Shown: positions 1 to 64,000 of the stretch, piece by piece
Layout of the letters: each line of letters opens with the position of its first letter
Numbering within the stretch: position 1 is the stretch's first letter
Source of the DNA: Cytophagales bacterium
GTDB lineage: Bacteria > Bacteroidota > Bacteroidia > Cytophagales > Cyclobacteriaceae
Assembly (NCBI GenBank): GCA_017303795.1
Contig: JAFLBR010000005.1
Span: forward strand, 248,001-312,000
Length of the DNA stretch: 64,000 bases
Reading direction: 5' to 3'
The notes under the pieces: model-generated
What the model saw: only the letters and a program-made list of their open reading frames with translations
What the model was told of the DNA's origin: nothing
The model's database searches: none
Position numbers and translations under genes: made by a program

Positions 1-491
1 TTAATCACTTAGGAAGAACTGCGGCTCACCGCCATGCACTTCTTTCTAATATGGCATCTTCACTTATTTTAAATAAGAGAATTACTACTACGGTTGCCAA
101 AGCTAAAGCATTAAAGAAGTATGTTGAACCTTTGCTTACCAAAGCAAAAGATAACACAACACACTCACGCAGAACGGTAATGTCATACCTTCAAAACAAA
201 GAGTCGGTTACGGCATTGTTTGGAGAAGTGGCAGGTCGTATTGGCGATAGACCAGGTGGATATACCCGGATTATCAAATTCAGTGCACCTCGCTTAGGCG
301 ATGCTGCTGAAATGTGTTTGCTGGAGTTGGTTGATTTCAACGACATCTACAAAAAAGAAGGTGCCGAGAAGAAAGCTAAAACCCGCAGAAGCCGCGGAGC
401 TAAAAAAGTTGAGGGTGCGGAAGAAACCTCGGCAGAGGTAAAAGCTGAGGAGCCAAAGAAGGCCGCCAAAAAGTCTAAGAAAAAGGAATAA
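1..491 (+). CDS. rplQ: 50S ribosomal protein L17 (5' end cut by window)
   Basis: Large-subunit ribosomal protein L17, which lines the peptide exit region. The reading frame is already open at base 3 ([19 protein letters not shown]), the conserved L17 start region, so the first several residues lie outside the window and the ATG at 51 is internal. The conserved core runs to about LVDFND. It is followed by a lysine-, alanine- and glutamate-rich tail of about 35 residues, as often seen in Bacteroidota L17. L17 usually ends the alpha-operon after rpoA, and a strong terminator follows here, which fits an operon end. Confidence 0.97.
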
Positions 492-515
492 GTGGCCTTT
501 GCAGGATATAACGAA

Positions 516-548
516 GGGATTGAATTTCAGAATTCAATCCCTTTTTTA
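516..548 (+). terminator. Rho-independent terminator after rplQ
   Basis: A perfect 11-bp stem (516-526 with 531-541, arms GGGATTGAATT and AATTCAATCCC) with a TCAG loop is followed by six T. It ends the ribosomal operon. Confidence 0.9.
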
Positions 549-561
549 TTGTCGTAACCGT

Positions 562-640
562 TTGAAATCAGAATCTGAAATTTTAAGGAAATTAAAACCT
601 GTAAAACCTTTAATACCAGTATTTTTGTTAACCAAAATCG
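562..640. repeat. Weak 7-bp-periodic A/T-rich intergenic block
   Basis: Between the rplQ terminator and carA the text can be cut into loosely similar 7-mers (for example CAGAATC, TGAAATT, AATTAAA, ACCTGTA, AAACCTT, TAATACC). It is much less regular than the blocks at 39894 and 53566 and may be chance A/T-richness. Confidence 0.25.
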
Positions 641-647
641 AAACGAA

Positions 648-1751
648 TTGAGCGCAAAAGCATACTTACTCCTGGCCGATGGCCTTCTGTTAGAAGGAAA
701 AGCAATTGGTAAACGTGGTACCACAGGCGGAGAGATTTGCTTCAACACCGGCATGACTGGCTATCAGGAAATCTACACCGATCCATCTTACTACGGCCAG
801 ATAATCGTAAACACTACCGCGCATATTGGTAATTATGGTACGGTTGCCGAAGAACAGGAATCAGCCTCACCGAAAATAAGCGGTATTGTGGTGAACGAAT
901 TCTCAGATGAATTCAGTCGCAAGACGGCCAAGGATAGTTTGCAAACTTATTTAGAGAAAAACGGAGTAGTAGGTATTTCAGACCTCGACACCCGAATGCT
1001 GGTGCGCTACATTCGCAGTAAAGGTGCTATGAATGCGCTGATCTCTTCGGAGTTAACACCCGAGCAAATGAAAGCTGAAATAAAGAAAGTGCCTTCTATG
1101 GATGGCCTTGAATTATCTTCGGTAGTAAGTACTAAGGAAGCTTACTTTTATGGTGATGCCAAAGCGCCCATTAAAATAGCCGCACTTGATTTAGGTATTA
1201 AAACAAATATTCTACGCAACCTTGCTTTGCGCGATTGTTACGTAAAAGTGTTCCCGGCTAAAACTTCCTTTGCGGAAATGGAAAAGTGGGAGCCACACGG
1301 CTACTTTATTTCCAATGGTCCTGGCGATCCTTCGGTAATGGATTATGCCATCAAAACGGTAAAAGATATTCTTGCGGCAGATAAACCTACCTTTGGTATT
1401 TGCCTTGGGCATCAGCTATTGGCGCTTGCAGCAGGATTAACAACCTATAAAATGCACCACGGTCATCGTGGGTTAAACCATCCGGTTAAAAATCTGCTTA
1501 GTGGCTTGGGCGAAATGACTTCGCAGAATCATGGCTTCGCGGTAAGCGAGAAGGAAATTGAAAAAAATCCAGATGTGGAAGTAACACACCTGCACTTGAA
1601 TGACAGTACGATTATGGGTATTCGCTTAAAAAGCAAGCGTGCATTTTCAGTACAGTATCACCCCGAAGCTTCGCCTGGCCCACACGATTCGCAATATTTG
1701 TTCGATCAGTTTGTAACTATGGTGAAAGAAGGTAACATGGTTGGCGTTTAA
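648..1751 (+). CDS. carA: Carbamoyl-phosphate synthase small subunit
   Basis: Glutaminase subunit of carbamoyl-phosphate synthase. It releases ammonia from glutamine for the large subunit, feeding pyrimidine and arginine synthesis. The N-terminal CPSase small-chain domain (about residues 3-130, GGEICFNTGMTGYQEI) is followed by a class I glutamine amidotransferase domain. The nucleophile Cys is near residue 252 in GICLGHQL, and the His/Glu pair is in QYHPEASPGPHDS near 337. The 367-residue length is normal. The start is TTG at 648, because no ATG lies upstream in frame before the conserved AYLLLADG. The large subunit carB is not in this window. A Dabb gene follows closely. Confidence 0.97.
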   Translation: MSAKAYLLLADGLLLEGKAIGKRGTTGGEICFNTGMTGYQEIYTDPSYYGQIIVNTTAHIGNYGTVAEEQESASPKISGIVVNEFSDEFSRKTAKDSLQTYLEKNGVVGISDLDTRMLVRYIRSKGAMNALISSELTPEQMKAEIKKVPSMDGLELSSVVSTKEAYFYGDAKAPIKIAALDLGIKTNILRNLALRDCYVKVFPAKTSFAEMEKWEPHGYFISNGPGDPSVMDYAIKTVKDILAADKPTFGICLGHQLLALAAGLTTYKMHHGHRGLNHPVKNLLSGLGEMTSQNHGFAVSEKEIEKNPDVEVTHLHLNDSTIMGIRLKSKRAFSVQYHPEASPGPHDSQYLFDQFVTMVKEGNMVGV

Positions 1752-1767
1752 TAAATCCACATTCAAA

Positions 1768-2136
1768 ATGAAAAGAATACTACCTCTAATACTTTTTTTA
1801 ACGATTGCAGTTATGAGTTCAGCTCAGGAAAAATTACTTCAGCATGTAGTATTGTTTGAGTTTAAGACGAGTGCTAAACCTGAAGACATCAAGAAAATTG
1901 AAAATGCTTTCAGTGCGCTTTCAACCACCATTAAGGAGATCAAAAAATTTGAATGGGGAACTAACAACAGCCCTGAAAATCTTAACCAGGGATTTACGCA
2001 TTGTTTTATTGTAAGCTTTGCTTCCGAAAAAGATCGGGATATTTATTTGCCGCATCCTGAACATAAAAAATTTGTGTCGCTGGCCGGCCCATTCTTTGAA
2101 AAAGTTTTGGTTGTTGATTATTGGCAACAGCACTAA
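1768..2136 (+). CDS. Exported Dabb (stress-responsive alpha/beta barrel) protein
   Basis: A protein of about 122 residues with an N-terminal signal (MKRILPLILFLTIAVMSSAQ) followed by one Dabb domain: LLQHVVLFEFK opening strand, the helix with IENAFSAL, and the closing HPEHKKFV...VLVVDYW. Dabb proteins form dimeric ferredoxin-like barrels, and their chemistry is often unknown. I chose the ATG at 1768 because it gives a clean signal peptide. An in-frame TTG at 1741 would overlap carA. It probably shares the carA transcript. No catalytic role can be assigned. Confidence 0.85.
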   Translation: MKRILPLILFLTIAVMSSAQEKLLQHVVLFEFKTSAKPEDIKKIENAFSALSTTIKEIKKFEWGTNNSPENLNQGFTHCFIVSFASEKDRDIYLPHPEHKKFVSLAGPFFEKVLVVDYWQQH

Positions 2137-2179
2137 AATCCTGAATAGTATTTAAAAACAACTTTCCATCTTTAATTAA

Positions 2180-3463
<1,284 letters not shown>

Positions 3464-3483
3464 TATACTTTGAAACTCAAACC

Positions 3484-3516
3484 AAAGGCTGTTGCGAAAG
3501 TGACAGCCTTTTTTTG
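3484..3516 (+). terminator. Rho-independent terminator after eno
   Basis: An AAAGGCTGT arm (3484-3492) pairs with ACAGCCTTT (3503-3511), with a loop of about 10 nt, and a T run follows. Confidence 0.85.
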
Positions 3517-3684
3517 TTCCCCAATTTGGGAAAGACAGGCCTGAGAGAGCCAGATTTGGGATTTCGTTGAAGGCATATTTTCTCATATTCTTCATATTTA
3601 TTGGATTTTAAGGCTTTTTTGAACCTCGTCTGGTTTTTGCCAAAGTATGCCAAAAGGTTTTCATCTAATTGGAGCCTTTCAAGT

Positions 3685-4101
3685 ATGGAAGCAAATATGA
3701 TGATGGTGTCGTTTGTGTTGTTGGTGGCAGCGGGTGGCTTAATCGTGTTCCTGGTGCGCGAGCAATTTCTGGGTGCCGATTTTCAACACAATCTGGTTGG
3801 CGTTTGGTTTAATGAGCACATGAATGTGCGCGTTTTAATCTACGATGTTGATTCCGTGTTTCAGGGTTCGGTTGTGTGGGCCGATAACATGAACAACTCT
3901 ATACTGGGTACCCGTGTGTTAGAGAATTTGCGCGTGGGTATGTTTAAGAGATGTAAGGGTTCGTATATCGACCCGCTTTCGACCAAAGAGTTTGATGTTA
4001 CCCTACATTTGAAAAACAAATCGGTATTGAAAGTAACAACCTTCCATAAAGGCACACAGGATGTAGCCTTTGCGCAGGAGTGGAAGCTGATGAAGCCTTA
4101 G
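3685..4101 (+). CDS. Membrane-anchored hypothetical protein
   Basis: A protein of 138 residues from the ATG at 3685. A GGAG sequence lies 10 bp upstream of it, whereas the frame also extends to a TTG at 3601. One hydrophobic helix (about residues 6-26, VSFVLLVAAGGLIVFLV) precedes a soluble beta-rich domain of about 110 residues with LVGVWFNEHMNVRVLIYDVD and a closing AFAQEWKLMKP. The GxW start and strand spacing faintly resemble DUF2147-type lipocalin-like domains, but this is a weak impression. The hairpin at 4129 separates it from ftsB. Confidence 0.7.
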   Translation: MEANMMMVSFVLLVAAGGLIVFLVREQFLGADFQHNLVGVWFNEHMNVRVLIYDVDSVFQGSVVWADNMNNSILGTRVLENLRVGMFKRCKGSYIDPLSTKEFDVTLHLKNKSVLKVTTFHKGTQDVAFAQEWKLMKP

Positions 4102-4128
4102 TCAGTATTTGAGTAGATAGATTTTAGA

Positions 4129-4157
4129 AGCAAATCGGGCCTCGGGCCCGATTTGCT
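4129..4157 (+). terminator. Hairpin between hypothetical gene and ftsB
   Basis: A perfect 13-bp stem (4129-4141 with 4145-4157, arms AGCAAATCGGGCC and GGCCCGATTTGCT) with a 3-nt loop TCG. The T tract is weak (ATTTAA). It probably ends transcription of the gene before it. Confidence 0.65.
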
Positions 4158-4184
4158 ATTTAAGCCAGTAAATCTCTATCTTCG
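4152..4184 (+). promoter_or_regulatory. Candidate Bacteroidota promoter for the ftsB-like gene
   Basis: TTTG at 4152-4155, a 21-bp gap, then TATCTTCG at 4177-4184. This is close to the Bacteroidota consensus TTTG-N19/21-TAnnTTTG. The expected start would be about 4191, some 14 nt before the ATG. The -33 element falls in the 3' arm of the preceding hairpin. Confidence 0.45.
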
Positions 4185-4204
4185 TACAACCATTTTTTAA
4201 ACTT

Positions 4205-4495
4205 ATGCTCAAAAAACTCCCACCAGCATTCAGAAATTTTTATATCGTTACGGGGTTGCTCTTTTTTATATGGCTTCTGCTGCTTGATTCCAACGATCTT
4301 ATTTCGCGTTTTAAGATGACAGCCAAAGTAAATAGCCTTGAAAATGAAAAGGAGTTTTACTTAGAGAAGATTAGTGAAGTAGAAAAAGACCGAAAAGAAC
4401 TGCTCACCAATAAAGAGCTGCTTGAAAAGTTTGCCCGCGAAAAGTATCTGATGAAAAAAGAAAAGGAAGATATATTCATTGTTCAGGAAGATTGA
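4205..4495 (+). CDS. FtsB/DivIC-type septum formation initiator
   Basis: A small bitopic division protein (96 residues) of the FtsB/DivIC family, which joins the FtsQLB-type complex and stimulates septal peptidoglycan synthesis. It has a short cytoplasmic N-terminus, one membrane helix (about residues 12-27, IVTGLLFFIWLLLLD), then a coiled coil (about 37-75, rich in E, K and L heptads) ending in the family signature FAREKYLMKKEKEDIFIV. Its position near eno matches the neighbourhood seen in many bacteria. It is followed by an outer-membrane protein whose ATG lies 25 bp after the stop codon. Confidence 0.9.
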   Translation: MLKKLPPAFRNFYIVTGLLFFIWLLLLDSNDLISRFKMTAKVNSLENEKEFYLEKISEVEKDRKELLTNKELLEKFAREKYLMKKEKEDIFIVQED

Positions 4496-4520
4496 TTGCA
4501 GAACGTTAACACACATCACC

Positions 4521-5057
4521 ATGAAGAAGGTAGCGGGAGTAATACTATTGTTTGTTTCAATCAGCTCATGGGCGCAACGCGATATAGATGATAATGCGGG
4601 ATTGACTCTCAAAGACAGAATCTACACGGGCGGAGGTTTGGCATTTAATGGAGGAAGCGATGCGTTTGGGAATCGTTACATTTATTTTGCAGTCAACCCG
4701 ATTGTAGGGTATATGGTTACTCCAAAATTTTCGGTAGGTACTGGTGTTACCTGGCAGCGTTTTGCATACACACAACCTATCAAATTAAATATTGATCAGT
4801 ACGGAGTAAGCCCATTTATGCGGTATAATTTCGATCAGTTATTTGCTTATGGCGAGTACAACCTAATTAACACACCTGTTTTTCTTGGAACCGGAGAGCG
4901 CAGGAATTTTGATCGGCTTTTACTTGGGTTAGGTTATGCCCAGCCTATTGGGTCTCGAAGCAAAATCAACCTGATGGCTCTATATGATGTGATCTATGAT
5001 AGCCAGGAGCGGGCCTTTGCCTCGCCTTGGGTGTTCAGGGTTTTCTTTACGCTATAG
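4521..5057 (+). CDS. Predicted outer-membrane beta-barrel protein
   Basis: 178 residues from the ATG at 4521, which gives a signal peptide (MKKVAGVILLFVSISSWAQ). An upstream ATG at 4479 would overlap ftsB and bury the signal. The mature part alternates short amphipathic strands and turns with many aromatic and Gly residues (GGGLAFNGGSDAFGNRYIYF, GVSPFMRYNF, LLLGLGYAQPIG) and ends in VFRVFFTL, a terminal aromatic strand typical of barrel proteins. It looks like an 8-strand barrel. Ligand and role are unknown. Confidence 0.75.
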   Translation: MKKVAGVILLFVSISSWAQRDIDDNAGLTLKDRIYTGGGLAFNGGSDAFGNRYIYFAVNPIVGYMVTPKFSVGTGVTWQRFAYTQPIKLNIDQYGVSPFMRYNFDQLFAYGEYNLINTPVFLGTGERRNFDRLLLGLGYAQPIGSRSKINLMALYDVIYDSQERAFASPWVFRVFFTL

Positions 5058-5188
5058 AAATTCAATCAACTTAAATCCGTCCTACCCACGGGTTAACCAT
5101 CTGTCCATTTTTTAGTTAGGATCAAGTCTGAGGTCTTGTATTTTAGCAGTAATTCAATTTGTATTTCACTACATCAATTCAAATTAAT

Positions 5189-6490
5189 ATGAAATCAACT
5201 ATAACACTATTGGCTGCATTGTGCTTGTCAACGGCAATAACCTTTGGCCAAACTGTAACCGATGAAGCTTTAATCAAAAAAGCAAAAGCCATTCACGAAC
5301 GTGTAATTACATTAGATACGCACGATGATATTGACGTTTCCAATTTCACCACGGCAGTAAACTACACGCAACGCCTTAACACACAAGTTAACCTTCCTAA
5401 AATGAATGAAGGCGGCCTCGATGTATCTTGGCTGATTGTGTACACGGGTCAGGGTGAATTAACCGAAGAGGGTTATACAAAAGCCTACGCCAATGCCGAT
5501 GCTAAGTTTAACGCCATCCATAGGTTATGTAAAGAAATTGCACCCGATAAAATTGAACTGGCCCTAACATCTGCCGATGTGAGAAGAATTGTAAAAGCAG
5601 GCAAGAAGGTGGCGATGATTGGTGTGGAAAATGGCTACCCGATAGGAACGGATATAAAAAGAGTAAAAGAATTTTATGATCGGGGTGCGCGCTATATGTC
5701 ACTGGCGCATAACGGCCATAGTCAATTAGCTGACTCCAATACTGGCGAGCGTGATAATGTATGGCTGAACAATGGACTTAGTCCGCTGGGGCGCGAAGTA
5801 ATTAGTGAAATGAATAAGTGGGGCATTATGGTTGATCTTTCGCATCCCTCTAAAGCCGCAAACATAGAAGCAATCAAATTATCAAAAGCTCCGGTAATTG
5901 CGTCACACTCATCAGCCCGGACATTGAATGATGTAAGCCGTAATCTGGATGATGAACAATTAGAGTTGATAAAAGCCAACAAAGGTGTTGTACAAACTGT
6001 AGCGTTTAAGAGCTATGTGAACACCAAAAAGAATGAAGCGAATGCCGCTAAGGTAAATGAGATTGTAAAAGCAGTTGCTGCCGAAGAAGGGTTTACTGTG
6101 TTGGAACGATCCGCTATGCGCGATTTATCAGCAGAAGAACGCACGGCTTACTTTAAAAAGTATGCTGAGATAACTGCCAAAGCAAAGCCACGTATTGAGA
6201 AAGAAGTAAACCCGGTAGCGCCACCCGTAAACGTGGCCGACTTTGTAGATCATATCGATTATCTCGTTAAGAAGATTGGTATTGATCATGTAGGGATTAG
6301 TTCTGATTTTGATGGTGGTGGTGGTATTGATGGCTGGAACGATGCATCTGAAACATTTAACGTAACGTTAGAATTAGTAAAGCGCGGTTACACCGAAGCA
6401 CAAATCAGTAAGCTGTGGAGTGGTAACTTATTGCGTGTGTTAGATGATGTGCAAGCTGTAGCGAAGAAGATACAAGCTGGGAAGTTGTAA
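5189..6490 (+). CDS. Exported membrane dipeptidase, peptidase family M19
   Basis: Zinc dipeptidase related to renal dipeptidase, 433 residues with a signal peptide (MKSTITLLAALCLSTAITFGQ), so probably periplasmic. Metal and active-site segments appear in family order: TLDTHDDID (usually DxHxD), the bridging Glu in IGVENGYPIG, MSLAHNGHSQLADS, VDLSHPSKAANIEA, APVIASHSSAR and HVGISSDFDGGGGI. The ATG at 5189 is preferred over a TTG at 5159. It is a single-gene unit with its own terminator. Exact dipeptide preference cannot be read from sequence. Confidence 0.92.
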   Translation: MKSTITLLAALCLSTAITFGQTVTDEALIKKAKAIHERVITLDTHDDIDVSNFTTAVNYTQRLNTQVNLPKMNEGGLDVSWLIVYTGQGELTEEGYTKAYANADAKFNAIHRLCKEIAPDKIELALTSADVRRIVKAGKKVAMIGVENGYPIGTDIKRVKEFYDRGARYMSLAHNGHSQLADSNTGERDNVWLNNGLSPLGREVISEMNKWGIMVDLSHPSKAANIEAIKLSKAPVIASHSSARTLNDVSRNLDDEQLELIKANKGVVQTVAFKSYVNTKKNEANAAKVNEIVKAVAAEEGFTVLERSAMRDLSAEERTAYFKKYAEITAKAKPRIEKEVNPVAPPVNVADFVDHIDYLVKKIGIDHVGISSDFDGGGGIDGWNDASETFNVTLELVKRGYTEAQISKLWSGNLLRVLDDVQAVAKKIQAGKL

Positions 6491-6513
6491 GACTTATTTA
6501 AAGTTCTTATTTG

Positions 6514-6541
6514 AAAGGATGGTGCGAGCCATCCTTTTTTT
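6514..6541 (+). terminator. Rho-independent terminator after the M19 dipeptidase
   Basis: An AAAGGATGG arm (6514-6522) pairs with CCATCCTTT (6529-6537), followed by more T. Confidence 0.88.
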
Positions 6542-6604
6542 GTTGGTGAAGTTGCGGATAACAACTATTGGTGTTGGAAATTCTTAAAAAACCTGAAGAG
6601 CTGG

Positions 6605-7048
6605 TTATTTCCCAACCCGTGTGGATTGAAGAACAGCAAGCTTCCATTGTTTTCTTTCGCTTAGTAAAATCACAGTTTCGTTCCAGTTTGCAATACGCTC
6701 ATTGCCATTGCTGGTAATGGTTGAGGTTAGGTTATAAGTGGCCCAGGCTACATCACCCTTCAGTGTAATATTTATAAATTCAAACGTGTTTATTCGTTTG
6801 AAATCCGAAGCAATATTTTTTGTGATAGCGCGATGAATAAGTGTATCAATAGTCCAGGTTTCACCATATTCATAAAACCGTACATCTGGGGTGCAGTTTT
6901 TTCTTAGGCTTACTGAATCCCGATTAGATAACGCTTCAAAAACATTAATTATAGTTTGCTGTATTTCTTGCTGGCTTTTCGAGTGGGCTTGCTGTGCAAA
7001 TGTTACAAAGCTCAGCATCATGTAATAAGTAATTAGTAAGTATTTCAT
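6605..7048 (-). CDS. Exported NTF2-like (SnoaL/DUF4440-type) protein
   Basis: 147 residues from the ATG at 7048, with a signal ending VTFAQQ. A further ATG at 7066 gives a less sensible N-terminus. The mature part follows the NTF2 cone fold: helix with IQQTIINVFEALSNRDSVSLRKN, then CTPDVRFYEYGETW, a hydrophobic strand GDVAWATYNLTSTI, and a final strand W-N-ETVILLSERKQWKLAVLQST. These domains act as small-molecule binders or isomerase-like enzymes, and the substrate is unknown. The gene at 7070 is the same fold, so the pair is probably an old tandem duplication. Confidence 0.75.
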   Translation of the reverse strand: MKYLLITYYMMLSFVTFAQQAHSKSQQEIQQTIINVFEALSNRDSVSLRKNCTPDVRFYEYGETWTIDTLIHRAITKNIASDFKRINTFEFINITLKGDVAWATYNLTSTITSNGNERIANWNETVILLSERKQWKLAVLQSTRVGK

Positions 7049-7069
7049 CGTAGTGAGGTCAAACACTCT

Positions 7070-7531
7070 TCAATTTTTGTCGTTACTGACCGATGAAGCA
7101 TGAAGGTGGACGATTTTCCAATTACGTTTTTCTTTTACCAAAATTAGCGAGCGTCTTGATAACGTACTTACTCCGTCTCCCAGGTGGAATGTAACAACCG
7201 CAGTTTGCTGGTATAGCTGGATGTAAATATCCTTCGGACTTATTTGTAGTTTTCTGGTATTACTTACGTCCTCAAACTCGGGAAAAATTGTCAACCAAGC
7301 AGTTTCAATTTGTTGCCTGCCTTGTATTCGCCTCGCTTGATTCCAAAAGGGATAAAAAACGGTAGCATCATCAGCGAATGTTTCTCTAAATGCTGACCAA
7401 TTGAAACTATTAAAAGCTGTCACAAAATTATTAACAGATTTTATAACAGCTATTGAATCTTTATTCTGAGCACTTAAATTAAAGTTGATTATCAAATAAA
7501 GGATTATTAATGTAAGTCGGACTTTAGTCAT
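7070..7531 (-). CDS. Exported NTF2-like (SnoaL/DUF4440-type) protein, tandem paralogue
   Basis: 153 residues with a signal peptide (MTKVRLTLIILYLIINFNLSAQ) and an NTF2-like domain: VNNFVTAFNSFNWSAFRETFADDATVFYPF, then QTAVVTFHLGDG and a closing RSLILVKEKRNWKIVHLHAS. The ending WKIVHxHxS is typical of DUF4440/SnoaL-like proteins. It lies just upstream of the paralogue at 6605-7048 on the same strand, so both are likely co-transcribed. No catalytic residues can be assigned. Confidence 0.78.
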   Translation of the reverse strand: MTKVRLTLIILYLIINFNLSAQNKDSIAVIKSVNNFVTAFNSFNWSAFRETFADDATVFYPFWNQARRIQGRQQIETAWLTIFPEFEDVSNTRKLQISPKDIYIQLYQQTAVVTFHLGDGVSTLSRRSLILVKEKRNWKIVHLHASSVSNDKN

Positions 7532-7653
7532 AGTTTATTTCGTTACTAGAGTTTCTAACACAACTTTAAAAAATATTCATCCGTAGCTCGTACTCAATAC
7601 AATTAACATTAAATAACTAATTTCTGTGAATTGGGTTAGTCGAAAAATAAAAA

Positions 7654-8733
7654 TCAAAACTCCACCCCAAAACTTTCCCCCACCACTCTCAAATCTTTCA
7701 CCACTTTATCTACCAACGGAATTCCTTCCTTCATTCTAATTGCTTCAAACTCTCGTTCCGGATCACCCGGTATAACTAAATGATCGTAGCCTTCGGCAGT
7801 TTTAGCGCTGCGGAAGCGGGTAATCCAATTATCCATGTGTGTTTTGAATTCGGCTGCAGGACGGAACGCATCTACACGCATCGCCCCAAAGAAATGACCA
7901 ATACCTTCGCCAACCGGATCGGCTGGTGGTGCCAGAAAACTTACAAAAGGCGGAACCCACGGCCCGTAATTGGCACCACTCAACACAGCCGAAAAGATAT
8001 CAACCCACGCACCCAAACAAAAACCTTTGTGACTGCCATGTTCACGATCGCTTCCCAACGGTAATAGTGCCCCACCATCTTTTAATTCGTTGGGATTAAT
8101 TGAAGTGCTGCCATCTTTTTTCTGAATCCAACCTTCAGGTGCTTCTTTATTTTTTCGCTGTAGTATTTCAAGTTTACCATTGGCTGCTGTGGTAGTAGCA
8201 AAGTCGGCTACAAACGCAGGTTGCTTATCGGCAGGAATGGCCACACAAATGGGGTTAGTACCGAGCAAGCGCTCAACCGAAAAAGTGGGTGCCACCAACG
8301 GACTCGCATTGGTCATGGCTATGCCAATCATATCTTTTTGCAACGCCATCATAGCATGGTAACCTGCGATACCAAAATGGTTAGAGCCTTTTACGGCCAC
8401 CCAACCCGTTCCGGCTACAGCCGCTTTTTGCATGGCTATCTCCATGGCTTTTGGCGCCACCACCAAGCCCAACCCGCTGTCGCCATCCACCACAGCGGTA
8501 CTCGGTGTTTCGTGTACTACTTTGATTTTTGGATTTGCGTTAATACGCTTCGCTTCCCACAGGCGCACGTAGCCGGAAAGTCGAGCAACGCCATGCGAAT
8601 CGATGCCGCGCAAATCTGCGCTCAGCAATACATCGGCAGCCAGTTGGGCCTCGGCCTCGGGGCAATTCATTTTTCTAAAAACAGCTACAGCAAACTGCCA
8701 CAGTTGATCGTAAGGAATAGTTAGTTCAGTCAT
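7654..8733 (-). CDS. Ldh-family (malate/L-lactate/ureidoglycolate-type) dehydrogenase
   Basis: NAD(P)-dependent 2-hydroxyacid oxidoreductase of the malate/L-lactate dehydrogenase type 2 family (YlbC/YiaK/AllD fold), unrelated to classical Rossmann LDH. Hallmarks: DLRGIDSHGVARLSGY near residue 40, VVDGDSGLGLVVAPKAM, VKGSNHFGIAGYHAM (substrate His), TNASPLVAPTF, LLGTNPICVAIPA, and the C-terminal GSHKGFCLGAWVDIF. The 359-residue length is normal. No signal peptide, so cytoplasmic. The family has several substrates (malate, sulfolactate, ureidoglycolate, diketogulonate) and the neighbours do not decide between them. Confidence 0.9.
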   Translation of the reverse strand: MTELTIPYDQLWQFAVAVFRKMNCPEAEAQLAADVLLSADLRGIDSHGVARLSGYVRLWEAKRINANPKIKVVHETPSTAVVDGDSGLGLVVAPKAMEIAMQKAAVAGTGWVAVKGSNHFGIAGYHAMMALQKDMIGIAMTNASPLVAPTFSVERLLGTNPICVAIPADKQPAFVADFATTTAANGKLEILQRKNKEAPEGWIQKKDGSTSINPNELKDGGALLPLGSDREHGSHKGFCLGAWVDIFSAVLSGANYGPWVPPFVSFLAPPADPVGEGIGHFFGAMRVDAFRPAAEFKTHMDNWITRFRSAKTAEGYDHLVIPGDPEREFEAIRMKEGIPLVDKVVKDLRVVGESFGVEF

Positions 8734-8845
8734 AGCGCAAAAGTTGCCTGATTCAGGCCAGATTTCAAGATATAATTAAAATTTAAAGATAGGGTTATGG
8801 AAAAACTTTTCACCCAACATCTTATTGTCAAAAATTCTAAAAATC

Positions 8846-10453
8846 ATGACAAATCAACTTTTAACATCGGCTTTGGTGATGAGCGCGCTGGTAGCGGTGG
8901 CTCAACCCGATAAGCCGGTAGATTCAAAGATTACAGATGTTACCGTATTCCTGAACAAGGCCCAGATTTCGCGCACGGTTAAAACGCGGGTAGAAGCGGG
9001 TAAAACAAATCTGATTGTAACCGGACTTTCTTCACAACTCGATCCGCAAAGTGTGCAGGTTTCTGGTAAAGGCAGTGTAATTATTCTGGGCACCTCGCAT
9101 CAACAAAACTTTTTGAGTGAGTTTAATTTGCCCAAGCCTATCCGCATGTTGCGCGATTCGGCAGAAACCCTGCAACGGCAACTGGTGCTGGAGCAAAGTC
9201 AGAAAGAGATTCTGAACAAGGAAGAGCAAATGTTGTTGAGCAACCAGAAAATTGGTGGCACCAATCAAAACTTAACAGTGGCCGAACTGAAAGCGATGGC
9301 CGATTTTTATCGCACGCGCTTAGGCGATATTGTTTCATCGCGCATGAAGCAAGACGAGAAAGTTAAAAAGCTGAATGAACGTATCGCTAAACTGAATACA
9401 CAGATCAACAGCCAGAATGAATTGTATCAAAGAAACACCAGCGAATTGGTGGTGAGCATTTCTACGGAAGCACCAACAACTGTAGAATTACAAGTGCGTT
9501 ACGTGGTGGCTAATGCCGGTTGGAGTCCGGTATATGATTTACGGGCTGTGGATACTAAAAATCCTGTGCAGTTAAGTTATAAAGCCAATGTATTTCAAAG
9601 TACAGGCGAGGAGTGGAGTAATGTGAAATTGAAACTTTCCACAGCCAACCCAAATCTTAGCGGATTAAAACCAGTGTTGAGTTCCTGGTATCTGGATTTT
9701 TATTATCCGATAGCGTACGAAATGGCTAAACGTAAATCAATGGCAGGTGCTCCTGCAGCCGCGCTTAAAGCGGAGCTGAATGCGCAAGAGGACTTCGAAA
9801 TGAAAGTAGCTTCTGTGGCTGATTATGTAACTACCATTCAGACTTCTTTAAACACCGAATTTGATATTGCATTGCCATACACGGTTGCCTCTTCAGCCAA
9901 AGCGGTGGTAGTTGATATTCGGAATTACGATATGAAAGCTGATTACATTTATTCGGTTGCACCGAAGTTGGATGCGGATGCCTTTTTGATGGCCCGCGCT
10001 ACTGGTTGGGAAGAGTTTAATCTATTGCCGGGAGAAGCCAATATTTTCTTTGAAGGAACTTTTGTGGGTAAATCGTTTATTGATCCGAACAACATTAAAG
10101 ATACATTGGAAGTTTCCCTTGGTCGCGATAAGCGGATTGTAGTGAAACGTGAAAAGTTGAAAGACCTGACTTCAAAAAACTTTATGGGCTCATCGCGTAA
10201 GGAAAGTTATGTGTGGGAAATTTCGGTGCGCAATACCAAAACGGATGCAGTTAAAATTATAATTGAAGATCAGGTACCGGTATCGCAGAATACACAGATT
10301 GAAGTGACTACAGTTGATCTTGGCGGTGCGAAGTACAACAAAGATACCGGTAAGCTTACGTGGGAGTTGGAATTGAAACCGAACGAAACCCGTAAATTGG
10401 TTTACAAGTTTGAGGTGAAATATCCAAAGGATAAACAGGTTTCCGGATTGTAA
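8846..10453 (+). CDS. Exported DUF4140/DUF4139 (MuiA-like) protein
   Basis: 535 residues from the ATG at 8846, with a signal ending ALVAVAQ. The N-terminal DUF4140 region (about 25-120, KITDVTVFLNKAQISR) is followed by a coiled coil (about 90-195) and a DUF4139 region of two beta domains (from about 210, VSISTEAPTTVELQVRYVVANAGWSPVYDLRA). The C-terminus has IEDQVPVSQNTQIEV and LELKPNETRKLVYKFEVKYPK. Relatives are called mucoidy inhibitor MuiA, but their biochemical role is not established. It converges on ppx with a shared hairpin between them. Confidence 0.88.
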   Translation: MTNQLLTSALVMSALVAVAQPDKPVDSKITDVTVFLNKAQISRTVKTRVEAGKTNLIVTGLSSQLDPQSVQVSGKGSVIILGTSHQQNFLSEFNLPKPIRMLRDSAETLQRQLVLEQSQKEILNKEEQMLLSNQKIGGTNQNLTVAELKAMADFYRTRLGDIVSSRMKQDEKVKKLNERIAKLNTQINSQNELYQRNTSELVVSISTEAPTTVELQVRYVVANAGWSPVYDLRAVDTKNPVQLSYKANVFQSTGEEWSNVKLKLSTANPNLSGLKPVLSSWYLDFYYPIAYEMAKRKSMAGAPAAALKAELNAQEDFEMKVASVADYVTTIQTSLNTEFDIALPYTVASSAKAVVVDIRNYDMKADYIYSVAPKLDADAFLMARATGWEEFNLLPGEANIFFEGTFVGKSFIDPNNIKDTLEVSLGRDKRIVVKREKLKDLTSKNFMGSSRKESYVWEISVRNTKTDAVKIIIEDQVPVSQNTQIEVTTVDLGGAKYNKDTGKLTWELELKPNETRKLVYKFEVKYPKDKQVSGL

Positions 10454-10459
10454 AATAAG

Positions 10460-10497
10460 TTAGGCGTCATGGCCGCTTCGAGCGGTCAGACGCCTAA
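10460..10497. terminator. Bidirectional hairpin between convergent genes
   Basis: TTAGGCGTC (10460-10468) pairs with GACGCCTAA (10489-10497). The stem continues inward through TGGCCGCT / AGCGGTCA with one G-U pair and one bulged A, closing on a TCG loop. It lies just after the DUF4139 stop and covers the ppx stop codon, so it can serve both strands. A long T run is lacking. Confidence 0.7.
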
Positions 10498-11411
10498 TCT
10501 GTTAACTGTGCAAGCACCCCCTCCTTCAACGAATAAGAAGAAACCCGGATAGCATCAAATAAATGTATCTGTAAAAGATATTTGATCAGGCAACACGCCA
10601 CAACAATCATCTCCACCCGCATTTCAATCATGCCCGGTATTTGCATGCGCGCAGCCCGATCTTTTACCAAAAGCTCTTCATAGATTTCATCAAACGCTTT
10701 TATGGAGAAAGGTGTTTCGGGTGCTTCCGTTACCGGGATGTCGTTGCGGAAACAATAAATATCACTCAGCGTGTCGAATGTTCCGCTTGAACCAATCAAG
10801 ACGTTAGGTTGATGTTTTTTTAATTGTTCAACCAACGGTTTTAGTTCTGTATCGAAGTAATTAAAAAGTGATTGAACTTCTTCTGGTAAAATAGGATCGT
10901 GCTTTTGAAATCGTTCCAGCAACCGTTGCCCGCCAATTTCAAAACTATGGCTCCAGAATATCTCAGTCTGATTGGCAATGATAAACTCTACACTACCACC
11001 ACCAATATCCATTATAACATGTTTTTGGTCACCCATTGTAATAGCGGCTCTTGCTCCGTGGCAGATGTACTCCGCCTCTTGTATGCCTGATATGATGTTG
11101 GTTTTTATACCCGTCTCTACTTCAATTCTCTTGCTTACGTCCGCTCCATTTGCTGCATTGCGCATAGCGCTGGTACCAAATGCTAAAACCTGATTTATAC
11201 CCACTTCATCAAGAGTCTTTTTAAACGCCTTCATTGTGGTTAACGCGCGACTGATAGCCGCATCGGTAATCAGGTTGCGGTTTATACCTCCCACGCCCAG
11301 TTTTACCGGTACTTTTTCGCGATGGACGATATGGAAATTTCCAGCTTCCGTTTCCGCTATCAGCAAATGGAACGTATTGGTGCCCATATCAATAATCGCA
11401 ACCTTATTCAT
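10494..11411 (-). CDS. Ppx/GppA-type phosphatase
   Basis: Short-form exopolyphosphatase/guanosine pentaphosphate phosphatase domain protein (305 residues) of the ASKHA fold. Nucleotide/phosphate loops are visible: DMGTNTFHLLIAE near residue 8, AFGTSAMRNAANG near 80, catalytic Glu in QEAEYICHGA, and MDIGGGSVEFI near 137. It lacks the C-terminal HD region of long Ppx enzymes, which is normal for this length class. Likely role: polyphosphate or (p)ppGpp turnover. The choice between them cannot be made here. Confidence 0.9.
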   Translation of the reverse strand: MNKVAIIDMGTNTFHLLIAETEAGNFHIVHREKVPVKLGVGGINRNLITDAAISRALTTMKAFKKTLDEVGINQVLAFGTSAMRNAANGADVSKRIEVETGIKTNIISGIQEAEYICHGARAAITMGDQKHVIMDIGGGSVEFIIANQTEIFWSHSFEIGGQRLLERFQKHDPILPEEVQSLFNYFDTELKPLVEQLKKHQPNVLIGSSGTFDTLSDIYCFRNDIPVTEAPETPFSIKAFDEIYEELLVKDRAARMQIPGMIEMRVEMIVVACCLIKYLLQIHLFDAIRVSSYSLKEGVLAQLTD

Positions 11412-11458
11412 AGTCGGTAATTCATGTGGCCAAGATACAATCCGGTGGCAACAATTTC

Positions 11459-11466
11459 TATCTTTG
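11459..11466 (+). promoter_or_regulatory. Candidate -7 element TATCTTTG
   Basis: TATCTTTG matches TAnnTTTG and lies 19 bp before the ATG of the acyl-CoA carboxylase gene. No clear TTTG is seen at the -33 position, so support is partial. Confidence 0.4.
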
Positions 11467-11485
11467 AAGGTAAGTACGATATACT

Positions 11486-13057
11486 ATGACCAAACGAAAA
11501 ATCAAATCCGAAATCCTTCAACCTAAGTTTGACGAACTGGAACGCAAAAACCAGGAAGCTCTTTTAGGCGGAGGCGAACAACGCATTGAACAACAACACA
11601 AGCGTGGTAAACTTACGGCCCGCGAGCGTATTCATTTATTATTAGATGAAGGCTCGTTTGAAGAGCTTGGAAAATTTGTGATGCATCGGGCCAAAGATTT
11701 TGGTTTAGATAAAGAGCATTACCTGGGCGATGGTGTGGTTACCGGTTATGGTACTATTCACGGTCGGTTGGTATATGTATTCTCGCAAGACTTCACCGTG
11801 TTTGGTGGTTCCCTTTCCGAAACCCATGCCGAGAAAATCGTAAAGATCATGGATCTGGCTATGAAGAATGGTGCGCCCGTTATTGGATTAAACGATTCGG
11901 GCGGTGCACGTATTCAGGAAGGTGTGGTTTCGTTGGGTGGCTATGCCGATATTTTTTATCGTAACGTAATGGCTTCGGGTGTTGTACCACAAATTTCAGC
12001 CATCATGGGGCCGTGTGCGGGCGGTGCAGTGTATTCTCCGGCTATCACCGATTTTATTTTTATGGTTGAGAATACTTCGTTCATGTTTGTTACCGGTCCC
12101 AACGTAGTAAAAACTGTAACCCACGAAAACGTGACGGCCGAAGAACTGGGTGGTGCTTCCGCACACAGTACTAAAAGTGGGGTAACGCATTTTGCCAGTG
12201 CTAACGAAGCCGAATGTATTGCACAGATTAAGCAGTTGTTTAGTTATGTGCCGCAAAATTGTGAAGACACAGTTCCCAATTTGCCTTACACGTCAACGAA
12301 TGAAAATCGCCCGGCATTGAATGAAATTATTCCGGCCAATCCTAATCAACCTTACGATATGCGCGAGGTGATTACGGGTGTGGTAGATGAAAACACATTC
12401 TTTGAAGTACATAAAAATTTTGCTGAGAATATTGTGGTAGGCTTTGCGCGATTAGGTGGAAGAAGCATTGGTATTGTGGGCAATCAACCGGCTGCCATGG
12501 CTGGTGTGTTGGATATTGATGCCAGTGTAAAAGGTGCCCGCTTTGTGCGCTTCTGCGATTGCTTTAATATTCCGTTGTTAGTGTTTGAAGATGTGCCAGG
12601 ATTTTTGCCAGGTACCGACCAGGAATGGAATGCGATTATCACCAATGGTGCAAAGTTGCTCTATGCATTTTCTGAAGCCACTGTGCCGCGGGTTACTGTA
12701 ATTACACGCAAAGCATACGGTGGCGCGTATGATGTAATGAACTCTAAACATATTGGTGCCGATTTAAACTATGCCTGGCCAACGGCTGAGATTGCCGTGA
12801 TGGGCGCGAAAGGTGCGTCCGAAATTATTTTCAAGAAAGAAATATCGGAAGCTGAAGATAAAGACGCAAAGCTGAATGAGAAGGTAGATGAATACACCAG
12901 AAAGTTTGCCAATCCCTATCGTGCAGCCCATCGGGGTTATGTAGATGAAGTAATTTATCCCGATCAAACCCGCGAAAAATTACTGCGAGCTTTCGCGATG
13001 TTGGAAAACAAAGCTGCGAAGTTGCCAAAGAAAAAGCATGGGAATATTCCGTTGTAA
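11486..13057 (+). CDS. Acyl-CoA carboxylase carboxyltransferase (beta) subunit
   Basis: Carboxyltransferase of the propionyl-/methylmalonyl-CoA family, moving CO2 from biotin to an acyl-CoA. The 523 residues contain both crotonase-fold halves: the N-terminal half with [32 protein letters not shown] and [16 protein letters not shown]; the C-terminal half with [31 protein letters not shown] and [14 protein letters not shown]. It is full length with no frame break. No biotin carboxylase or biotin carrier gene is in the window, so substrate (propionyl-CoA most likely) is inferred from family only. A MazG-like gene follows after 12 bp. Confidence 0.93.
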
Positions 13058-13069
13058 AGAAAACAGTTT

Positions 13070-13396
13070 ATGACTTTAGATCAAGCCCAGCACCAGGTTG
13101 ACGAATGGATTAAAATGCATGGTGTGCGTTACTTTAGTGAACTGACGAACATGACCATACTAACCGAAGAAGTGGGTGAGGTGGCGCGCATCATGGCTCG
13201 CAGGTATGGCGATCAATCCGAAAAGGAATCCGACAGGAATAAAGACTTAGGCGATGAGATGGCCGATGTGTTGTGGGTATTGATTTGCCTGGCCAATCAA
13301 ACCGGAGTAAATCTGACGGAAGCCTTTCAAAAAAATCTGGAGAAGAAAACCATTCGCGATAAAGATCGTCATCATCAAAATCCTAAACTGAAATAA
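13070..13396 (+). CDS. MazG-like nucleotide pyrophosphohydrolase
   Basis: Single-domain all-alpha NTP pyrophosphatase (108 residues) of the MazG/YpjD type, which hydrolyses (d)NTPs to the monophosphates. The metal-binding signature is present as LTEEVGEVARIM (EExxE) near residue 31 and LGDEMADVLWVL (ExxD) near 63. The C-terminus KKTIRDKDRHHQ is typical. It lies 12 bp after the carboxylase gene, so probably the same transcript. It ends directly against the stop of comB on the other strand, with no space for a terminator. Confidence 0.9.
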   Translation: MTLDQAQHQVDEWIKMHGVRYFSELTNMTILTEEVGEVARIMARRYGDQSEKESDRNKDLGDEMADVLWVLICLANQTGVNLTEAFQKNLEKKTIRDKDRHHQNPKLK

Positions 13397-14098
13397 TCAA
13401 CAAATCAATTCACCGCGAACAAGTCTGGGGATAACCGTGTATTGATCGGGAGTTAAACAATATTCAATGTCCTTTTGAATGTTTAGGCGTTGCAATCTTT
13501 TTACGTGTGAAGAAGCACTGAGAAATTCAACCATGTTGTCCTTGGCCTGATTATACAAACGTTGTGCAGCAAGCGGTGCATCACAATCCGGTTCGATGTG
13601 ATTTTTTAAACGCTCAACCAATGCACCGGCAAACAGGGTGTCCTCCAGATTAACTTTTCCTTTCCAACCCGCACAAACAACCAGAATGTTATTGTGGCTG
13701 AATAGAAGATACTTGGTAATAGAGGCCAGATTCAGAAAACTACCAATAATAATCTCTTTAGCGGCTTTTGATTTTTCGATAGCTTGTGTGCCATTGGTAG
13801 TAGTAAACGCAATTTTTTTTCCAGCTACCTGTTCGCCCATGTATTCGAAAGGGGAGTTGCCCTTGTCGAAGCCCTCTACTTTTTTTCCATCGCGTTCGCC
13901 TGATGTAATGTAACCTCTTGATTTCATTTGCAAGCATTCTTCCTGGCTGGCAAATGGAACAATACGATCAGCACCATGCGCAAAGGCGGTTACCATGCAT
14001 GATGTAGCCCTGAGAATATCTACCACAACAATGGTGCGATCTTCCAATTTATACAAGTGTATTAACTCAGGAGTTAAACAAACGTCAATCGATTTCAT
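13397..14098 (-). CDS. comB: 2-phosphosulfolactate phosphatase family protein
   Basis: ComB-family Mg-dependent phosphatase (233 residues), known in methanogens to dephosphorylate 2-phosphosulfolactate in coenzyme M synthesis. Conserved segments: VVVDILRATSCMVTAFAHGA, TSGERDGKKVEGFDKGNSP, AFTTTNGTQAIEKS, and VVCAGWKGKVNLEDTLFAGAL. The start is the ATG at 14098, which overlaps the upstream TPR gene stop as ATGA and implies coupled translation. An ATG at 14113 is less likely. Many bacteria without coenzyme M carry this gene. A link to sulfonate metabolism is possible but not shown. Confidence 0.88.
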   Translation of the reverse strand: MKSIDVCLTPELIHLYKLEDRTIVVVDILRATSCMVTAFAHGADRIVPFASQEECLQMKSRGYITSGERDGKKVEGFDKGNSPFEYMGEQVAGKKIAFTTTNGTQAIEKSKAAKEIIIGSFLNLASITKYLLFSHNNILVVCAGWKGKVNLEDTLFAGALVERLKNHIEPDCDAPLAAQRLYNQAKDNMVEFLSASSHVKRLQRLNIQKDIEYCLTPDQYTVIPRLVRGELIC

Positions 14099-14730
14099 TT
14101 GGATGGCAGACAAGGTTTAGGATACACTTTACAATTTTTTTGCAGATGCTCAGCCGACTTTGTGTTGCCCTTCAGTAAAGCCTGGCACCAATCTTCGCAC
14201 CCCTTTTCTTTAAATCCGGCACGGTAGTAAGCAATGCCACGGTTATGATAAGAGTTATGATGTTCCGGGTCTAACTCTAACACCCGGTCAAAATCAGTAA
14301 CAGCTGTATTCCATTGTGACTGCTTCAATCGAACCGTACCACGTTTAAAATGATAGAGATAATAGTCATTTTCAATTGCGATGGCTTTGGAATAATATAG
14401 ATCAGCTTTTTTCAGACTGTCAAGGTGCTCATAAATATTTCCAATCTGAAAGGGATATTCTGGTTCTTCCGGATCAAAGTTTGCCAGATATAAGTAGTCA
14501 TTTAAAGCCCGTGTGTAGTGTTTCAGGTTAAACAACGTAACTGCCCTGTTAAATCTATAAGGAGTAGCTTCAGGATTTAATGAAACAAGTTTTTCAAAAA
14601 GTGGTAATGCCTCTTTGTACTTTTCTTCTTCCATTAATGCAAGGCCCTTGTTGTTTAACTCTTCTTCGCTTTGTGATTGTGCCTGAACCAACATACAGCT
14701 AAACAAGAATGGAAGAATCATCCTGAGCAT
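14095..14730 (-). CDS. Exported tetratricopeptide-repeat protein
   Basis: 211 residues with a signal (MLRMILPFLFSCMLVQAQSQ) and about four to five TPR units: EEELNNKGLALMEEEKYKEAL, ATPYRFNRAVTLFNLKHYTRAL, EYPFQIGNIYEHLDSLKKADLYYSKAI, YLYHFKRGTVRLKQSQWNTAV, and HHNSYHNRGIAYYRAGFKEKG. The C-terminal repeat has the Sel1/TPR variant CEDWCQAL. It is probably a periplasmic scaffold. It overlaps comB by ATGA and follows gcvT by 10 bp, so the three genes are likely one transcript. Its partner is unknown. Confidence 0.85.
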   Translation of the reverse strand: MLRMILPFLFSCMLVQAQSQSEEELNNKGLALMEEEKYKEALPLFEKLVSLNPEATPYRFNRAVTLFNLKHYTRALNDYLYLANFDPEEPEYPFQIGNIYEHLDSLKKADLYYSKAIAIENDYYLYHFKRGTVRLKQSQWNTAVTDFDRVLELDPEHHNSYHNRGIAYYRAGFKEKGCEDWCQALLKGNTKSAEHLQKNCKVYPKPCLPSK

Positions 14731-14740
14731 AGCGTCAAAA

Positions 14741-15820
14741 TCAGATAAGTGGCAGTTTAGAAACCTGGGCCTTAAGCGCCCGTCCTCTTACGTCAACAAA
14801 AATTTCAGAGTCTGGTTTTGAGAGTTCAGTTGAAACATAACCTAAGCCAATTCCGATATTCAACATAGGTGATTGCGTGCCGGAAGTAACTTTGCCTATT
14901 ACGTTACCGGCTGCATCTTTTAATAGATAGTCGTGGCGCGGAATACCACGATCGATCATCTTAAATCCAACCAGCTTTCTTTTTACACCTGCTTCTTTTT
15001 GTTTTTGCAGATTAGCGCTGTTGGTAAAGTCTTTGGTAAACTTGGTTATCCAACCTAATCCGGCTTCTAATGGCGATGTAGTGTCATCAATATCGTTACC
15101 ATATAAACAGAAACCCATTTCAAGTCTTAATGTATCGCGTGCACCAAGACCAATCGGTTTTATGTTAGCATCTACACCGGCTTCAAAAATGGCATTCCAT
15201 ACTTTTTCGGCATCGGCATTTTTTACATAAATCTCGAAACCGCCCGCACCTGTGTAGCCGGTGTTACTCATTATTACCTCATTTATTCCGGCAAATGTGC
15301 CAATCGCAAAGTGGTAGTATTTGATTGCGCTTAAATCGGTGGCCGTTAACTTTTGCAATACCGAAACCGCTTTGGGGCCTTGTACCGCGAACAGACAATA
15401 TTCAGCAGAAAGATTTTTTAAGATTGCGCCTTTGGTATTGTGTGATACAAACCAATTCCAATCTTTATCAATGTTGCCTGCATTTACAACAATAAAATAG
15501 TCATTCTCTTTAATGCGATAAACAATCAGATCGTCCACAATGCCACCGGTATCGTTTGGTAAGCAAGTATATTGCGCCTGCCCATCCACAAGTTTGGAAG
15601 CATCGTTGCTGGTAATGCGTTGAATCAAATCCAATGCATTAGGGCCTTCTACCTTAAACTCACCCATGTGCGAAACATCAAACACACCCACGCCATTGCG
15701 CACGGTCATGTGTTCTTCAATATCAGAGGAGTAGCGAACTGGCATATTAAATCCTGCAAAGGGTACCATCTTGCCGCCCAGTTTAATATGCAAATCGTTT
15801 AAGGGAACATTCTTTTCCAT
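14741..15820 (-). CDS. gcvT: Aminomethyltransferase (glycine cleavage T protein)
   Basis: T protein of the glycine cleavage system. It releases ammonia from aminomethyl-lipoyl-H and makes methylene-tetrahydrofolate. The 359 residues carry the family landmarks: [16 protein letters not shown] near residue 15, [31 protein letters not shown] (folate-binding Asp), [13 protein letters not shown], and [18 protein letters not shown] with [13 protein letters not shown]. The C-terminal barrel has GIPRHDYLL and [18 protein letters not shown]. The P protein gene is 21 kb away in this window, and gcvH is not seen, so the system is dispersed. Confidence 0.97.
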
Positions 15821-15838
15821 GAGTATAAATTAGGTGAG

Positions 15839-15846
15839 CAAAAGTA
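15839..15846 (-). promoter_or_regulatory. Candidate -7 element TACTTTTG for gcvT
   Basis: On the minus strand TACTTTTG matches TAnnTTTG and lies 18 bp before the gcvT ATG. The -33 position reads GTTC, a poor match. Confidence 0.35.
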
Positions 15847-15892
15847 AGAAAATGATGGCGGTAATAGAACCAGACGCGCCTCTAAAAATACG

Positions 15893-18892
15893 TTAAAGCA
15901 GCTCGTCCTCAACGGTAAAAATTTCTGGGTTCTCTGTTACAAACCGATTGAATGCCCGGATTGATAAAAGTTGCCGCAGTTTTTCAAGACTTTCACTGGC
16001 CTCTGCATCAAAGCCAATCTTTGCTGCATATTTGGTATGAGCTTTTAAAAGTTTAATCGACTTAGGCCTCGCAATCAGTCCGCTAACCAAAATGGAGTAA
16101 GGCTTTAGCCGGTCAGTTGTATCGCTTTCAAAGTAATGAGCGGATGCTATCAATCCATCTTCAAAATGAATGCTGGCATTGCTAAGGTGATTGTAGTTAT
16201 CCTTAACAAATTCAGGTTTACCCGTCAATTCGGCTTGCCACGTTTCTAGTAAAATTACTTCGTTAGGAAACGAAGCGCGGATATTCGTAGTAAATTCGAT
16301 TTGCTGTTTCTGAAAAGTTTCAGAATCTAATTGAGCCAGCAGCAAGAGCTGATAAATCAGCAATTCGTTGTTGGTTTTTACTGATGCAGTCGCCTCAATT
16401 TTATTCAGGTAAGTAGCTGCTGTTTCCAGTTCATCTTGTTGATACCATTTTTTTGCCGCATCCAATACAGCACGGGTTTGCAAATCAGGTTTACCTATCG
16501 ACTTCACAACTTCAAAAAAGTTAGAACTATCAGCTAATGGAATCCGATACCGGGCATACCAGTATTTTTCTTCATCCGTTAACTCACCCACTTGATTTGG
16601 CTTTACAGCCAGAATTTTTTGCATGGTGAGAGCAAATGGTTTGTCTGCTTTTTCAGTAGTTAATGCCAGGCTATCCCACAATGGTTTTGCCAGATGAATG
16701 CTATCAGCTTCGGTAAGCGCCAATGCTTCATACAAATCAGCATGTTGTATTTTTTTCTCTTTGGCAATCTGAAAATAATTTGTTGCGATGGCCGGATTGT
16801 TTTGTTCCAAAGCCCAATAACCCAGTAGCGCATAGTAGCGACCGCGCCCTGATCGGAAGGCCATCTCACGGGCAAGATCAAAAGCCAGTTTCGCTTTACC
16901 CTGCGCGTATAAGGCTTGCGCTGCTGCAACCACCACAGCTTCGGTATAATATTCATTAATGGGTTTGCGTGCCACTTCAATAATCTCTTTTATCACAGCA
17001 GTGTCGAGGGCTGTAGGTCGGTTGATCAGATAATTACAAAGGTATGTTACGCGTGTGGGTGTCCAGAGGGTATCGCTGTTAGCAATAAACTCGTTTTTAA
17101 TTTTGATGTTTTGCATGTTTGCCAGTGCTAATGCATTGGCAACAGCGCCTTCTTTATTTGCTCCAACTAATTCAAGCAGTGAATCGGCAGGATAATTTAC
17201 TTTGAACTTTGCACTGGCAGCAAGTAAGTTGGTTTCAGCGGCAATTCTAATGGCCTTATCTTTTCGTGCTTCCTGAAAAGAAAGTAATGCTGAGTCTGAT
17301 ACTCTCAATCTTGCAAAAGCAACGCCCAATGCATTATTAACTATACCACTTTCCGGAAATCTTTTTTTGGCTTCTTTCAACAACACTAACGCTTCACGCG
17401 ATTCACCCGTTTCATGAAAGGTTTCGCTTAGATTAATAAAAGCTTCTACCGAGGGATTGGAAAAACTAATAGCCGCGAGTTCACTCTTTTTCTTCAGCAG
17501 TTCCAATCTGGTTTCATGGATAAAAGCCATGGCATAATGTGCATGATGATTCTGATTTCGGTATAAAATAGATTTGTTGTAATACCCTTCGGCTATTTGA
17601 TCGGCTCCTTGTTGGTAATAAACATCGCCCAGGCCATTGTAATACGATGCGTAAAGTTGATCGGTAAGTGTACGGTAACTGGTATCGTAAATAAGAAAGG
17701 CCACGCAGGTAATAAAACCCATTATGCGGAACGTAAGGTAAAACATTACCGTAGGCTTGTAGAGCACTTTATTCACCTGCAGATTTTGTGTAAGCATGGA
17801 GCCGAAGTTGGCAAACACATAGAACAGGAAAATGATACCATAACCGGTATGACTATACAAAATAATATCGTGAAGGACTTCAATGGCATTTTCGTTAGCT
17901 GAGATGAAAACCAATCCAAAAGTTGAAAATGAGATTACCCCTAACGCAAGAATTAAGAACGCTGCCCGCGAGTCTGAAACAAACATGGAGTCATCCTGAT
18001 TGCAACGCTGAATAAATCCCCAGATGCTAAGCACAGCTGATAGCGTAAGCAACACATAAGTATTGATTAACCAGATATTCCAATCGAGGTAGCCAATTTC
18101 TTTGATGTAGGCCAGAATCAGATTCAATAAGTAAAATCCTGAGATCACTAAAAAATGGCGTAAACTTTTGGTTTGTCGCACACCACTGGTAATAACGTTA
18201 ATAAACGATGCTGGTATTTCGTGGCCGATCAACAGAATAAATACTACAGTAAGTACAATACTAAAAATGTAACTGTTAGCCGATAAGTGTAAGAAGGGAA
18301 GTGCTGTTTCGCTATAAAGTGAAATTACGAAACCCGCAATCGTAAACACTGCGGTAATTAACCCAAGTCTTTTAAAAAACGAAAGCTGAATGCCAATAGC
18401 ATGCAAGTAATAACAAAGTGCAATGCACGTAAACAAAAACACAAATGTGGGATACTTGTTGGTAAGCCCCGAAATGGCAAGTGTTTCGAGGTTGAGCGAA
18501 ACGGTAAAAACCGAAAAGACAGTCATTCCCGCCAGAAACCAAAATCGTTTTAGTGTGGTAATGATGGTTAGCAACACGCAGATGCTGATTGTAAACAGTG
18601 CTAGATAAATGTAGTGATAGGGTGTACTTACATTTAGCGGACTACCCAGTTGTGTTTCAAACACAAAAAAGTTGTCGGCCTTTATGGGTACTTCGAGTAG
18701 ACCAACAGGAATAGTGCGCAGTGTTACTTCTTCATTTTGAATTTCTTCATAGTGCTCCCACGTAATGGCCGGTGCTGGATGTTGAAAGTACGCATACCAG
18801 AAAAGAAGAATGGAACTAAGGAAGAGTACTCCCAGTATGGCTAAAAAAAATTGTTCGGCTTTTGGCCAGGTTTTCCAGAATGCGAGTGTCAT
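15893..18892 (-). CDS. Large membrane protein with C-terminal TPR-like repeats
   Basis: 999 residues. The N-terminal 400 or so hold about ten to twelve hydrophobic helices (first at about 15-37, AEQFFLAILGVLFLSSILLFWY), with one soluble loop at about 40-85. The rest is alpha-helical solenoid: NGLGDVYYQQGADQIAEGYY, NLSETFHETGESREALVLL, and YALLGYWALEQNNPAIATNY are TPR-like. No catalytic motif is visible. It has the look of Bacteroidota envelope proteins of unknown role that combine a membrane domain with a TPR tail. It lies downstream of gatC and plsC on the same strand. Confidence 0.8.
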   Translation of the reverse strand: MTLAFWKTWPKAEQFFLAILGVLFLSSILLFWYAYFQHPAPAITWEHYEEIQNEEVTLRTIPVGLLEVPIKADNFFVFETQLGSPLNVSTPYHYIYLALFTISICVLLTIITTLKRFWFLAGMTVFSVFTVSLNLETLAISGLTNKYPTFVFLFTCIALCYYLHAIGIQLSFFKRLGLITAVFTIAGFVISLYSETALPFLHLSANSYIFSIVLTVVFILLIGHEIPASFINVITSGVRQTKSLRHFLVISGFYLLNLILAYIKEIGYLDWNIWLINTYVLLTLSAVLSIWGFIQRCNQDDSMFVSDSRAAFLILALGVISFSTFGLVFISANENAIEVLHDIILYSHTGYGIIFLFYVFANFGSMLTQNLQVNKVLYKPTVMFYLTFRIMGFITCVAFLIYDTSYRTLTDQLYASYYNGLGDVYYQQGADQIAEGYYNKSILYRNQNHHAHYAMAFIHETRLELLKKKSELAAISFSNPSVEAFINLSETFHETGESREALVLLKEAKKRFPESGIVNNALGVAFARLRVSDSALLSFQEARKDKAIRIAAETNLLAASAKFKVNYPADSLLELVGANKEGAVANALALANMQNIKIKNEFIANSDTLWTPTRVTYLCNYLINRPTALDTAVIKEIIEVARKPINEYYTEAVVVAAAQALYAQGKAKLAFDLAREMAFRSGRGRYYALLGYWALEQNNPAIATNYFQIAKEKKIQHADLYEALALTEADSIHLAKPLWDSLALTTEKADKPFALTMQKILAVKPNQVGELTDEEKYWYARYRIPLADSSNFFEVVKSIGKPDLQTRAVLDAAKKWYQQDELETAATYLNKIEATASVKTNNELLIYQLLLLAQLDSETFQKQQIEFTTNIRASFPNEVILLETWQAELTGKPEFVKDNYNHLSNASIHFEDGLIASAHYFESDTTDRLKPYSILVSGLIARPKSIKLLKAHTKYAAKIGFDAEASESLEKLRQLLSIRAFNRFVTENPEIFTVEDELL

Positions 18893-18913
18893 GTGTTTTT
18901 GTTCAGACAGAAA

Positions 18914-19201
18914 TTACTCCAATACTTTAGGCACTCTAAAATAGGTGTCATCTTTTTTTGGAGCACTTTCCAATGCGATACTTCTATCCAGGTGTGTGCC
19001 GGTCTTATCTTCACGCAAGGCGTTTACCTCGTGGCTCATGGTAGTAAGCGGCTCTACACCATCGGTGTTTACTTCATTCAATTTTTCTACAAACAATAAG
19101 ATATTCGACATGTCACCTAACATGGCTTCGGTATCTTTTTCGTTAAACTCCAACCGCGCCAGGTGTGCGATTTTGTTCAGGGTTTCTTTGTCGAGTTGCA
19201 T
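18914..19201 (-). CDS. gatC: Asp-tRNA(Asn)/Glu-tRNA(Gln) amidotransferase subunit C
   Basis: 95-residue GatC, the small subunit that wraps GatA and GatB and stabilises the enzyme that amidates mischarged Glu-tRNA(Gln) and Asp-tRNA(Asn). Typical features: DKETLNKIAHLARLEFNEKD at the start, a central helix MLGDMSNILLFVEKLNEVNTD, GVEPLTT, and a tail with LREDKTGTHLDRSIALESAPKKDDTYFRVPKVL. Its first codons overlap the 3' end of plsC by 25 bp, so translation is probably coupled. gatA and gatB are not in the window. Confidence 0.95.
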   Translation of the reverse strand: MQLDKETLNKIAHLARLEFNEKDTEAMLGDMSNILLFVEKLNEVNTDGVEPLTTMSHEVNALREDKTGTHLDRSIALESAPKKDDTYFRVPKVLE

Positions 19202-19917
19202 ACTGATAGCTCCTTGTCGATCACTTGATAAACTTCTTTTTTGTACTCTTCAATTGTATCCAATGTATAGCCTTTTGGGCTAACTGGTTCGTGAAAGATT
19301 ACATGTACCGTTCCTGCGTGGATTCTTAACGGAGAACGATCAGGTAAAATTATCCAATTGTAAGGAATGGTTACGGGCACAATCGGAATTTGTTTTTCGA
19401 TGGCAATGCGAAAGGCTCCATCTTTAAATCCCACCATCTCAGGAGGTTGTTTAGTGTAAACGCCCCCTTCGGGGAAAATAATAAGGCTTTTTCCATCATC
19501 AGCAGCTTGCATAGCCTGTAGCAATGAGTTTACTCTGCTTCGAAGTTTAGATCGATCGACCGTGATATGCAATTTTCTATACATAAATCCGAACAGCGGT
19601 ATGTGCTCCATATCATTCTTGCCCACAAAAATGGCGTTGGCCGGATTGAGCCCCATGGCGGGTATATCCAGATAGGAAAAATGATTAGGGCAAAAAATGT
19701 ATTGCTGGTTTGCACTCAGCTTCGACTTGCTACTTACTTTATAGGGAATGAAACAGATGGGGAAAAGAATATAGGCCCACCATCTGTTAAAAACGCCTAC
19801 CAGTTTATACTGATTTTTAAATACAATAGGGATTAAAAAAAGTGGAAAGAAAAGCAGGAATACTACTGAAAACGCAAAGAGACAATAGAATGTGTGAATG
19901 GTTCGCAGCGCCCGCAT
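19177..19917 (-). CDS. plsC: 1-acyl-glycerol-3-phosphate acyltransferase (PlsC family)
   Basis: Membrane acyltransferase of phospholipid synthesis (lysophosphatidate to phosphatidate, by family). 246 residues with an N-terminal hydrophobic hairpin (about 5-35). The catalytic HX4D motif is NHFSYLDIPAMG near residue 78, and the glycerol-phosphate-binding motif is IFPEGGVYT near 150. The C-terminal part has PIVPVTIPYNWIILP. It overlaps gatC by 25 bp. The exact acyl acceptor is not provable from sequence, since ornithine-lipid acyltransferases share these motifs. Confidence 0.88.
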   Translation of the reverse strand: MRALRTIHTFYCLFAFSVVFLLFFPLFLIPIVFKNQYKLVGVFNRWWAYILFPICFIPYKVSSKSKLSANQQYIFCPNHFSYLDIPAMGLNPANAIFVGKNDMEHIPLFGFMYRKLHITVDRSKLRSRVNSLLQAMQAADDGKSLIIFPEGGVYTKQPPEMVGFKDGAFRIAIEKQIPIVPVTIPYNWIILPDRSPLRIHAGTVHVIFHEPVSPKGYTLDTIEEYKKEVYQVIDKELSVCNSTKKP

Positions 19918-19929
19918 TTTTTCAGCAAC

Positions 19930-21258
19930 TCATTGCCTGTTTATTTTATCAGCCTTAGGTAGTAAGATCAACTCTTTCTGCCGACCATCAATATACCGAA
20001 AACCGGTTTCGTCAAAGTAGCCATCTTCTTCTAATTGAATACGGATGTCTTTTTTCCATTCGGGAATATTTACCGTACAATTCAACTCGATGGAATAAGC
20101 AGTTTTGTAATGCATTGGATAATCGCCCGTAAACGGAACTCCGCCTTGCATATCCCACATGCCAATAGTTGTTCCGGCTGCATGGCCATGAAAACCTATG
20201 GGGTGTGTATATATGGAAGGCGTAATACTTTCGGCTATGGCTTGATCACGAGTCGCTTTTAAAATTTCGTTTCCGGTGCGGCCTTCTTTAAAGTTTGAGG
20301 TGAGAATATCCTGCAGCCGATTGCCCTTCGCGAAAGCATCGCGTAAAAATTTTGGAGCTTCGGTTTCGCCAGCTTTCAGAATATACGCATGCTGTTGTGT
20401 ATCGGTGTTTAAGCGCAGGTAGGTAATACCAAAATCAACATGCAATAAATCTCCGGGTTGTATAACCAGTGGTTGTGGTCTTTTAAGTGTGATGGCTTCG
20501 GGTTCGTTACGCTGAACGGAAACTGAAGTATGAAACCAGGTTTCAAGCTTTAATTCTTTAATGCGCTCGCGGTACCACCACACTACATCTTCGGTAGTAG
20601 TTACGCCTGGCTGAATTACTTTATCCGAAAAACCTTCCTGAATAATATCGTGCGCAATGCGACAAATTTGTTGATAGATCGCCATTTCTTTTTCGGTGCG
20701 GGTTTCTAACCAACTCACCGCAAGGTTTTGTGCCGAGGTAACTTTAGGTTGAAGATTTTTAGGAAGTACTTTTAAAAGATTATCGTAATCGTTGCTGGTT
20801 AATCCATCGGCATGGCCATAGTGTGGGGCTTTGTTTACACCAATTTTTTTGGGATTACGTTCAGCAATAATTTTTCCGAGTTGGGCCCATTGGTCGGGGT
20901 TGGCATCCGGATCCCACGCGCGTTTAAAAACTTTACCCACATCGTATCGGGCTACAGCCAGATATTCCATTTCTTTATCGGCACCGCGATCGAATACAAC
21001 CAGCATGGTAGTTCTGCGGGCTGCATGCCAGGTAGCAGGAAGCAACGTGCGAATAACAGGATCTTCATTGTACTCGCGCGAGATAATTACCCACATGTCG
21101 AAACCTTCTCTGCGCATAAGTGCGGGTAAGGTATTGCGTAACCGATCTTCAAGTAGTTCGTCAATTACGCGGGCCTGGTCGCGTTGCGATAGGACGATGG
21201 GTTGGCTTGATGCTAAGAACGAAACCGAGAGGAAAAGTATGGAGAAAACGATTTTCAT
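19930..21258 (-). CDS. Exported M24-family metallopeptidase (Xaa-Pro aminopeptidase-like)
   Basis: 442 residues from the ATG at 21258, giving a signal peptide (MKIVFSILFLSVSFLASSQ). The frame is open further upstream through a repeat block, but that gives no sensible N-terminus. The C-terminal pita-bread domain has all five metal ligands in order: two Asp in HVDFGITYLRLNTD, His in GFHGHAAG, Glu in YSIELN, and Glu in QLEEDGYF. The N-terminal creatinase-like domain holds MWVIISREYNEDPV. Likely a periplasmic peptidase. Cleavage after X-Pro is a family inference. Confidence 0.88.
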   Translation of the reverse strand: MKIVFSILFLSVSFLASSQPIVLSQRDQARVIDELLEDRLRNTLPALMRREGFDMWVIISREYNEDPVIRTLLPATWHAARRTTMLVVFDRGADKEMEYLAVARYDVGKVFKRAWDPDANPDQWAQLGKIIAERNPKKIGVNKAPHYGHADGLTSNDYDNLLKVLPKNLQPKVTSAQNLAVSWLETRTEKEMAIYQQICRIAHDIIQEGFSDKVIQPGVTTTEDVVWWYRERIKELKLETWFHTSVSVQRNEPEAITLKRPQPLVIQPGDLLHVDFGITYLRLNTDTQQHAYILKAGETEAPKFLRDAFAKGNRLQDILTSNFKEGRTGNEILKATRDQAIAESITPSIYTHPIGFHGHAAGTTIGMWDMQGGVPFTGDYPMHYKTAYSIELNCTVNIPEWKKDIRIQLEEDGYFDETGFRYIDGRQKELILLPKADKINRQ

Positions 21259-21266
21259 ATTTAGAG

Positions 21267-21301
21267 GATTTACGAGGTACGATTTACGAATTAACGACAT
21301 C
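21267..21301. repeat. Short block of 7-bp units upstream of the M24 peptidase
   Basis: The text reads in register as GATTTAC, GAGGTAC, GATTTAC, GAATTAA, CGACATC. Two units are identical and the others related. It lies directly upstream of the peptidase ATG. It is one of four clear blocks of this style in the window (see 25593, 39894 and 53566). Confidence 0.5.
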
Positions 21302-21357
21302 AACACGCGACCTTTGAGATAATTTTTCAACTTTTAGTGATTTTGCAAACTTAGGTT

Positions 21358-21663
21358 CTAAAAGAATTTTAGATAGTCCCTGTAACTGCTAAGTACCCGA
21401 TGCACGGTTAGAATTCCGGAATCAAAAGTGTAAAAAATGATATAGTTCCCAAAAACAAGCGAATAATATCCCGCTTTCGAGAGCTCTTTCTCAGTTCGTT
21501 TGATACCTGCCTGCGGATACTCACTCAGGTATTCAAATTTCTTTTCCAGTTTATCAAAGAAAGTTGATGCTGCCGATAGATTATCCAAAGCGATGTAATC
21601 AAGGATTTCGGCTATGTCCTCTTCAGCAATCGGTAAGAAACGTACATCAAGCTTTTTTTTCAT
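21358..21663 (-). CDS. ParE/RelE-superfamily toxin
   Basis: 101-residue toxin of the ParE/RelE fold. Features: VRFLPIAEEDIAEILDYIALDN helix at the start, FEYLSEYPQAG, and the C-terminal strands YYSLVFGNYIIFYTFDSGILTVHRVLSSYRDY. The arginine in VHRVLSSYRD sits where family members have their functional basic residue. It follows the Phd-type antitoxin gene with a 17-bp overlap, the usual order for this class. Whether it hits gyrase (ParE) or ribosome-bound mRNA (RelE) cannot be told, though the sequence looks closer to ParE. Confidence 0.88.
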   Translation of the reverse strand: MKKKLDVRFLPIAEEDIAEILDYIALDNLSAASTFFDKLEKKFEYLSEYPQAGIKRTEKELSKAGYYSLVFGNYIIFYTFDSGILTVHRVLSSYRDYLKFF

Positions 21664-21922
21664 GCAAGCGCTTTCGCATGGTTGCCGATAATTCTTTCAG
21701 CGATTTGGTTTTTACGCCTGCTACCACCTGGGCTTGCGCTTCGGCCAGTTTACCAAGCAGCTCAATTTTCTTTTGCATGCTGCGGTAATTCGATACGGAA
21801 AGTACCACTAGATCGCCCTCACCATTTTTGGTAATATAAATTGGCTCCTGGCTCTTATGCGCCAAGGCTGAAATTTCGTTCGACTTATTCCGTAAGTCGG
21901 AAATAGGTTTAATGATTGCCAT
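21647..21922 (-). CDS. Phd/YefM-type antitoxin
   Basis: 91-residue antitoxin. The N-terminal Phd/YefM DNA-binding domain shows IKPISDLRNKSNEISALAHKSQEPIYITKNGEGDLVVLSVSNYRSM in pieces typical of the family: SDLRN, PIYITKNG and VVLS. The C-terminal part from about 50 is helical and charged and should wrap the toxin. It overlaps the toxin gene by 17 bp. A short palindrome upstream (21935-21950) is a candidate operator for autorepression. Confidence 0.9.
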   Translation of the reverse strand: MAIIKPISDLRNKSNEISALAHKSQEPIYITKNGEGDLVVLSVSNYRSMQKKIELLGKLAEAQAQVVAGVKTKSLKELSATMRKRLHEKKA

Positions 21923-21934
21923 GTATCAAAATTA

Positions 21935-21950
21935 TATCATTTATATGATA
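21935..21950. promoter_or_regulatory. Candidate operator of the toxin-antitoxin pair
   Basis: The inverted repeat TATCAT-TTAT-ATGATA begins 13 bp upstream of the antitoxin ATG. A further TATCA half site sits at 21924-21928. This suits autoregulation by a Phd-type repressor, but the A/T-rich context weakens it. Confidence 0.4.
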
Positions 21951-21969
21951 AAGGCAAAAAACCTTTCCA

Positions 21970-22527
21970 CTAAGCAATTTGAATTTTACACCGCTGGCCT
22001 TTCAGAATTTCGACAGCCTTTTCTACTTCAATGTGCGATTTGGCATCGTCCATCTGCTCGCGCACCGCATTTTTAATTTCTTTCATGCGCATGGCTTCAA
22101 TAAATCGTTTTACATCTTCACGGTTTTCAAGAATAAGTTCAGGAACTACGGCCGGTTTGTCATCATCGTCTTTGGCTACCATGGTAAAGAATGAAGAGTT
22201 GGTATGTTTAATCGTCCCGGTTTTTACGTTTTGCGACTCCACTCGAATGCCGACCACCAGCGAGGTGCGGCCTACATAGTTTACCGAGGCATGCATGGAA
22301 ACCAGTTCGCCTACTTCTACCGGTTGCAGAAACTCAACTTTATCAACCGTAACGGTTACACAATATGTACCCGCATGTTTGCTGGATGCTGCATAGGCCA
22401 CTTTATCCATCAGCGAAAGCAAAGTACCGCCATGAATTTTGCCACCAAAGTTGGCGTAGCTGGGTATCATTAATTCGGTAATGGTAGTTTGTGAATAGCT
22501 GACAGCACGTGCGGATTTCATAAGCAA
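21970..22527 (-). CDS. Acyl-CoA thioesterase, hotdog fold
   Basis: 185-residue cytoplasmic thioesterase of the YciA/BACH type. The hotdog domain shows MIPSYANFGGKIHGGTLLSLMDKVAY in parts: NFGGKIHGG with the central helix LLSLMD, then VTVDKVEFLQPVEVGELV and RTSLVVGIRVESQNV. After the hotdog comes a charged helical tail (about 130-185) also found in related proteins. It hydrolyses acyl-CoA to free acid and CoA, but chain-length preference cannot be seen. Confidence 0.88.
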   Translation of the reverse strand: MLMKSARAVSYSQTTITELMIPSYANFGGKIHGGTLLSLMDKVAYAASSKHAGTYCVTVTVDKVEFLQPVEVGELVSMHASVNYVGRTSLVVGIRVESQNVKTGTIKHTNSSFFTMVAKDDDDKPAVVPELILENREDVKRFIEAMRMKEIKNAVREQMDDAKSHIEVEKAVEILKGQRCKIQIA

Positions 22528-22583
22528 AGGGTTAATGAAGAAAGGTAAGATTTTATCCGACTTGATAAAAGACTTCTGCAGAG

Positions 22584-23912
22584 TTAGTCTTTTAGCACTT
22601 TACGTGATAATCGGTTAAACCGAATTACCATAGCCGTAGCGGTTATGGTTAGCCCAATTAATAATCCGATCCAGATGCCAATGGCCGCCCAATCTAAAAT
22701 GAAAGCCAATAGATAACCCAACGGCAAAGCAATAATCCAGTAGGCAACAAAGATTAACAACGAGGGAATTTTTACATCCTGTAATCCGCGCAAAGCGCCA
22801 GCGGTTACAACCTGTATGCCATCTGATAATTGAAAGAAGGCTGCGATAATCATAAGCGAAGCCGTGAGTTGAATGACGGCACCATCATCAATATACAATG
22901 CTGGCAAAAACTCTTTGCCGAAAATAAAAAGTAATGCCCATAAGGTCATAATACCAGCGGCCATCCAGATCATAGCAAAAGCCGATGCGCGCAGATTTTT
23001 TTTATCGTGTTGACCCAGAAAATTTCCAACACGAATAGTTGCGGCTGCACCTAAACCCGAAGTGGTCATATAACTGATGGTGGCAAGATTAATCGCAATC
23101 TGATGTGCTGCCAATGCAGTTGTACCGATCCAACCCATCATAATAGCCGAGAATCCAAACGCACCAGCTTCAAAAATAAATTGCGAACCGGAAGGCACTC
23201 CGATGTGCAACATTTTTGAAATAAGTTTTCGGGAATAACCACCGATAGAAAAACCTAAGCGATACGGTTGATACCTTCTGCCAAAATAGACGTACGCCAT
23301 CATGCTGATGGCCATTATTGTTTTGGAAATAAGCGTTGCCCAACCGGCACCGTTCAAACCTAATTCCGGGAAACCATAATACCCAAAAATCAAAACATAG
23401 TTAAGGGCAATGTTTACCAGGTTACTTCCCACTACAATAATCATAGCCACACGCGTGCGTTGCAAACCTTCTGCAAACTGCCGGTAGGTTTGAAAGATTA
23501 ATGTGGGGATAATAGACACTGCTACTATGCTGAGATAGGGAAGTGCAAGAGTAACCACATCTTCAGGCTGCCCCATGTTATACATAAACGGCTCGATGCT
23601 GAAGATAAGCGCCACCAAAACAAATGCCGTAACCAGATTAATGATTGAGCCATTCTTCAGTACTGCAATAATTTTAGAAGAGTCATTACTGCCTTCGGCT
23701 TGTGCAACCAATGGCGTAATGGCATACGAAACGCCCACGCCAAAAAATAATGGAATGTTGTAAAACACATTGGCAAATGAAGAGGCGGCTAATGGCAAAG
23801 CACCTGTCCAGCCTACCATTATGCTATCGGCTACCCCCGTCATAACCTGGCCCAGCATGCTAAGCATAACCGGGTAGGCCAACAAAAAATTTGGTTTGAA
23901 GTGCCTGCGCAT
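22584..23912 (-). CDS. MATE-family efflux transporter
   Basis: 442-residue inner-membrane antiporter of the MATE family with twelve predicted helices in two halves. The N-terminal half has LAYPVMLSMLGQVMTGVADSIMVGWTGA (in parts VMLSMLGQ and ADSIMVGW) and the linker region PTLIFQTYRQFAEGLQRTRVAM, typical of NorM/DinF-like members. The second half has GVPSGSQFIFEAGAFGFSA. These pumps exchange Na+ or H+ for organic cations or drugs, substrate unknown. Its start codon overlaps the stop of the M42 peptidase (TAATG), so the two are probably co-translated. Confidence 0.92.
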   Translation of the reverse strand: MRRHFKPNFLLAYPVMLSMLGQVMTGVADSIMVGWTGALPLAASSFANVFYNIPLFFGVGVSYAITPLVAQAEGSNDSSKIIAVLKNGSIINLVTAFVLVALIFSIEPFMYNMGQPEDVVTLALPYLSIVAVSIIPTLIFQTYRQFAEGLQRTRVAMIIVVGSNLVNIALNYVLIFGYYGFPELGLNGAGWATLISKTIMAISMMAYVYFGRRYQPYRLGFSIGGYSRKLISKMLHIGVPSGSQFIFEAGAFGFSAIMMGWIGTTALAAHQIAINLATISYMTTSGLGAAATIRVGNFLGQHDKKNLRASAFAMIWMAAGIMTLWALLFIFGKEFLPALYIDDGAVIQLTASLMIIAAFFQLSDGIQVVTAGALRGLQDVKIPSLLIFVAYWIIALPLGYLLAFILDWAAIGIWIGLLIGLTITATAMVIRFNRLSRKVLKD

Positions 23913-24868
23913 TACAATTCTTTCATCAACACTTTGTAAAGGGCAATCATGGTTTCAATATCGTGCTTATGAACTTTTTCGTGTGGCGTGTGTGCATGTT
24001 GTTCGGGGGCACCAACAAAACACCAATCAAACGGTACAGGGCTGCGTTGCAGTTCGCCACCATCGCTTGAGCCCATGCCTTCTACTTCTAATTGATGATC
24101 GATCTGAAATTTTTGTGCGAGGTGAATAATTTTATCTACAAATTTTTTGCGGGGCAGATTGCGATCGCGTAAAGATATGGCCACACCCTCACCATGATGC
24201 ACACCATCCGAAACCCAGGTGATATCAGAGATGAGTGCCTGCCGTACTTTGTATTTTTTGTATATGTAATCTGCGAGATAACCTACGGCTCCGCCACCGT
24301 GTTCTTCCCAAGAACCAAAAATAATGATACCATCTTTTAAAGTTTCAGCAACCTTTAATGCATTGTAAATACCAAGCCGGTTGTCGAGGTATGGCGATTC
24401 TATATAGTCCTTGCTTTCGCGAAAGTTGATTTTGTAGGTAAGCGAGGTACCACGTTCAATGGCACGACCAAATTTGTAAAACGTATGATTTTCTTTATCG
24501 AACTCCAATTCGCATTCAATAGGGCCGTGTGCATCTTGCCCAATTAATTTTGTTCCGGCTTCGGCATCGGGGCTACCAATGGAAAGCAGTTGGTTAAAAT
24601 ACCGAACGGTAAACCCAACGGTATCCATGTGGGCAAAAATAGCAGTGCGTGGTTTGCCAAATTTTAAGATAATGTTATCCTGAAACTGCTCACCCACAAT
24701 AACCTGCGGTTTGGTTTTCCAATGCTTGCTTTCTTTTTTAATGTATTGAAGCAAAAAGGTTTGCAACGAACTTTCTTCACCGGAAGGTGCATGAACCTGG
24801 CAGAGTTGGTGGAGCAGGTTGTAATGGGTATTGAAGTGTTTTTCTTTTTTATTTCTAACGGCTGCCAT
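23912..24868 (-). CDS. M42-type (glutamyl aminopeptidase-like) metallopeptidase
   Basis: 318-residue cytoplasmic dinuclear-metal aminopeptidase of the M42/M28 clan. Ligand and catalytic segments are visible: FAHMDTVGFTV (His and Asp), YLDNRLGIYNAL (bridging Asp), GSWEEHGGGAVG (catalytic Glu-Glu), ISDITWVSDGVHHG, and the late His in GAPEQHAHTPHEKV. The N-terminus LCQVHAPSGEESSLQTFLL is family-typical. These enzymes form large tetrahedral peptidase assemblies. Its stop overlaps the MATE start. Confidence 0.88.
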   Translation of the reverse strand: MAAVRNKKEKHFNTHYNLLHQLCQVHAPSGEESSLQTFLLQYIKKESKHWKTKPQVIVGEQFQDNIILKFGKPRTAIFAHMDTVGFTVRYFNQLLSIGSPDAEAGTKLIGQDAHGPIECELEFDKENHTFYKFGRAIERGTSLTYKINFRESKDYIESPYLDNRLGIYNALKVAETLKDGIIIFGSWEEHGGGAVGYLADYIYKKYKVRQALISDITWVSDGVHHGEGVAISLRDRNLPRKKFVDKIIHLAQKFQIDHQLEVEGMGSSDGGELQRSPVPFDWCFVGAPEQHAHTPHEKVHKHDIETMIALYKVLMKEL

Positions 24869-24946
24869 AGTGTTTAACCTTTTCGTAAATTTTCAGTGCG
24901 AAATAGCCGCAAAGTAAGCGGGTTATTTTCGGATAACAGCAAACCG

Positions 24947-25594
24947 ATGCAAGTAATTAATCTGGGTGAAAAGAATTCGATAGCCAATCAGTTTGTGGCT
25001 GAGTTGCGCAATGTGCAGATACAAACCGATCGACAACGCTTCCGCGCCAACCTTGAAAAGTTGGGAAGCATTATGGCATATGAAATTTCTAAAACGTTAG
25101 CGTATCAATCGCAGGTAATACAAACACCGCTGGCGCAAACACAAACCAACTTATTGCATACTCAACCGATTTTAATAACAGTACTGCGCGCGGGCCTGCC
25201 ATACTTTCAGGGCTTTCAAAATTTTTTTGATTCCGCCCCAGCGGGATTTATTGGTGCCTATCGAAAAGAAGGCGCTGAGATTAAAATAAATCTGGAGTAT
25301 CTCGCGACTCCCGATTTAACGGGACAAACTGTACTGTTGATTGACCCCATGCTGGCAACGGGTAAATCGATTATTCGGGCGGTACAGGAATTGGAGCGAC
25401 ATGGTAAACCGGTACACATTCATGTGGCCGCATTAATTGCTGCGCCCGAGGGAATAGAATATGTGCAGCAAAATCTGAAACTTCCGGCAACTATCTGGAC
25501 GTTTGCGATGGATGAAAAGTTAGACCATCGGTTTTATATTGTGCCCGGCTTGGGCGATGCAGGGGACTTAAGTTTTGGTGAGAAGCTTTTGTAA
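24947..25594 (+). CDS. upp: Uracil phosphoribosyltransferase
   Basis: Pyrimidine salvage enzyme making UMP from uracil and PRPP. 215 residues from the ATG at 24947 (MQVINLGEKNSIANQF). A GTG at 24896 would add a non-conserved stretch. The PRPP loop is VLLIDPMLATGKSI, the flexible region is ITVLRAGLPYFQGF, and the uracil-binding C-terminus is PGLGDAGDLSFGEK. It is divergent from the M42 gene. A 7-bp-periodic block begins at its stop codon. Confidence 0.93.
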   Translation: MQVINLGEKNSIANQFVAELRNVQIQTDRQRFRANLEKLGSIMAYEISKTLAYQSQVIQTPLAQTQTNLLHTQPILITVLRAGLPYFQGFQNFFDSAPAGFIGAYRKEGAEIKINLEYLATPDLTGQTVLLIDPMLATGKSIIRAVQELERHGKPVHIHVAALIAAPEGIEYVQQNLKLPATIWTFAMDEKLDHRFYIVPGLGDAGDLSFGEKLL

Positions 25595-25683
25595 TTTAGG
25601 ATTTGAAATTTCTGATTTAGAATTCAAGATAGATGAACCTGATAATACCAAATGCGAAATTTTAAATACAAATTCTAAAATAA
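25593..25683. repeat. Block of A/T-rich 7-bp units after upp
   Basis: Starting inside the upp stop codon the text reads in register as AATTTAG, GATTTGA, AATTTCT, GATTTAG, AATTCAA, GATAGAT, then a less regular centre, then GAAATTT, TAAATAC, AAATTCT. The right part read on the minus strand gives the same RNATTTR style, so the halves are inverted. It fills the whole gap to the next gene. Confidence 0.5.
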
Positions 25684-25687
25684 GGTT

Positions 25688-26164
25688 ATGTGGGAAGAAA
25701 TTCTGAAGGCGATATCGGTTTACCTTTCTTCAATGATAAAGTTTTTTTTCGGCCCTATTGGTGGTAAGGCTGCGGGGCTTCATCTCATCACAACCATGAT
25801 TGTTACCGTTGCCGGGATGATGACGATGGTGGTTGCCTTTACCTACTTTGGTGATTTTATCCGCAAGCATATCATTGAGCGGTTTCGCAAACCCAAACCA
25901 GAAGTCGAAACCACTGATAAGAAGCAAAGTGTTTTTAAACGCTATGGCTTGGCCGGTGTAGCTTTTCTTACACCCATTCTGCTTACGCCTATTGGCGGAA
26001 CGTTGGTGGCGATAAGTATGAGTAAAAGCCGCGAAAAGATTTTGCTCTATATGCTTATCAGTGCCTGTGCGTGGTCAGTAATTGTAACCTGTGCCGTTTA
26101 CTTTGGGTACGATGCTGTAATGGAATGGATTGATAGGATGCAACCGGATAAGATGTTAGAGTAG
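25688..26164 (+). CDS. Small integral membrane protein of unknown function
   Basis: 158 residues with hydrophobic segments at about 8-30, 33-55 (ITTMIVTVAGMMTMVVAFTYF), 90-110 (VAFLTPILLTPIGGTLVAIS) and 118-140. Between segments two and three is a charged cytoplasmic loop (RKHIIERFRKPKPEVETTDKK in part). The conserved-looking PILLTPIGG is reminiscent of SNARE-associated or small-export families, but I cannot assign it. It follows upp across the 7-bp-unit block. Confidence 0.7.
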   Translation: MWEEILKAISVYLSSMIKFFFGPIGGKAAGLHLITTMIVTVAGMMTMVVAFTYFGDFIRKHIIERFRKPKPEVETTDKKQSVFKRYGLAGVAFLTPILLTPIGGTLVAISMSKSREKILLYMLISACAWSVIVTCAVYFGYDAVMEWIDRMQPDKMLE

Positions 26165-26194
26165 TAAACAATTACTTACACTAGTAGTCAGATA

Positions 26195-27355
26195 TCAGAG
26201 ATCGCCTACTTCTTGCCACGAAAGCACTGAAATGGATTCGTCTGTTATTTTTTCTGTTGCCTGATCTGAGCCTGTAATCAGAATGCCGCTGCCCATGCGG
26301 TTATATTTTAACCAGTAGCGCACACCGGCAATCATATCTTGTTTAAACTGCTTTCCTGATTTTACTTCAATGGCAATTGTTCGGTCATCTTTTTCCAGAA
26401 TTAAATCCACTTCATTACCTGCGCTGTCGCGGAAGTAATACATACCTCCGGCTATCCCTTTGTTGAAGCGGTTTTTTCTGATCTCGGTAATAACCCAGTT
26501 TTCAAACAGAGCCCCATACTTATCGCTGCTCACCATAGCACGTTGTGAAGTAAAGCCCAGCAGATAACAAAGTAACCCGGTATCACAGAAATATAGCTTA
26601 GGCGATTTTACAATGCGTTTATTTAGATTATTGTGATAAGGCTGCAACAAGTAAATGATATAGCTGCTTTCTAAAAGTCCGAGCCAGGCCTGCACGGTTT
26701 TAGCATCTACACCAGTTGCTTTAGCCAGTGCATCTTTGTTAATAATCTGGCCGGCATAGCCCGCACACAATCTTACAAAACGCGAAAACGCGGGCAGGTT
26801 AGTTATGTTGCGAAGCAAACGCACATCGCGTTGCACATAAGTTTGAAAATACGCAGCCATCCATTTTGTTGGCGAAAGTTGTTGTTGCCAGATTTCCGGA
26901 TAGCCACCCGTAAAAATATGATTTACTACAGGTGCACTCATTTTGGCTTCTTTCAATTCGGCATACGAAAGCGGTAACAACTCCAGGTAGCCAACCCGGC
27001 CCGCCAGCGACTGTGCAATTTGTTCTTGTAATAAAAAATTGTTGGAGCCGGTTAAAATAAACTGGCCGCGTTTAGAACTTGCATCTAACCGACCCTGCAA
27101 ATACCGGAACATCGCAGGCACGCGCTGTACTTCATCAAGCACTGCGCCATCTTTAAGGCTTTGTAAAAATTTTTTGGTTTGTTGTGCTTCAGCTTCTACA
27201 TCGGGATCCTCAAAATTGAAGTATGGCTTTTCGCCAAAGACTAGCTGGCTAAGAGTTGTTTTTCCGCTTTGCCTTGGCCCAACAATGCACACGGCTCTGA
27301 ACTGCCTTGCGTTTTCAAGCGCCTCGCCATAAATATGTCGTTTAATGATTTTCAT
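26195..27355 (-). CDS. AAA-type ATPase with DUF4143 domain
   Basis: 386 residues. The N-terminal AAA_14 domain has Walker A GPRQSGKTTLSQL (about 26-38), Walker B GAVLDEVQRVP near 72, and sensor FILTGSNNFLL near 97. The C-terminal DUF4143 region (from about 190) has a winged-helix-like part, then NEVDLILEKDDRTIAIEVKSG near 335. The ExD...ExK spacing looks like a PD-(D/E)XK nuclease-like core. These proteins are abundant, strain-variable and of unknown role. Two near-identical palindromes stand immediately upstream (27361-27429). It has no functional link to its neighbours and may be a mobile cargo-type gene. Confidence 0.92.
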   Translation of the reverse strand: MKIIKRHIYGEALENARQFRAVCIVGPRQSGKTTLSQLVFGEKPYFNFEDPDVEAEAQQTKKFLQSLKDGAVLDEVQRVPAMFRYLQGRLDASSKRGQFILTGSNNFLLQEQIAQSLAGRVGYLELLPLSYAELKEAKMSAPVVNHIFTGGYPEIWQQQLSPTKWMAAYFQTYVQRDVRLLRNITNLPAFSRFVRLCAGYAGQIINKDALAKATGVDAKTVQAWLGLLESSYIIYLLQPYHNNLNKRIVKSPKLYFCDTGLLCYLLGFTSQRAMVSSDKYGALFENWVITEIRKNRFNKGIAGGMYYFRDSAGNEVDLILEKDDRTIAIEVKSGKQFKQDMIAGVRYWLKYNRMGSGILITGSDQATEKITDESISVLSWQEVGDL

Positions 27356-27360
27356 TACAA

Positions 27361-27392
27361 TTCCAGATTTGCAAAAATATGTAAATCTGGAA
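27361..27392. repeat. Palindrome copy 1 upstream of the DUF4143 ATPase
   Basis: TTCCAGATTTGCA pairs with TGTAAATCTGGAA (13 bp with one G-U pair) around a 6-nt loop AAAATA. It starts 5 bp upstream of the ATPase ATG. Confidence 0.85.
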
Positions 27393-27397
27393 TCAAT

Positions 27398-27429
27398 TTC
27401 CAGATTTGCAAAAATGTGTAAATCTGGAA
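27398..27429. repeat. Palindrome copy 2 upstream of the DUF4143 ATPase
   Basis: Identical to copy 1 except for one base, which falls in the loop (AAAATG). The copies are 37 bp apart in direct orientation. Together they fill most of the gap to sdaA. Confidence 0.85.
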
Positions 27430-27447
27430 TTTATGGTAAAATGAAGC

Positions 27448-28347
27448 TTAGCCCTCATCCGGCAAAATCTCAATATCGCGGATCAATACTTTTTTACTGA
27501 TGGCTTGTCCGGTTTTGGTGGCGGCTAATCCACCCAAAGCAGTTTCTTTATAGCGCGTTTCCATACTGGCACCAATTTCGCCCATCGCATCAATTACTTC
27601 GTCCACAGGAATTACACTACTTACATTCGCCATAGCTATTTGTGCTGAGCTATTAGCAATAGCAGCCGCACTGGCGTTGCGTACCACACACGGTACTTCC
27701 ACCAATCCGGCAACGGGATCGCACACCAACCCCAACATACACTGCACCGTAATCGCAACAGCATTAAAAATCTGATCGATATCACCACCCAAACAATACA
27801 CAATCGCACCGGCACCCATAGCAGCGGCAGTTCCGGTTTCAGCCTGGCATCCACCTACGGCACCGGCAATGCTGGCTTTTTGTTCCATGATCAAGGCAAT
27901 GCCAGCAGCGAGCAACATCGCTTCCAGAATTTTTTTGTCTTCGATGTGGTGAATTTCCTGTAACGTGTACAACACACCGGGCATAATACCACTGGCACCT
28001 GCAGTAGGGGCAGCTACAATCCGACCCATGCACGAGTTCACTTCTTTTGCGGCAAGCGCGCGCGAAATCAGGTTTTGAAATTCTTTAGACAGAACAGGAG
28101 TAGGGTAGTTGTAAACTTTTTTCGCGCCATTGTTAATCATGCCTGAGCGCGAAGTCATATCTTCTGTAAGTCCGGTTTGCACCGCATCTTTCATTACTGC
28201 CCAGGCTTTGTCTAAGCCTTCCCAGATTTGCTTTTCGGAGCGGCCCTTTTGCTCCAACTCATACCCTAACACCACATCGATAATAGTCTTCTTATTTTCG
28301 GTGCAGTATGTTTTCCAGCCTTCAAACGAATCAAACAAAAATGCCAT
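27448..28347 (-). CDS. sdaAA: L-serine ammonia-lyase, iron-sulfur type, alpha subunit
   Basis: 299-residue catalytic domain of the Fe-S L-serine dehydratase, which turns serine into pyruvate and ammonia. The [4Fe-4S] cysteines are seen in GGCQAETG, GLVCDPVAG and VPCVVRN. The substrate loop is IVAAPTAGASGIMPG near residue 112. It corresponds to the alpha-chain only, and no beta-chain gene is nearby, so a separate sdaAB elsewhere is expected. It links to glycine and one-carbon metabolism also encoded here. Confidence 0.93.
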   Translation of the reverse strand: MAFLFDSFEGWKTYCTENKKTIIDVVLGYELEQKGRSEKQIWEGLDKAWAVMKDAVQTGLTEDMTSRSGMINNGAKKVYNYPTPVLSKEFQNLISRALAAKEVNSCMGRIVAAPTAGASGIMPGVLYTLQEIHHIEDKKILEAMLLAAGIALIMEQKASIAGAVGGCQAETGTAAAMGAGAIVYCLGGDIDQIFNAVAITVQCMLGLVCDPVAGLVEVPCVVRNASAAAIANSSAQIAMANVSSVIPVDEVIDAMGEIGASMETRYKETALGGLAATKTGQAISKKVLIRDIEILPDEG

Positions 28348-28480
28348 GGGTAGAAATTTTAATCGAAGTTCGATTGTAAAAGTTGCTTTTCAAATCTTTG
28401 AGTTGGTTTTATTGAGTCAACTTGTAATTATTCGAATAAAAGGTGTTTTACGGTTGGTTGCGATTAACCATCTTTAAGGC

Positions 28481-28912
28481 ATGCGGTATTTTTACGTTGC
28501 GTTTTTAATGTTAGGCTATGTTTGTGCAGTTGCACAAGAGGCCAACTTCTGGCACGTATTGGCTGAGGTAGGTTTTAAGAAAACCAAAATGGCCGGTGGC
28601 GAAATGGAAGTGCCGATCTTTAGCGCGCATCTGAAAGAGTATCACGGTAAAAAAATCAAGTTAAAAGGTTTTGTAATTCCGGTAAACGAAACAGGCGATG
28701 AAAGTAAATTCATGCTATCGTCTTTACCGTTTAATGTATGCTACTTTTGTGGAGCAGCCGGCCCAGAGACAATTGTTGAAGTTGAAGCCAATCAAAAAGT
28801 AAAGTTTACCTCGCAAGCTATCTGGATGGAAGGTATCTTGTATCTTAACGAGAAAGACCCCGACCATCATATTTATATTCTTAAATCAGCCCGAATAATT
28901 CCATCACCATGA
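28481..28912 (+). CDS. Exported CxFCG-motif protein (copy 1)
   Basis: 143 residues with a signal peptide ending VCAVAQ. The mature domain has KIKLKGFVIPVNETG, then FMLSSLPFNVCYFCG followed by AAGPETIVEVE, and a closing strand HHIYILKSARI. The same core occurs in the protein at 33694-34143, so these are paralogues. The layout (a proposed strand GFxIP, then FMLSSLP with Cys) vaguely recalls DUF3299, but the Cys pair is its own feature. The Cx2C could bind a metal or act as a redox pair. It overlaps the M28 peptidase start by ATGA, implying coupling. Confidence 0.78.
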   Translation: MRYFYVAFLMLGYVCAVAQEANFWHVLAEVGFKKTKMAGGEMEVPIFSAHLKEYHGKKIKLKGFVIPVNETGDESKFMLSSLPFNVCYFCGAAGPETIVEVEANQKVKFTSQAIWMEGILYLNEKDPDHHIYILKSARIIPSP

Positions 28913-30282
28913 AAAACATTTTTACAATCTTCTTTTTAGCCAGTAGCGCCACGTTTGTGATTGCTCAATCCAAAGATGAAGCGTCTATCAAACAGATTTT
29001 TGATGAAGCATTAAGCAAAGGTAAATCGTACGAGATGCTGTACGATTTATGCACCAACATCGGCCCGCGGTTATCGGGTTCGCCAGGTGCTGCGGCTGCG
29101 GTGGAGTGGAGTCGCAACGTAATGGAAGAGTTTGATTTTGATTCGGTATGGTTGCAACCGCTTAAGGTTCCGCATTGGATACGCGGACAAAAAGAAACTG
29201 GTAGAATTATATCGCGTAAGCAAGGCACACTGCCTGTAAATGTGTGTGCGTTGGGCGGAACAATTGGCACCGGCCCATCGGGCATTGCTGCGGGTGTAGT
29301 AGAGGTAAAAAGTTTTGACGAACTGAAAACATTGGGTACGGCTGGCGTAAAAGGAAAAATTGTATTCTTTAACCGACCGATGGATCCAACAAAGATTAAC
29401 ACATTTACAGCCTATGGTGGTGCGGTAGAACAACGGGCCAATGGTGCTTCTGAAGCATCTAAGTATGGTGCCGTTGCTGCCCTGGTAAGGTCAATGGGTT
29501 CTAACCTCGAAGATTATCCACACACCGGAAGTATGCGGTATGCACCCAATGTGGTAAAGATACCGGCATTGGCTATCAGTACGCGGCATGCTGAATTGCT
29601 GAGTCAGATGTTAAAAGAAGAAAAAGATGTGCAGGTTTATTTGAAGAACCACTCGGTAACGTTGGAAGATGCGCCTTCATTTAATGTAGTGGGTGAAATC
29701 CGCGGCAGCGATTTTCCAGATGAAATTATCGTAGTAGGCGGGCATTTGGATTCGTGGGATCTGGGGCAAGGTGCACACGATGATGGCGCTGGTTGTGTGC
29801 AAGCTATTGAAGTGTTGCGTTTGTTTAAGCAGATGGGTTATAAGCCAAAGCGAACCATCCGTGCTGTCATGTTTATGAACGAAGAGAATGGTTTGCGTGG
29901 CGGATTAAAGTATGCTGAACTGGCTGAGAAAAATAAAGAGAAACACATTGCTGCAATTGAATCGGATAGAGGTGGTTTTGTGCCGCGCGGATTTACCGTG
30001 CCAACCGATGCAACCGCCAAAGCAAAAGTGCGAAGTTGGAAATCGTTATTGGAACCATACGGACTTTCCGATTTTTCTGCCGAAGGTGGTGGAGCTGATA
30101 TTGGACCGCTGGCTAACCAGGGTGTGGCATTGCTTGGTTTTCTTCCCGACTCGCAACGGTATTTTAACTATCATCATACCGCAGAAGATACTATAGATAA
30201 AGTGGATAAGCGCGAACTGGAACAAGGTGCAGCTGCGATGGCTGCGATGGTTTATCTGATTGATCAGTATGGGTTGAAGTAA
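28909..30282 (+). CDS. Exported M28-family zinc aminopeptidase
   Basis: 457 residues with a signal ending ATFVIAQ. The M28 catalytic domain (from about 245) shows GGHLDSWDLG, AHDDGAG, catalytic Glu pair in MNEENGLRGG, ESDRGG, and the last His in NYHHTAEDTID. A PA-like inserted domain precedes it (about 110-235, GVVEVKSFDEL, VKGKIVFFNRPMDP). It resembles carboxypeptidase Q-like enzymes. Probably periplasmic or surface peptide degradation. Its ATG overlaps the CxFCG gene before it. Confidence 0.9.
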   Translation: MKNIFTIFFLASSATFVIAQSKDEASIKQIFDEALSKGKSYEMLYDLCTNIGPRLSGSPGAAAAVEWSRNVMEEFDFDSVWLQPLKVPHWIRGQKETGRIISRKQGTLPVNVCALGGTIGTGPSGIAAGVVEVKSFDELKTLGTAGVKGKIVFFNRPMDPTKINTFTAYGGAVEQRANGASEASKYGAVAALVRSMGSNLEDYPHTGSMRYAPNVVKIPALAISTRHAELLSQMLKEEKDVQVYLKNHSVTLEDAPSFNVVGEIRGSDFPDEIIVVGGHLDSWDLGQGAHDDGAGCVQAIEVLRLFKQMGYKPKRTIRAVMFMNEENGLRGGLKYAELAEKNKEKHIAAIESDRGGFVPRGFTVPTDATAKAKVRSWKSLLEPYGLSDFSAEGGGADIGPLANQGVALLGFLPDSQRYFNYHHTAEDTIDKVDKRELEQGAAAMAAMVYLIDQYGLK

Positions 30283-30285
30283 GCA

Positions 30286-31065
30286 ATGAAACGCGCTCGT
30301 TGGATGGGTTGGACTATTGCCATTGGGTTATTTACCTACTTGCTAACGTATGTCGTTTTTTATTTTTTTCAGGATAAGATTGTATTTCAAGGCAAAGCAC
30401 TTGCCCCAGCTTATCAATTTCAGTTTCAACAATCTTTTGAAGAACACTTTATTAAAGTATCGGAAACCGATTCGGTGAACGCTATTTTTTTTCGGGCCGA
30501 TTCGGCCCGCGGTTTAATGGTTTACTTTCACGGCAATGCAGATAACCTGCAACGCTGGGGACAATATGCCGTTGATTTTACTTCGCAGGGTTATAATGTG
30601 TTGATGGCCGACTATCGGGGTTATGGTAAAAGTACTGGTAAACCCGATGAAGAAATTCTTTACAGCGATGCAAAACAAATTATACAATGGGCTCAGAAAA
30701 ATATTCCGCATAATAAGTTAGTGATTTATGGCCGCTCACTTGGTGCTGCTGTTGCCTCGCATGTAGCCACCACCTCACCACCTGACTTATTAATTTTGGA
30801 AACACCATTCCATCAATTAAGCGGTGCACTCTACGGGTTTCCGACTCGATACAATTTCTCAAACGCAGAATTTATTCCAAAAATTACCTGCAAGATTGTA
30901 ATCCTTCATGGAACAAATGATTGGGTAGTGCCTTTGCGATCGGCACGCAAGTTAGAACCATTGCTCAAGCCGCACGATCAGTTTATTATTATTGAGGATG
31001 GTGGCCATCGAAACTTGCGTAATTTTCAATGGTATCATTCCAACATAGCCACGGCCTTGCAATAG
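30286..31065 (+). CDS. Membrane-anchored alpha/beta hydrolase (copy 1)
   Basis: 259 residues, one N-terminal membrane helix (about 8-30), then an alpha/beta-hydrolase fold: oxyanion region VYFHGNADNLQRW, DYRGYGKSTG, nucleophile elbow YGRSLGAAVA (Ser), Asp in LHGTNDWVVP, and His in DGGHRNLRN. This BEM46/YfhR-like family has poorly known substrates. It begins 3 bp after the M28 gene. The next gene is a paralogue, so this is a tandem duplication. Confidence 0.88.
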   Translation: MKRARWMGWTIAIGLFTYLLTYVVFYFFQDKIVFQGKALAPAYQFQFQQSFEEHFIKVSETDSVNAIFFRADSARGLMVYFHGNADNLQRWGQYAVDFTSQGYNVLMADYRGYGKSTGKPDEEILYSDAKQIIQWAQKNIPHNKLVIYGRSLGAAVASHVATTSPPDLLILETPFHQLSGALYGFPTRYNFSNAEFIPKITCKIVILHGTNDWVVPLRSARKLEPLLKPHDQFIIIEDGGHRNLRNFQWYHSNIATALQ

Positions 31066-31100
31066 TTTTTGAGCCATCACTTTATTTAATACCTTCGGCT

Positions 31101-31916
31101 ATGGTTGTGTTTCTGGCATCCCTGGCATCAGCGTATTTATTTCTAACGCTATTCGTCTATTTTTTTCAGCATCTCTTTTTTTTCAGGCCTGAACGACTTG
31201 CGCATACATTTCAATACCGGTATCCGTTTCCATTTGAGGAATTGGATTTTGAAATGGAAGATGGTGGTCGAATTAATGCCATCTATTTTAAAGTACCAAA
31301 CTCGCGTGGTGTTGTTTATTATTTAAAAGGCAACTCGCGCAGCATTAAAGGCTGGGGTAAGTTTGCAAAAGACTTTGTAAGTAATGGCTACGATTTTTTT
31401 ATGATGGACTATCGTGGTTTTGGAAAAAGTCGTGGCAAGCGTACGCAAGAGCGTGTGTTTAACGATGCTCAGTTCATTTACAAGTGGCTTACTCAAATTT
31501 ATCCGGAAGAAAAGATTGTGATTTATGGTCGCTCGTGGGGCAGTGGTATTGCGGCCCGTATTGCCTCGTGGAATAAACCACGGTTATTAATTCTGGATTC
31601 ACCCTACTTTAGTTTTTATTACAACACCGCACGATATGTTTTCTTCTTACCACTAAAATTGATTTTGCGGTACGATATCCGAACTGACCAATATTTAAAA
31701 ACAGTTACTTGTCCGGTACACATTATTCACGGTACAAAAGACCGGTTAATTTCTTTTAAGCAAAGTGAAAAGTTAAAGGCATTGTTTCCCGATAAGGTGT
31801 TGTTGCATGCCATTGCTGATGGACGCCATAATAATCTGCCCGACTTCCCGGAATTCTTTGAAGTGCTGTATGAAATTCTATATGTGAAGCCCGTAAACCA
31901 AAGTGCATGGAAGTAG
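31101..31916 (+). CDS. Membrane-anchored alpha/beta hydrolase (copy 2)
   Basis: 271 residues from the ATG at 31101. An ATG at 31029 lies inside the previous gene and adds a poor N-terminus. Same plan as copy 1: membrane helix, then YYLKGNSRSIKGW, DYRGFGKSRG, nucleophile YGRSWGSGIAAR, HGTKDRLISF and DGRHNNLPD. The Gly before the catalytic His (GGH in copy 1) is changed to GRH. The 10-bp overlap with the acyl-CoA ligase suggests coupling and hints at a lipid or ester substrate, which remains inference. Confidence 0.85.
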   Translation: MVVFLASLASAYLFLTLFVYFFQHLFFFRPERLAHTFQYRYPFPFEELDFEMEDGGRINAIYFKVPNSRGVVYYLKGNSRSIKGWGKFAKDFVSNGYDFFMMDYRGFGKSRGKRTQERVFNDAQFIYKWLTQIYPEEKIVIYGRSWGSGIAARIASWNKPRLLILDSPYFSFYYNTARYVFFLPLKLILRYDIRTDQYLKTVTCPVHIIHGTKDRLISFKQSEKLKALFPDKVLLHAIADGRHNNLPDFPEFFEVLYEILYVKPVNQSAWK

Positions 31917-33697
31917 TACACCATGCCGCTAGCGACTTTACGCGCATCTTTGAAATACTGCACTATCAGCAAACCAAATATGCTAACGCTAAAGCTTTGA
32001 ATGAGTTTGATGAACAATGGCAAGGGTATTCCATTTCTGAAACAATTCACTTGGTTGAGGCACTGGCTTGTTGGCTTAGGCGACAAGGTTATAAACCCGG
32101 TGAACGGATTATGTTGGTTCCGGTTTTAGGAAGTGCTGCCTGGGTGGTTATTGATTTTGCATGCCAGCTTAGCGGATTAGTAACCGTGCCGGTACATGCC
32201 ACTTCGCGCCAGGAAGATTTTGAGCTTATTGCACAGGAAACAGAAAGCAAACTCTGTATTACTGCTGATAGAGCACTGTGCGAAAAAATTAAGCTTGCCT
32301 GTGGTAACCACTTGCCTGTATTTCATTTAGAAGTTGGTACTCCGGATTTTTTTAACTGGAAAAAAGAAACACCATCTGAACAAGAGTTAGATGAACTACG
32401 CAACGTAACCAAACAGATTGCGGAAACCGATTGGGTAACGATACTCTATACTTCCGGTAGTTCGGGAATATCGAAGGGAGTACCGCTCACCCATCAAAAC
32501 ATCATTCACAACATTAAAGCAATATTACCTATGCTGCCATTGGAAACAGAGCATAGTGTGCTAAGTTTTCTTCCGTTCAGTCATATTTTAGAGCGGATGG
32601 CTTGTTATGGTTATCTGGCTTTTGGTGTGGCGATTTATTTTAGTCGAAGCCGGGATAGTGTGGCGCATGATTTTCTTTCGGTGCGACCTTACTTCTGCAC
32701 CAGTGTGCCTCGTGTGCTCGAAAAAATGTATGACTACCTGCAAGCGCAGTTACTTACCCGAAATTCCATCAAACGAAAATTGATAGTATGGGCATTTGCT
32801 GTTGCAGCCCGATATAAATCGGAGAAACAAAACACGTTACTGTATGGCATACAACTTTGGTTGGTGCGGCTGCTTGTTTTGCGGCATTGGCGCAAGCGGC
32901 TGGGTGGTAGGTTGCGCTATATGGTAGTGGGTGCTGCTTCCTTGCGACCAGAGATTGGCCGGATGCTTTCTGCTGCTGGTGTGCATGTGGTGGAAGGTTA
33001 TGGTATGACAGAGACCTCGCCCCTTATTTCAATAAACAGATTTGAACCCGGCCTGAATCGTTTTGGCACGGTTGGAATGATTATACCTGGAGTTGAAGTA
33101 AAAATTGACGAGCCCGATGAAGCAGGTGCCGGAGAAATTTTAGTCCGTGGCCCCAATGTGATGACAGGTTATTTCAAACGTCCGGAGTTAAATGCCGAAG
33201 TGTTTACAGTAGATGGTTGGTTACGAACCGGTGATGTGGGTTTGTTTGAAAAGAAGCGGTTCTTAAAAATTACAGATCGCAAAAAAGATATTTTTAAAAC
33301 ATCAACAGGCAAGTACATCGCACCCCAACATTTACAAAGTCAGTTTTGTCAATCAGCTTTTATTCAACAATGTTTGATTCTCGGATTTAATAAACCATTT
33401 GTAACAGCTTTGATAGTTCCCAATTTTAATGTACTGATACAATGGTGCGATCAGGAACACATTCACTGGACAGCCCCGCAGTACATGATTCACAACATTA
33501 AAGTGCGGGCACGCATGCAACAGGAAGTAGAAGCAATTAATCTTTCAATTTCTGGTTATGAGCGGGTAATAAACTTTGTGTTATGCCCGGAAGAGTGGAC
33601 GATCGAACGAGGTGAGCTTACACCATCGTTAAAGCCAATCCGCCAGAAAATAATGGCAAACTATCAATCTGAAATTGAGAAGATGTACACAAGTTAG
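31907..33697 (+). CDS. Long-chain acyl-CoA synthetase (AMP-forming)
   Basis: 596 residues of the ANL superfamily, FadD15-like. AMP-binding motif LYTSGSSGISKGVPLTH near residue 180, LSFLPFSHILERM, GAASLRPEIGRML, VEGYGMTETSPLIS, then GWLRTGDVGLF and the hinge region ITDRKKDIFKTSTGKYIAP. The C-terminal lid is present. It activates fatty acids by adenylation and CoA ligation. It overlaps the second alpha/beta hydrolase by 10 bp. Its stop overlaps the stop of the convergent CxFCG gene by 4 bp. Confidence 0.92.
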   Translation: MEVVHHAASDFTRIFEILHYQQTKYANAKALNEFDEQWQGYSISETIHLVEALACWLRRQGYKPGERIMLVPVLGSAAWVVIDFACQLSGLVTVPVHATSRQEDFELIAQETESKLCITADRALCEKIKLACGNHLPVFHLEVGTPDFFNWKKETPSEQELDELRNVTKQIAETDWVTILYTSGSSGISKGVPLTHQNIIHNIKAILPMLPLETEHSVLSFLPFSHILERMACYGYLAFGVAIYFSRSRDSVAHDFLSVRPYFCTSVPRVLEKMYDYLQAQLLTRNSIKRKLIVWAFAVAARYKSEKQNTLLYGIQLWLVRLLVLRHWRKRLGGRLRYMVVGAASLRPEIGRMLSAAGVHVVEGYGMTETSPLISINRFEPGLNRFGTVGMIIPGVEVKIDEPDEAGAGEILVRGPNVMTGYFKRPELNAEVFTVDGWLRTGDVGLFEKKRFLKITDRKKDIFKTSTGKYIAPQHLQSQFCQSAFIQQCLILGFNKPFVTALIVPNFNVLIQWCDQEHIHWTAPQYMIHNIKVRARMQQEVEAINLSISGYERVINFVLCPEEWTIERGELTPSLKPIRQKIMANYQSEIEKMYTS

Positions 33698-34143
33698 AAA
33701 TCAATCTCACCCAAAAATTCCGCACCAACCAATACATAAATCATCTGATCGGGATTGCTATCGTTTAAACCCAATTTGCCTTTTATCTCAACAGGTTTAT
33801 CGGTATAGGGTATAGGTTTTGTAAGAAACACTTCCACCACACCTTCCGGGCCGCCCACGCCACAAAAAAAGCAAGCGTTGATCGGTAAAGACGAAAGCAT
33901 GAAATGCGATTCTTTTGTTACACCTTGAAAGGGAATGATATAGCCGGGCAGCACAACTTCTTTACCAGCCAATGCTTTCACTTCTTTGGTGAAGATGGGT
34001 TTGTCAAATTCTCCGTTGGGGTCTTTCTGAAAGGTGATGGCATATAGTTTAGGCCATACCAAAGATGGAAAACCGGTATAGATACTTTGTGCTTGTGTGC
34101 TCAAGCCTGCTGCAAGTAGAATTATAACTAAAAGTTGTTTCAT
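33694..34143 (-). CDS. Exported CxFCG-motif protein (copy 2)
   Basis: 149 residues with a signal ending GLSTQAQ. The core is VVLPGYIIPFQGVT, HFMLSSLPINACFFCG then VGGPEGVVEVF, and a final MIYVLVGAEFLG. It is a clear paralogue of 28481-28912: both carry FMLSSLPxNxCxFCG and a GPExxVEV strand. Its ATG overlaps the stop of the histidine kinase gene (ATGA), so it is produced with that kinase. Function unknown. The conserved Cx2C suggests metal or redox chemistry. Confidence 0.8.
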   Translation of the reverse strand: MKQLLVIILLAAGLSTQAQSIYTGFPSLVWPKLYAITFQKDPNGEFDKPIFTKEVKALAGKEVVLPGYIIPFQGVTKESHFMLSSLPINACFFCGVGGPEGVVEVFLTKPIPYTDKPVEIKGKLGLNDSNPDQMIYVLVGAEFLGEIDF

Positions 34144-35777
34144 ATTTCAGGGAGATCGACTGTGAAAACCGAGCCCTTACCATATTCAGATTCATGACTG
34201 ATGCGGGCACCGATTTTACTGGCCGATTCGCGTGCAATATACAAGCCAAGTCCTGAACCTGTAGCTTTATCGGATGCACGGTAAAACATTTCGAAAATTT
34301 TAGGACTTAGTTCTGCTTTAATGCCCTCGCCATTATCCTCCACCTTTATAATAGTCCTGCTCAATTGTCTTCTTGCTGAAATTTTAATTACGGGTTTATG
34401 GCCCGGAGTTTTTTTCTGAAACTTGATAGCATTCGAGATCAGATTGCTGAGAATAATTTTCAACCGCACTTTGTCTTGTTGAATGGTGCTTTGTTCAAAC
34501 TCATCCAGATCAACACTTATTTTAGTGTAATCATCCAGGTATTTCAGGTTGTCCAGAATTTCCTGACATAATACTTTAAGTTCGATTTGTTCGGGTGTAA
34601 TGATAAGGCGTTTGTTGCGCGAGTAATCCAGAATTTCACCAATGAAAGAATCTAATTTTAAAACGCTCTTCTCAATTTCGTTGAGATAGGTAGGAGCTGG
34701 CTCGCTGATGGCCTCCAGTTTAGAGATGGTTACCAATCCTAAAATAGATTTGAGTGGAGCACTCAGATCGTGTGAAGCACTATACACAAAGCGGTCAAGT
34801 TCTTTGTTGGTATTTTCCAGTTCCTGATTTTGCTTATGAAGCAGATTCTCTACCAAATGTAAGTCGGTAATCACCCTTCCGGTTATGGCTACAAATAAAG
34901 AGAGTAAAAGATTTCCAAGAAATATGGTAAACAACATTTCTTCCGAGCTAAACAAATGATCGGGCGAACCGGTAATAACCGATGGTATTACATACGTGAT
35001 CACAAATACAAATAGATTACAAAAAACGGCTGCGCCAAAGCCAAACCGGATAGCTACATACAGCGACACAATACCGTATCCAAACCAATATCGCTCAAAC
35101 GGAATAGTAAGAGATAACACAATTAGCGCTGCGTAGATCACTACCGTCTCTAACCATTTTAAAGGTGTATAATGAATGGTGCGTTCTAATTTTTTTGGAG
35201 GCGGCTCCCACAACCATTTCTTTTGTTGCAAAAATGGTGTAACCGAAAAGAGCAATGGAATGGCAATTCCGAAGTTCGCCATAAATTCACCAAGCCAGTT
35301 TCGCAAAAATAGTTCTCCAAAATTATCCCAACTCTGGTGACTGAAATAGATTAGTGTAAGCTGTAATAAAATCAACTCAATGGTAATAGGAATAACCAAG
35401 GCAAAAACAATAAAGCGAATCAGATGATTGGTATTCGGCAGCCAGTATTTACCCTTGCTTACTTTACGGAATAAGAAGTAAGAAATGATAACGCCAATTA
35501 CTTCGGAAGCAGAGAACACAGGCCACAGCCGCCAATCGGCTACTTCCCAATAATAAGTATTGAGCGTTACAACAACATACATGGCAGGCAGCACACGCCA
35601 AAAGCCCCACCAGTTAATAAGCACGATGGCAATTGCTGTGGGTAAATAAAATGTACTTACACCTTGGTCATATTTAAATGCCAACGAAATCTGACTGGCA
35701 AGATGAATCACCACAAAGGGAGCCACCCACGTCCACCACGGTAATTGTTTTGTTTCTATGTGAGCGGATGCTTTCAC
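34140..35777 (-). CDS. Sensor histidine kinase with MASE1-like membrane sensor
   Basis: 545 residues. About eight to ten membrane helices (residues 15-315) resemble the MASE1 sensory domain. Then a short coiled coil and HisKA with SASHDLSAPLKSILG (phospho-His near 358), and a HATPase domain with N box ILSNLISNAIKFQKK, DNGEGI and GSGLGLYIARES. No receiver domain and no adjacent response regulator, so it is an orphan by context. The 3' neighbour is a CxFCG exported protein overlapping by 4 bp. Confidence 0.9.
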   Translation of the reverse strand: MKASAHIETKQLPWWTWVAPFVVIHLASQISLAFKYDQGVSTFYLPTAIAIVLINWWGFWRVLPAMYVVVTLNTYYWEVADWRLWPVFSASEVIGVIISYFLFRKVSKGKYWLPNTNHLIRFIVFALVIPITIELILLQLTLIYFSHQSWDNFGELFLRNWLGEFMANFGIAIPLLFSVTPFLQQKKWLWEPPPKKLERTIHYTPLKWLETVVIYAALIVLSLTIPFERYWFGYGIVSLYVAIRFGFGAAVFCNLFVFVITYVIPSVITGSPDHLFSSEEMLFTIFLGNLLLSLFVAITGRVITDLHLVENLLHKQNQELENTNKELDRFVYSASHDLSAPLKSILGLVTISKLEAISEPAPTYLNEIEKSVLKLDSFIGEILDYSRNKRLIITPEQIELKVLCQEILDNLKYLDDYTKISVDLDEFEQSTIQQDKVRLKIILSNLISNAIKFQKKTPGHKPVIKISARRQLSRTIIKVEDNGEGIKAELSPKIFEMFYRASDKATGSGLGLYIARESASKIGARISHESEYGKGSVFTVDLPEI

Positions 35778-35785
35778 GTAATGGA

Positions 35786-36880
35786 TTACGGTTTGGGAGA
35801 AAGTGTAACAGCCTTACCTGTTTTAGCAGAAGTTTTTGCTGCCTCCAGAATTTCCATTACAATCAGATTATTTTCAAGTGCTGATAAATCGTACGGTTGA
35901 ATTTTTATTTCGTTACGAACAACTGCGGCCAGGTACACAAACGGATCGTCATAAGGTTTAGATAGCGGAGTTGCGGCCACAAATTCTTCTGGTTTATCCG
36001 ATGTTACTTTTATTTTCGATCCATGCCGGTCCGCAATCAGATAACCTTTTTCACCATACACCTCCATGTCTTTTCTGCCGAAAGGCCAGTTCCACGAGGC
36101 TTGAATAATACCTTGCGCTGATGCGTAGGTTAATACGATGGTAGCTTCATCATCAACTTTTGGGTAAATGTGTGGTTTAATTTGTTGCGTTACGGCAAAT
36201 ACCGATTTAGGTCTTTCGCCATTCAGCAACCATGTAATCTGGTTGGCACCGTAGCAACCAAAATCCATTAACGCACCACCACCATTTTTTACAGGATCAA
36301 TCAACCATTCTAAAAACTCTGCACCTACGCCAATTTCTTTCGGGCCCTCATGCCCATCGTGCACGACAACTTTGCGTACCGGACCCATGGGTTTCGCAAT
36401 ACGAAATAGCTCTTCAATTTTAAGATTACTGCCATACCAGGTGGTTTCGTAATTGGTAAGCACATGGATGGAATGTTTTTTAGCCAGACTTTGAATTTGC
36501 CGTGCATGATCGAGACTTACCGCCAACGGTTTTTCCACCATCACATGAATTTTGCGCGGTGCGCAAGCTTGTACTACACTTAAATGATCGAATGTATTTC
36601 CAAATCCGGTAACGGCTTCCGGTTTTGTTTTGTCGAGCATTTCGTTTAGCGAAGAATAGAGTAAGCTTATCGGGAGTTTGTATTGATTTAATAATTGCTC
36701 GGCCAATGCGCGGTTAGGTTCAGCAATACCCACAATTTCTATGTCGCCATCTTTTGCGCGATTTAATATCCAATGCACATGGCCGTGTGTAAGCCCGGCC
36801 ACGCCAATACGAAATGGTTTTTGGGTTTGCTGCGCTAAAACCGGAAATGTTAACAGGATAAGTAGTAAAATTCTGAGCAT
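35786..36880 (-). CDS. Exported Gfo/Idh/MocA-family oxidoreductase
   Basis: 364 residues with a signal-like N-terminus (MLRILLLILLTFPVLAQ), unusual but common among Bacteroidota members. Rossmann start FRIGVAGLTHGHVHWIL, the EKP motif in VMVEKPLAVSLDHA near residue 110, and a C-terminal alpha/beta domain with FLEWLIDPVKNGGGALMDFGCYG. It should oxidise or epimerise a sugar-like substrate using bound NAD(P). The gcvP terminator hairpin lies directly upstream of its ATG. Confidence 0.88.
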   Translation of the reverse strand: MLRILLLILLTFPVLAQQTQKPFRIGVAGLTHGHVHWILNRAKDGDIEIVGIAEPNRALAEQLLNQYKLPISLLYSSLNEMLDKTKPEAVTGFGNTFDHLSVVQACAPRKIHVMVEKPLAVSLDHARQIQSLAKKHSIHVLTNYETTWYGSNLKIEELFRIAKPMGPVRKVVVHDGHEGPKEIGVGAEFLEWLIDPVKNGGGALMDFGCYGANQITWLLNGERPKSVFAVTQQIKPHIYPKVDDEATIVLTYASAQGIIQASWNWPFGRKDMEVYGEKGYLIADRHGSKIKVTSDKPEEFVAATPLSKPYDDPFVYLAAVVRNEIKIQPYDLSALENNLIVMEILEAAKTSAKTGKAVTLSPKP

Positions 36881-36914
36881 AAAAAAATTGGGTTACCACA
36901 AGATAACCCAATTT
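36881..36914 (-). terminator. Terminator of gcvP, touching the next ATG
   Basis: A perfect 11-bp stem (36885-36895 with 36904-36914). On the minus strand it is followed by seven T that run directly into the ATG of the Gfo/Idh gene at 36880. Confidence 0.8.
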
Positions 36915-36948
36915 GAATGAAGTAAAAATTCTATTTCGTGACTGATCC

Positions 36949-39843
36949 TTACGCCTCTGCTTTTTCGTATTCTTCCATCGGCAAGCAACTGCACACCAGG
37001 TTACGATCACCGTATGCATTATCTACGCGGCTTACGCTTGGCCAGAATTTAGTTTCTTTTACAAAGGCAAGCGGGTAAGCGGCTTTTTGTCGTGAGTAAG
37101 GTCTGGTCCACTCATCGGCTGTAATAACCGCGGCCGTGTGGGGCGCATGTTTCAATACATTATTTTCTTTATCGGCCTTACCTTCTTCTACTTCCCGAAT
37201 TTCATTTCTGATTTCAATCAACGCTTCTACAAAGCGATCCATTTCAGCTTTCGGTTCGCTTTCGGTTGGTTCAATCATTAAGGTACCCGCTACCGGAAAC
37301 GAAACTGTCGGTGCATGGAAACCATAATCCATCAAACGCTTGGCAATGTCTTCCACTTCAACACCGGCTTTCTTAAAGTCGCGGCAATCCACAATCATTT
37401 CGTGGGCGCAGCGACCGTTGGTGCCGGTATATAAAATTTTATAGTGACCGTTCAATCGCTCTTTAATATAGTTGGCGTTGAAGATAGCCAGTTTGGTTGC
37501 GTTGGTTAATCCTTCGCCACCCATCATGGCAATGTATGCATACGAGATAATCAAAATGCTGGCACTACCATAAGGTGCTGCCGATACAGCTGAGATTGCT
37601 TTCTCGCCACCGGTTTTTACAACCGCGTGTCCGGGCAGGAAAGGTTTCAGTTTATCATTCACGCATATAGGGCCCATGCCAGGGCCACCACCACCGTGTG
37701 GAATACAAAATGTTTTATGCAGATTTAAGTGACACACATCGGCACCAATGTTGGCAGGCGATGTTAATCCAACCTGTGCATTCATATTGGCGCCATCCAT
37801 GTAAACCAATCCACCATTCTTGTGAATGGTTTCGCAGATTTCAATAATCGATTCCTCAAACACTCCGTGTGTAGAAGGATACGTAACCATTAAGCATGAT
37901 AACGTGTCTTTGTACTGTTCGGCTTTTGCTTTCAGATCGGCTACATCAATTTTTCCTTCCGCATCCGATTTTACTACAACCACTTCCATGCCCGCCATTA
38001 CTGCACTGGCCGGATTAGTTCCGTGTGCCGATGCCGGAATCAACGAGATGTTTCTGTTTTTATCATTACGACTTTCGTGATACGCACGGATTACCATCAA
38101 CCCGGCATACTCACCTTGCGCTCCGCTGTTAGGTTGTAGCGATACACCTGTAAAGCCTGTAATTTCTTTCAACCAGTTTTCCAGGTTGGTAATCATTTCC
38201 TGATAGCCCAATGTTTGATCTGCCGGAGCGAAAGGATGCATTTGTCCCAACTCAGGCCACGTTACCGGAATCATTTCGGTAGTGGCATTGAGTTTCATAG
38301 TACACGATCCCAACGAGATCATAGAATGCACCATGCTTAAATCTTTATTCTCTAATTTTTTAATGTAGCGCAGCATTTCATGTTCGGAATGATGCGCGTT
38401 GAATACGGGGTGGGTAAGGAATGGTGAAGTGCGGATTAAGGATGAAGAAAGTTTTGCACCCTCACCCCCTTCCCCTCTCCCTGGGGAGAGGGGTGTCCCA
38501 ACGGGACGGGGTGAGGGACTTAATACCGAAAGAATATTCTCAACATCACTTACTGTAGTTGTCTCATCAATTGAAATCCCAACATGATTATCGGAAAAGT
38601 ATTTGAAATTAATTCCGGCAGCTTCTGCTTTTTGTTTAATAGCACTCTTATCGGCTACAGCCAACTTTAATGTATCGAAGTAGTTTGCGTTAACTTGCTT
38701 TACACCCAGTTTTGCCAAACCGCTTTCTAAGAGTTGTGCGAGCGCGTGGATTCTTCCAGCAATTTTTTTTAAACCCTCCGGGCCATGATATACAGCATAC
38801 ATGCTGGCCATTACAGAAAGCAATACCTGCGCGGTACAAATATTAGAAGTTGCTTTCTCTCTGCGAATGTGTTGCTCGCGGGTTTGCAACGCCATGCGAT
38901 AGCCGGGGTTTCCCGATGCATCTATCGAAATACCAATTATCCTTCCGGGAATTTGTCTTTTGAATTCATCTTTGGTTGCAAAGAAGGCTGCATGCGGACC
39001 ACCAAAACCCATCGGTACACCAAAACGTTGTGAGTTACCCACCACTACATCGGCACCCATTTCGCCAGGCGATTTGGTGAGAATCAAACTCATTAGGTCA
39101 GTGCCCACAACTACAAACACATCTTTTTCATGGGCAGAAGCAATCAGGTTGGTATAGTCTTTTACCTCGCCATTATTATCTGGGTTTTGCAGGTAAACAG
39201 CAAACAGATCGGGGTTGGTAAGATCTAAAGTATTCAGGCTACCAATCTGTAAAGTAACACCGATAGGTGTAGAGCGGGTTTTTAATAAATCAATTACCTG
39301 CGGAAAAGTATTTTCATCTACGAACAACGTGTTCGCAGTTTTTTTATTCGCTTTGCGCGATGCGTATAATAAATGCATGGCTTCGGCTGCAGCCGTAGCT
39401 TCATCTAATAAAGATGCATTGGCAATCTGCATTCCCGTAAGGTCAATTACCATAGTTTGATAATTGATCAACGCTTCCATGCGGCCTTGTGCAATCTCTG
39501 CCTGGTAAGGCGTGTAGGCGGTGTACCAACCCGGGTTTTCTAAAATGTTGCGCAGAATTACGCCAGGTGTAATGCAGTTATAATAACCTGTACCGATGTA
39601 CGATTTATAAATCTTGTTTTTAGAGATGAGTTTTTTGAAGTTGTTCAAAAACTCAAACTCAGATTGCGCAGCCGGCAGGTTTAAATTTTTCTTCAACCGG
39701 ATGTTGGCCGGTATGGTTTGGTCAATCACTTCATCTACTGATTTTGCTTTTACAACTTTCAGCATTTCTGCGATCTGCTTTTCGTCAGGGGCGTTGTGGC
39801 GGCTTTCAAATTTTTCGGAGTAGGTGGGATTGATGATGCTCAT
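36949..39843 (-). CDS. gcvP: Glycine dehydrogenase (decarboxylating), P protein
   Basis: PLP-dependent P protein of the glycine cleavage system, 964 residues with the N and C halves fused as in E. coli. Landmarks: [17 protein letters not shown] near residue 80, [14 protein letters not shown] near 270, [20 protein letters not shown] near 480, [26 protein letters not shown], the PLP lysine in [19 protein letters not shown] near 710, and [11 protein letters not shown]. Oddity: at about residues 442-462 the reading frame runs through a palindromic repeat, giving the Pro/Gly-rich stretch [16 protein letters not shown]. The frame stays open and the element sits in the linker between the two halves, so the enzyme is probably active. 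Confidence 0.96.
38459..38517. repeat. Three-way-junction palindrome inside gcvP
   Basis: Outer stem CCCTCACCCC (38459-38468) with GGGGTGAGGG (38508-38517). It encloses two hairpins: CCCCTCTCCC (38472-38481) with GGGAGAGGGG (38484-38493), and GTCCC (38495-38499) with GGGAC (38503-38507). It is very G/C-rich compared with its surroundings and is translated as part of the P protein. Confidence 0.9.
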
Positions 39844-39893
39844 AAAAGTAGTTGTGAAGGAATAACCAGAAAGGATTAAATAGGTTTATGAAA

Positions 39894-39970
39894 GTTACCG
39901 GTTTCCAGTTGCCAGTTTTAGTAGCAACCGGTTACCCATTACCGGTAACGGGTAACCGGAAACTGGTAAC
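39894..39970. repeat. Eleven 7-bp units forming a large inverted repeat
   Basis: The units read GTTACCG, GTTTCCA, GTTGCCA, GTTTTAG, TAGCAAC, CGGTTAC, CCATTAC, CGGTAAC, GGGTAAC, CGGAAAC, TGGTAAC. The left 24 bases (39894-39917) pair with the right 24 (39947-39970): 20 Watson-Crick pairs, 2 G-U and 2 mismatches. Three of the four imperfect positions fall on the seventh base of a unit. The last base belongs to the ndk stop codon. It may also act as the ndk terminator, without a T run. Confidence 0.85.
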
Positions 39971-40389
39971 TAGAATCTCTCAAACTGCGAGAAGAAGAAG
40001 TTGCCTTCAATGGCTGCATTCTCGTCTGAGTCAGAACCATGAATGGCGTTGGCATCAATTGATTTTGCAAACATGGCACGAATGGTGCCGGGTGCTGCTT
40101 TTGATGGGTCGGTTGCACCAATCAACTTACGGAAATCTTCTACTGCATTTTCTTTTTCAAGAATCATAGGTACAATAGCACCGCTGCTCATGTAAGCAAC
40201 CAGTTCGCCATAGAAAGGGCGTGCCTTGTGAATTTCGTAAAACTTGCCTGCCAGTTCGGCACTCAGTTGCACTTTCTTCATGGCAACAATGCGAAAGCCA
40301 GCCTCTTCAATCATTTTGGTAATAGCACCTGTGTTACCGGCCGCGGTTGCATCGGGCTTAATCATGGTAAATGTTCTGTTTCCTGCCAT
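39970..40389 (-). CDS. ndk: Nucleoside diphosphate kinase
   Basis: Housekeeping enzyme that balances NTP and dNTP pools by a phospho-histidine ping-pong reaction. 139 residues with [17 protein letters not shown] near the start, [15 protein letters not shown], and the active-site His in [14 protein letters not shown] near residue 117. Length and motifs are standard. The single gene is flanked downstream by the 7-bp-unit inverted repeat that reaches its stop codon. Confidence 0.97.
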
Positions 40390-40432
40390 TTTTATTAAGT
40401 ATTTAGATTGTTTCGGTTCGATAATTTGGCCG

Positions 40433-40440
40433 CAAAAATA
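40433..40440 (-). promoter_or_regulatory. Candidate -7 element TATTTTTG for ndk
   Basis: On the minus strand TATTTTTG fits TAnnTTTG and would start transcription some 36 nt before the ndk ATG. The -33 match is unclear. Confidence 0.35.
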
Positions 40441-40595
40441 GCTTTTTAACTAATAAAGAAGTGGGTGGCTTAAAATCATTTTTAACCTTGATCGCGATTT
40501 GAGAATTCGGCCCGTTATCACAAGGTTGGCAGCTTCACCATTGCCAGAATTAAGGTTATGCACTCCCGATTAAAATTGCCATTTTTGCCGCTTCA

Positions 40596-41618
40596 ATGAA
40601 AAACCTGCCTGCATTTAAGTCGCTGATAAGCAAACCGGCTGCGGTGGTAATTGTTACCCACTTTAAGCCCGATGCCGATGCCCTCGGTTCTTCACTCGGT
40701 TTGGCGGCCTTTCTTAAAAAATCTGGCCATCAGGTTTCGGTTATTACACCCAGCGATTACCCCGATTTTCTGGCCTGGATGCCGGGCAACGAAACTGTGC
40801 TGGCGCTTTCAAAAGAAAATCCGGCCCCCGAAGCACAAGCCGCAGTTCTCATCGCGAAAGCTGAAATTATTTTTTGCCTTGATTTTTCGAGCCTCTCGCG
40901 CATTAACAGTCTGGGCGATATGATCCGCAACGCAACGGCCACCAAAGTATTGATCGATCACCACCTGGAACCCGAAAGTTTTGCTACGTACGAACAGTGG
41001 AATCCGGCCTCGGCTTCAACAGCGGGACTGATTTTCGAGTTGATTGAAGAGTTGGGCCAGAAAGATCAGATTGATTCTACAATCGCTACCTGCTTGTATG
41101 CTGGATTAATGACCGATACCGGAAGTTTTAAACATAATAATACCCGCCATCGCGAGTTTGAAATTGCATCGGAGTTGGTAAGTCGCGGGGCCAATCCGCA
41201 TACTATAGCCCAAAATGTTTACGATACTAACTCGCTGGAGCGTTTGCGCCTTACGGGATATGTACTGAGCAAAAAATTAGTGGTGTTGCCTGAGTATAAC
41301 ACGGCATACATGACGTTGAGCCAGGAAGAGTTGAAAGAATTTGGCGCGCAAACAGGCGATACAGAAGGTCTTGTAAATTATGGCCTCTCCATTAAAAATG
41401 TAAAAATGGCCGTGCTGATGTACGACCGGAAAGAAGAAATAAAACTATCGTTTCGATCGTTAGGAAATTTTTCGGTAAACGAACTGGCGCGTAAACATTT
41501 TGAAGGTGGCGGCCATCGTAATGCTTCAGGCGGTTCTTCCAAGCTTTCGCTGGAAGATACCCTGAAAAAATTGCTACAGGTTTTGCCTGAGTATAAACAA
41601 CAACTAAACCAAGATTAA
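40596..41618 (+). CDS. DHH-family oligoribonuclease / pAp phosphatase (NrnA-like)
   Basis: 340-residue DHH/DHHA1 phosphoesterase that degrades nano-RNA and 3'-phosphoadenosine 5'-phosphate. Motifs: VTHFKPDADALGSSLGL (the DxD metal site), CLDFSSLSRI, the DHH motif in VLIDHHLEP near residue 128, TGSFKHNNT, and the DHHA1 glycine-rich motif in FEGGGHRNASGGSSK. Typical length. It heads a run of plus-strand genes with small gaps down to udk. A TATTTTTG-like -7 is not found directly upstream, though CATTTTTG lies at about 40579. Confidence 0.92.
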   Translation: MKNLPAFKSLISKPAAVVIVTHFKPDADALGSSLGLAAFLKKSGHQVSVITPSDYPDFLAWMPGNETVLALSKENPAPEAQAAVLIAKAEIIFCLDFSSLSRINSLGDMIRNATATKVLIDHHLEPESFATYEQWNPASASTAGLIFELIEELGQKDQIDSTIATCLYAGLMTDTGSFKHNNTRHREFEIASELVSRGANPHTIAQNVYDTNSLERLRLTGYVLSKKLVVLPEYNTAYMTLSQEELKEFGAQTGDTEGLVNYGLSIKNVKMAVLMYDRKEEIKLSFRSLGNFSVNELARKHFEGGGHRNASGGSSKLSLEDTLKKLLQVLPEYKQQLNQD

Positions 41619-41637
41619 AACTTATAATTCAATTCAA

Positions 41638-42567
41638 ATGAAAAAATCCTTTTTGCTGAGTGTGTGTGTGGCCGGTTTATTAATGGCTTGTTCCAATACC
41701 AAAGAAACTGCTTCAGGTTTAAAATTCTCTGTAGTAAAATCAGGCGGTGCCGATGTGGCTGAAAATGGCCAGATCATGATCATTAGCTTTTTATTTAAAG
41801 ATGGTAAAGATTCTGTGTGGTCAGACAGTCGCACTAATCCTTTCCCTACTATGATTAAGAAAGATTCTGCCATGGCAACCGATCAGGTTATGGAAGTGGT
41901 GCAACTGTTAGGTAAAGGCGATAGCGTTACCTTCCAGATTCCGGCCAAAGACCTTTTTGCTAAAACATTCCGTTCACCAATTCCTCCTAATGTTGACAGC
42001 ACAGCAAACTTCACTTTTCAGATTGGAGTAATTGATGTGGTAACGGAAGAACGCGCCCGCGAAATGCAAAACGAATTTATGGCCAAGCAAAATGAAGAAG
42101 CTTTAAAATTGCAGAACGAGCAACTGGCTAAAGATACACTGGCTATTGAATTGTTTTTGAAAGAGAAAGCAATTGTAGCGCAGAAGACAACTTCAGGTTT
42201 ACGCTACATCATTACCAAGCCCGGCACTGGTGCAAACGCGCAGCAAGGCGAAATGGTAAAAGTTAATTACGTAGGTAAATTGTTAGATGGTACATTCTTC
42301 GATTCCAGTATCGAATCAGTAGCTAAAGCTAATAACGGATTTAATGAACAACGCAGACCGTACGAGCCCTTGCAATTAACATTGGGCATGCAACAAGTAA
42401 TACCAGGTTGGGAAGAAGCGTTAGGGTTAATGAACAAGGGTTCGAAAATGACGGTGTACATTCCTTCTACACTTGCCTATGGAAGCAGACGCAGAAGCGA
42501 AGTGATTGCCGAAAATTCAATTCTGGTGTTCGAGATGGAGTTAGTTGATATTATTAAAGCGAATTAA
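41638..42567 (+). CDS. FKBP-type peptidyl-prolyl isomerase, lipoprotein
   Basis: 309 residues. Lipobox LLMACSN makes Cys18 the likely lipidated residue, so it sits in the envelope. Two FKBP-like domains: a divergent N-terminal one (about 28-150, ending FQIGVIDVVTEE), a charged linker helix, and a canonical C-terminal one (about 185-309: VKVNYVGKLLDGTFFDSS, MQQVIPGWEEALGLMNKGSKMTVYIPSTLAYG, ILVFEMELVDI). It likely helps fold exported proteins. It is followed after 5 bp by a second FKBP lipoprotein. Confidence 0.92.
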   Translation: MKKSFLLSVCVAGLLMACSNTKETASGLKFSVVKSGGADVAENGQIMIISFLFKDGKDSVWSDSRTNPFPTMIKKDSAMATDQVMEVVQLLGKGDSVTFQIPAKDLFAKTFRSPIPPNVDSTANFTFQIGVIDVVTEERAREMQNEFMAKQNEEALKLQNEQLAKDTLAIELFLKEKAIVAQKTTSGLRYIITKPGTGANAQQGEMVKVNYVGKLLDGTFFDSSIESVAKANNGFNEQRRPYEPLQLTLGMQQVIPGWEEALGLMNKGSKMTVYIPSTLAYGSRRRSEVIAENSILVFEMELVDIIKAN

Positions 42568-42572
42568 GAGCG

Positions 42573-43154
42573 ATGAAGTCCGTTAGGAAAATTGTTTCTG
42601 TGTTGGTTGTGCCGGTACTTATCGGCAGCCTTTTGGCAATTCAAAGTTGCAAAGGCGATGATGATGAGGACGGACCAGGTTGTACCAAAGAAGTGCCGGA
42701 ACCAAAACTCACCACACCCAATCAGGATAAGATTGCTTCCGATCTGGTGTTGATTGAACAATACCTGGCCGATAATGAAATAGATCTTGCCGATACGGAA
42801 ATCAAAAACAACGTGCGTTACCTGATTACCGAACTGGGTACGGGTGAAACTCCGTGTCTGGAAAGTAATATCAAGATTAAGTATCGCGGCAGCCTGATGA
42901 AGACGGGCTACATTTTCGATCCCGATCAGGAAACAGAAGAGGATGTAGATTGGCAGGAACGCGAAACCACTTTCAACCTCGGTTCATTGATTGTGGGCTG
43001 GCAGATTGTACTGCCTTCCACTCCGGTCGGCACCAAACTAACACTTTACATTCCGTCTGGCTATGGTTATGGAACCAATGTGGGTGGTGGCGGTGCCATA
43101 CCGGTAAACGCCAACCTGATTTTTGAAATCGAGTTGTTGGAGATTGTGGAATGA
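42573..43154 (+). CDS. FKBP-type peptidyl-prolyl isomerase, lipoprotein (second)
   Basis: 193 residues. The signal ends with lipobox LAIQSCKG. After an acidic spacer (DDDEDG) there is one FKBP domain (about 75-193): IKIKYRGSLMKTGYIFDPD, FNLGSLIVGWQIVLPSTPVGTKLTLYIPSGYGYG, and LIFEIELLEIVE. Some substrate-pocket aromatics differ from classic FKBP12, so isomerase activity is likely but not certain. Its stop overlaps the rdgB start by ATGA. Confidence 0.88.
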   Translation: MKSVRKIVSVLVVPVLIGSLLAIQSCKGDDDEDGPGCTKEVPEPKLTTPNQDKIASDLVLIEQYLADNEIDLADTEIKNNVRYLITELGTGETPCLESNIKIKYRGSLMKTGYIFDPDQETEEDVDWQERETTFNLGSLIVGWQIVLPSTPVGTKLTLYIPSGYGYGTNVGGGGAIPVNANLIFEIELLEIVE

Positions 43155-43735
43155 AACTTTGTTTCGCCACTAACAATACACACAAGGTAAAGGAGATTCA
43201 GGCTCTATTGGGCAACTCCTTTACTTTGTTAAGCCTTGCCGATATTGGCTGTGCAGAAGAATTAGCCGAAGATCAGGATACATTGGAAGGTAACTCGTTG
43301 CAGAAAGCACAATATGTGTTTGATAATTACAACGTGGCTTGCTTTGCCGATGACACTGGCCTGGAAGTAGAAGCATTGAATGGTGAGCCGGGAGTTTATT
43401 CAGCCCGCTATGCTGGTGCGCAGCGAAATTCTGATGATAATATAGAATTGTTGTTGAAGAACCTGCGCGGAAAAGAAAACCTCAAGGCCCGGTTCAGAAC
43501 GGTAGTTACACTTATTACTGAAAAAGGCACACATCAGTTTGAAGGCATTCTTACTGGTGAAATTACATTTGATAAGCGCGGCACACAGGGTTTTGGATAC
43601 GATCCGGTTTTTGTTGCGGAAGGTTATACACAAACCCTGGCCCAGCTTGAGTTAAGCGAGAAGAACAAGATCAGCCATAGGGCCCGCGCAGTTCAAAAAT
43701 TAGTTTTATTTTTAAGAAACAGGCAGCATGAGTAA
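43151..43735 (+). CDS. rdgB: Non-canonical purine NTP pyrophosphatase (RdgB/HAM1)
   Basis: 194-residue house-cleaning enzyme that removes ITP, dITP and XTP. Motifs: FATNNTHKVKEIQALL at the start, CFADDTGLEVEALNGEPGVYSARYAG near residue 65, the GYDPVF loop near 150, and EKNKISHRARAV with the base-recognition region. Standard length. It overlaps the FKBP gene upstream by 4 bp and udk downstream by 8 bp, so it is within a tightly coupled operon. Confidence 0.95.
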   Translation: MKLCFATNNTHKVKEIQALLGNSFTLLSLADIGCAEELAEDQDTLEGNSLQKAQYVFDNYNVACFADDTGLEVEALNGEPGVYSARYAGAQRNSDDNIELLLKNLRGKENLKARFRTVVTLITEKGTHQFEGILTGEITFDKRGTQGFGYDPVFVAEGYTQTLAQLELSEKNKISHRARAVQKLVLFLRNRQHE

Positions 43736-44345
43736 ACCATTTACCATAGGCATTACTGGTGGCAGCGGCTCAGGCAAAACGTATTTCTTGCAAGGGCTTT
43801 CGGCTTGCTTTGGGGCTCATGAAATCTGCCTCATCTCGCAAGACAATTATTATAAACCGCGCGAGCAGCAACCGATAGACGAAAACGGAATCAAAAATTT
43901 TGATTTGCCGGTGTCCATCGATCGCGAAGCCTTTCGCCACGATTTACTTATTCTGAAATCGGGGCAGAACGTAATTAAGCAGGAGTACACATTTAATAAT
44001 CCACTGGCCGAAACGCGCATGCTCGAGTTTAAGTCGGCCCCCATTATTGTAGTGGAGGGTTTGTTTGTGCAATACTTTGAAGAGATCAGCCACGAGCTGG
44101 ACCTGCGCATTTTTATTGAAGCCAAAGACCACGTTAAATTAGGCAGGCGCATTAAGCGCGATCAGGTGGAGCGTGGCTATGATATTGACGATGTACTCTA
44201 CCGGTATCAATACCATGTTATGCCAGTGTACGAGCGTCTGATTGAACCTTTAAAGCACCATGCCGATCTGGTAATACCCAACAACAGCAAATTTGAGCGG
44301 GCCTTAGATGTGCTGGTTGCGTTTTTGAAAACGCGAGTGGGGTGA
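43728..44345 (+). CDS. udk: Uridine kinase
   Basis: 205-residue P-loop kinase making UMP or CMP from uridine or cytidine. Walker A GGSGSGKTYF near residue 10, SQDNYYKPREQQPIDENG with the nucleoside-binding region, NFDLPVSIDREAF, VVEGLFVQYF, and LGRRIKRDQVERGYD with the arginine lid. It overlaps rdgB by 8 bp. Together with upp and carA it covers pyrimidine supply in this window. Confidence 0.93.
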   Translation: MSKPFTIGITGGSGSGKTYFLQGLSACFGAHEICLISQDNYYKPREQQPIDENGIKNFDLPVSIDREAFRHDLLILKSGQNVIKQEYTFNNPLAETRMLEFKSAPIIVVEGLFVQYFEEISHELDLRIFIEAKDHVKLGRRIKRDQVERGYDIDDVLYRYQYHVMPVYERLIEPLKHHADLVIPNNSKFERALDVLVAFLKTRVG

Positions 44346-44396
44346 GTTGCAAATCTCCATCCAATCCCTACTTTTGTGATCCTATAATTTCGAACT

Positions 44397-44741
44397 GTGC
44401 TTAAAAAACGCGTCTACAGAAGTATTTTAATGGTTGTGGGCCTTTTGGCAGCCACTGTTATCGTGCTTTCGCATGTGTTTAAAGCCCCTGAAGAAGTGGC
44501 TGAAAAGAAGCCAGCTACCGAGCAGTCTGCGGATTCTGAATCTAAAACCGTTATTTCTGCACCCACCGAAGCTGTAATGCAAGGCACCGCAGTGCAGGTA
44601 GATGAGCAGGCACCCCAAACCTTATTGGAAGTTTTAGCCGAGCCACAATCGCACACAGGTTTTGTGCCGGTGGCGAAAGAACTTTTCAGTAGTTTCTTGA
44701 AAACCCTGTTCCGGGTAATCATTTCTCCCAACGCGCCCTAA
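44397..44741 (+). CDS. Single-pass membrane hypothetical protein
   Basis: 114 residues from GTG at 44397 (the ATG at 44430 would start inside the helix). One hydrophobic segment (about 9-27, ILMVVGLLAATVIVLSHVF), then a disordered stretch rich in E, A, S and T (about 30-80), then a C-terminal amphipathic helix FSSFLKTLFRVIIS. No family recognised. It sits between udk and secDF and may be a lineage-specific envelope protein. Coding potential is moderate. Confidence 0.5.
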   Translation: MLKKRVYRSILMVVGLLAATVIVLSHVFKAPEEVAEKKPATEQSADSESKTVISAPTEAVMQGTAVQVDEQAPQTLLEVLAEPQSHTGFVPVAKELFSSFLKTLFRVIISPNAP

Positions 44742-44828
44742 GCGCAATTTGTTAGTATCGCTTTAGTTGCTGCCTGCCGGTAGCACGATCTCTTTTTCTC
44801 TGAATCAATTTTAAATTTTAATAATTAT

Positions 44829-47800
44829 ATGCGTAATAAAGGTTTCGTTATTGTACTGGGCATTGTTATTACACTGCTTTGCCTGTACTATTTGTCATTC
44901 ACATTTGTTTCTCAACGGGTAGAGAAAGATGCGATAAGCTATGCTACCGATGCCGGTGGTTCATTGAGTTTAAGTAAGAAGCAAAACTACCTGGATTCAA
45001 TCTGGAGCAAGCCGGTGTACAACCTGTTTGGTGCCGAGTACACTTACAAAGAAGTAAAAGAAAACGAGTTGAGCCTGGGGCTTGACTTGCGCGGTGGTAT
45101 GCACGTGGTGTTGGAAATTTCTCCTGTGGATATCATCAAAGGATTAAGCGGAAACAATCAAGACCCGGCTTTTGAAGCAGCCCTTCAAAAAGCGCGCGAC
45201 TTGCAAAAGTCAAGTTCAGATAGCTATGTTAATTTATTCTACAAGGCATTTAAAGATGCTAACCCGGATAAGAGCCTGGCTTCGTTGTTTACCTCAGCGG
45301 CAAATAAAGATCGCGTAAAGCTTACCGATTCTGATGCAACTGTATTGGAGTTTTTGAACAAAGAAGTAGATGGCGCAATAGATCGCTCGTTCACCATCTT
45401 AAAAACCCGTATCGATCAGTTTGGCACATCACAGCCAAACATTCAACGCTTACAAGAGAAAGGTCGCATTCAAATTGAAATTCCAGGTGCTGATAACCCA
45501 CAGCGTGTGCGCAAATTATTGCAAGGTGTAGCCCGGTTAGAGTTTTGGGAAGTTGTAGAGTTCAACGATCCGCAGTTAGGTCAATCGCTTAGCGCGATTA
45601 ACGATTTTGTTGTTAAAGAACAAAATGCAAAGAAGGTGCTTACCACAACTTCAACAGAAGTTAAACCAGCTTCTGATACAACCGGTACTAAATCTGCATT
45701 AGAACAACAATTGTCGCAAGTGCGCGATAGCACGGTATCTTCTTTAGATTCACTTCGGTTGGCTACGTCATCGCCTTTGCTTGCGCTGATGAATCCATCT
45801 ATTCCTTTTCTTTATCAGGTAAAAGATACTTCGGTAATTAATAAAATGCTTAGACGCCCTGAAGTTCGCAGCTTATTGCCGCGCTCAATTGGTTTCTTCT
45901 GGGATGTAAAACCAGATCCTAAAGTCACACCGGGTGTGGATGATATTCAACTAAACTTCGTAAACCTCGGTCGTACCGGTAAACCTTTGTTAACTGGCGA
46001 GGTGATTAACGATGCGCGTCAGGATTTTGATGAGAACGGTAGGTATGCCGTTACCATGAACATGAATACAACAGGTGCAAAAACCTGGGCGAAGATTACC
46101 CGCGAAGCTGCCGCCAAACAACCGCAAGGTCGCATTGCTATTGTGTTGGATAATTATGTGTATACCGCCCCAACAGTAAATGGCGAGATTCCAAATGGTA
46201 GCTCGCAGATTTCAGGAAACTTTGAATTGGAAGAAGCAAAAGATTTGGCAAACGTATTAAAGGCTGGTTCGTTGCCAGCACCTACACGCATTGTAGAAGA
46301 AGCTATTGTTGGCCCAAGCTTGGGTAAGGTGGCTCAAAATCAGGGTTTGCTTTCAATGGCTGCCGGTCTTGGAATCGTAATATTGTTTATGATTGCCTAC
46401 TACTCTAAGGGTGGTTGGGTGGCCAATATTTCGTTGTTGTTCAACATCTTCTTCATTCTTGGAATTCTGGCGCAGTTAAAATCAGCTTTAACATTGCCCG
46501 GTATTGCCGGTATTGTACTTACTATGGGTATGGCTGTTGATGCGAACGTGTTGATATACGAACGCATTAAAGAAGAAATGGCCTTGGGTCGCAAGTTGCG
46601 CGAGGCGATTACAAAAGGTTATAACAGAGCCTTCACTACCATTCTCGATTCGAACCTTACTACGTTTATTACTGCAGTAGCACTTTTTGTGTTAGGTCAA
46701 GGCCCATTGAAAGGTTTTGCTATCGTGTTGATGATTGGTATTGCTACCTCTTTCTTCTCAGCCGTTTACATTTCGCGCGTTATTGTGGAGTGGATGGTGC
46801 GCAAAGGTGACGAGTCGAAAGTATCGTTCGATACAGCAATTGCACGAATGATTAAGAAACGCCCGCAGTACGATTTCATTGGTGCCCGCAAAAAGGCATA
46901 CCTGGTTTCGGGAGCTATAATTGTTATCGGATTTATTTTGATTGCCGTACAAGGATTAAACCTGGGTGTTGATTTTAAAGGTGGTCGCTCGTATGTGGTT
47001 AGTTTCAACCAGCCAGTTGTTGCAACTGATATGAAAGTAGCGATCGCTCAAAATTTTGAAAACACCGGTGTGGAAGTGAAAAACTTTGGCAGCGATAAGG
47101 TAATGAAGGTAACCACTTCTTACCTGGTAGATGATGAATCGGATGCAGCCGATGATAAAGTGAAAAATGCGTTGATAGCCGGAGTAGAAAAGTTTAAAGG
47201 CGTTAAATACACGCCAAACGAAGCGCAGTTAGATGATTCGCATTTCATTATTTCTTCTTCATCTAAAGTTGGTGCAACCATTGCCGATGATATTAAAGGT
47301 TCAGCATTTGAAGCCGGGTTTGCTTCTCTGGTGTTGATCTTTATCTATATCTTAATTCGTTTTAAGCGGTGGACATACAGTGCCGGTGCGATTGTAGCTA
47401 CCGTACACGATACATTGTTTGTGGTAGCCTCTTTTGCCATTGCCCGCGTGTTTGGTCTTTCTTTTGAAGTAGATCAGGTATTTGTAGCCGCTATCCTTAC
47501 GGTGATTGGTTACTCCATTAACGATACGGTGATTATCTTCGACCGGATTCGCGAGTATCTGGGTTTTGGTGCAAACCACGACAAGGCAACTTTATTTAAC
47601 GATGCCATCAACAGTACCTTAAGCCGAACGTTGATTACATCCGGTACCACTTTAGTTGTGGTTATTGTGCTGTTGATCTTTGGTGGCGAAGTATTGCGCG
47701 GCTTTTCGTTCGCATTATTTGTGGGTATTGGAGTAGGTACATTCTCATCCATTTTCATTGCATCGCCAGTCGTGCTTGATTTGGAAGCGAGTGCTGCCCA

Positions 47801-47834
47801 AGCCAAAAAGGTAGAAGCGAAAGCAGCTGCATAA
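44829..47834 (+). CDS. secDF: Fused protein translocase subunit SecDF
   Basis: 1001-residue fusion of SecD and SecF, the RND-type proton-driven accessory of SecYEG that helps pull proteins across the inner membrane. SecD half: helix at 7-27, ELSLGLDLRGGMHVVLE near residue 80, first periplasmic domain, a Ser/Thr-rich insertion at about 255-320, P1-head region with TTGAKTWAKITREAA, then five helices with GMAVDANVLIYERIKEE. SecF half from about 680: GLNLGVDFKGGRSYVV, SKVGATIADDIKG, and GYSINDTVIIFDRIRE. Fusion and insertion are normal for Bacteroidota. A terminator follows. Confidence 0.96.
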   Translation: MRNKGFVIVLGIVITLLCLYYLSFTFVSQRVEKDAISYATDAGGSLSLSKKQNYLDSIWSKPVYNLFGAEYTYKEVKENELSLGLDLRGGMHVVLEISPVDIIKGLSGNNQDPAFEAALQKARDLQKSSSDSYVNLFYKAFKDANPDKSLASLFTSAANKDRVKLTDSDATVLEFLNKEVDGAIDRSFTILKTRIDQFGTSQPNIQRLQEKGRIQIEIPGADNPQRVRKLLQGVARLEFWEVVEFNDPQLGQSLSAINDFVVKEQNAKKVLTTTSTEVKPASDTTGTKSALEQQLSQVRDSTVSSLDSLRLATSSPLLALMNPSIPFLYQVKDTSVINKMLRRPEVRSLLPRSIGFFWDVKPDPKVTPGVDDIQLNFVNLGRTGKPLLTGEVINDARQDFDENGRYAVTMNMNTTGAKTWAKITREAAAKQPQGRIAIVLDNYVYTAPTVNGEIPNGSSQISGNFELEEAKDLANVLKAGSLPAPTRIVEEAIVGPSLGKVAQNQGLLSMAAGLGIVILFMIAYYSKGGWVANISLLFNIFFILGILAQLKSALTLPGIAGIVLTMGMAVDANVLIYERIKEEMALGRKLREAITKGYNRAFTTILDSNLTTFITAVALFVLGQGPLKGFAIVLMIGIATSFFSAVYISRVIVEWMVRKGDESKVSFDTAIARMIKKRPQYDFIGARKKAYLVSGAIIVIGFILIAVQGLNLGVDFKGGRSYVVSFNQPVVATDMKVAIAQNFENTGVEVKNFGSDKVMKVTTSYLVDDESDAADDKVKNALIAGVEKFKGVKYTPNEAQLDDSHFIISSSSKVGATIADDIKGSAFEAGFASLVLIFIYILIRFKRWTYSAGAIVATVHDTLFVVASFAIARVFGLSFEVDQVFVAAILTVIGYSINDTVIIFDRIREYLGFGANHDKATLFNDAINSTLSRTLITSGTTLVVVIVLLIFGGEVLRGFSFALFVGIGVGTFSSIFIASPVVLDLEASAAQAKKVEAKAAA

Positions 47835-47854
47835 TTTTGTTTAACAAAATCTTC

Positions 47855-47887
47855 AAAAGGCGGGTACAAAACCCGCCTTTTGTTTTT
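47855..47887 (+). terminator. Rho-independent terminator after secDF
   Basis: AAAAGGCGGGT (47855-47865) pairs with ACCCGCCTTTT (47871-47881) around ACAAA, followed by GTTTTT. Confidence 0.92.
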
Positions 47888-47964
47888 AATGGCAAAGTTG
47901 AGAGGAGTCTGACGGCTATTAGCTTAAGTACTCAGCCGTCTTGATGCTTAAACCAAGATTTTGC

Positions 47965-48113
47965 AATAACCACGACCTTTAGGTCGTGGGGTGATAAACG
48001 AAATGGAATTTGGCTTCCTGCCCGTCCGGGAGGCGGGTAGCCAAAAATCTATTGGGCTAAAGCCCACTATTGCTTCATTTTGTTTTTTCCCCGACCTAAA
48101 GGTCAGGGTTATT
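47965..48113. mobile_element. MITE-like / REP-like element with inverted ends
   Basis: In the 388-bp gap between secDF and the response regulator. The left end begins AATAACCACGACCTTTAGG and is about 27 bp (47965-47991). The right end (48089-48113) read on the minus strand begins AATAACCCTGACCTTTAGG. Similarity continues inward (AAACGAAATG against AAACAAAATG). Each end is itself palindromic. Inside are two more hairpins, TGGCT...AGCCA and TGGGCTAAAGCCCA (48052-48065 region). It has no coding capacity. No target duplication is evident. Confidence 0.75.
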
Positions 48114-48222
48114 TTTTCTAATACATCCGGGATAAACACTCAAGTTGCTGCACGCTTTTTAAGGCAAGTCTTCTAACAAAATTTTAATGGAGATTGGAGG
48201 ATAAGACCGTAATTTTGAATTA

Positions 48223-48900
48223 ATGAGAATTCTGTTAATCGAGGACGAACGAAAAACCATTCAGTACATCAAAAAAGGACTGGAAGAAAACGGCTATGAA
48301 GTGGATACCGCAGAAGATGGTAAGGCCGGAAAAGCGCTAGGCTTTAAGAATAGTTATAATCTGATTATTACCGACATCATAATGCCCGAAATAAACGGGC
48401 GCGACTTGTGCAAAGAATTCAGGGCAGCAAAAATTGAAACTCCTATTTTAATGCTAACGGCTTTGGCTGAAACCGATGACATTGTAGAAGGTTTAGATAG
48501 CGGTGCCGATGATTACCTCTCCAAGCCCTTTGAATTTAAAGAGTTGCTGGCGCGCATTCGTACGCTTACCAAACGCCAGCCCAAGCCCGGCAACGATAGC
48601 TATTTGCGTATAGCGGATCTGGTGTTAGACTTGAATGCTAAAGCAGTTGTTCGGGCTGGTAAAAAAATTGATTTGACTTCAAAAGAATTTGGGTTGTTAG
48701 AATATTTCCTGCGCAACCAAGGGCGCGTAATACCAAGGGCCGAACTTTCCAAACATGTTTGGAATGTGGATTTTGATACCGGAACCAACATGGTGGAGGT
48801 TTACGTGAATTACTTGCGTAAAAAAATCGATCGGGACTTTGATGTTAAGTTAATTCATACGCAATTTGGTATGGGTTATATCTTAAAAGAACCCGCCTGA
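48223..48900 (+). CDS. OmpR/PhoB-type response regulator
   Basis: 225 residues. The receiver domain has DDE-type acidic residues at the start (LIEDERKT), the phospho-acceptor Asp in IITDIIMPEING near residue 51, and LSKPFEFKELLARI with the conserved Lys near 101. The C-terminal winged-helix DNA-binding domain has DLTSKEFGLLEYFLRNQGRVIPRAEL and TNMVEVYVNYLRKKID. It pairs with the sensor kinase that starts 4 bp after its stop. Target genes are unknown. TAATTTTG at 48210-48217 resembles a -7 element but lies too close to the ATG unless the mRNA is leaderless. Confidence 0.95.
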   Translation: MRILLIEDERKTIQYIKKGLEENGYEVDTAEDGKAGKALGFKNSYNLIITDIIMPEINGRDLCKEFRAAKIETPILMLTALAETDDIVEGLDSGADDYLSKPFEFKELLARIRTLTKRQPKPGNDSYLRIADLVLDLNAKAVVRAGKKIDLTSKEFGLLEYFLRNQGRVIPRAELSKHVWNVDFDTGTNMVEVYVNYLRKKIDRDFDVKLIHTQFGMGYILKEPA

Positions 48901-48904
48901 TCCT

Positions 48905-50281
48905 GTGCAAATCCGAACCCGGCTAACACTTCAGTTTACATTGTGGGTAAGTACCATTGTGCTGCTTTCGTTTTTGGCTATTTATCTTTTCTCCAAACAA
49001 TTTGCCGAACAGGATTTTGCCCGCAGGTTAAGGGAGAAAGCTATTACATCGGCCTTTCTGCTTATTAAAGTCGATCAGGTTGATACCGTGCTTCTGAAAA
49101 TTATCGATCGCGCCAAGCGCGACAATTTGTTTCGCGAGCGCATTCGGGTATATGACCAAACCGACAAAGAAATTTATGCCAGTGGCGATACCATGAAATT
49201 ACCGATAAGGCCGCAGGTAATTGAGCAGGTAAAACTGGACGGTGAACAGCGCACATTATACAATGAGTTTACAGTTGTGGGAATTCCGTTTACTGACCGT
49301 GGGGTAAACTATACCATTATTGCTTCGGCCGAAGATGTAATTGGTTACAACCGGCTGGTGGATTTAAGGCGATTGCTCATGGCTTTATTCGTAATTGTAA
49401 TCGGATTGGTTTCTATTTCAGGTTGGATTTATGCTGGCCGCGCGTTGCGACCCATTCAAAAAATTATTGGCAACGTGCAAAACATCTCGCCTCAAAATCT
49501 TTCGCAGCGTCTGGAAGAAAGTCCACACCCCGATGAAATGGGTAAACTCATTTTAATTTTTAATGGCTTGTTAACGCGAATAGAAAATGCATTCAAGCTT
49601 CAGAAAATGTTTGTGTCCAATGTTTCGCACGAGTTGAAAAATCCACTCACCAACATTACCTCGCAATTGGAAGTAACATTGTTAAACGAACGGCCGCGCG
49701 AAGAATATCAGCGCACCATAGAATCGGTGTTGGAAGACATCAAAAGCTTAAATCATTTATCGGTGAGTTTGCTTGATCTGGCACGCCTCACGCACGACAG
49801 CGATACGTTTACGATGGCCGAAGTTCGGCTGGACGAAATTCTGTGGGATGCCCGCGAGCGCGTGGGTGCCGTTGATCATAATTATAAAGTTGAGGTAGCT
49901 ATAAAAGATATGCCCGAGGATGAGAGCCGGTTGTTGGTAAATGGTAATCCGCACTTGCTTAAAACCGCCTTTCAAAACATAATTGAGAATGCCTGCAAAT
50001 TTTCGGAGGATGGCCGCGCAGAAGTGGTGTTGATTTGTAAAGCTGGTGAGTTGGTGGTGCAGGTGGTCGATCGGGGCCCAGGCATTGAGAAAAAAGACCT
50101 TGAAAATGTATTTCAGCCCTTTTTTAGAACCGATGCAACTTCTAAAGTAAAAGGCTATGGTGTAGGCTTATCGTTAAGCCAACGGATTATCTCTATTCAT
50201 AAAGGTAAAATTTCTATCGAATCCAACCCTGGCGAAGGCACGCGTATTTCGGTTACACTTCAACCCGCACACGGTTTCTAA
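48905..50281 (+). CDS. Sensor histidine kinase, HAMP-containing
   Basis: 458 residues from GTG at 48905. Two membrane helices (about 10-28 and 158-178) frame a periplasmic sensor of about 130 residues. Then HAMP (GRALRPIQKIIGNVQNI), HisKA with VSNVSHELKNPLTN (phospho-His near 245), and HATPase with NIIENACKF, VDRGPGI and GYGVGLSLSQRI. It is a classic CusS/BaeS-like architecture. The signal sensed is unknown. It forms a two-gene operon with the regulator upstream. Confidence 0.94.
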   Translation: MQIRTRLTLQFTLWVSTIVLLSFLAIYLFSKQFAEQDFARRLREKAITSAFLLIKVDQVDTVLLKIIDRAKRDNLFRERIRVYDQTDKEIYASGDTMKLPIRPQVIEQVKLDGEQRTLYNEFTVVGIPFTDRGVNYTIIASAEDVIGYNRLVDLRRLLMALFVIVIGLVSISGWIYAGRALRPIQKIIGNVQNISPQNLSQRLEESPHPDEMGKLILIFNGLLTRIENAFKLQKMFVSNVSHELKNPLTNITSQLEVTLLNERPREEYQRTIESVLEDIKSLNHLSVSLLDLARLTHDSDTFTMAEVRLDEILWDARERVGAVDHNYKVEVAIKDMPEDESRLLVNGNPHLLKTAFQNIIENACKFSEDGRAEVVLICKAGELVVQVVDRGPGIEKKDLENVFQPFFRTDATSKVKGYGVGLSLSQRIISIHKGKISIESNPGEGTRISVTLQPAHGF

Positions 50282-50339
50282 TTTTTTTCTAATCGACTCT
50301 TATCGAAAACATTGAAGCCCGCGGCTACATTTGTTTATA

Positions 50340-50477
50340 GTTTTTCTCTAGGTTGTTTGAGTTTAGAAACAAGTTTACAGGTTTCGGTGGAAGAGCAAAC
50401 GCTAATCAAACGTAAGCCAACTAATGATTAAAATTCTCTTCCTTGAAGTGGGGCTCGCAAGAGTCCCATTTTTTTTT
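50340..50477 (+). ncRNA. Candidate small RNA between kinase and gldH
   Basis: TACATTTG at 50326-50333 matches TAnnTTTG and would start a transcript near 50340. About 110 nt later there is a strong terminator. Between them is a small hairpin (TTGTTT 50353-50358 with AAACAA 50367-50372). No convincing ORF is present. The -33 element is weak, and the region could simply be a 3' UTR of the kinase operon. Confidence 0.3.
50449..50477 (+). terminator. Rho-independent terminator
   Basis: TGGGGCTC (50449-50456) pairs with GAGTCCCA (50461-50468) with one G-U pair and a GCAA tetraloop. Nine T follow. Confidence 0.88.
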
Positions 50478-50479
50478 GC

Positions 50480-50953
50480 TCACTTTGCTAAGGCAGTTTC
50501 TACACGCAAGCCAATAGCTAATACACCAGCCAATGTATCCTGTCGGTTTTCCTGTTGGATAGTAAATTTATATTTGCCTGGTTGCGTAAACGAATAGTTG
50601 GGCAAAACTAAAAACCGATGATCATACACATCACCCAATCCACTTCGGCCAAGTGGCTCACCACTTTTTTCGAACAGGTAATTAGAAACTAATTTTTTGG
50701 AAAGGATAGCACCGGTTGAATCGGCTAGTTGATACTGAATAAAAATGCGTTGCCACGGATAGTCTAATGAGTTGCGCACTTCGTAATACAAATTGTACTG
50801 CTGTTGGGTGTTGTTAATCTCAAATTCAAAAGTTGCGGGTTGTTGAATATTCCAGGTGCGTTCTTTAAACTCTACATAGTTTTCGAAAACGCGACTGCTA
50901 TCGCAACCGGAAAGCAAGATGCATAAAGCAACAAGTAGAACTGAAAATCTCAT
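50480..50953 (-). CDS. gldH: Gliding motility lipoprotein GldH
   Basis: 157 residues. Lipobox ILLSGCDSS, then the GldH domain: VFENYVEFKERTWNIQQPATFEF, YNLYYEVRNSLDYPWQRIFIQY, KKLVSNYLFEKSGEPLGRSGLGDVYDHRFLVL, and YKFTIQQENRQDTLAGVLAIGLRVE. GldH is an envelope lipoprotein needed for gliding in Flavobacterium johnsoniae. Its presence supports a gliding Bacteroidota host, although non-gliders also keep it. It overlaps ricT by 4 bp, a neighbourhood that I recall as common in the phylum. Confidence 0.92.
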   Translation of the reverse strand: MRFSVLLVALCILLSGCDSSRVFENYVEFKERTWNIQQPATFEFEINNTQQQYNLYYEVRNSLDYPWQRIFIQYQLADSTGAILSKKLVSNYLFEKSGEPLGRSGLGDVYDHRFLVLPNYSFTQPGKYKFTIQQENRQDTLAGVLAIGLRVETALAK

Positions 50954-52137
50954 CGTGGGTTGGGGCCTTTAGGATTGCGTGGCTGCGGATTTCGGTTTTG
51001 ATTTTGTTGCTGCGGATTCTTTTTGTCGTGCGAACGATTTTTATTCCGCTTTTTCTTTTTCGCCTTGCCCTGATATTTTTTATCCAGATTTTCCAGATCG
51101 CTGTTAAGCTTGGTTACCGGCACCTTCGCCTCAACTTCATTGGCTTGCAGTGTAGCGGGTTTTTTTCCTTCGCGATTGAGTGCAAGAATTTCATTTACCC
51201 GATCAATGTTTAACGGATACCACGTATTCTCTTCCTTAAATCCAAACCACATAATGCGTCTGAAAATATCCGTCTTCTGTAAGCGGGCTTCGCCTTGTTC
51301 GGTTAACAAAGGTGCTTCTACTTCCGGAATGCCTTTTAGTGCTTCCATGTAGGTTTCCAACTCGTAGTTAAGGCAACATTTTAAGCGCCCGCACTGGCCC
51401 GATAGTTTACTTGGATTGAGAGAAAGATTCTGATAGCGCGCGGCACTGGTAGCTACGTTTTTAAAATCACTTAACCAGGTAGAGCAACATAACTCGCGCC
51501 CGCAAACACCAATCCCGCCAAGGCGACCGGCTTCTTGCCGCAAACTGATCTGGCGCATCTCCACACGCACTTTAAACTCAGCAGCCAGAATTTTTATCAA
51601 CTCTCTGAAGTCAACGCGATCTTCAGCAGAATAAAAGAAAGTTGCTTTCGTATTATCGGCCTGGTATTCCACATCCGAAAGTTTCATATTCAGTTTTAAC
51701 TGATGTATGATTTCGCGCGTGCGATAGAGTGTGGGTAAATCGCGCTTCTTAACATCTTCGTGTTTCTCAGAATCTTTTTGAGTAGCTATGCGATAAATCT
51801 TTTTGATCTCATCGTCATTCGCTACTTTTTTCTTTTGCATCTGCAAGCGAACCAATTCGCCTTGCAACGATACATGGCCCAGATGGTGCCCGGTAGTTGA
51901 TTCTACAATTATAGCATCGCCTGTAGTAAGCGAAAGCTTATCGGTATTGCGGTAAAAATCTTTGCGCCCGTTTTTAAAGCGGACTTCCACTACCGGAAAT
52001 TTATCCTGCACGGGCATATCCATGTTAGATAGCCAGTCGAACACATTCATTTTATTGCAACCGCCCGTATTACAGGCTCCGTTATTGTTACAACCCGAAA
52101 CCTTCCCGCCTTTACTTGTGCCACATGCACATCCCAT
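50950..52137 (-). CDS. ricT: PSP1-domain protein, RicT/YaaT-like
   Basis: 395 residues. The N-terminus is unusually Cys-rich (six Cys in the first 30 residues: CAC, C, C, C, C). The PSP1 domain follows (about 45-290) with LRQEAGRLGGIGVCGRELCCSTWL and GQCGRLKCCLNYELETY, the conserved Cys clusters of RicT. In Bacillus RicT joins a complex with Fe-S clusters that affects RNase Y and RNA maturation. The C-terminus (about 355-395) is a basic, Asn/Gln/Pro-rich tail, plausibly RNA-binding. A good promoter lies upstream. gldH is translationally coupled. Confidence 0.9.
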   Translation of the reverse strand: MGCACGTSKGGKVSGCNNNGACNTGGCNKMNVFDWLSNMDMPVQDKFPVVEVRFKNGRKDFYRNTDKLSLTTGDAIIVESTTGHHLGHVSLQGELVRLQMQKKKVANDDEIKKIYRIATQKDSEKHEDVKKRDLPTLYRTREIIHQLKLNMKLSDVEYQADNTKATFFYSAEDRVDFRELIKILAAEFKVRVEMRQISLRQEAGRLGGIGVCGRELCCSTWLSDFKNVATSAARYQNLSLNPSKLSGQCGRLKCCLNYELETYMEALKGIPEVEAPLLTEQGEARLQKTDIFRRIMWFGFKEENTWYPLNIDRVNEILALNREGKKPATLQANEVEAKVPVTKLNSDLENLDKKYQGKAKKKKRNKNRSHDKKNPQQQNQNRNPQPRNPKGPNPR

Positions 52138-52162
52138 TGCGTTTGTTGTTTAGATTAAACCT

Positions 52163-52194
52163 TAAAGGTAGAAGGTAAAAAGGGTATTGACAAA
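52163..52194 (-). promoter_or_regulatory. Candidate promoter of ricT-gldH
   Basis: On the minus strand TTTG (52191-52194), a 20-bp gap, then TACCTTTA (52163-52170). It matches the Bacteroidota consensus except for the last base, and the ATG lies 26 bp downstream. Confidence 0.5.
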
Positions 52195-52241
52195 CCTGAT
52201 TGGCTTGCGGCAAATCTCCACGGTGTACACTTAACGTAGCA

Positions 52242-53531
52242 CTAGCTTTTCTCGATACGAGCCAAATCCTGACTAATATCTTTGCGGTAATACGCATCCT
52301 TCCACGAAATGCGGCCTACGATTTCATAAGCCTGCTGTGCAGCCTTCTCCAGCGTTGGCCCGTTTCCGGTAATAGCCAGCACGCGGCCACCGGTTGTAAC
52401 AACCGCATTATCATTACGGGATGTACCCGCATGAAATACGAGCCCTTTGCCAACTGAATCTAACCCTGAAATAGGATAGCCTTTTTCAAATGAATCCGGG
52501 TAACCGCCCGAAGCCATAATTACCGTAATGGCATATTGCGGGTTAATCTCAATTTTTTTGTTTTTAAGTTCGCCTTTGGCGCAGGCTTCAAACAACTCCA
52601 CCAGATCCGAATCAATGCGCGTCATCACTGCCTCTGTTTCAGGATCGCCCATGCGTGCGTTGTATTCAATCACGTAAGGCTCGCCTTTAATATTCATCAA
52701 CCCGATAAAGATGAAACCCTTGTAAGGGATGCCGTCTTTCTTTAATCCATCAATAGTGGGTATGATTACCTGCGTTTCTACTTTTTGCATGAAGGCCGGG
52801 CCCGCAAACACAACAGGCGAAACAGCACCCATGCCACCGGTGTTGGGGCCGGTATCACCATCGCCAATGCGTTTGTAATCTTTGGCTTCGGGTAACACCA
52901 CATAGTTTTTACCATCGGTAAGCACAAACACCGAAAGTTCAATGCCATCCAGAAATTCTTCAATCAATACTTTCGAACTGGCCTCACCAAATTTTTTATC
53001 CACCAGCATTTCGTGAATGGCTTGCTTTGCTTCAGCTACTGTTGGCGAAATGATTACACCCTTACCGGCAGCCAATCCATCGGCTTTTAAAACAATAGGA
53101 GGTATGCAACTATCAAGGTAAGTAAGCGCTTGTGCACTTTCGTGCGATTGAAACGTGTGCGCTTTTGCTGTGGGCACACCGTGGCGCAACATAAATTGTT
53201 TAGAAAAATCTTTACTGCCTTCCAGTTGCGCACCGGTTTTTCCGGGACCAACCAAAAGAATATGTTTTAGTTCATTCGTATTTTCAAAGTAATCGCGAAT
53301 GCCTTGTACCAAAGGTGCTTCGGGGCCAACAATTACAAGGGTTATATCTTTTTCAACACAAAACTTACCAAGTGCAGGAAAGTTATCGGTAGCAATGGCC
53401 ACATTTTCGCCAACTAATGCAGTACCGGCATTACCGGGCGCGATATATAAGTTAGAACAACGCGGGCTCTGTTTTATTTTCCAGGCAAACGCATGCTCAC
53501 GCCCACCACTACCAATTAAAAGAATGTTCAT
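52242..53531 (-). CDS. purD: Phosphoribosylamine-glycine ligase
   Basis: GAR synthetase, the second step of purine synthesis (phosphoribosylamine + glycine + ATP). 429 residues with the ATP-grasp fold: NILLIGSGGREHAFAWKI at the start, VVIGPEAPLVQGI, PIVLKADGLAAGKGVII near residue 140, EEFLDGIELSVFVLTDG, GPNTGGMGAVSP, and IEYNARMGDPETEAVM near 290. It is a standalone enzyme without purM or purN fusion. It diverges from an amidohydrolase across a 7-bp-unit repeat block. Confidence 0.96.
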   Translation of the reverse strand: MNILLIGSGGREHAFAWKIKQSPRCSNLYIAPGNAGTALVGENVAIATDNFPALGKFCVEKDITLVIVGPEAPLVQGIRDYFENTNELKHILLVGPGKTGAQLEGSKDFSKQFMLRHGVPTAKAHTFQSHESAQALTYLDSCIPPIVLKADGLAAGKGVIISPTVAEAKQAIHEMLVDKKFGEASSKVLIEEFLDGIELSVFVLTDGKNYVVLPEAKDYKRIGDGDTGPNTGGMGAVSPVVFAGPAFMQKVETQVIIPTIDGLKKDGIPYKGFIFIGLMNIKGEPYVIEYNARMGDPETEAVMTRIDSDLVELFEACAKGELKNKKIEINPQYAITVIMASGGYPDSFEKGYPISGLDSVGKGLVFHAGTSRNDNAVVTTGGRVLAITGNGPTLEKAAQQAYEIVGRISWKDAYYRKDISQDLARIEKS

Positions 53532-53565
53532 AGCTTCGAAAAAATCTTTGTAAATATAGATAACT

Positions 53566-53698
53566 TTGGTTACTCAGGACTGATTGCTGGGTACTAGTTG
53601 CTGGTTGCTGGATACTCGCTACTGGTTTGTTCAGACTAACCATTTACTGATTACCGAATACCGAATACCGAATACCTAACCTCCCAATACCAACTCCA
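53566..53698. repeat. Nineteen 7-bp units between purD and the amidohydrolase
   Basis: In constant register: TTGGTTA, CTCAGGA, CTGATTG, CTGGGTA, CTAGTTG, CTGGTTG, CTGGATA, CTCGCTA, CTGGTTT, GTTCAGA, CTAACCA, TTTACTG, ATTACCG, AATACCG, AATACCG, AATACCT, AACCTCC, CAATACC, AACTCCA. The left part is CTGGTTR-like. The right part, read on the minus strand, is CGGTATT-like, so the halves look inverted. It ends 5 bp before the next ATG. Confidence 0.8.
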
Positions 53699-53703
53699 AT
53701 CTC

Positions 53704-55383
53704 ATGAAAACTCTCCTTCCCTCATTACTCGTATTTATTTTACTTACAGGTTGTCAGAAACAAAAATTTGATGTCATCATTCGTGGTGGTACGGTGTATG
53801 ATGGATCGGGTAAACCCGGAGTAATAACCGATGTGGGTATTAATGCAGATACGATTGCGGTAATTGGAGATCTTTCTAAAGCCGAAGGCAAAACTGAAGT
53901 TGATGCAACAGGGTTAGCAGTAGCGCCTGGCTTTATTAACATGTTGAGCTGGGCTACGGAATCATTAATTATAGATGGTACTTCGCAGGCCGACATCCGG
54001 CAAGGTGTTACACTGGAAGTATTTGGCGAAGGTTGGAGCATGGGGCCATTGAATGAAAAAATGAAAGCTGATTTATTAGCCGACATGCAACGCAATCCCG
54101 ATTGGAAGTATGACCTCGACTGGACAACATTAAACGAATACCTGCAGTCGCTTGAGCGCAGAGGCGTGGCACCCAATGTAGCTTCGTTTGTTGGCGCAAC
54201 TTCGGTTCGCATTCATGAATTGGGGTATGCCAACCGGTTACCCAACGCAGAAGAACTGGAACGCATGAAAGCATTGGTAAAGCAAGCGATGGAAGGTGGC
54301 GCACTGGGTGTGGGCTCATCGTTGATTTATGCACCCGCTAATTATTCGAGCACCGAAGAGTTGATTGAACTTTGTAAAGTAGCTGGCGAATACGGAGGCA
54401 TGTACATTACCCACATGCGCAGCGAAGGCAACAATATTTTTGATGCCGTAAATGAAACCATTCGTATTGCGCGCGAAGCAAAACTACCAGCTGAGATTTA
54501 TCATTTAAAAATGGCAGGCGAAAGCAATTGGGGAAAACTAGATTCGGTGCTGACTATGATTGAGGAAGCCAATAAAGCCGGAATAAAAATTACTACCGAT
54601 ATGTACACTTACACGGCAGGTGCTACCGGGCTTGATGCCTCCATGCCACCCTGGGTGCAGGAAGGCGGAATAAAAGAATGGATTAAAAGATTGCAAGACC
54701 CTAAAATTCGTAAGCGGGCATTAGATGAAATGCGCAAGCCTTCTGATAAGTGGGAAAATTTATTGTTGATGGCCGGCAGCCCTGAGCGGGTATTGCTGTT
54801 GGGCTTTGCCAACGACTCGCTAAAACAGTTTACCGGAAAAACGTTGGCCGAAGTAGCAAAAATTTATGGTAAGAGCGCAGAGGAAACCGCTATGGATTTG
54901 GTAATAGCCGATAGCACCCGCGTGGGCACTGCTTATTTTATGATGAGCGAAGAAAACGTGAAGCGACAAATTGCATTGCCGTTTATGAGTTTTGGTTCCG
55001 ATGCGGAATCACCGGCTACCGAAGGTGTGTTTTTAAAATCGAGTACACACCCGCGGGCTTATGGAAACTTTGCACGACTGCTCGGCAAATATGTGCGCGA
55101 TGAAAAAGTTATACCGATGGAAGAAGCCATTCGTAGACTTACCGCATTGCCAGCCGCGAATCTTAAAATTAAAAAGCGGGGTTCGTTAACACCCGGCTAT
55201 TATGCCGATGTGGCGATATTCGATGCGACTAAAATTCAAGATCATGCTACATTCGAAAAGCCACATCAATACAGTACCGGTATGGTGCATGTGCTGGTAA
55301 ATGGAACCGTAGTATTAAAAGATGGCGAACATACTGGTGCAAAACCGGGAAGAGTGGTGAGAGGGCCGGGGTGGAAGGAATAA
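53704..55383 (+). CDS. Amidohydrolase lipoprotein, D-aminoacylase-like
   Basis: 559 residues, lipobox LLTGCQK, so envelope-anchored. N-acyl-D-amino-acid deacylase-type amidohydrolase: FDVIIRGGTVYDGSGKPG, VDATGLAVAPGFIN, GVTLEVFGEG, ALGVGSSLIYAPANYSSTEE, YITHMRSEG (His), AEIYHLKMAG (Lys and His), and SFGSDAES, with the late STHPRAYGNF. The usual HxH after PGFID is replaced by PGFINMLSW, so the binuclear alpha-metal site is incomplete. Enzyme activity is likely mononuclear or altered. Substrate unknown. Confidence 0.88.
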   Translation: MKTLLPSLLVFILLTGCQKQKFDVIIRGGTVYDGSGKPGVITDVGINADTIAVIGDLSKAEGKTEVDATGLAVAPGFINMLSWATESLIIDGTSQADIRQGVTLEVFGEGWSMGPLNEKMKADLLADMQRNPDWKYDLDWTTLNEYLQSLERRGVAPNVASFVGATSVRIHELGYANRLPNAEELERMKALVKQAMEGGALGVGSSLIYAPANYSSTEELIELCKVAGEYGGMYITHMRSEGNNIFDAVNETIRIAREAKLPAEIYHLKMAGESNWGKLDSVLTMIEEANKAGIKITTDMYTYTAGATGLDASMPPWVQEGGIKEWIKRLQDPKIRKRALDEMRKPSDKWENLLLMAGSPERVLLLGFANDSLKQFTGKTLAEVAKIYGKSAEETAMDLVIADSTRVGTAYFMMSEENVKRQIALPFMSFGSDAESPATEGVFLKSSTHPRAYGNFARLLGKYVRDEKVIPMEEAIRRLTALPAANLKIKKRGSLTPGYYADVAIFDATKIQDHATFEKPHQYSTGMVHVLVNGTVVLKDGEHTGAKPGRVVRGPGWKE

Positions 55384-55436
55384 GATGCGCGACAATATGG
55401 TTTAATGATTTACGTTGATTAAGAAATTCTAACACT

Positions 55437-55916
55437 ATGAAAAAGACATTTCCAGCAATGCTGTTCGTGGGATTTATTTTGCTCATGGCTTTTGTTAATA
55501 AACCTGCAGATCACGAACAGATAGCATTTGACTACTTTATTTCTGATATTTTAGGAAATGATTTCAAAGATGTCACCTCATTTGAATTCAAGGGGGTAAC
55601 AGAAGAGTCGTATGCTACTTTAGGAAAATATAATTTTTGCTTACGACCTGAAGAAAAATTAGGGTCAATGATTAAAGAGCTTACAGCAATGAAGAGGCAG
55701 ACTAAAGAAATTGATTTTGCAAACGTTAGTGGCCTAAAAATTACAAACTTCCAAAGCAAGACAAGTGGTCATAGACTTTTTGTTTATCCATCATTACATG
55801 TTGCTGAAAACTACTATGTGTTTTTGTCTTTCCAAAAGCTAAAAGAACATCCAATAAAATATGTATTTGAATTAAATATGGAGGGAGATATTTTGAGAAG
55901 TTGCAAAATGGAATGA
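55437..55916 (+). CDS. Exported hypothetical protein
   Basis: 159 residues with a signal-like N-terminus (MKKTFPAMLFVGFILLMAFVN). The mature part is mixed alpha/beta with IAFDYFISDILGNDFKDV, SMIKELTAMKRQTK and a closing YYVFLSFQKLKEHPIKYVFELNMEGD (in parts). No motif recognised. A/T-richer than neighbours, as is the next gene, which suggests an accessory origin. It stands alone in the gap between the amidohydrolase and the convergent lipoprotein. Confidence 0.65.
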   Translation: MKKTFPAMLFVGFILLMAFVNKPADHEQIAFDYFISDILGNDFKDVTSFEFKGVTEESYATLGKYNFCLRPEEKLGSMIKELTAMKRQTKEIDFANVSGLKITNFQSKTSGHRLFVYPSLHVAENYYVFLSFQKLKEHPIKYVFELNMEGDILRSCKME

Positions 55917-56027
55917 GTGCATCTTTTGGTTGTAACCAGATTGGCTTAATAAAAAGCGGATCAAAATTAAATTTGATAAGATGAGATTATAACTACCCAG
56001 TGAGATATGGATAAGTGTAAGTGTAAA

Positions 56028-56528
56028 CTACAATTTCAATCTTTGAAGTTTCATTTGAAACTCTCCATTCGAAAAATCAGAGCCTTCAAAAGTTCCTTTG
56101 ATAACCTCTCCATCAAAAGAAGTTAATGTAACAGAAATATTACTATTATGGGTGTTTGCACCTGCTATTGATTTTCCATACGGTCCACCATTTGGGTCAT
56201 AAATTGTGGTAAAAAATTCAGGAAACTTACCGCTATAATTATGATTTGGACCTTCAATTGTAAATGGAAGTTTAATCTTGTCTATATCTACATTACTCAC
56301 AGTAATTGCCCAGTATTCAGATGACTCCACATCTTTACGAAGAGTTATGGCGAGGTAATTACGCCCGATAGCTATATAATTTAATTGCTCTTCCGGGAAT
56401 ACATTAAAAACCATTTCTACTCCATTAACTTTTGCCTTAATGAAATTAGTTTCTGGTTTGATTTTACTTTCATCACAAGCGAATAAAATCAAACAGGCTA
56501 AACTTGTAATTAAATAGCACTTTTTCAT
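56028..56528 (-). CDS. Hypothetical lipoprotein
   Basis: 166 residues from the ATG at 56528 (lipobox LILFACDES). An ATG at 56564 adds a stretch that would precede the signal. The mature part has FIKAKVNGVEMVFN, a pattern of many small Bacteroidota lipoproteins (DUF6252-like impression), then YLAITLRKD, WAITVSNVDIDKIKLPF and a final strand pair GEVIKGTFEGSDFSNGEFQMKLQRLKL in parts. Function unknown. Locally A/T-rich. Confidence 0.65.
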   Translation of the reverse strand: MKKCYLITSLACLILFACDESKIKPETNFIKAKVNGVEMVFNVFPEEQLNYIAIGRNYLAITLRKDVESSEYWAITVSNVDIDKIKLPFTIEGPNHNYSGKFPEFFTTIYDPNGGPYGKSIAGANTHNSNISVTLTSFDGEVIKGTFEGSDFSNGEFQMKLQRLKL

Positions 56529-56631
56529 ATAGGTAAATGTACAATTCTTGACGCTCTTTACCAAAAATGCACCCTACCTTCATAATGAGCCAGAAAGGCC
56601 AAGCTGGAGTTCTCAAAAAATCACTTCACCC

Positions 56632-56663
56632 CTTGCGTAGCCACTTAGCTACATATATATTTG
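56632..56663 (+). promoter_or_regulatory. Candidate promoter of the arsR operon
   Basis: CTTG (56632-56635), a 20-bp gap, then TATATTTG (56656-56663). It fits the Bacteroidota consensus well and would start transcription about 12 nt before the ATG. Confidence 0.5.
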
Positions 56664-56680
56664 TAGTCAAATGGCTACAA
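56637..56680. promoter_or_regulatory. Two inverted repeats, candidate ArsR-family operators
   Basis: GTAGC-CACTTA-GCTAC (56637-56652) lies between the promoter elements. TTGTAG-8 bp-CTACAA (56661-56680) spans from the -7 element to the start codon. Both share the GTAG/CTAC core and are placed for autorepression. Confidence 0.5.
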
Positions 56681-56681
56681 A

Positions 56682-57005
56682 ATGAATTTAAGACGCGATG
56701 TATTTCAGGCTATTGCCGATCCAACCCGCAGGGCAATATTACTTTTAGTGGCTTCGCAATCCATGACAGCCGGAGCCATAGCCGCCAACTTTGATACGGC
56801 CCGTCCCACGGTTTCCAAACATTTGCAAATTCTTACCGAATGCGAATTGCTGAAACAAGAGCAGCAAGGCCGGGAAGTTTATTATCACTTAAATCCTAAA
56901 AGCATAAAAGAGATTGCTGATTTTATTGAACCGTTCCGCAATCTGTGGGATAACCGCTTTAATAAACTGGAAAGCGTAATGAAAAAATATAAACCGAAGA
57001 AATAA
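56682..57005 (+). CDS. ArsR-family transcriptional regulator
   Basis: 107-residue winged-helix repressor. [37 protein letters not shown] gives the N-terminal helices (seen as [17 protein letters not shown]), then recognition helix [19 protein letters not shown] and the wing [13 protein letters not shown]. No metal-binding Cys cluster, so it belongs to the metal-independent ArsR group that often partners SRPBCC genes. Operators lie directly upstream. It heads a five-gene operon. Confidence 0.93.
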
Positions 57006-57473
57006 ATGGAACGCAAAACAAAAATTCAAGCCGAACCGAATAAGCAAGAATTGGTAATAACCCGCGAGTTCGACTTGCCCGTTGAGTTGCTCTTTAAAGC
57101 CCATGCCGAACCTCAACTGGTGGAGCAATGGATGAGCACAAAGGTTTTGAAATTAGAAGGCCGCAAACATGGCAGTTGGCAATATGAAACAAGCGATCCG
57201 AATGGCAATGTGATGCTTCGCATGAATGGCACTTTTCACGAGTTTATTCCGAACCAGAAAATTATCCGCACCTTCGAAATGGAGAATATACCTTTTGATG
57301 TGCAACTCGAATTTTTTGAGTTTGAAACACTAACGGAAGATACCAGCAAGCTTACCATGCATTTGATTTACCGGTCGCAGACTTTGCGCGATCAGATGTT
57401 GCAGATGCCCTTTGCACAAGGCTTGAACATGGCACATAACCGGTTAGAGGAAGTTGTTCATAAATTAAAATAA
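57006..57473 (+). CDS. SRPBCC (AHSA1-type) domain protein
   Basis: 155-residue START-like ligand-binding domain. It starts with the codon right after the arsR stop. Features: LVITREFDLPVELLFKAHAEPQLVEQWM, WQYETSDPNGNVMLRMNGTFHEF, IIRTFEMENIPFDVQLEFFEFE, and a C-terminal helix FAQGLNMAHNRLEEVVHKLK. The group binds small hydrophobic molecules. It is commonly encoded after an ArsR regulator in Bacteroidota, but its ligand is unknown. Confidence 0.92.
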   Translation: MERKTKIQAEPNKQELVITREFDLPVELLFKAHAEPQLVEQWMSTKVLKLEGRKHGSWQYETSDPNGNVMLRMNGTFHEFIPNQKIIRTFEMENIPFDVQLEFFEFETLTEDTSKLTMHLIYRSQTLRDQMLQMPFAQGLNMAHNRLEEVVHKLK

Positions 57474-57480
57474 AACACTT

Positions 57481-57852
57481 ATGTCTAAACAGAACAAAAT
57501 CATTTACTGGGTAGCCACCCTCTGGCTTGCGCTGGGGATGCTCTCTACAGGTATTGTACAAGTCATTAAAATGGAAGAAGAGGTTGCCATGTTTGCGCGC
57601 CTCGGGTATCCGGCTTATCTACTTACGATCTTAGGTGTATGGAAAATTCTCGGTGTTGTGGCCATACTTGTACCGCGCTTTCCATTGGTAAAAGAGTGGG
57701 CCTATGCCGGTTTCTTCTTTACAATGTCTGGTGCACTTGTTTCACACTATGCACTTGGCGATGGAACAGTTGAATATTTTGGGCCCGCGTTGTTGTTAGT
57801 ACTTACAGTTGTTTCGTGGTATTTTAGACCTGATAATAGACGGGTAGCTTGA
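57481..57852 (+). CDS. DoxX-family membrane protein
   Basis: 123 residues with four membrane helices (about 8-28, 45-65, 70-90, 95-113). DoxX-like features: LALGMLSTGIVQVIKMEEEVAMFARLGYPAYLLTILGVWKILGVVAIL (in parts LGYPAYLLTILGVWKILG) and WAYAGFFFTMSGALVSHYALGD. DoxX proteins have unclear roles, often linked to oxidative stress or quinone-related redox steps. Third gene of the ArsR operon, 7 bp after the SRPBCC gene. Confidence 0.9.
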   Translation: MSKQNKIIYWVATLWLALGMLSTGIVQVIKMEEEVAMFARLGYPAYLLTILGVWKILGVVAILVPRFPLVKEWAYAGFFFTMSGALVSHYALGDGTVEYFGPALLLVLTVVSWYFRPDNRRVA

Positions 57853-57879
57853 TAAGATTTATAAATTAAACCTTTTAGA

Positions 57880-58458
57880 ATGAATCCGAAGGTAGATTGG
57901 TTTTTCAATAAAACAAGCAAGTGGCAAGAGGAGTACAGCAAGTTAAGAAAGATTGCGCTTGCCAGTGGCCTTGCTGAAGAATTGAAATGGGGTTGTCCCT
58001 GCTACACGCTTGATGGCACCAACGTGGTGTTGATTCATGGCTTCAAAAACTATTGTGCTTATTTATTTCACAAAGGTGTATTGCTAAAGGATCCTAAAAG
58101 GATTTTGATTCAACAAACAGCTAACGTCCAATCTGCACGCCAGATTCGGTTTACACATCTGGATCAGATTACCGATTTGGAACCCATATTGAAGGCGTAC
58201 ATCAAAGAAGCAATCAAAGTGGAAAAGTTGGGGGCAAAGGTTGAATTTAAAAAGACAACCGAATTTGAGATGCCTGATGAATTTAAAGCTGCCTTAAAAA
58301 AATCTGTTGCATTGCACAAAGCTTTCAAATTGCTAACCCCAGGAAGGCAAAGAGGGTACCTGCTTTATTTTGCTTCAGCTAAGCAAGCTAAAACACGGGC
58401 AGAAAGAATTCAGAAATACACCCCTGCAATCCTTAAAGGAAAGGGTTTGGAAGATTAA
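57880..58458 (+). CDS. YdeI/OmpD-associated-like DUF1801 protein
   Basis: 192 residues. The N-terminal DUF1801 domain (about 10-115) has LRKIALASGLAEELKWGCPCYTLDGTNVVLIHGFKNYCAYLFHKG (in parts LAEELKWGCPCY and HGFKNYCAYLFHKG). The C-terminal YdeI-type helical part has FEMPDEFKAALKKSVALHKAF, LTPGRQRGYLLYFASAKQAKTRAERIQKY. Function unknown. Fourth gene of the operon, 27 bp downstream of the DoxX gene. Confidence 0.9.
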   Translation: MNPKVDWFFNKTSKWQEEYSKLRKIALASGLAEELKWGCPCYTLDGTNVVLIHGFKNYCAYLFHKGVLLKDPKRILIQQTANVQSARQIRFTHLDQITDLEPILKAYIKEAIKVEKLGAKVEFKKTTEFEMPDEFKAALKKSVALHKAFKLLTPGRQRGYLLYFASAKQAKTRAERIQKYTPAILKGKGLED

Positions 58459-58471
58459 TACATTCACATAT

Positions 58472-59041
58472 ATGAAATCAAAACAAAAGTTAACTTCGGA
58501 ACAACGCGGTGAATTGTTGGAACTGTTAGAGAAAAGATTCACTAAAAATATTTCACGCCATAAAGGAATAACCTGGGCCGAGGTGCAGGCTAAGTTGGAA
58601 GCTGATCCTTCAAAACTTTGGTCGCTAAGCGAAATGGAAAAAACCGGTGGCGAACCCGATGTAATTGGCTATGATAAAAAGACAAACGAATTTATTTTTT
58701 CCGATTGCTCGGCCGAAACGCCAAAGGGTCGCAGAAGTATTTGTTACGATCATGAGGCACTTGAATCCCGCAAGGAACACAAACCTGCTAACAGTGCGGT
58801 ACAAATGGCAACCGATATGGGGATCGAGCTTTTGAATGAAGTGCAATACCGCGAACTGCAATCCTTGGCTGGCGATAAGTTTGATGCCAAATCGTCAAGT
58901 TGGTTAAAAACTCCAGCCGACATTAGGAAACTTGGTGGTGCCATTTTTGGCGATTACCGTTATGGTCATGTGTTTGTCTATCACAATGGTGCAGAATCTT
59001 ACTATGGTGTAAGAGGTTTTCGTGGGTTGTTACGGGTTTAG
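58472..59041 (+). CDS. DUF4256 protein
   Basis: 189 residues from the ATG at 58472. The frame is open further upstream but overlaps the previous gene. Features: LLELLEKRFTKNISRHKGITWAEVQAKL, SLSEMEKTGGEPDVIG, FIFSDCSAETPKGRRSICYDHEAL, MGIELLNEVQYRELQSLAGDKFDAKSSSWLKTP in parts, and VFVYHNGAESYYGVRGFRG. This DUF4256 family often sits beside YdeI-type genes. Biochemical role unknown. Last gene of the ArsR operon. Confidence 0.9.
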   Translation: MKSKQKLTSEQRGELLELLEKRFTKNISRHKGITWAEVQAKLEADPSKLWSLSEMEKTGGEPDVIGYDKKTNEFIFSDCSAETPKGRRSICYDHEALESRKEHKPANSAVQMATDMGIELLNEVQYRELQSLAGDKFDAKSSSWLKTPADIRKLGGAIFGDYRYGHVFVYHNGAESYYGVRGFRGLLRV

Positions 59042-59135
59042 ATCCTGAAAATTTAAATCAGAGAAGTGACTTGCAGCGTTAAACCTTTTTTTAATCACGC
59101 AGTCCAAGCGAGTCAAATAAAATTCATTTTGTTTT

Positions 59136-60218
59136 ATGTTAGATGTAAAGAAGAATTTTTATCGGGTAACCAGATTTGGGTTATTAGTAGTTGTTTTCTT
59201 TTTAGTTTCCTGTAAAGATGATCTGGAACCTGCCGCAGAGGAGCAGATGTATTTTCCATCCAACGATGGCTGGGAAACCAAATCGATAGCAAGTCTGGAC
59301 TGGAACGAAAGTGCCATTCAACCTTTAAAAGATTATCTCATTGATAAAAACACCAAGTCGTTTATGATTTTGGTGAATGGAAGAATTGTAATGGAAGAAT
59401 ATTTTGATGGCCACACTAATAGTACTTCCTGGCAATGGAATAGTGCAGGCAAAACATTGGTAGCCACAACCACAGGTATTGCGCAGCAGGAAGGGTTGTT
59501 GAATATTAATACCAAAGCTTCACAATATCTGGGTGCCGATTGGACAAGTGCCGAACTGGAAAAAGAAAATCTGATTACAGTTAAGAATTTACTTACCATG
59601 ACTTCGGGGCTTAATGACGAGAATGAGTTTGTAATCAGGGCTAACTTAACTTACCTGGCCGATGCCGGTACCCGGTGGTCGTACCACAATGTATTTCAAA
59701 AATTAATGGATGTAGTTGCTGAGGCCAGCGATCAGAGTTTTGAAACGTATTTCAATGCAAAGTTGAAAGATAAAATCGGCATGGATGGCTTCTGGAACAA
59801 TGGTGTAATCTTTAAAATATACCACAGCAACACCCGAAGCATGGCCAGGTTTGGTTTGTTGGCCCTTAACAATGGAAAGTGGAAAGAGGAACAGATTATA
59901 AACGAAGCATTTTTTAATGAGAGCATCAACACTTCGCAAAACATCAATCCATCGTATGGATATTTATGGTGGCTGAATGGTAAAGCCAGTTATATGGTAC
60001 CCGGTGGGCAAACGGTTTATACTGGGCCACTTGTTGCATCAGCACCGGCCGATATGTATGCGGCTATGGGTGCGGAGGATCAACGCATTTATGTTATTCC
60101 AAGTAAGAAAATGATTGTGATCAGAATGGGTACTGCATCAGACCCGGCCAACCCGAGCTTTGCCCTTTCAGGTTTTGATAATGAGTTGTGGCAAAAAATC
60201 AATGCTGTGATTGAATAA
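59136..60218 (+). CDS. Serine hydrolase, beta-lactamase class C-like lipoprotein
   Basis: 360 residues. Signal with lipobox FFLVSCKDD, so membrane-anchored. Serine beta-lactamase-like fold: SxxK motif WNSAGKTLVA near residue 107 (Ser-Ala-Gly-Lys), Tyr-containing motif RWSYHNVFQKLMDV near 178 (YHN), GFWNNGVIFKI, and a domain end with YGYLWWLNG and AMGAEDQRIYVIPSKKMIVIRMG. These proteins act as esterases or D-amino peptidases more often than as resistance enzymes. Substrate unknown. Confidence 0.88.
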   Translation: MLDVKKNFYRVTRFGLLVVVFFLVSCKDDLEPAAEEQMYFPSNDGWETKSIASLDWNESAIQPLKDYLIDKNTKSFMILVNGRIVMEEYFDGHTNSTSWQWNSAGKTLVATTTGIAQQEGLLNINTKASQYLGADWTSAELEKENLITVKNLLTMTSGLNDENEFVIRANLTYLADAGTRWSYHNVFQKLMDVVAEASDQSFETYFNAKLKDKIGMDGFWNNGVIFKIYHSNTRSMARFGLLALNNGKWKEEQIINEAFFNESINTSQNINPSYGYLWWLNGKASYMVPGGQTVYTGPLVASAPADMYAAMGAEDQRIYVIPSKKMIVIRMGTASDPANPSFALSGFDNELWQKINAVIE

Positions 60219-60342
60219 CAATCCGTAATGTATATTTTTACTGACAAACTTATTTTATGAAATGAGCATAAACCAAACTATACCTAACAACACGTTAATT
60301 ACGGAGATTATTTCCTCCAGGTAAGTCTTGATATGCGAATTC

Positions 60343-60385
60343 CATGCCTGCGTGCCGAAATGCTGCACTACGGCATGCAGGCATG
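60343..60385. repeat. REP-like hairpin
   Basis: CATGCCTGCGTGCCG (60343-60357) pairs with CGGCATGCAGGCATG (60371-60385), 15 bp with one G-U pair and a 13-nt loop. G/C-rich against an A/T-rich background. No T run, so a poor terminator candidate. It lies 28 bp before the next gene. Confidence 0.8.
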
Positions 60386-60413
60386 TGACCTTAAAAAAAT
60401 AAATTATTAACGC

Positions 60414-60926
60414 ATGAAACTTTTAATCATTACTTTTCTTTACCTGTTTACCGGAACTGAAGCACCTGTTGTTGCCGATCCTATCGGAACCGTTACCTAT
60501 AAAATTAATGGCGAAGAGAAAAAAGTAAACCTGCGCTCGCTTTCGGTTTCATTAAAAACAGAAACTACGGGTGATCCCGGTAAGGAAAACACATACTCGG
60601 TGGCTTCATTTACCATTTATGATACCGAAAACAACAAAGCTCTTAAGTTTACTGTGCACGAAGATAAAGTGGTAACCGATTTAAAAGGTAATTATCCGTT
60701 ACGTAACTCTAATGAAATTGAGTTTGGTAAATCAACCGGTATAATGGTGATTAATACACAAAACGCCTCTCAAATCTGGACTTCCGTTATTGGTGGTTCG
60801 TGCCAGGTAGATTTAGCAGGAACTACTATGAAAGTAAAAATTACGGGTGCAAGCTTGAATGTTGGCAACGAAACAGTTCCCTTCGAATTAACATTGGATG
60901 CAACAGGTGTGAAGGTAAGAAGCTAA
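60414..60926 (+). CDS. Exported beta-rich hypothetical protein
   Basis: 170 residues with a short signal (MKLLIITFLYLFTGTEA). The mature part is a beta-sandwich-like run: GTVTYKINGEEKKV, TYSVASFTIYD, KFTVHEDKVVTD, GKSTGIMVINTQ, SQIWTSVIGGSCQVD, and VPFELTLDATGV. One Cys only. It resembles small Bacteroidota surface or periplasmic proteins but no family is recognised. A REP-like hairpin lies just upstream. Convergent with the DUF1080 gene. Confidence 0.65.
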   Translation: MKLLIITFLYLFTGTEAPVVADPIGTVTYKINGEEKKVNLRSLSVSLKTETTGDPGKENTYSVASFTIYDTENNKALKFTVHEDKVVTDLKGNYPLRNSNEIEFGKSTGIMVINTQNASQIWTSVIGGSCQVDLAGTTMKVKITGASLNVGNETVPFELTLDATGVKVRS

Positions 60927-60945
60927 TCTTACCTTCACTTCTTGT
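60909..60945. terminator. Convergent terminator hairpin
   Basis: A perfect 12-bp stem, GTGAAGGTAAGA (60909-60920) with TCTTACCTTCAC (60927-60938), loop AGCTAA containing the stop codon. A T-rich tract follows on the plus strand. Confidence 0.82.
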
Positions 60946-60946
60946 T

Positions 60947-61870
60947 TTACTTAGCAGGTGTAATCACAATATTTCTAAAATCAATCGGGCCGTGGTCGCC
61001 CTGAAACATAAGTGGCCCCGGTTCATTTTCTTTATTATCGATAGCGCCTCCGGTAATACCAGGAATTTCCTGGTTGCTGATAATAGTAATGCCATTTGCC
61101 ACTACCGTAATCATTCTGCCTACTAACGTAATATCATAGGTTTGCCACTCGCCAGCATCTTTCGCAGCCATTACACTAGGCGTAAGAAATCCATACACCG
61201 CACCGAGATAACCTTTCCACGGTTCTTTACCTTTGTCGTCTTCAATCTGTACTTCGTAACGACCGCGCAGATACACGCCACTGTTGCTTCCTTTCTCATA
61301 ACGAAACTCCACATGTAATTTGAAATCGGTAAAAGTTTGTTCGCTTACTAAGTTGCTTCCCGATTTTAAACTTCTCAAAATTCCATTCTCTACAATCCAT
61401 TGGTTGGGCCCCATAGCCTTCCAGCCTTTCAAATCTTTTCCATTAAACAAAGTAATGGGTTGACCCCACGCGGGTTCGGTGGTGCGCTTCAGCAACGGAG
61501 CGCGCGTACCTGTCCACGTATATTTTTTACCATCGGTGTAAACCATGGTGCCTTTTAGGGTTTCACCGGTTAGCTCACCTTCAAAGTCCATATTACGATC
61601 GCCCGGTTCCCACTGGGGTGGGATGGAGAAATTGAATTTTTCATTCACCACATTTACTACGGCAACCGGCCGCGCACTTCCAAAAGCATATACAAAGCGA
61701 CCTACCAAAGTTTTGTGGCCCGAATGCTCAATCTCGAGCCAGGAGGGAAGTTGCGTTCCGTCTTTTTCAATTAAAAGATTCCAACGGCCTTCTAATTTAT
61801 GCTGTGCCTGAAGTGCGGTTATTACCATAACCAACAGGAGCATGAGTACAAAGCGTGAGTAGATTTTCAT
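60947..61870 (-). CDS. Exported DUF1080 (3-keto-disaccharide hydrolase-type) protein
   Basis: 307 residues with a signal ending VITALQAQ. N-terminal beta domain (about 25-125, LEGRWNLLIEKDGTQLPSWLEIE), then the DUF1080 lectin-like jelly roll (about 135-307): ITLFNGKDLKGWKAMGPNQWIVENG, TDFKLHVEFRYEKGSNSGVYLRGRYEVQIED in parts, and GPLMFQGDHGPIDFRNIVI at the end. DUF1080 members include 3-keto-glycoside hydrolases. A link with the Gfo/Idh oxidoreductase at 35786 is conceivable but they are not adjacent. Confidence 0.88.
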   Translation of the reverse strand: MKIYSRFVLMLLLVMVITALQAQHKLEGRWNLLIEKDGTQLPSWLEIEHSGHKTLVGRFVYAFGSARPVAVVNVVNEKFNFSIPPQWEPGDRNMDFEGELTGETLKGTMVYTDGKKYTWTGTRAPLLKRTTEPAWGQPITLFNGKDLKGWKAMGPNQWIVENGILRSLKSGSNLVSEQTFTDFKLHVEFRYEKGSNSGVYLRGRYEVQIEDDKGKEPWKGYLGAVYGFLTPSVMAAKDAGEWQTYDITLVGRMITVVANGITIISNQEIPGITGGAIDNKENEPGPLMFQGDHGPIDFRNIVITPAK

Positions 61871-61936
61871 ACTTATAAATTTCTTAAGTGTAAAGTGAAT
61901 TGAGTTTGAAGTTATGTTAGTTCAAGAATATTTCAA

Positions 61937-62362
61937 TTAATGTCCACCCTTTACATAAGCCCAACCACTTTCTTGTTTCAGCGTAAGCTCTATCATAGCC
62001 GAAGGTACTACGGTTGAAACTTTTAACAAGTCTTCTGGCTTTAGATTTTTACGTTTCATGGTATTGCCGCAGGCTGCAAATACAACACCTTTGCTACTCC
62101 ATTCAGCTACTTGTGCGGAAGCTTTAGAAGTTTTGTTGATAAGCAGATCTAAGCCTGGGCCATGGCACACCACTTCAATTTCGGCATTGGGCCACGCAGT
62201 GCGAATATTTTTTACCTGGCCAACAATTGAAGCCTGCGAAAGCGAATCGCTATCGGTAAACTGCATCACAATTTTATGGGGTTTCATATCAATTACGCCA
62301 TTGGCTTGCTGCGCAAATAAATTGGTCGAAAAACAAATCAGAAGGAATAGCATCGCTTTCAT
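61937..62362 (-). CDS. Exported DsrE-family protein
   Basis: 141 residues, signal ending NLFAQQ. DsrE/DsrF-like fold: HKIVMQFTDSDSLSQASIVGQVKNIRTAW, AEIEVVCHGPGLDLLINKT, and VVFAACGNTMKRKNLKPEDLL. Cys in VVCHGPG and in AACGNT fits the sulfur-carrier or redox theme of this family, whose periplasmic Bacteroidota members are uncharacterised. Single gene, 66 bp after the DUF1080 start region. Confidence 0.87.
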   Translation of the reverse strand: MKAMLFLLICFSTNLFAQQANGVIDMKPHKIVMQFTDSDSLSQASIVGQVKNIRTAWPNAEIEVVCHGPGLDLLINKTSKASAQVAEWSSKGVVFAACGNTMKRKNLKPEDLLKVSTVVPSAMIELTLKQESGWAYVKGGH

Positions 62363-62421
62363 GAGGAATAGATTTTATTGATTCAAGGTAGAGACTTTGG
62401 CTACGAAAGCCAAACAAGATA

Positions 62422-63375
62422 TTACTGGTGGTTCTGCACTACAAATTCGAAAGCTCTTTTTTCCATCCAGTTTATTTTACTACTTCTTAAAGAAAAACCC
62501 ACATGCCCACCGCGTTTTGGAATTTCGAGGTGAAGATGAGTGTGATTGTGTGCTAATTCAACAGGATAGCACGCTTCGGGGAGAAATGGATCATTTTCAG
62601 CATTTACAAGTAATGTTGGTATCTGAATGTTTTCCAAATACGAACCGCAACTTGCTCTCGTATAAAAATCATTGGCATCATTAAAGCCGTGTAAGGGTGC
62701 GGTGTAGCGGGTATCAAATTCCCGAAAGGTGGCAATAGTTTCAAACCCTGTTGCGGAAAGGAGATTAGGGAATTGTGCCGCCTTAACCTGAATTTTTTTC
62801 TCTAATTTTTTAAGAAAGCGATTTCGATAAAATTTGTTGCCGGGTTTATCTAACTCAGTAGCACTGGAACCCAGATCGCATGGAACAGAAAACGTAACCG
62901 CTGCTTTTATTTCTTTACGCACGATTCTTTCGCCAAGATATTTTAACGTCATGCTGCCGCCCATGCTAAATCCTATCAGCACAATGTGCGAGTATTTCTT
63001 TTGAATAGCATGTTCAATAACAGCAGCCAGATCTTCTGTAGCGCCATGATGATAGAAACGTGGCAAACGGTTAACTTCACCACTACAACCGCGGCAATTC
63101 CACGCCAATGAATCCCAACCGTGTTGAAAAAAATGGACAGCCATACCCTTGGTGTAATGCCTCTCGCTATTGCCCTCCAGTCCGTGCGAAATGATAACGA
63201 GTTTATCACGCTGTTCGGTCATCCAATCCAGATCCACAAAATCACCATCGGGTAGTTCCAGACGTTCACGGTGATAGGTGCCCGGTACTTTACGAAATAC
63301 GCTTGGGATTACGGTTTCAAGATGCGGATTGAAAAGATAAAAGGGAGCTTTATATGCAGAAGCAATTATCGGCAT
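62422..63375 (-). CDS. YheT-family alpha/beta hydrolase
   Basis: 317 residues. Typical YheT/ABHD1-3 features: ISHGLEGNSERHYTKGMA near residue 65, WNCRGCSGEVNRLPRFYHHG, nucleophile elbow GFSMGGSMTLKYLGE near 135, Asp in VNAENDPFLPEACYP, and His in PKRGGHVGFS. No signal. Relatives act as esterases or lipases. It begins directly after the GNAT gene stop, so co-transcribed. Confidence 0.9.
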   Translation of the reverse strand: MPIIASAYKAPFYLFNPHLETVIPSVFRKVPGTYHRERLELPDGDFVDLDWMTEQRDKLVIISHGLEGNSERHYTKGMAVHFFQHGWDSLAWNCRGCSGEVNRLPRFYHHGATEDLAAVIEHAIQKKYSHIVLIGFSMGGSMTLKYLGERIVRKEIKAAVTFSVPCDLGSSATELDKPGNKFYRNRFLKKLEKKIQVKAAQFPNLLSATGFETIATFREFDTRYTAPLHGFNDANDFYTRASCGSYLENIQIPTLLVNAENDPFLPEACYPVELAHNHTHLHLEIPKRGGHVGFSLRSSKINWMEKRAFEFVVQNHQ

Positions 63376-63660
63376 TTACGCGTTCAGTACATCGTGAATT
63401 TCCGGAGTGCGATCGAATGTAGCTTTTGCAAACGGACACAGCGGCAGAATTTTGAGATTATTTTTTCTGGCGTATTCCACTGCGGCCAGAACTAATTTTT
63501 TTCCGGCACCTTGCCCACGAAGTTTATCGGATACTTCGGTATGATCGATTATAATTAAACTATCGCCAGCGCGTGAGTAGGTCATCTCCGCCAGTCGTTC
63601 GTTATTTTCTTCAATCAGAAAGGCACCTTTAGCACCGTGTTCGATTTGTTTAATTGTCAT
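63376..63660 (-). CDS. Small GNAT-type N-acetyltransferase
   Basis: 94-residue minimal GNAT fold of the YjdJ type. Features: GAFLIEENNERLAEMTY, IIIDHTEVSDKLRGQGAGKKLVLAAVEYARKNN (acetyl-CoA loop RGQGAG near residue 48), and KILPLCPFAKATFDR. Acceptor substrate unknown. Middle gene of a minus-strand run with the MFS gene upstream and the YheT gene downstream. Confidence 0.9.
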   Translation of the reverse strand: MTIKQIEHGAKGAFLIEENNERLAEMTYSRAGDSLIIIDHTEVSDKLRGQGAGKKLVLAAVEYARKNNLKILPLCPFAKATFDRTPEIHDVLNA

Positions 63661-63670
63661 ACACGTAAAA

Positions 63671-64000
63671 TTAAGATTTGTATTTTACACTTAGCAACGT
63701 CATAATTACAAATAGAATACCAACCAGGCCCAAGGCAATGCGCAAGGTGTACCAATCGGCAAGTAAACCAATTAGTGGCGGCCCAAATAAAAAACCTGAG
63801 TAACCCACTGTTGTTACCATTGCCAGACCAACACCGGGCGGAAGTCCTTTTGCATTTCCGGCAATACTATAGGCAATTGGTACAATAGCTGATAAACCAA
63901 TTCCGGTTAAGAAGAATCCAGCAATAGCAATGTAGGGAGAAGGAAAGCCCAGTATAATTAAAATGCCGAGTGTGGAAATAAGACCACATCCAATCATTAA
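63671..64000 (-). CDS. MFS transporter, C-terminal part (cut by window end)
   Basis: The last 110 or so residues of a major facilitator transporter. The frame is still open at base 64000 (a Leu codon precedes the internal Met), so the start is outside. Three to four membrane helices: LGILIILGFPSPYIAIAGFFLTGIGLSAIVPIAYSIAG in parts, VTTVGYSGFLFGPPLIGLLADWY, and IALGLVGILFVIMTLL. The GYSGFLFGPPxIG motif is common to sugar or drug MFS members of the FucP/YbjJ type. Substrate unknown. Confidence 0.87.
   Translation of the reverse strand, partial: LMIGCGLISTLGILIILGFPSPYIAIAGFFLTGIGLSAIVPIAYSIAGNAKGLPPGVGLAMVTTVGYSGFLFGPPLIGLLADWYTLRIALGLVGILFVIMTLLSVKYKS

Follow-up and report, generated by a model that had tools for sequence, protein, structure and literature searches.

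Coding palindromes are known from Rickettsia (RPE); their sequences and sizes reportedly differ from those of the family described here, and we know of no nuclease partner for them. DUF559 is a widespread nuclease family without an assigned role, of the PD-(D/E)XK, Vsr-like type. One of its members, Caulobacter VsrA, is reported to be responsible for the SOS response in cells lacking the cytosine methylase, and the authors suggest accidental breaks there (PMC12907096). Since the 1990s the Box C/PIT/TM repeats have been recognised, with neither a function nor a mover assigned to them (PMC4666352), and the 23 TM copies of E. coli K-12 are described as lying between genes in every case and as having no tie to mobile genes (PMC4666352, Holder et al. 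2015). The repeat reported here differs from the K-12 TM copies as presented in that paper (intergenic, PMC4666352) in that 10 of its 28 copies are coding and its motif is tied to DUF559. Our literature searches, with most subscription papers outside their reach, found in print neither a link between DUF559 and palindromes nor palindrome-nuclease units lying in frame in LeuS.

Results

A folded palindromic element in the linker of GcvP

The window, i.e. the whole stretch of 64,000 nucleotides analysed (C20:248001-312000 of the genome G000, 4.87 Mb in 24 contigs), carries a 59-bp palindromic element inside gcvP, with the following parts:

36949..39843, minus strand: gcvP, glycine dehydrogenase (P protein), 964 aa, host of the insert (TIGR00461 gcvP, 1419.6 bits)
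38459..38517, minus strand: palindromic element, 59 bp, GcvP residues 443-462, with related copies in its own genome
38459..38468, no strand: outer stem, arm CCCTCACCCC (single-strand DNA fold)
38508..38517, no strand: outer stem, arm GGGGTGAGGG (single-strand DNA fold)
38472..38493, no strand: hairpin 1, stem of 9 bp CCCCTCTCC/GGAGAGGGG and loop of 4 nt, the conserved hairpin of the family (fold and core alignment of 15 own-genome copies)
38495..38507, no strand: hairpin 2, GTCCC-AAC-GGGAC (fold and comparison with other copies)
38460..38491, minus strand: predicted class II triplex-type core (pyrimidine-purine-purine) CCTCTCC..GGAGAGG..GGGTGAGG, read on the gcvP coding strand (G000:C20:286460-286491:-)

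Folded as single-strand DNA, the element formed an outer stem of 10 bp and hairpins of 9 bp (4-nt loop) and 5 bp (3-nt loop), with an energy of -24.4 kcal/mol and a z-score of -5.46, and none of 200 shuffled sequences folded equally well, so that the fold proposed in the initial annotation, a 10-bp outer stem around two hairpins, was borne out. Its location within the coding region of gcvP with the frame kept open was likewise confirmed, 38459-38517 lying wholly inside 36949-39843; the assignment to the linker stood too, while the residues involved proved to be 443-462 and not 442-462. The core pattern was found once within the 64-kb window (expected, 0.00), and Rfam yielded no matches in the window at gathering thresholds.

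NCBIfam models for GcvPA and GcvPB matched residues 20-439 and 484-912 of GcvP, respectively; since the first stops at 439 and the second starts at 484, the insert falls in the joint between these halves, which in other organisms are two separate chains. Chains A and B of 1wyt matched residues 20-404 and 488-880. In a structure model of moderate quality (mean pLDDT 67), the insert appeared with low confidence as a coil between two helices, including the low-confidence stretches 445-451 and 453-463, and because further stretches of the protein also scored low, the model lends weak support to a disordered linker.

The nearest named GcvP relatives came from Cytophagales-type metagenome genomes and shared 81-82% identity. 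Inspection by eye of 80 other GcvP proteins, all from named records, revealed the residues of the insert in none of them; these residues are thus not conserved across distant GcvP proteins, and the copy was missing in 12 of 13 aligned relatives. The linker is, even so, not altered solely in this genome: GcvP of the congener G011 (locus L113) has, at this linker and with the frame unchanged, its own shorter copy devoid of hairpin 2, which may represent either a shared ancient insertion or a second, independent one. The linker measures 22 residues in G000 versus 13 in the congener G008, and the net change in GcvP is small because the insert replaces some of the linker codons.

The element belongs to a dispersed family with coding copies

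A strict core pattern had 28 matches in the own genome, one single place being counted on both strands (C11:83662/83676), and the reversed pattern none; the gcvP element is therefore not the only copy there. The strict pattern was present in 13 of 21 congeneric genomes, with no reversed match in any of the 21, and in 33 of 148 genomes of the phylum, again with none for the reversed control in the rows of that search. The class II plan is found in the gcvP core with one mismatch in seven, and for the 28 copies it is implied by the search pattern itself. Alignment of 15 own-genome copies revealed that hairpin 1 and the third strand are common to them; hairpin 2 was missing in other copies or swapped for unrelated palindromes such as CCTCGTTCCTCGG and GTCAGCCTCAGGCTGAC. 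When the 59 bp were used as a blastn query, no match was obtained in the E. coli collection at E 0.01 and seven records were retrieved from the plasmid collection. Two of these seven were examined: in one the match lay within a DNA-methyltransferase gene and in the other it adjoined a hypothetical gene, and DUF559 was not seen in the portions viewed of either record.

Ten of the 28 strict matches lie in frame, inside nine genes. Six hosts were named by NCBIfam models as HrpB helicase, UvrA, AlaS, Ada, the conjugative-transposon TraG ATPase and N-acetylornithine carbamoyltransferase; the others are gcvP, leuS, with two copies, and one ORF without a family match, which has the copy within its first residues. 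Eight of the ten coding copies are read in the sense direction of the core and two in the antisense direction. Two more copies supply tails, one at the C terminus of an ABC-transporter-like ORF and one for a DUF559 gene itself; two open frames (L003 and L176) were left out of the in-gene count because the element precedes the likely start. All 29 cores contain a stop in a single sense frame only (GGG TGA), and the remaining five of the six frames are open in 26 to 29 of the 29, encoding a linker peptide rich in Pro, Gly, Ser, Arg and Glu. With five open frames and a peptide of this type, a surface loop would therefore tolerate an insertion whose length fits.

Several of the sites are empty in relatives, indicating that the coding copies were inserted and are not ancestral. 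In the carbamoyltransferase the site reads TETF-QEKR-KPKIVL in G001 versus TETWNSPLLRRGVGGEAIKPKIVL in G000, and related inserts were found in G008, G009, G011 and G024; HrpB has no insert in G008 and G011, and AlaS is short at the insert site in G026 and G001. TraG of G026 has about 12 extra codons beside LFPC, whereas G008 and G009 continue straight into this motif. The inserts in gcvP and traG of G000 are accompanied by the loss of neighbouring codons, so these two are not clean insertions and are likely to reflect insertion plus trimming. No target-site duplication was visible in the coding cases compared with relatives. Both options put forward in the initial annotation, a tolerated linker insertion and a repeat family with coding inserts, thus hold together, given the 10 of 28 copies in nine genes and the empty sites.

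A 599-aa stretch of a frame that we read as mutase-like (L168, G011:C202:7800-9600) also contains two in-frame copies, about 730 bp apart, with no nuclease between them.

Whole palindrome-nuclease units within LeuS and other proteins

The two copies inside leuS are inverted, about 430 bp apart, and bracket a DUF559 domain (PF04480, E 1.6e-30 to 2.4e-35). This unit sits in the editing-domain loop that precedes VFTTRPDT, a loop that by sequence is filled in 7 congeners and empty in 8, and by match coordinates also empty in G006 and G021. The structure model of the LeuS insert was poor (mean pLDDT 42, six sequences), the nuclease part being its best-scored stretch. DUF559 was also found within LeuS of G079, MetH of G061 and G100, and IleS of G001, within HsdR of G039 and G158 at differing places, and beside or inside further restriction-modification proteins. 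Its nature as an insert is plain in MetH and in the aminoacyl-tRNA synthetases; in the restriction enzymes it may be a working nuclease domain instead. The host frames are open throughout, and no intein family was detected at E<=1e-6 in ten DUF559-host ORFs.

The LeuS loop before VFTTRPDT holds an A/T-rich stretch of the type AATTCAAAATTCAAAATT or ATTCTCAATTCTCAATTCT (peptides IQNSKFKI and LNSQFSI) in L318, L319, L320, L323 and L324 (G019, G024, G009, G007 and G012, respectively), and a peptide resembling these, PNSKFxIQNF, is present at a second loop of LeuS. These A/T-rich stretches may constitute another in-frame repeat family.

Palindromes are physically associated with DUF559 genes

DUF559 matched by sequence the endonuclease-like protein 3hrl and, weakly, both a PADLOC homing-endonuclease model (E 5.5e-4) and 3r3p, annotated as 'Mobile intron protein' (E 0.13). 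The surroundings of DUF559 genes were scanned with a sequence-independent detector that requires a 7-nt pyrimidine arm, its exact complement and a mirrored third strand that has at most one mismatch. Across 68 loci of the phylum, several of which had pattern coordinates nearby already known before the loci were fetched, the motif was found in 62 of 133 flanks within 300 bp versus 4 of 257 flanks at 600-1200 bp (Fisher p 2e-29). It was present on at least one side of 44 loci and was not found by the detector at the other 24. The set comprised 28 new loci of other genomes and 40 further matches down the E-value list, the own-genome locus L182, a second own-genome match and some same-genome repeats having been left out. 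Applied to the control family PF05635, the same detector scored 0 of 60 near flanks and 0 of 30 loci. This control, the S23/IVP four-helix-bundle protein, had earlier been considered as the content of paired palindromes and rejected, that content being DUF559.

In G000 a strict copy lies no more than 50 bp from each of the two DUF559 genes. The genus yielded 20 DUF559 matches, two of them partial (L193 and L194) and dropped; of the 18 full matches, 14 had a strict or relaxed copy within 120 bp, three of these (L185, L188 and L196) resting on three-substitution matches to the relaxed pattern, and 4 had none. At the genome level, the pattern occurred in 11 of 12 congeners with full-length DUF559 versus 2 of 9 without it (p 0.002, uncorrected for phylogeny), G003 and G012, which have partial matches, being scored as lacking it. 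The exceptions were G002 and G005, with one copy each and no DUF559, and G007, with DUF559 and no strict copy. In the phylum, DUF559 was found in 26 of the 33 pattern-bearing genomes versus 52 of 115 others (p 0.0007, likewise uncorrected for phylogeny), leaving 7 of the 33 without a DUF559 match.

Five genomes devoid of the strict pattern, picked by eye for clear palindromes, carry different palindromes beside DUF559, with 22, 12, 12, 7 and 6 matches to their own palindrome; each genome matched only its own stretch of the joined palindrome query. Outside the phylum, 16 of 35 DUF559 records were picked to span genera (Cyanobacteria, Deinococcota and Proteobacteria), and the motif was near 10 of these 16 loci, with 3 of the 16 also having it farther out; the other 6 had no near motif, although several of them, inspected by eye, have palindromes whose arms are shorter or mixed. 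The K-12 genome of E. coli has TM no. 9 (1,351,204-1,351,239, PMC4666352) 167 bp from ycjD, for a chance expectation of 0.005. ycjD is a DUF559 gene (PF04480, E 1.4e-49). No PF04480 match was reported in the E. coli genome that served as control in those searches, so not every E. coli seems to carry DUF559 at that place.

Other palindromes in the genome and the window

A Y1 transposase gene (L025, G000:C1:104784-105128, PF01797) has CCGTCCCGTTAGGGACGG upstream and CCGTCCCTACGGGACGG downstream, in a REP/RAYT-like arrangement, and hairpin 2 of gcvP, GTCCCAACGGGAC, is one base short of the core of that palindrome, GTCCCTAACGGGAC. Within the window, positions 47965-48113 hold two inverted 25-nt arms 99 nt apart, each with a palindrome around CGACCTTTAGGTCG or CGACCTAAAGGTC and with more G/C palindromes between the arms, forming a repeat-like element, and the palindrome TTCCAGATTTGCAAAAATATGTAAATCTGGAAT occurs at 27361-27430 in two tandem 33-nt copies.

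Discussion

The palindrome family, its in-frame insertions and its strong physical association with DUF559, whose members carry different palindromes in different genomes, together form the pattern expected if nuclease and palindrome are one mobile unit from which the solo palindromes derive as short forms. We consider it probable that gcvP carries a solo copy, lacking the nuclease, of a mobile palindromic element linked to DUF559, retained because it can be read as protein. An element of this kind would consist of an outer stem, one conserved hairpin with its mirrored purine third strand and an optional, variable second hairpin, and the full element would be a DUF559 nuclease gene between two palindromes; units of this kind are read in frame in LeuS and at other places. 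Movement of the palindromes by the nuclease, and its mechanism, are our inference from these arrangements: the nuclease would act either on the target or on the palindrome in its folded state, and repair synthesis would copy the palindrome into the break, with or without the nuclease gene, somewhat as RAYT transposases spread REPs and homing endonucleases enter conserved genes. The simplest account would be that folded DNA, or the target, is broken and then mended by copying in the palindrome.

The repeat might also be passive, multiplied by replication slippage, template switching or gene conversion with no dedicated enzyme, DUF559 genes serving as landing places or shelters. TM motifs are linked with instability and have no mobile gene with them in E. 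coli according to PMC4666352, 7 of the 33 pattern genomes have no DUF559 match, and no target duplication was seen, all of which would suit such a repeat. It should be considered, however, that landing places or shelters would hardly produce the contrast between near and far flanks and between DUF559 and PF05635, nor the five unrelated palindromes each dispersed in the very genome whose DUF559 it flanks. Moreover, the motif is near 9 of 11 host-embedded DUF559 loci (L201-L206, L208, L213, L216, L221 and L227) despite their coding flanks, and we regard passive spread as unlikely. Movement by a host Y1 (HUH) transposase, as in REP/RAYT systems, appears highly improbable: the genome does have five PF01797 matches, four of them above the cut-off, and the locus L025 is flanked by its own palindrome CCGTCCCGTTAGGGACGG, close to gcvP hairpin 2, but neither the strict pattern nor exact 9-mers occur within about 1.5 kb of any of the five Y1 loci.

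The hairpin could instead have a selected function and owe its retention to a role of its own in gcvP, in transcription, in the mRNA or as a protein linker, without being a mobile repeat. The copy in the same linker and frame of G011 would fit, and sites filled in several congeners could signal usefulness; nevertheless, most GcvP relatives have no copy (12 of 13 aligned, 80 of 80 by eye), copies occur in unrelated genes and between genes, and the confidence of the model is low over the insert, as in a disordered linker. Such a function therefore seems very unlikely to explain the element.

The reading of the gcvP element as a solo copy of a DUF559-linked mobile element admits a bolder extension, to which we give even chances: a large class of orphan palindromic repeats in bacteria, with Box C/PIT/TM among them, would owe its movement to DUF559 nucleases, each element being a Vsr-like nuclease gene between inverted, structure-forming palindromes whose ends double as protein linkers, and each nuclease lineage with its own palindrome. 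If so, the palindrome ends would be ready-made linkers and the element could therefore enter essential genes in frame, either with the entire nuclease domain, as in LeuS, IleS and MetH, or with nothing but the palindrome, as in gcvP, alaS and uvrA. In several phyla, as well as in E. coli K-12, the data join DUF559 with Box C/PIT/TM-type repeats. They also reveal a route by which mobile DNA gives conserved enzymes linkers and even whole domains, and they account for Pro/Gly-rich stretches such as LTPNPSPxERG and PLSxGRGxGGEG in the proteins of bacteria of this kind, peptides for which our literature search found no report.

Comparison with known systems

Like the RPEs, the present repeats are palindromes read in frame in unrelated conserved proteins, here the products of nine genes, whose counterparts in relatives are free of them; Rickettsia belongs to another phylum. 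With REP/RAYT systems the family shares a small enzyme gene lying between palindromes that are also dispersed singly, DUF559 standing in place of Y1; it differs in that the enzyme is of the PD-(D/E)XK type (DUF559) and not a Y1 HUH transposase, and in that solo copies are found in coding sequence as well. The resemblance to Vsr-like homing endonucleases lies in a nuclease frame within conserved genes whose sites are empty in relatives (the LeuS loop being filled in 7 congeners). Unlike homing endonucleases, these inserts have no intein domain in ten host ORFs and the nuclease domain stays in the protein, joined to it by palindrome-encoded linkers; besides, there is a dispersed palindrome family.

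Closest in plan are the Box C/PIT/TM(ECO) repeats, which have the same pyrimidine arm, complementary purine arm, short spacer and mirrored purine third strand, with the same single T, and which are likewise dispersed, multi-copy and G/C-rich (here 28 matches, against none for the reversed control). The literal TM(ECO) consensus, CCCTCNCCC N3-6 GGGNGAGGG N3 GGGNGAGGG (PMC4666352), fits 1 of the 28 copies, and not that of gcvP. Judged from its sequence, the repeat is thus not a TM(ECO) by literal consensus; by its plan, it belongs with the Box C/PIT/TM repeats, as a predicted triplex type.
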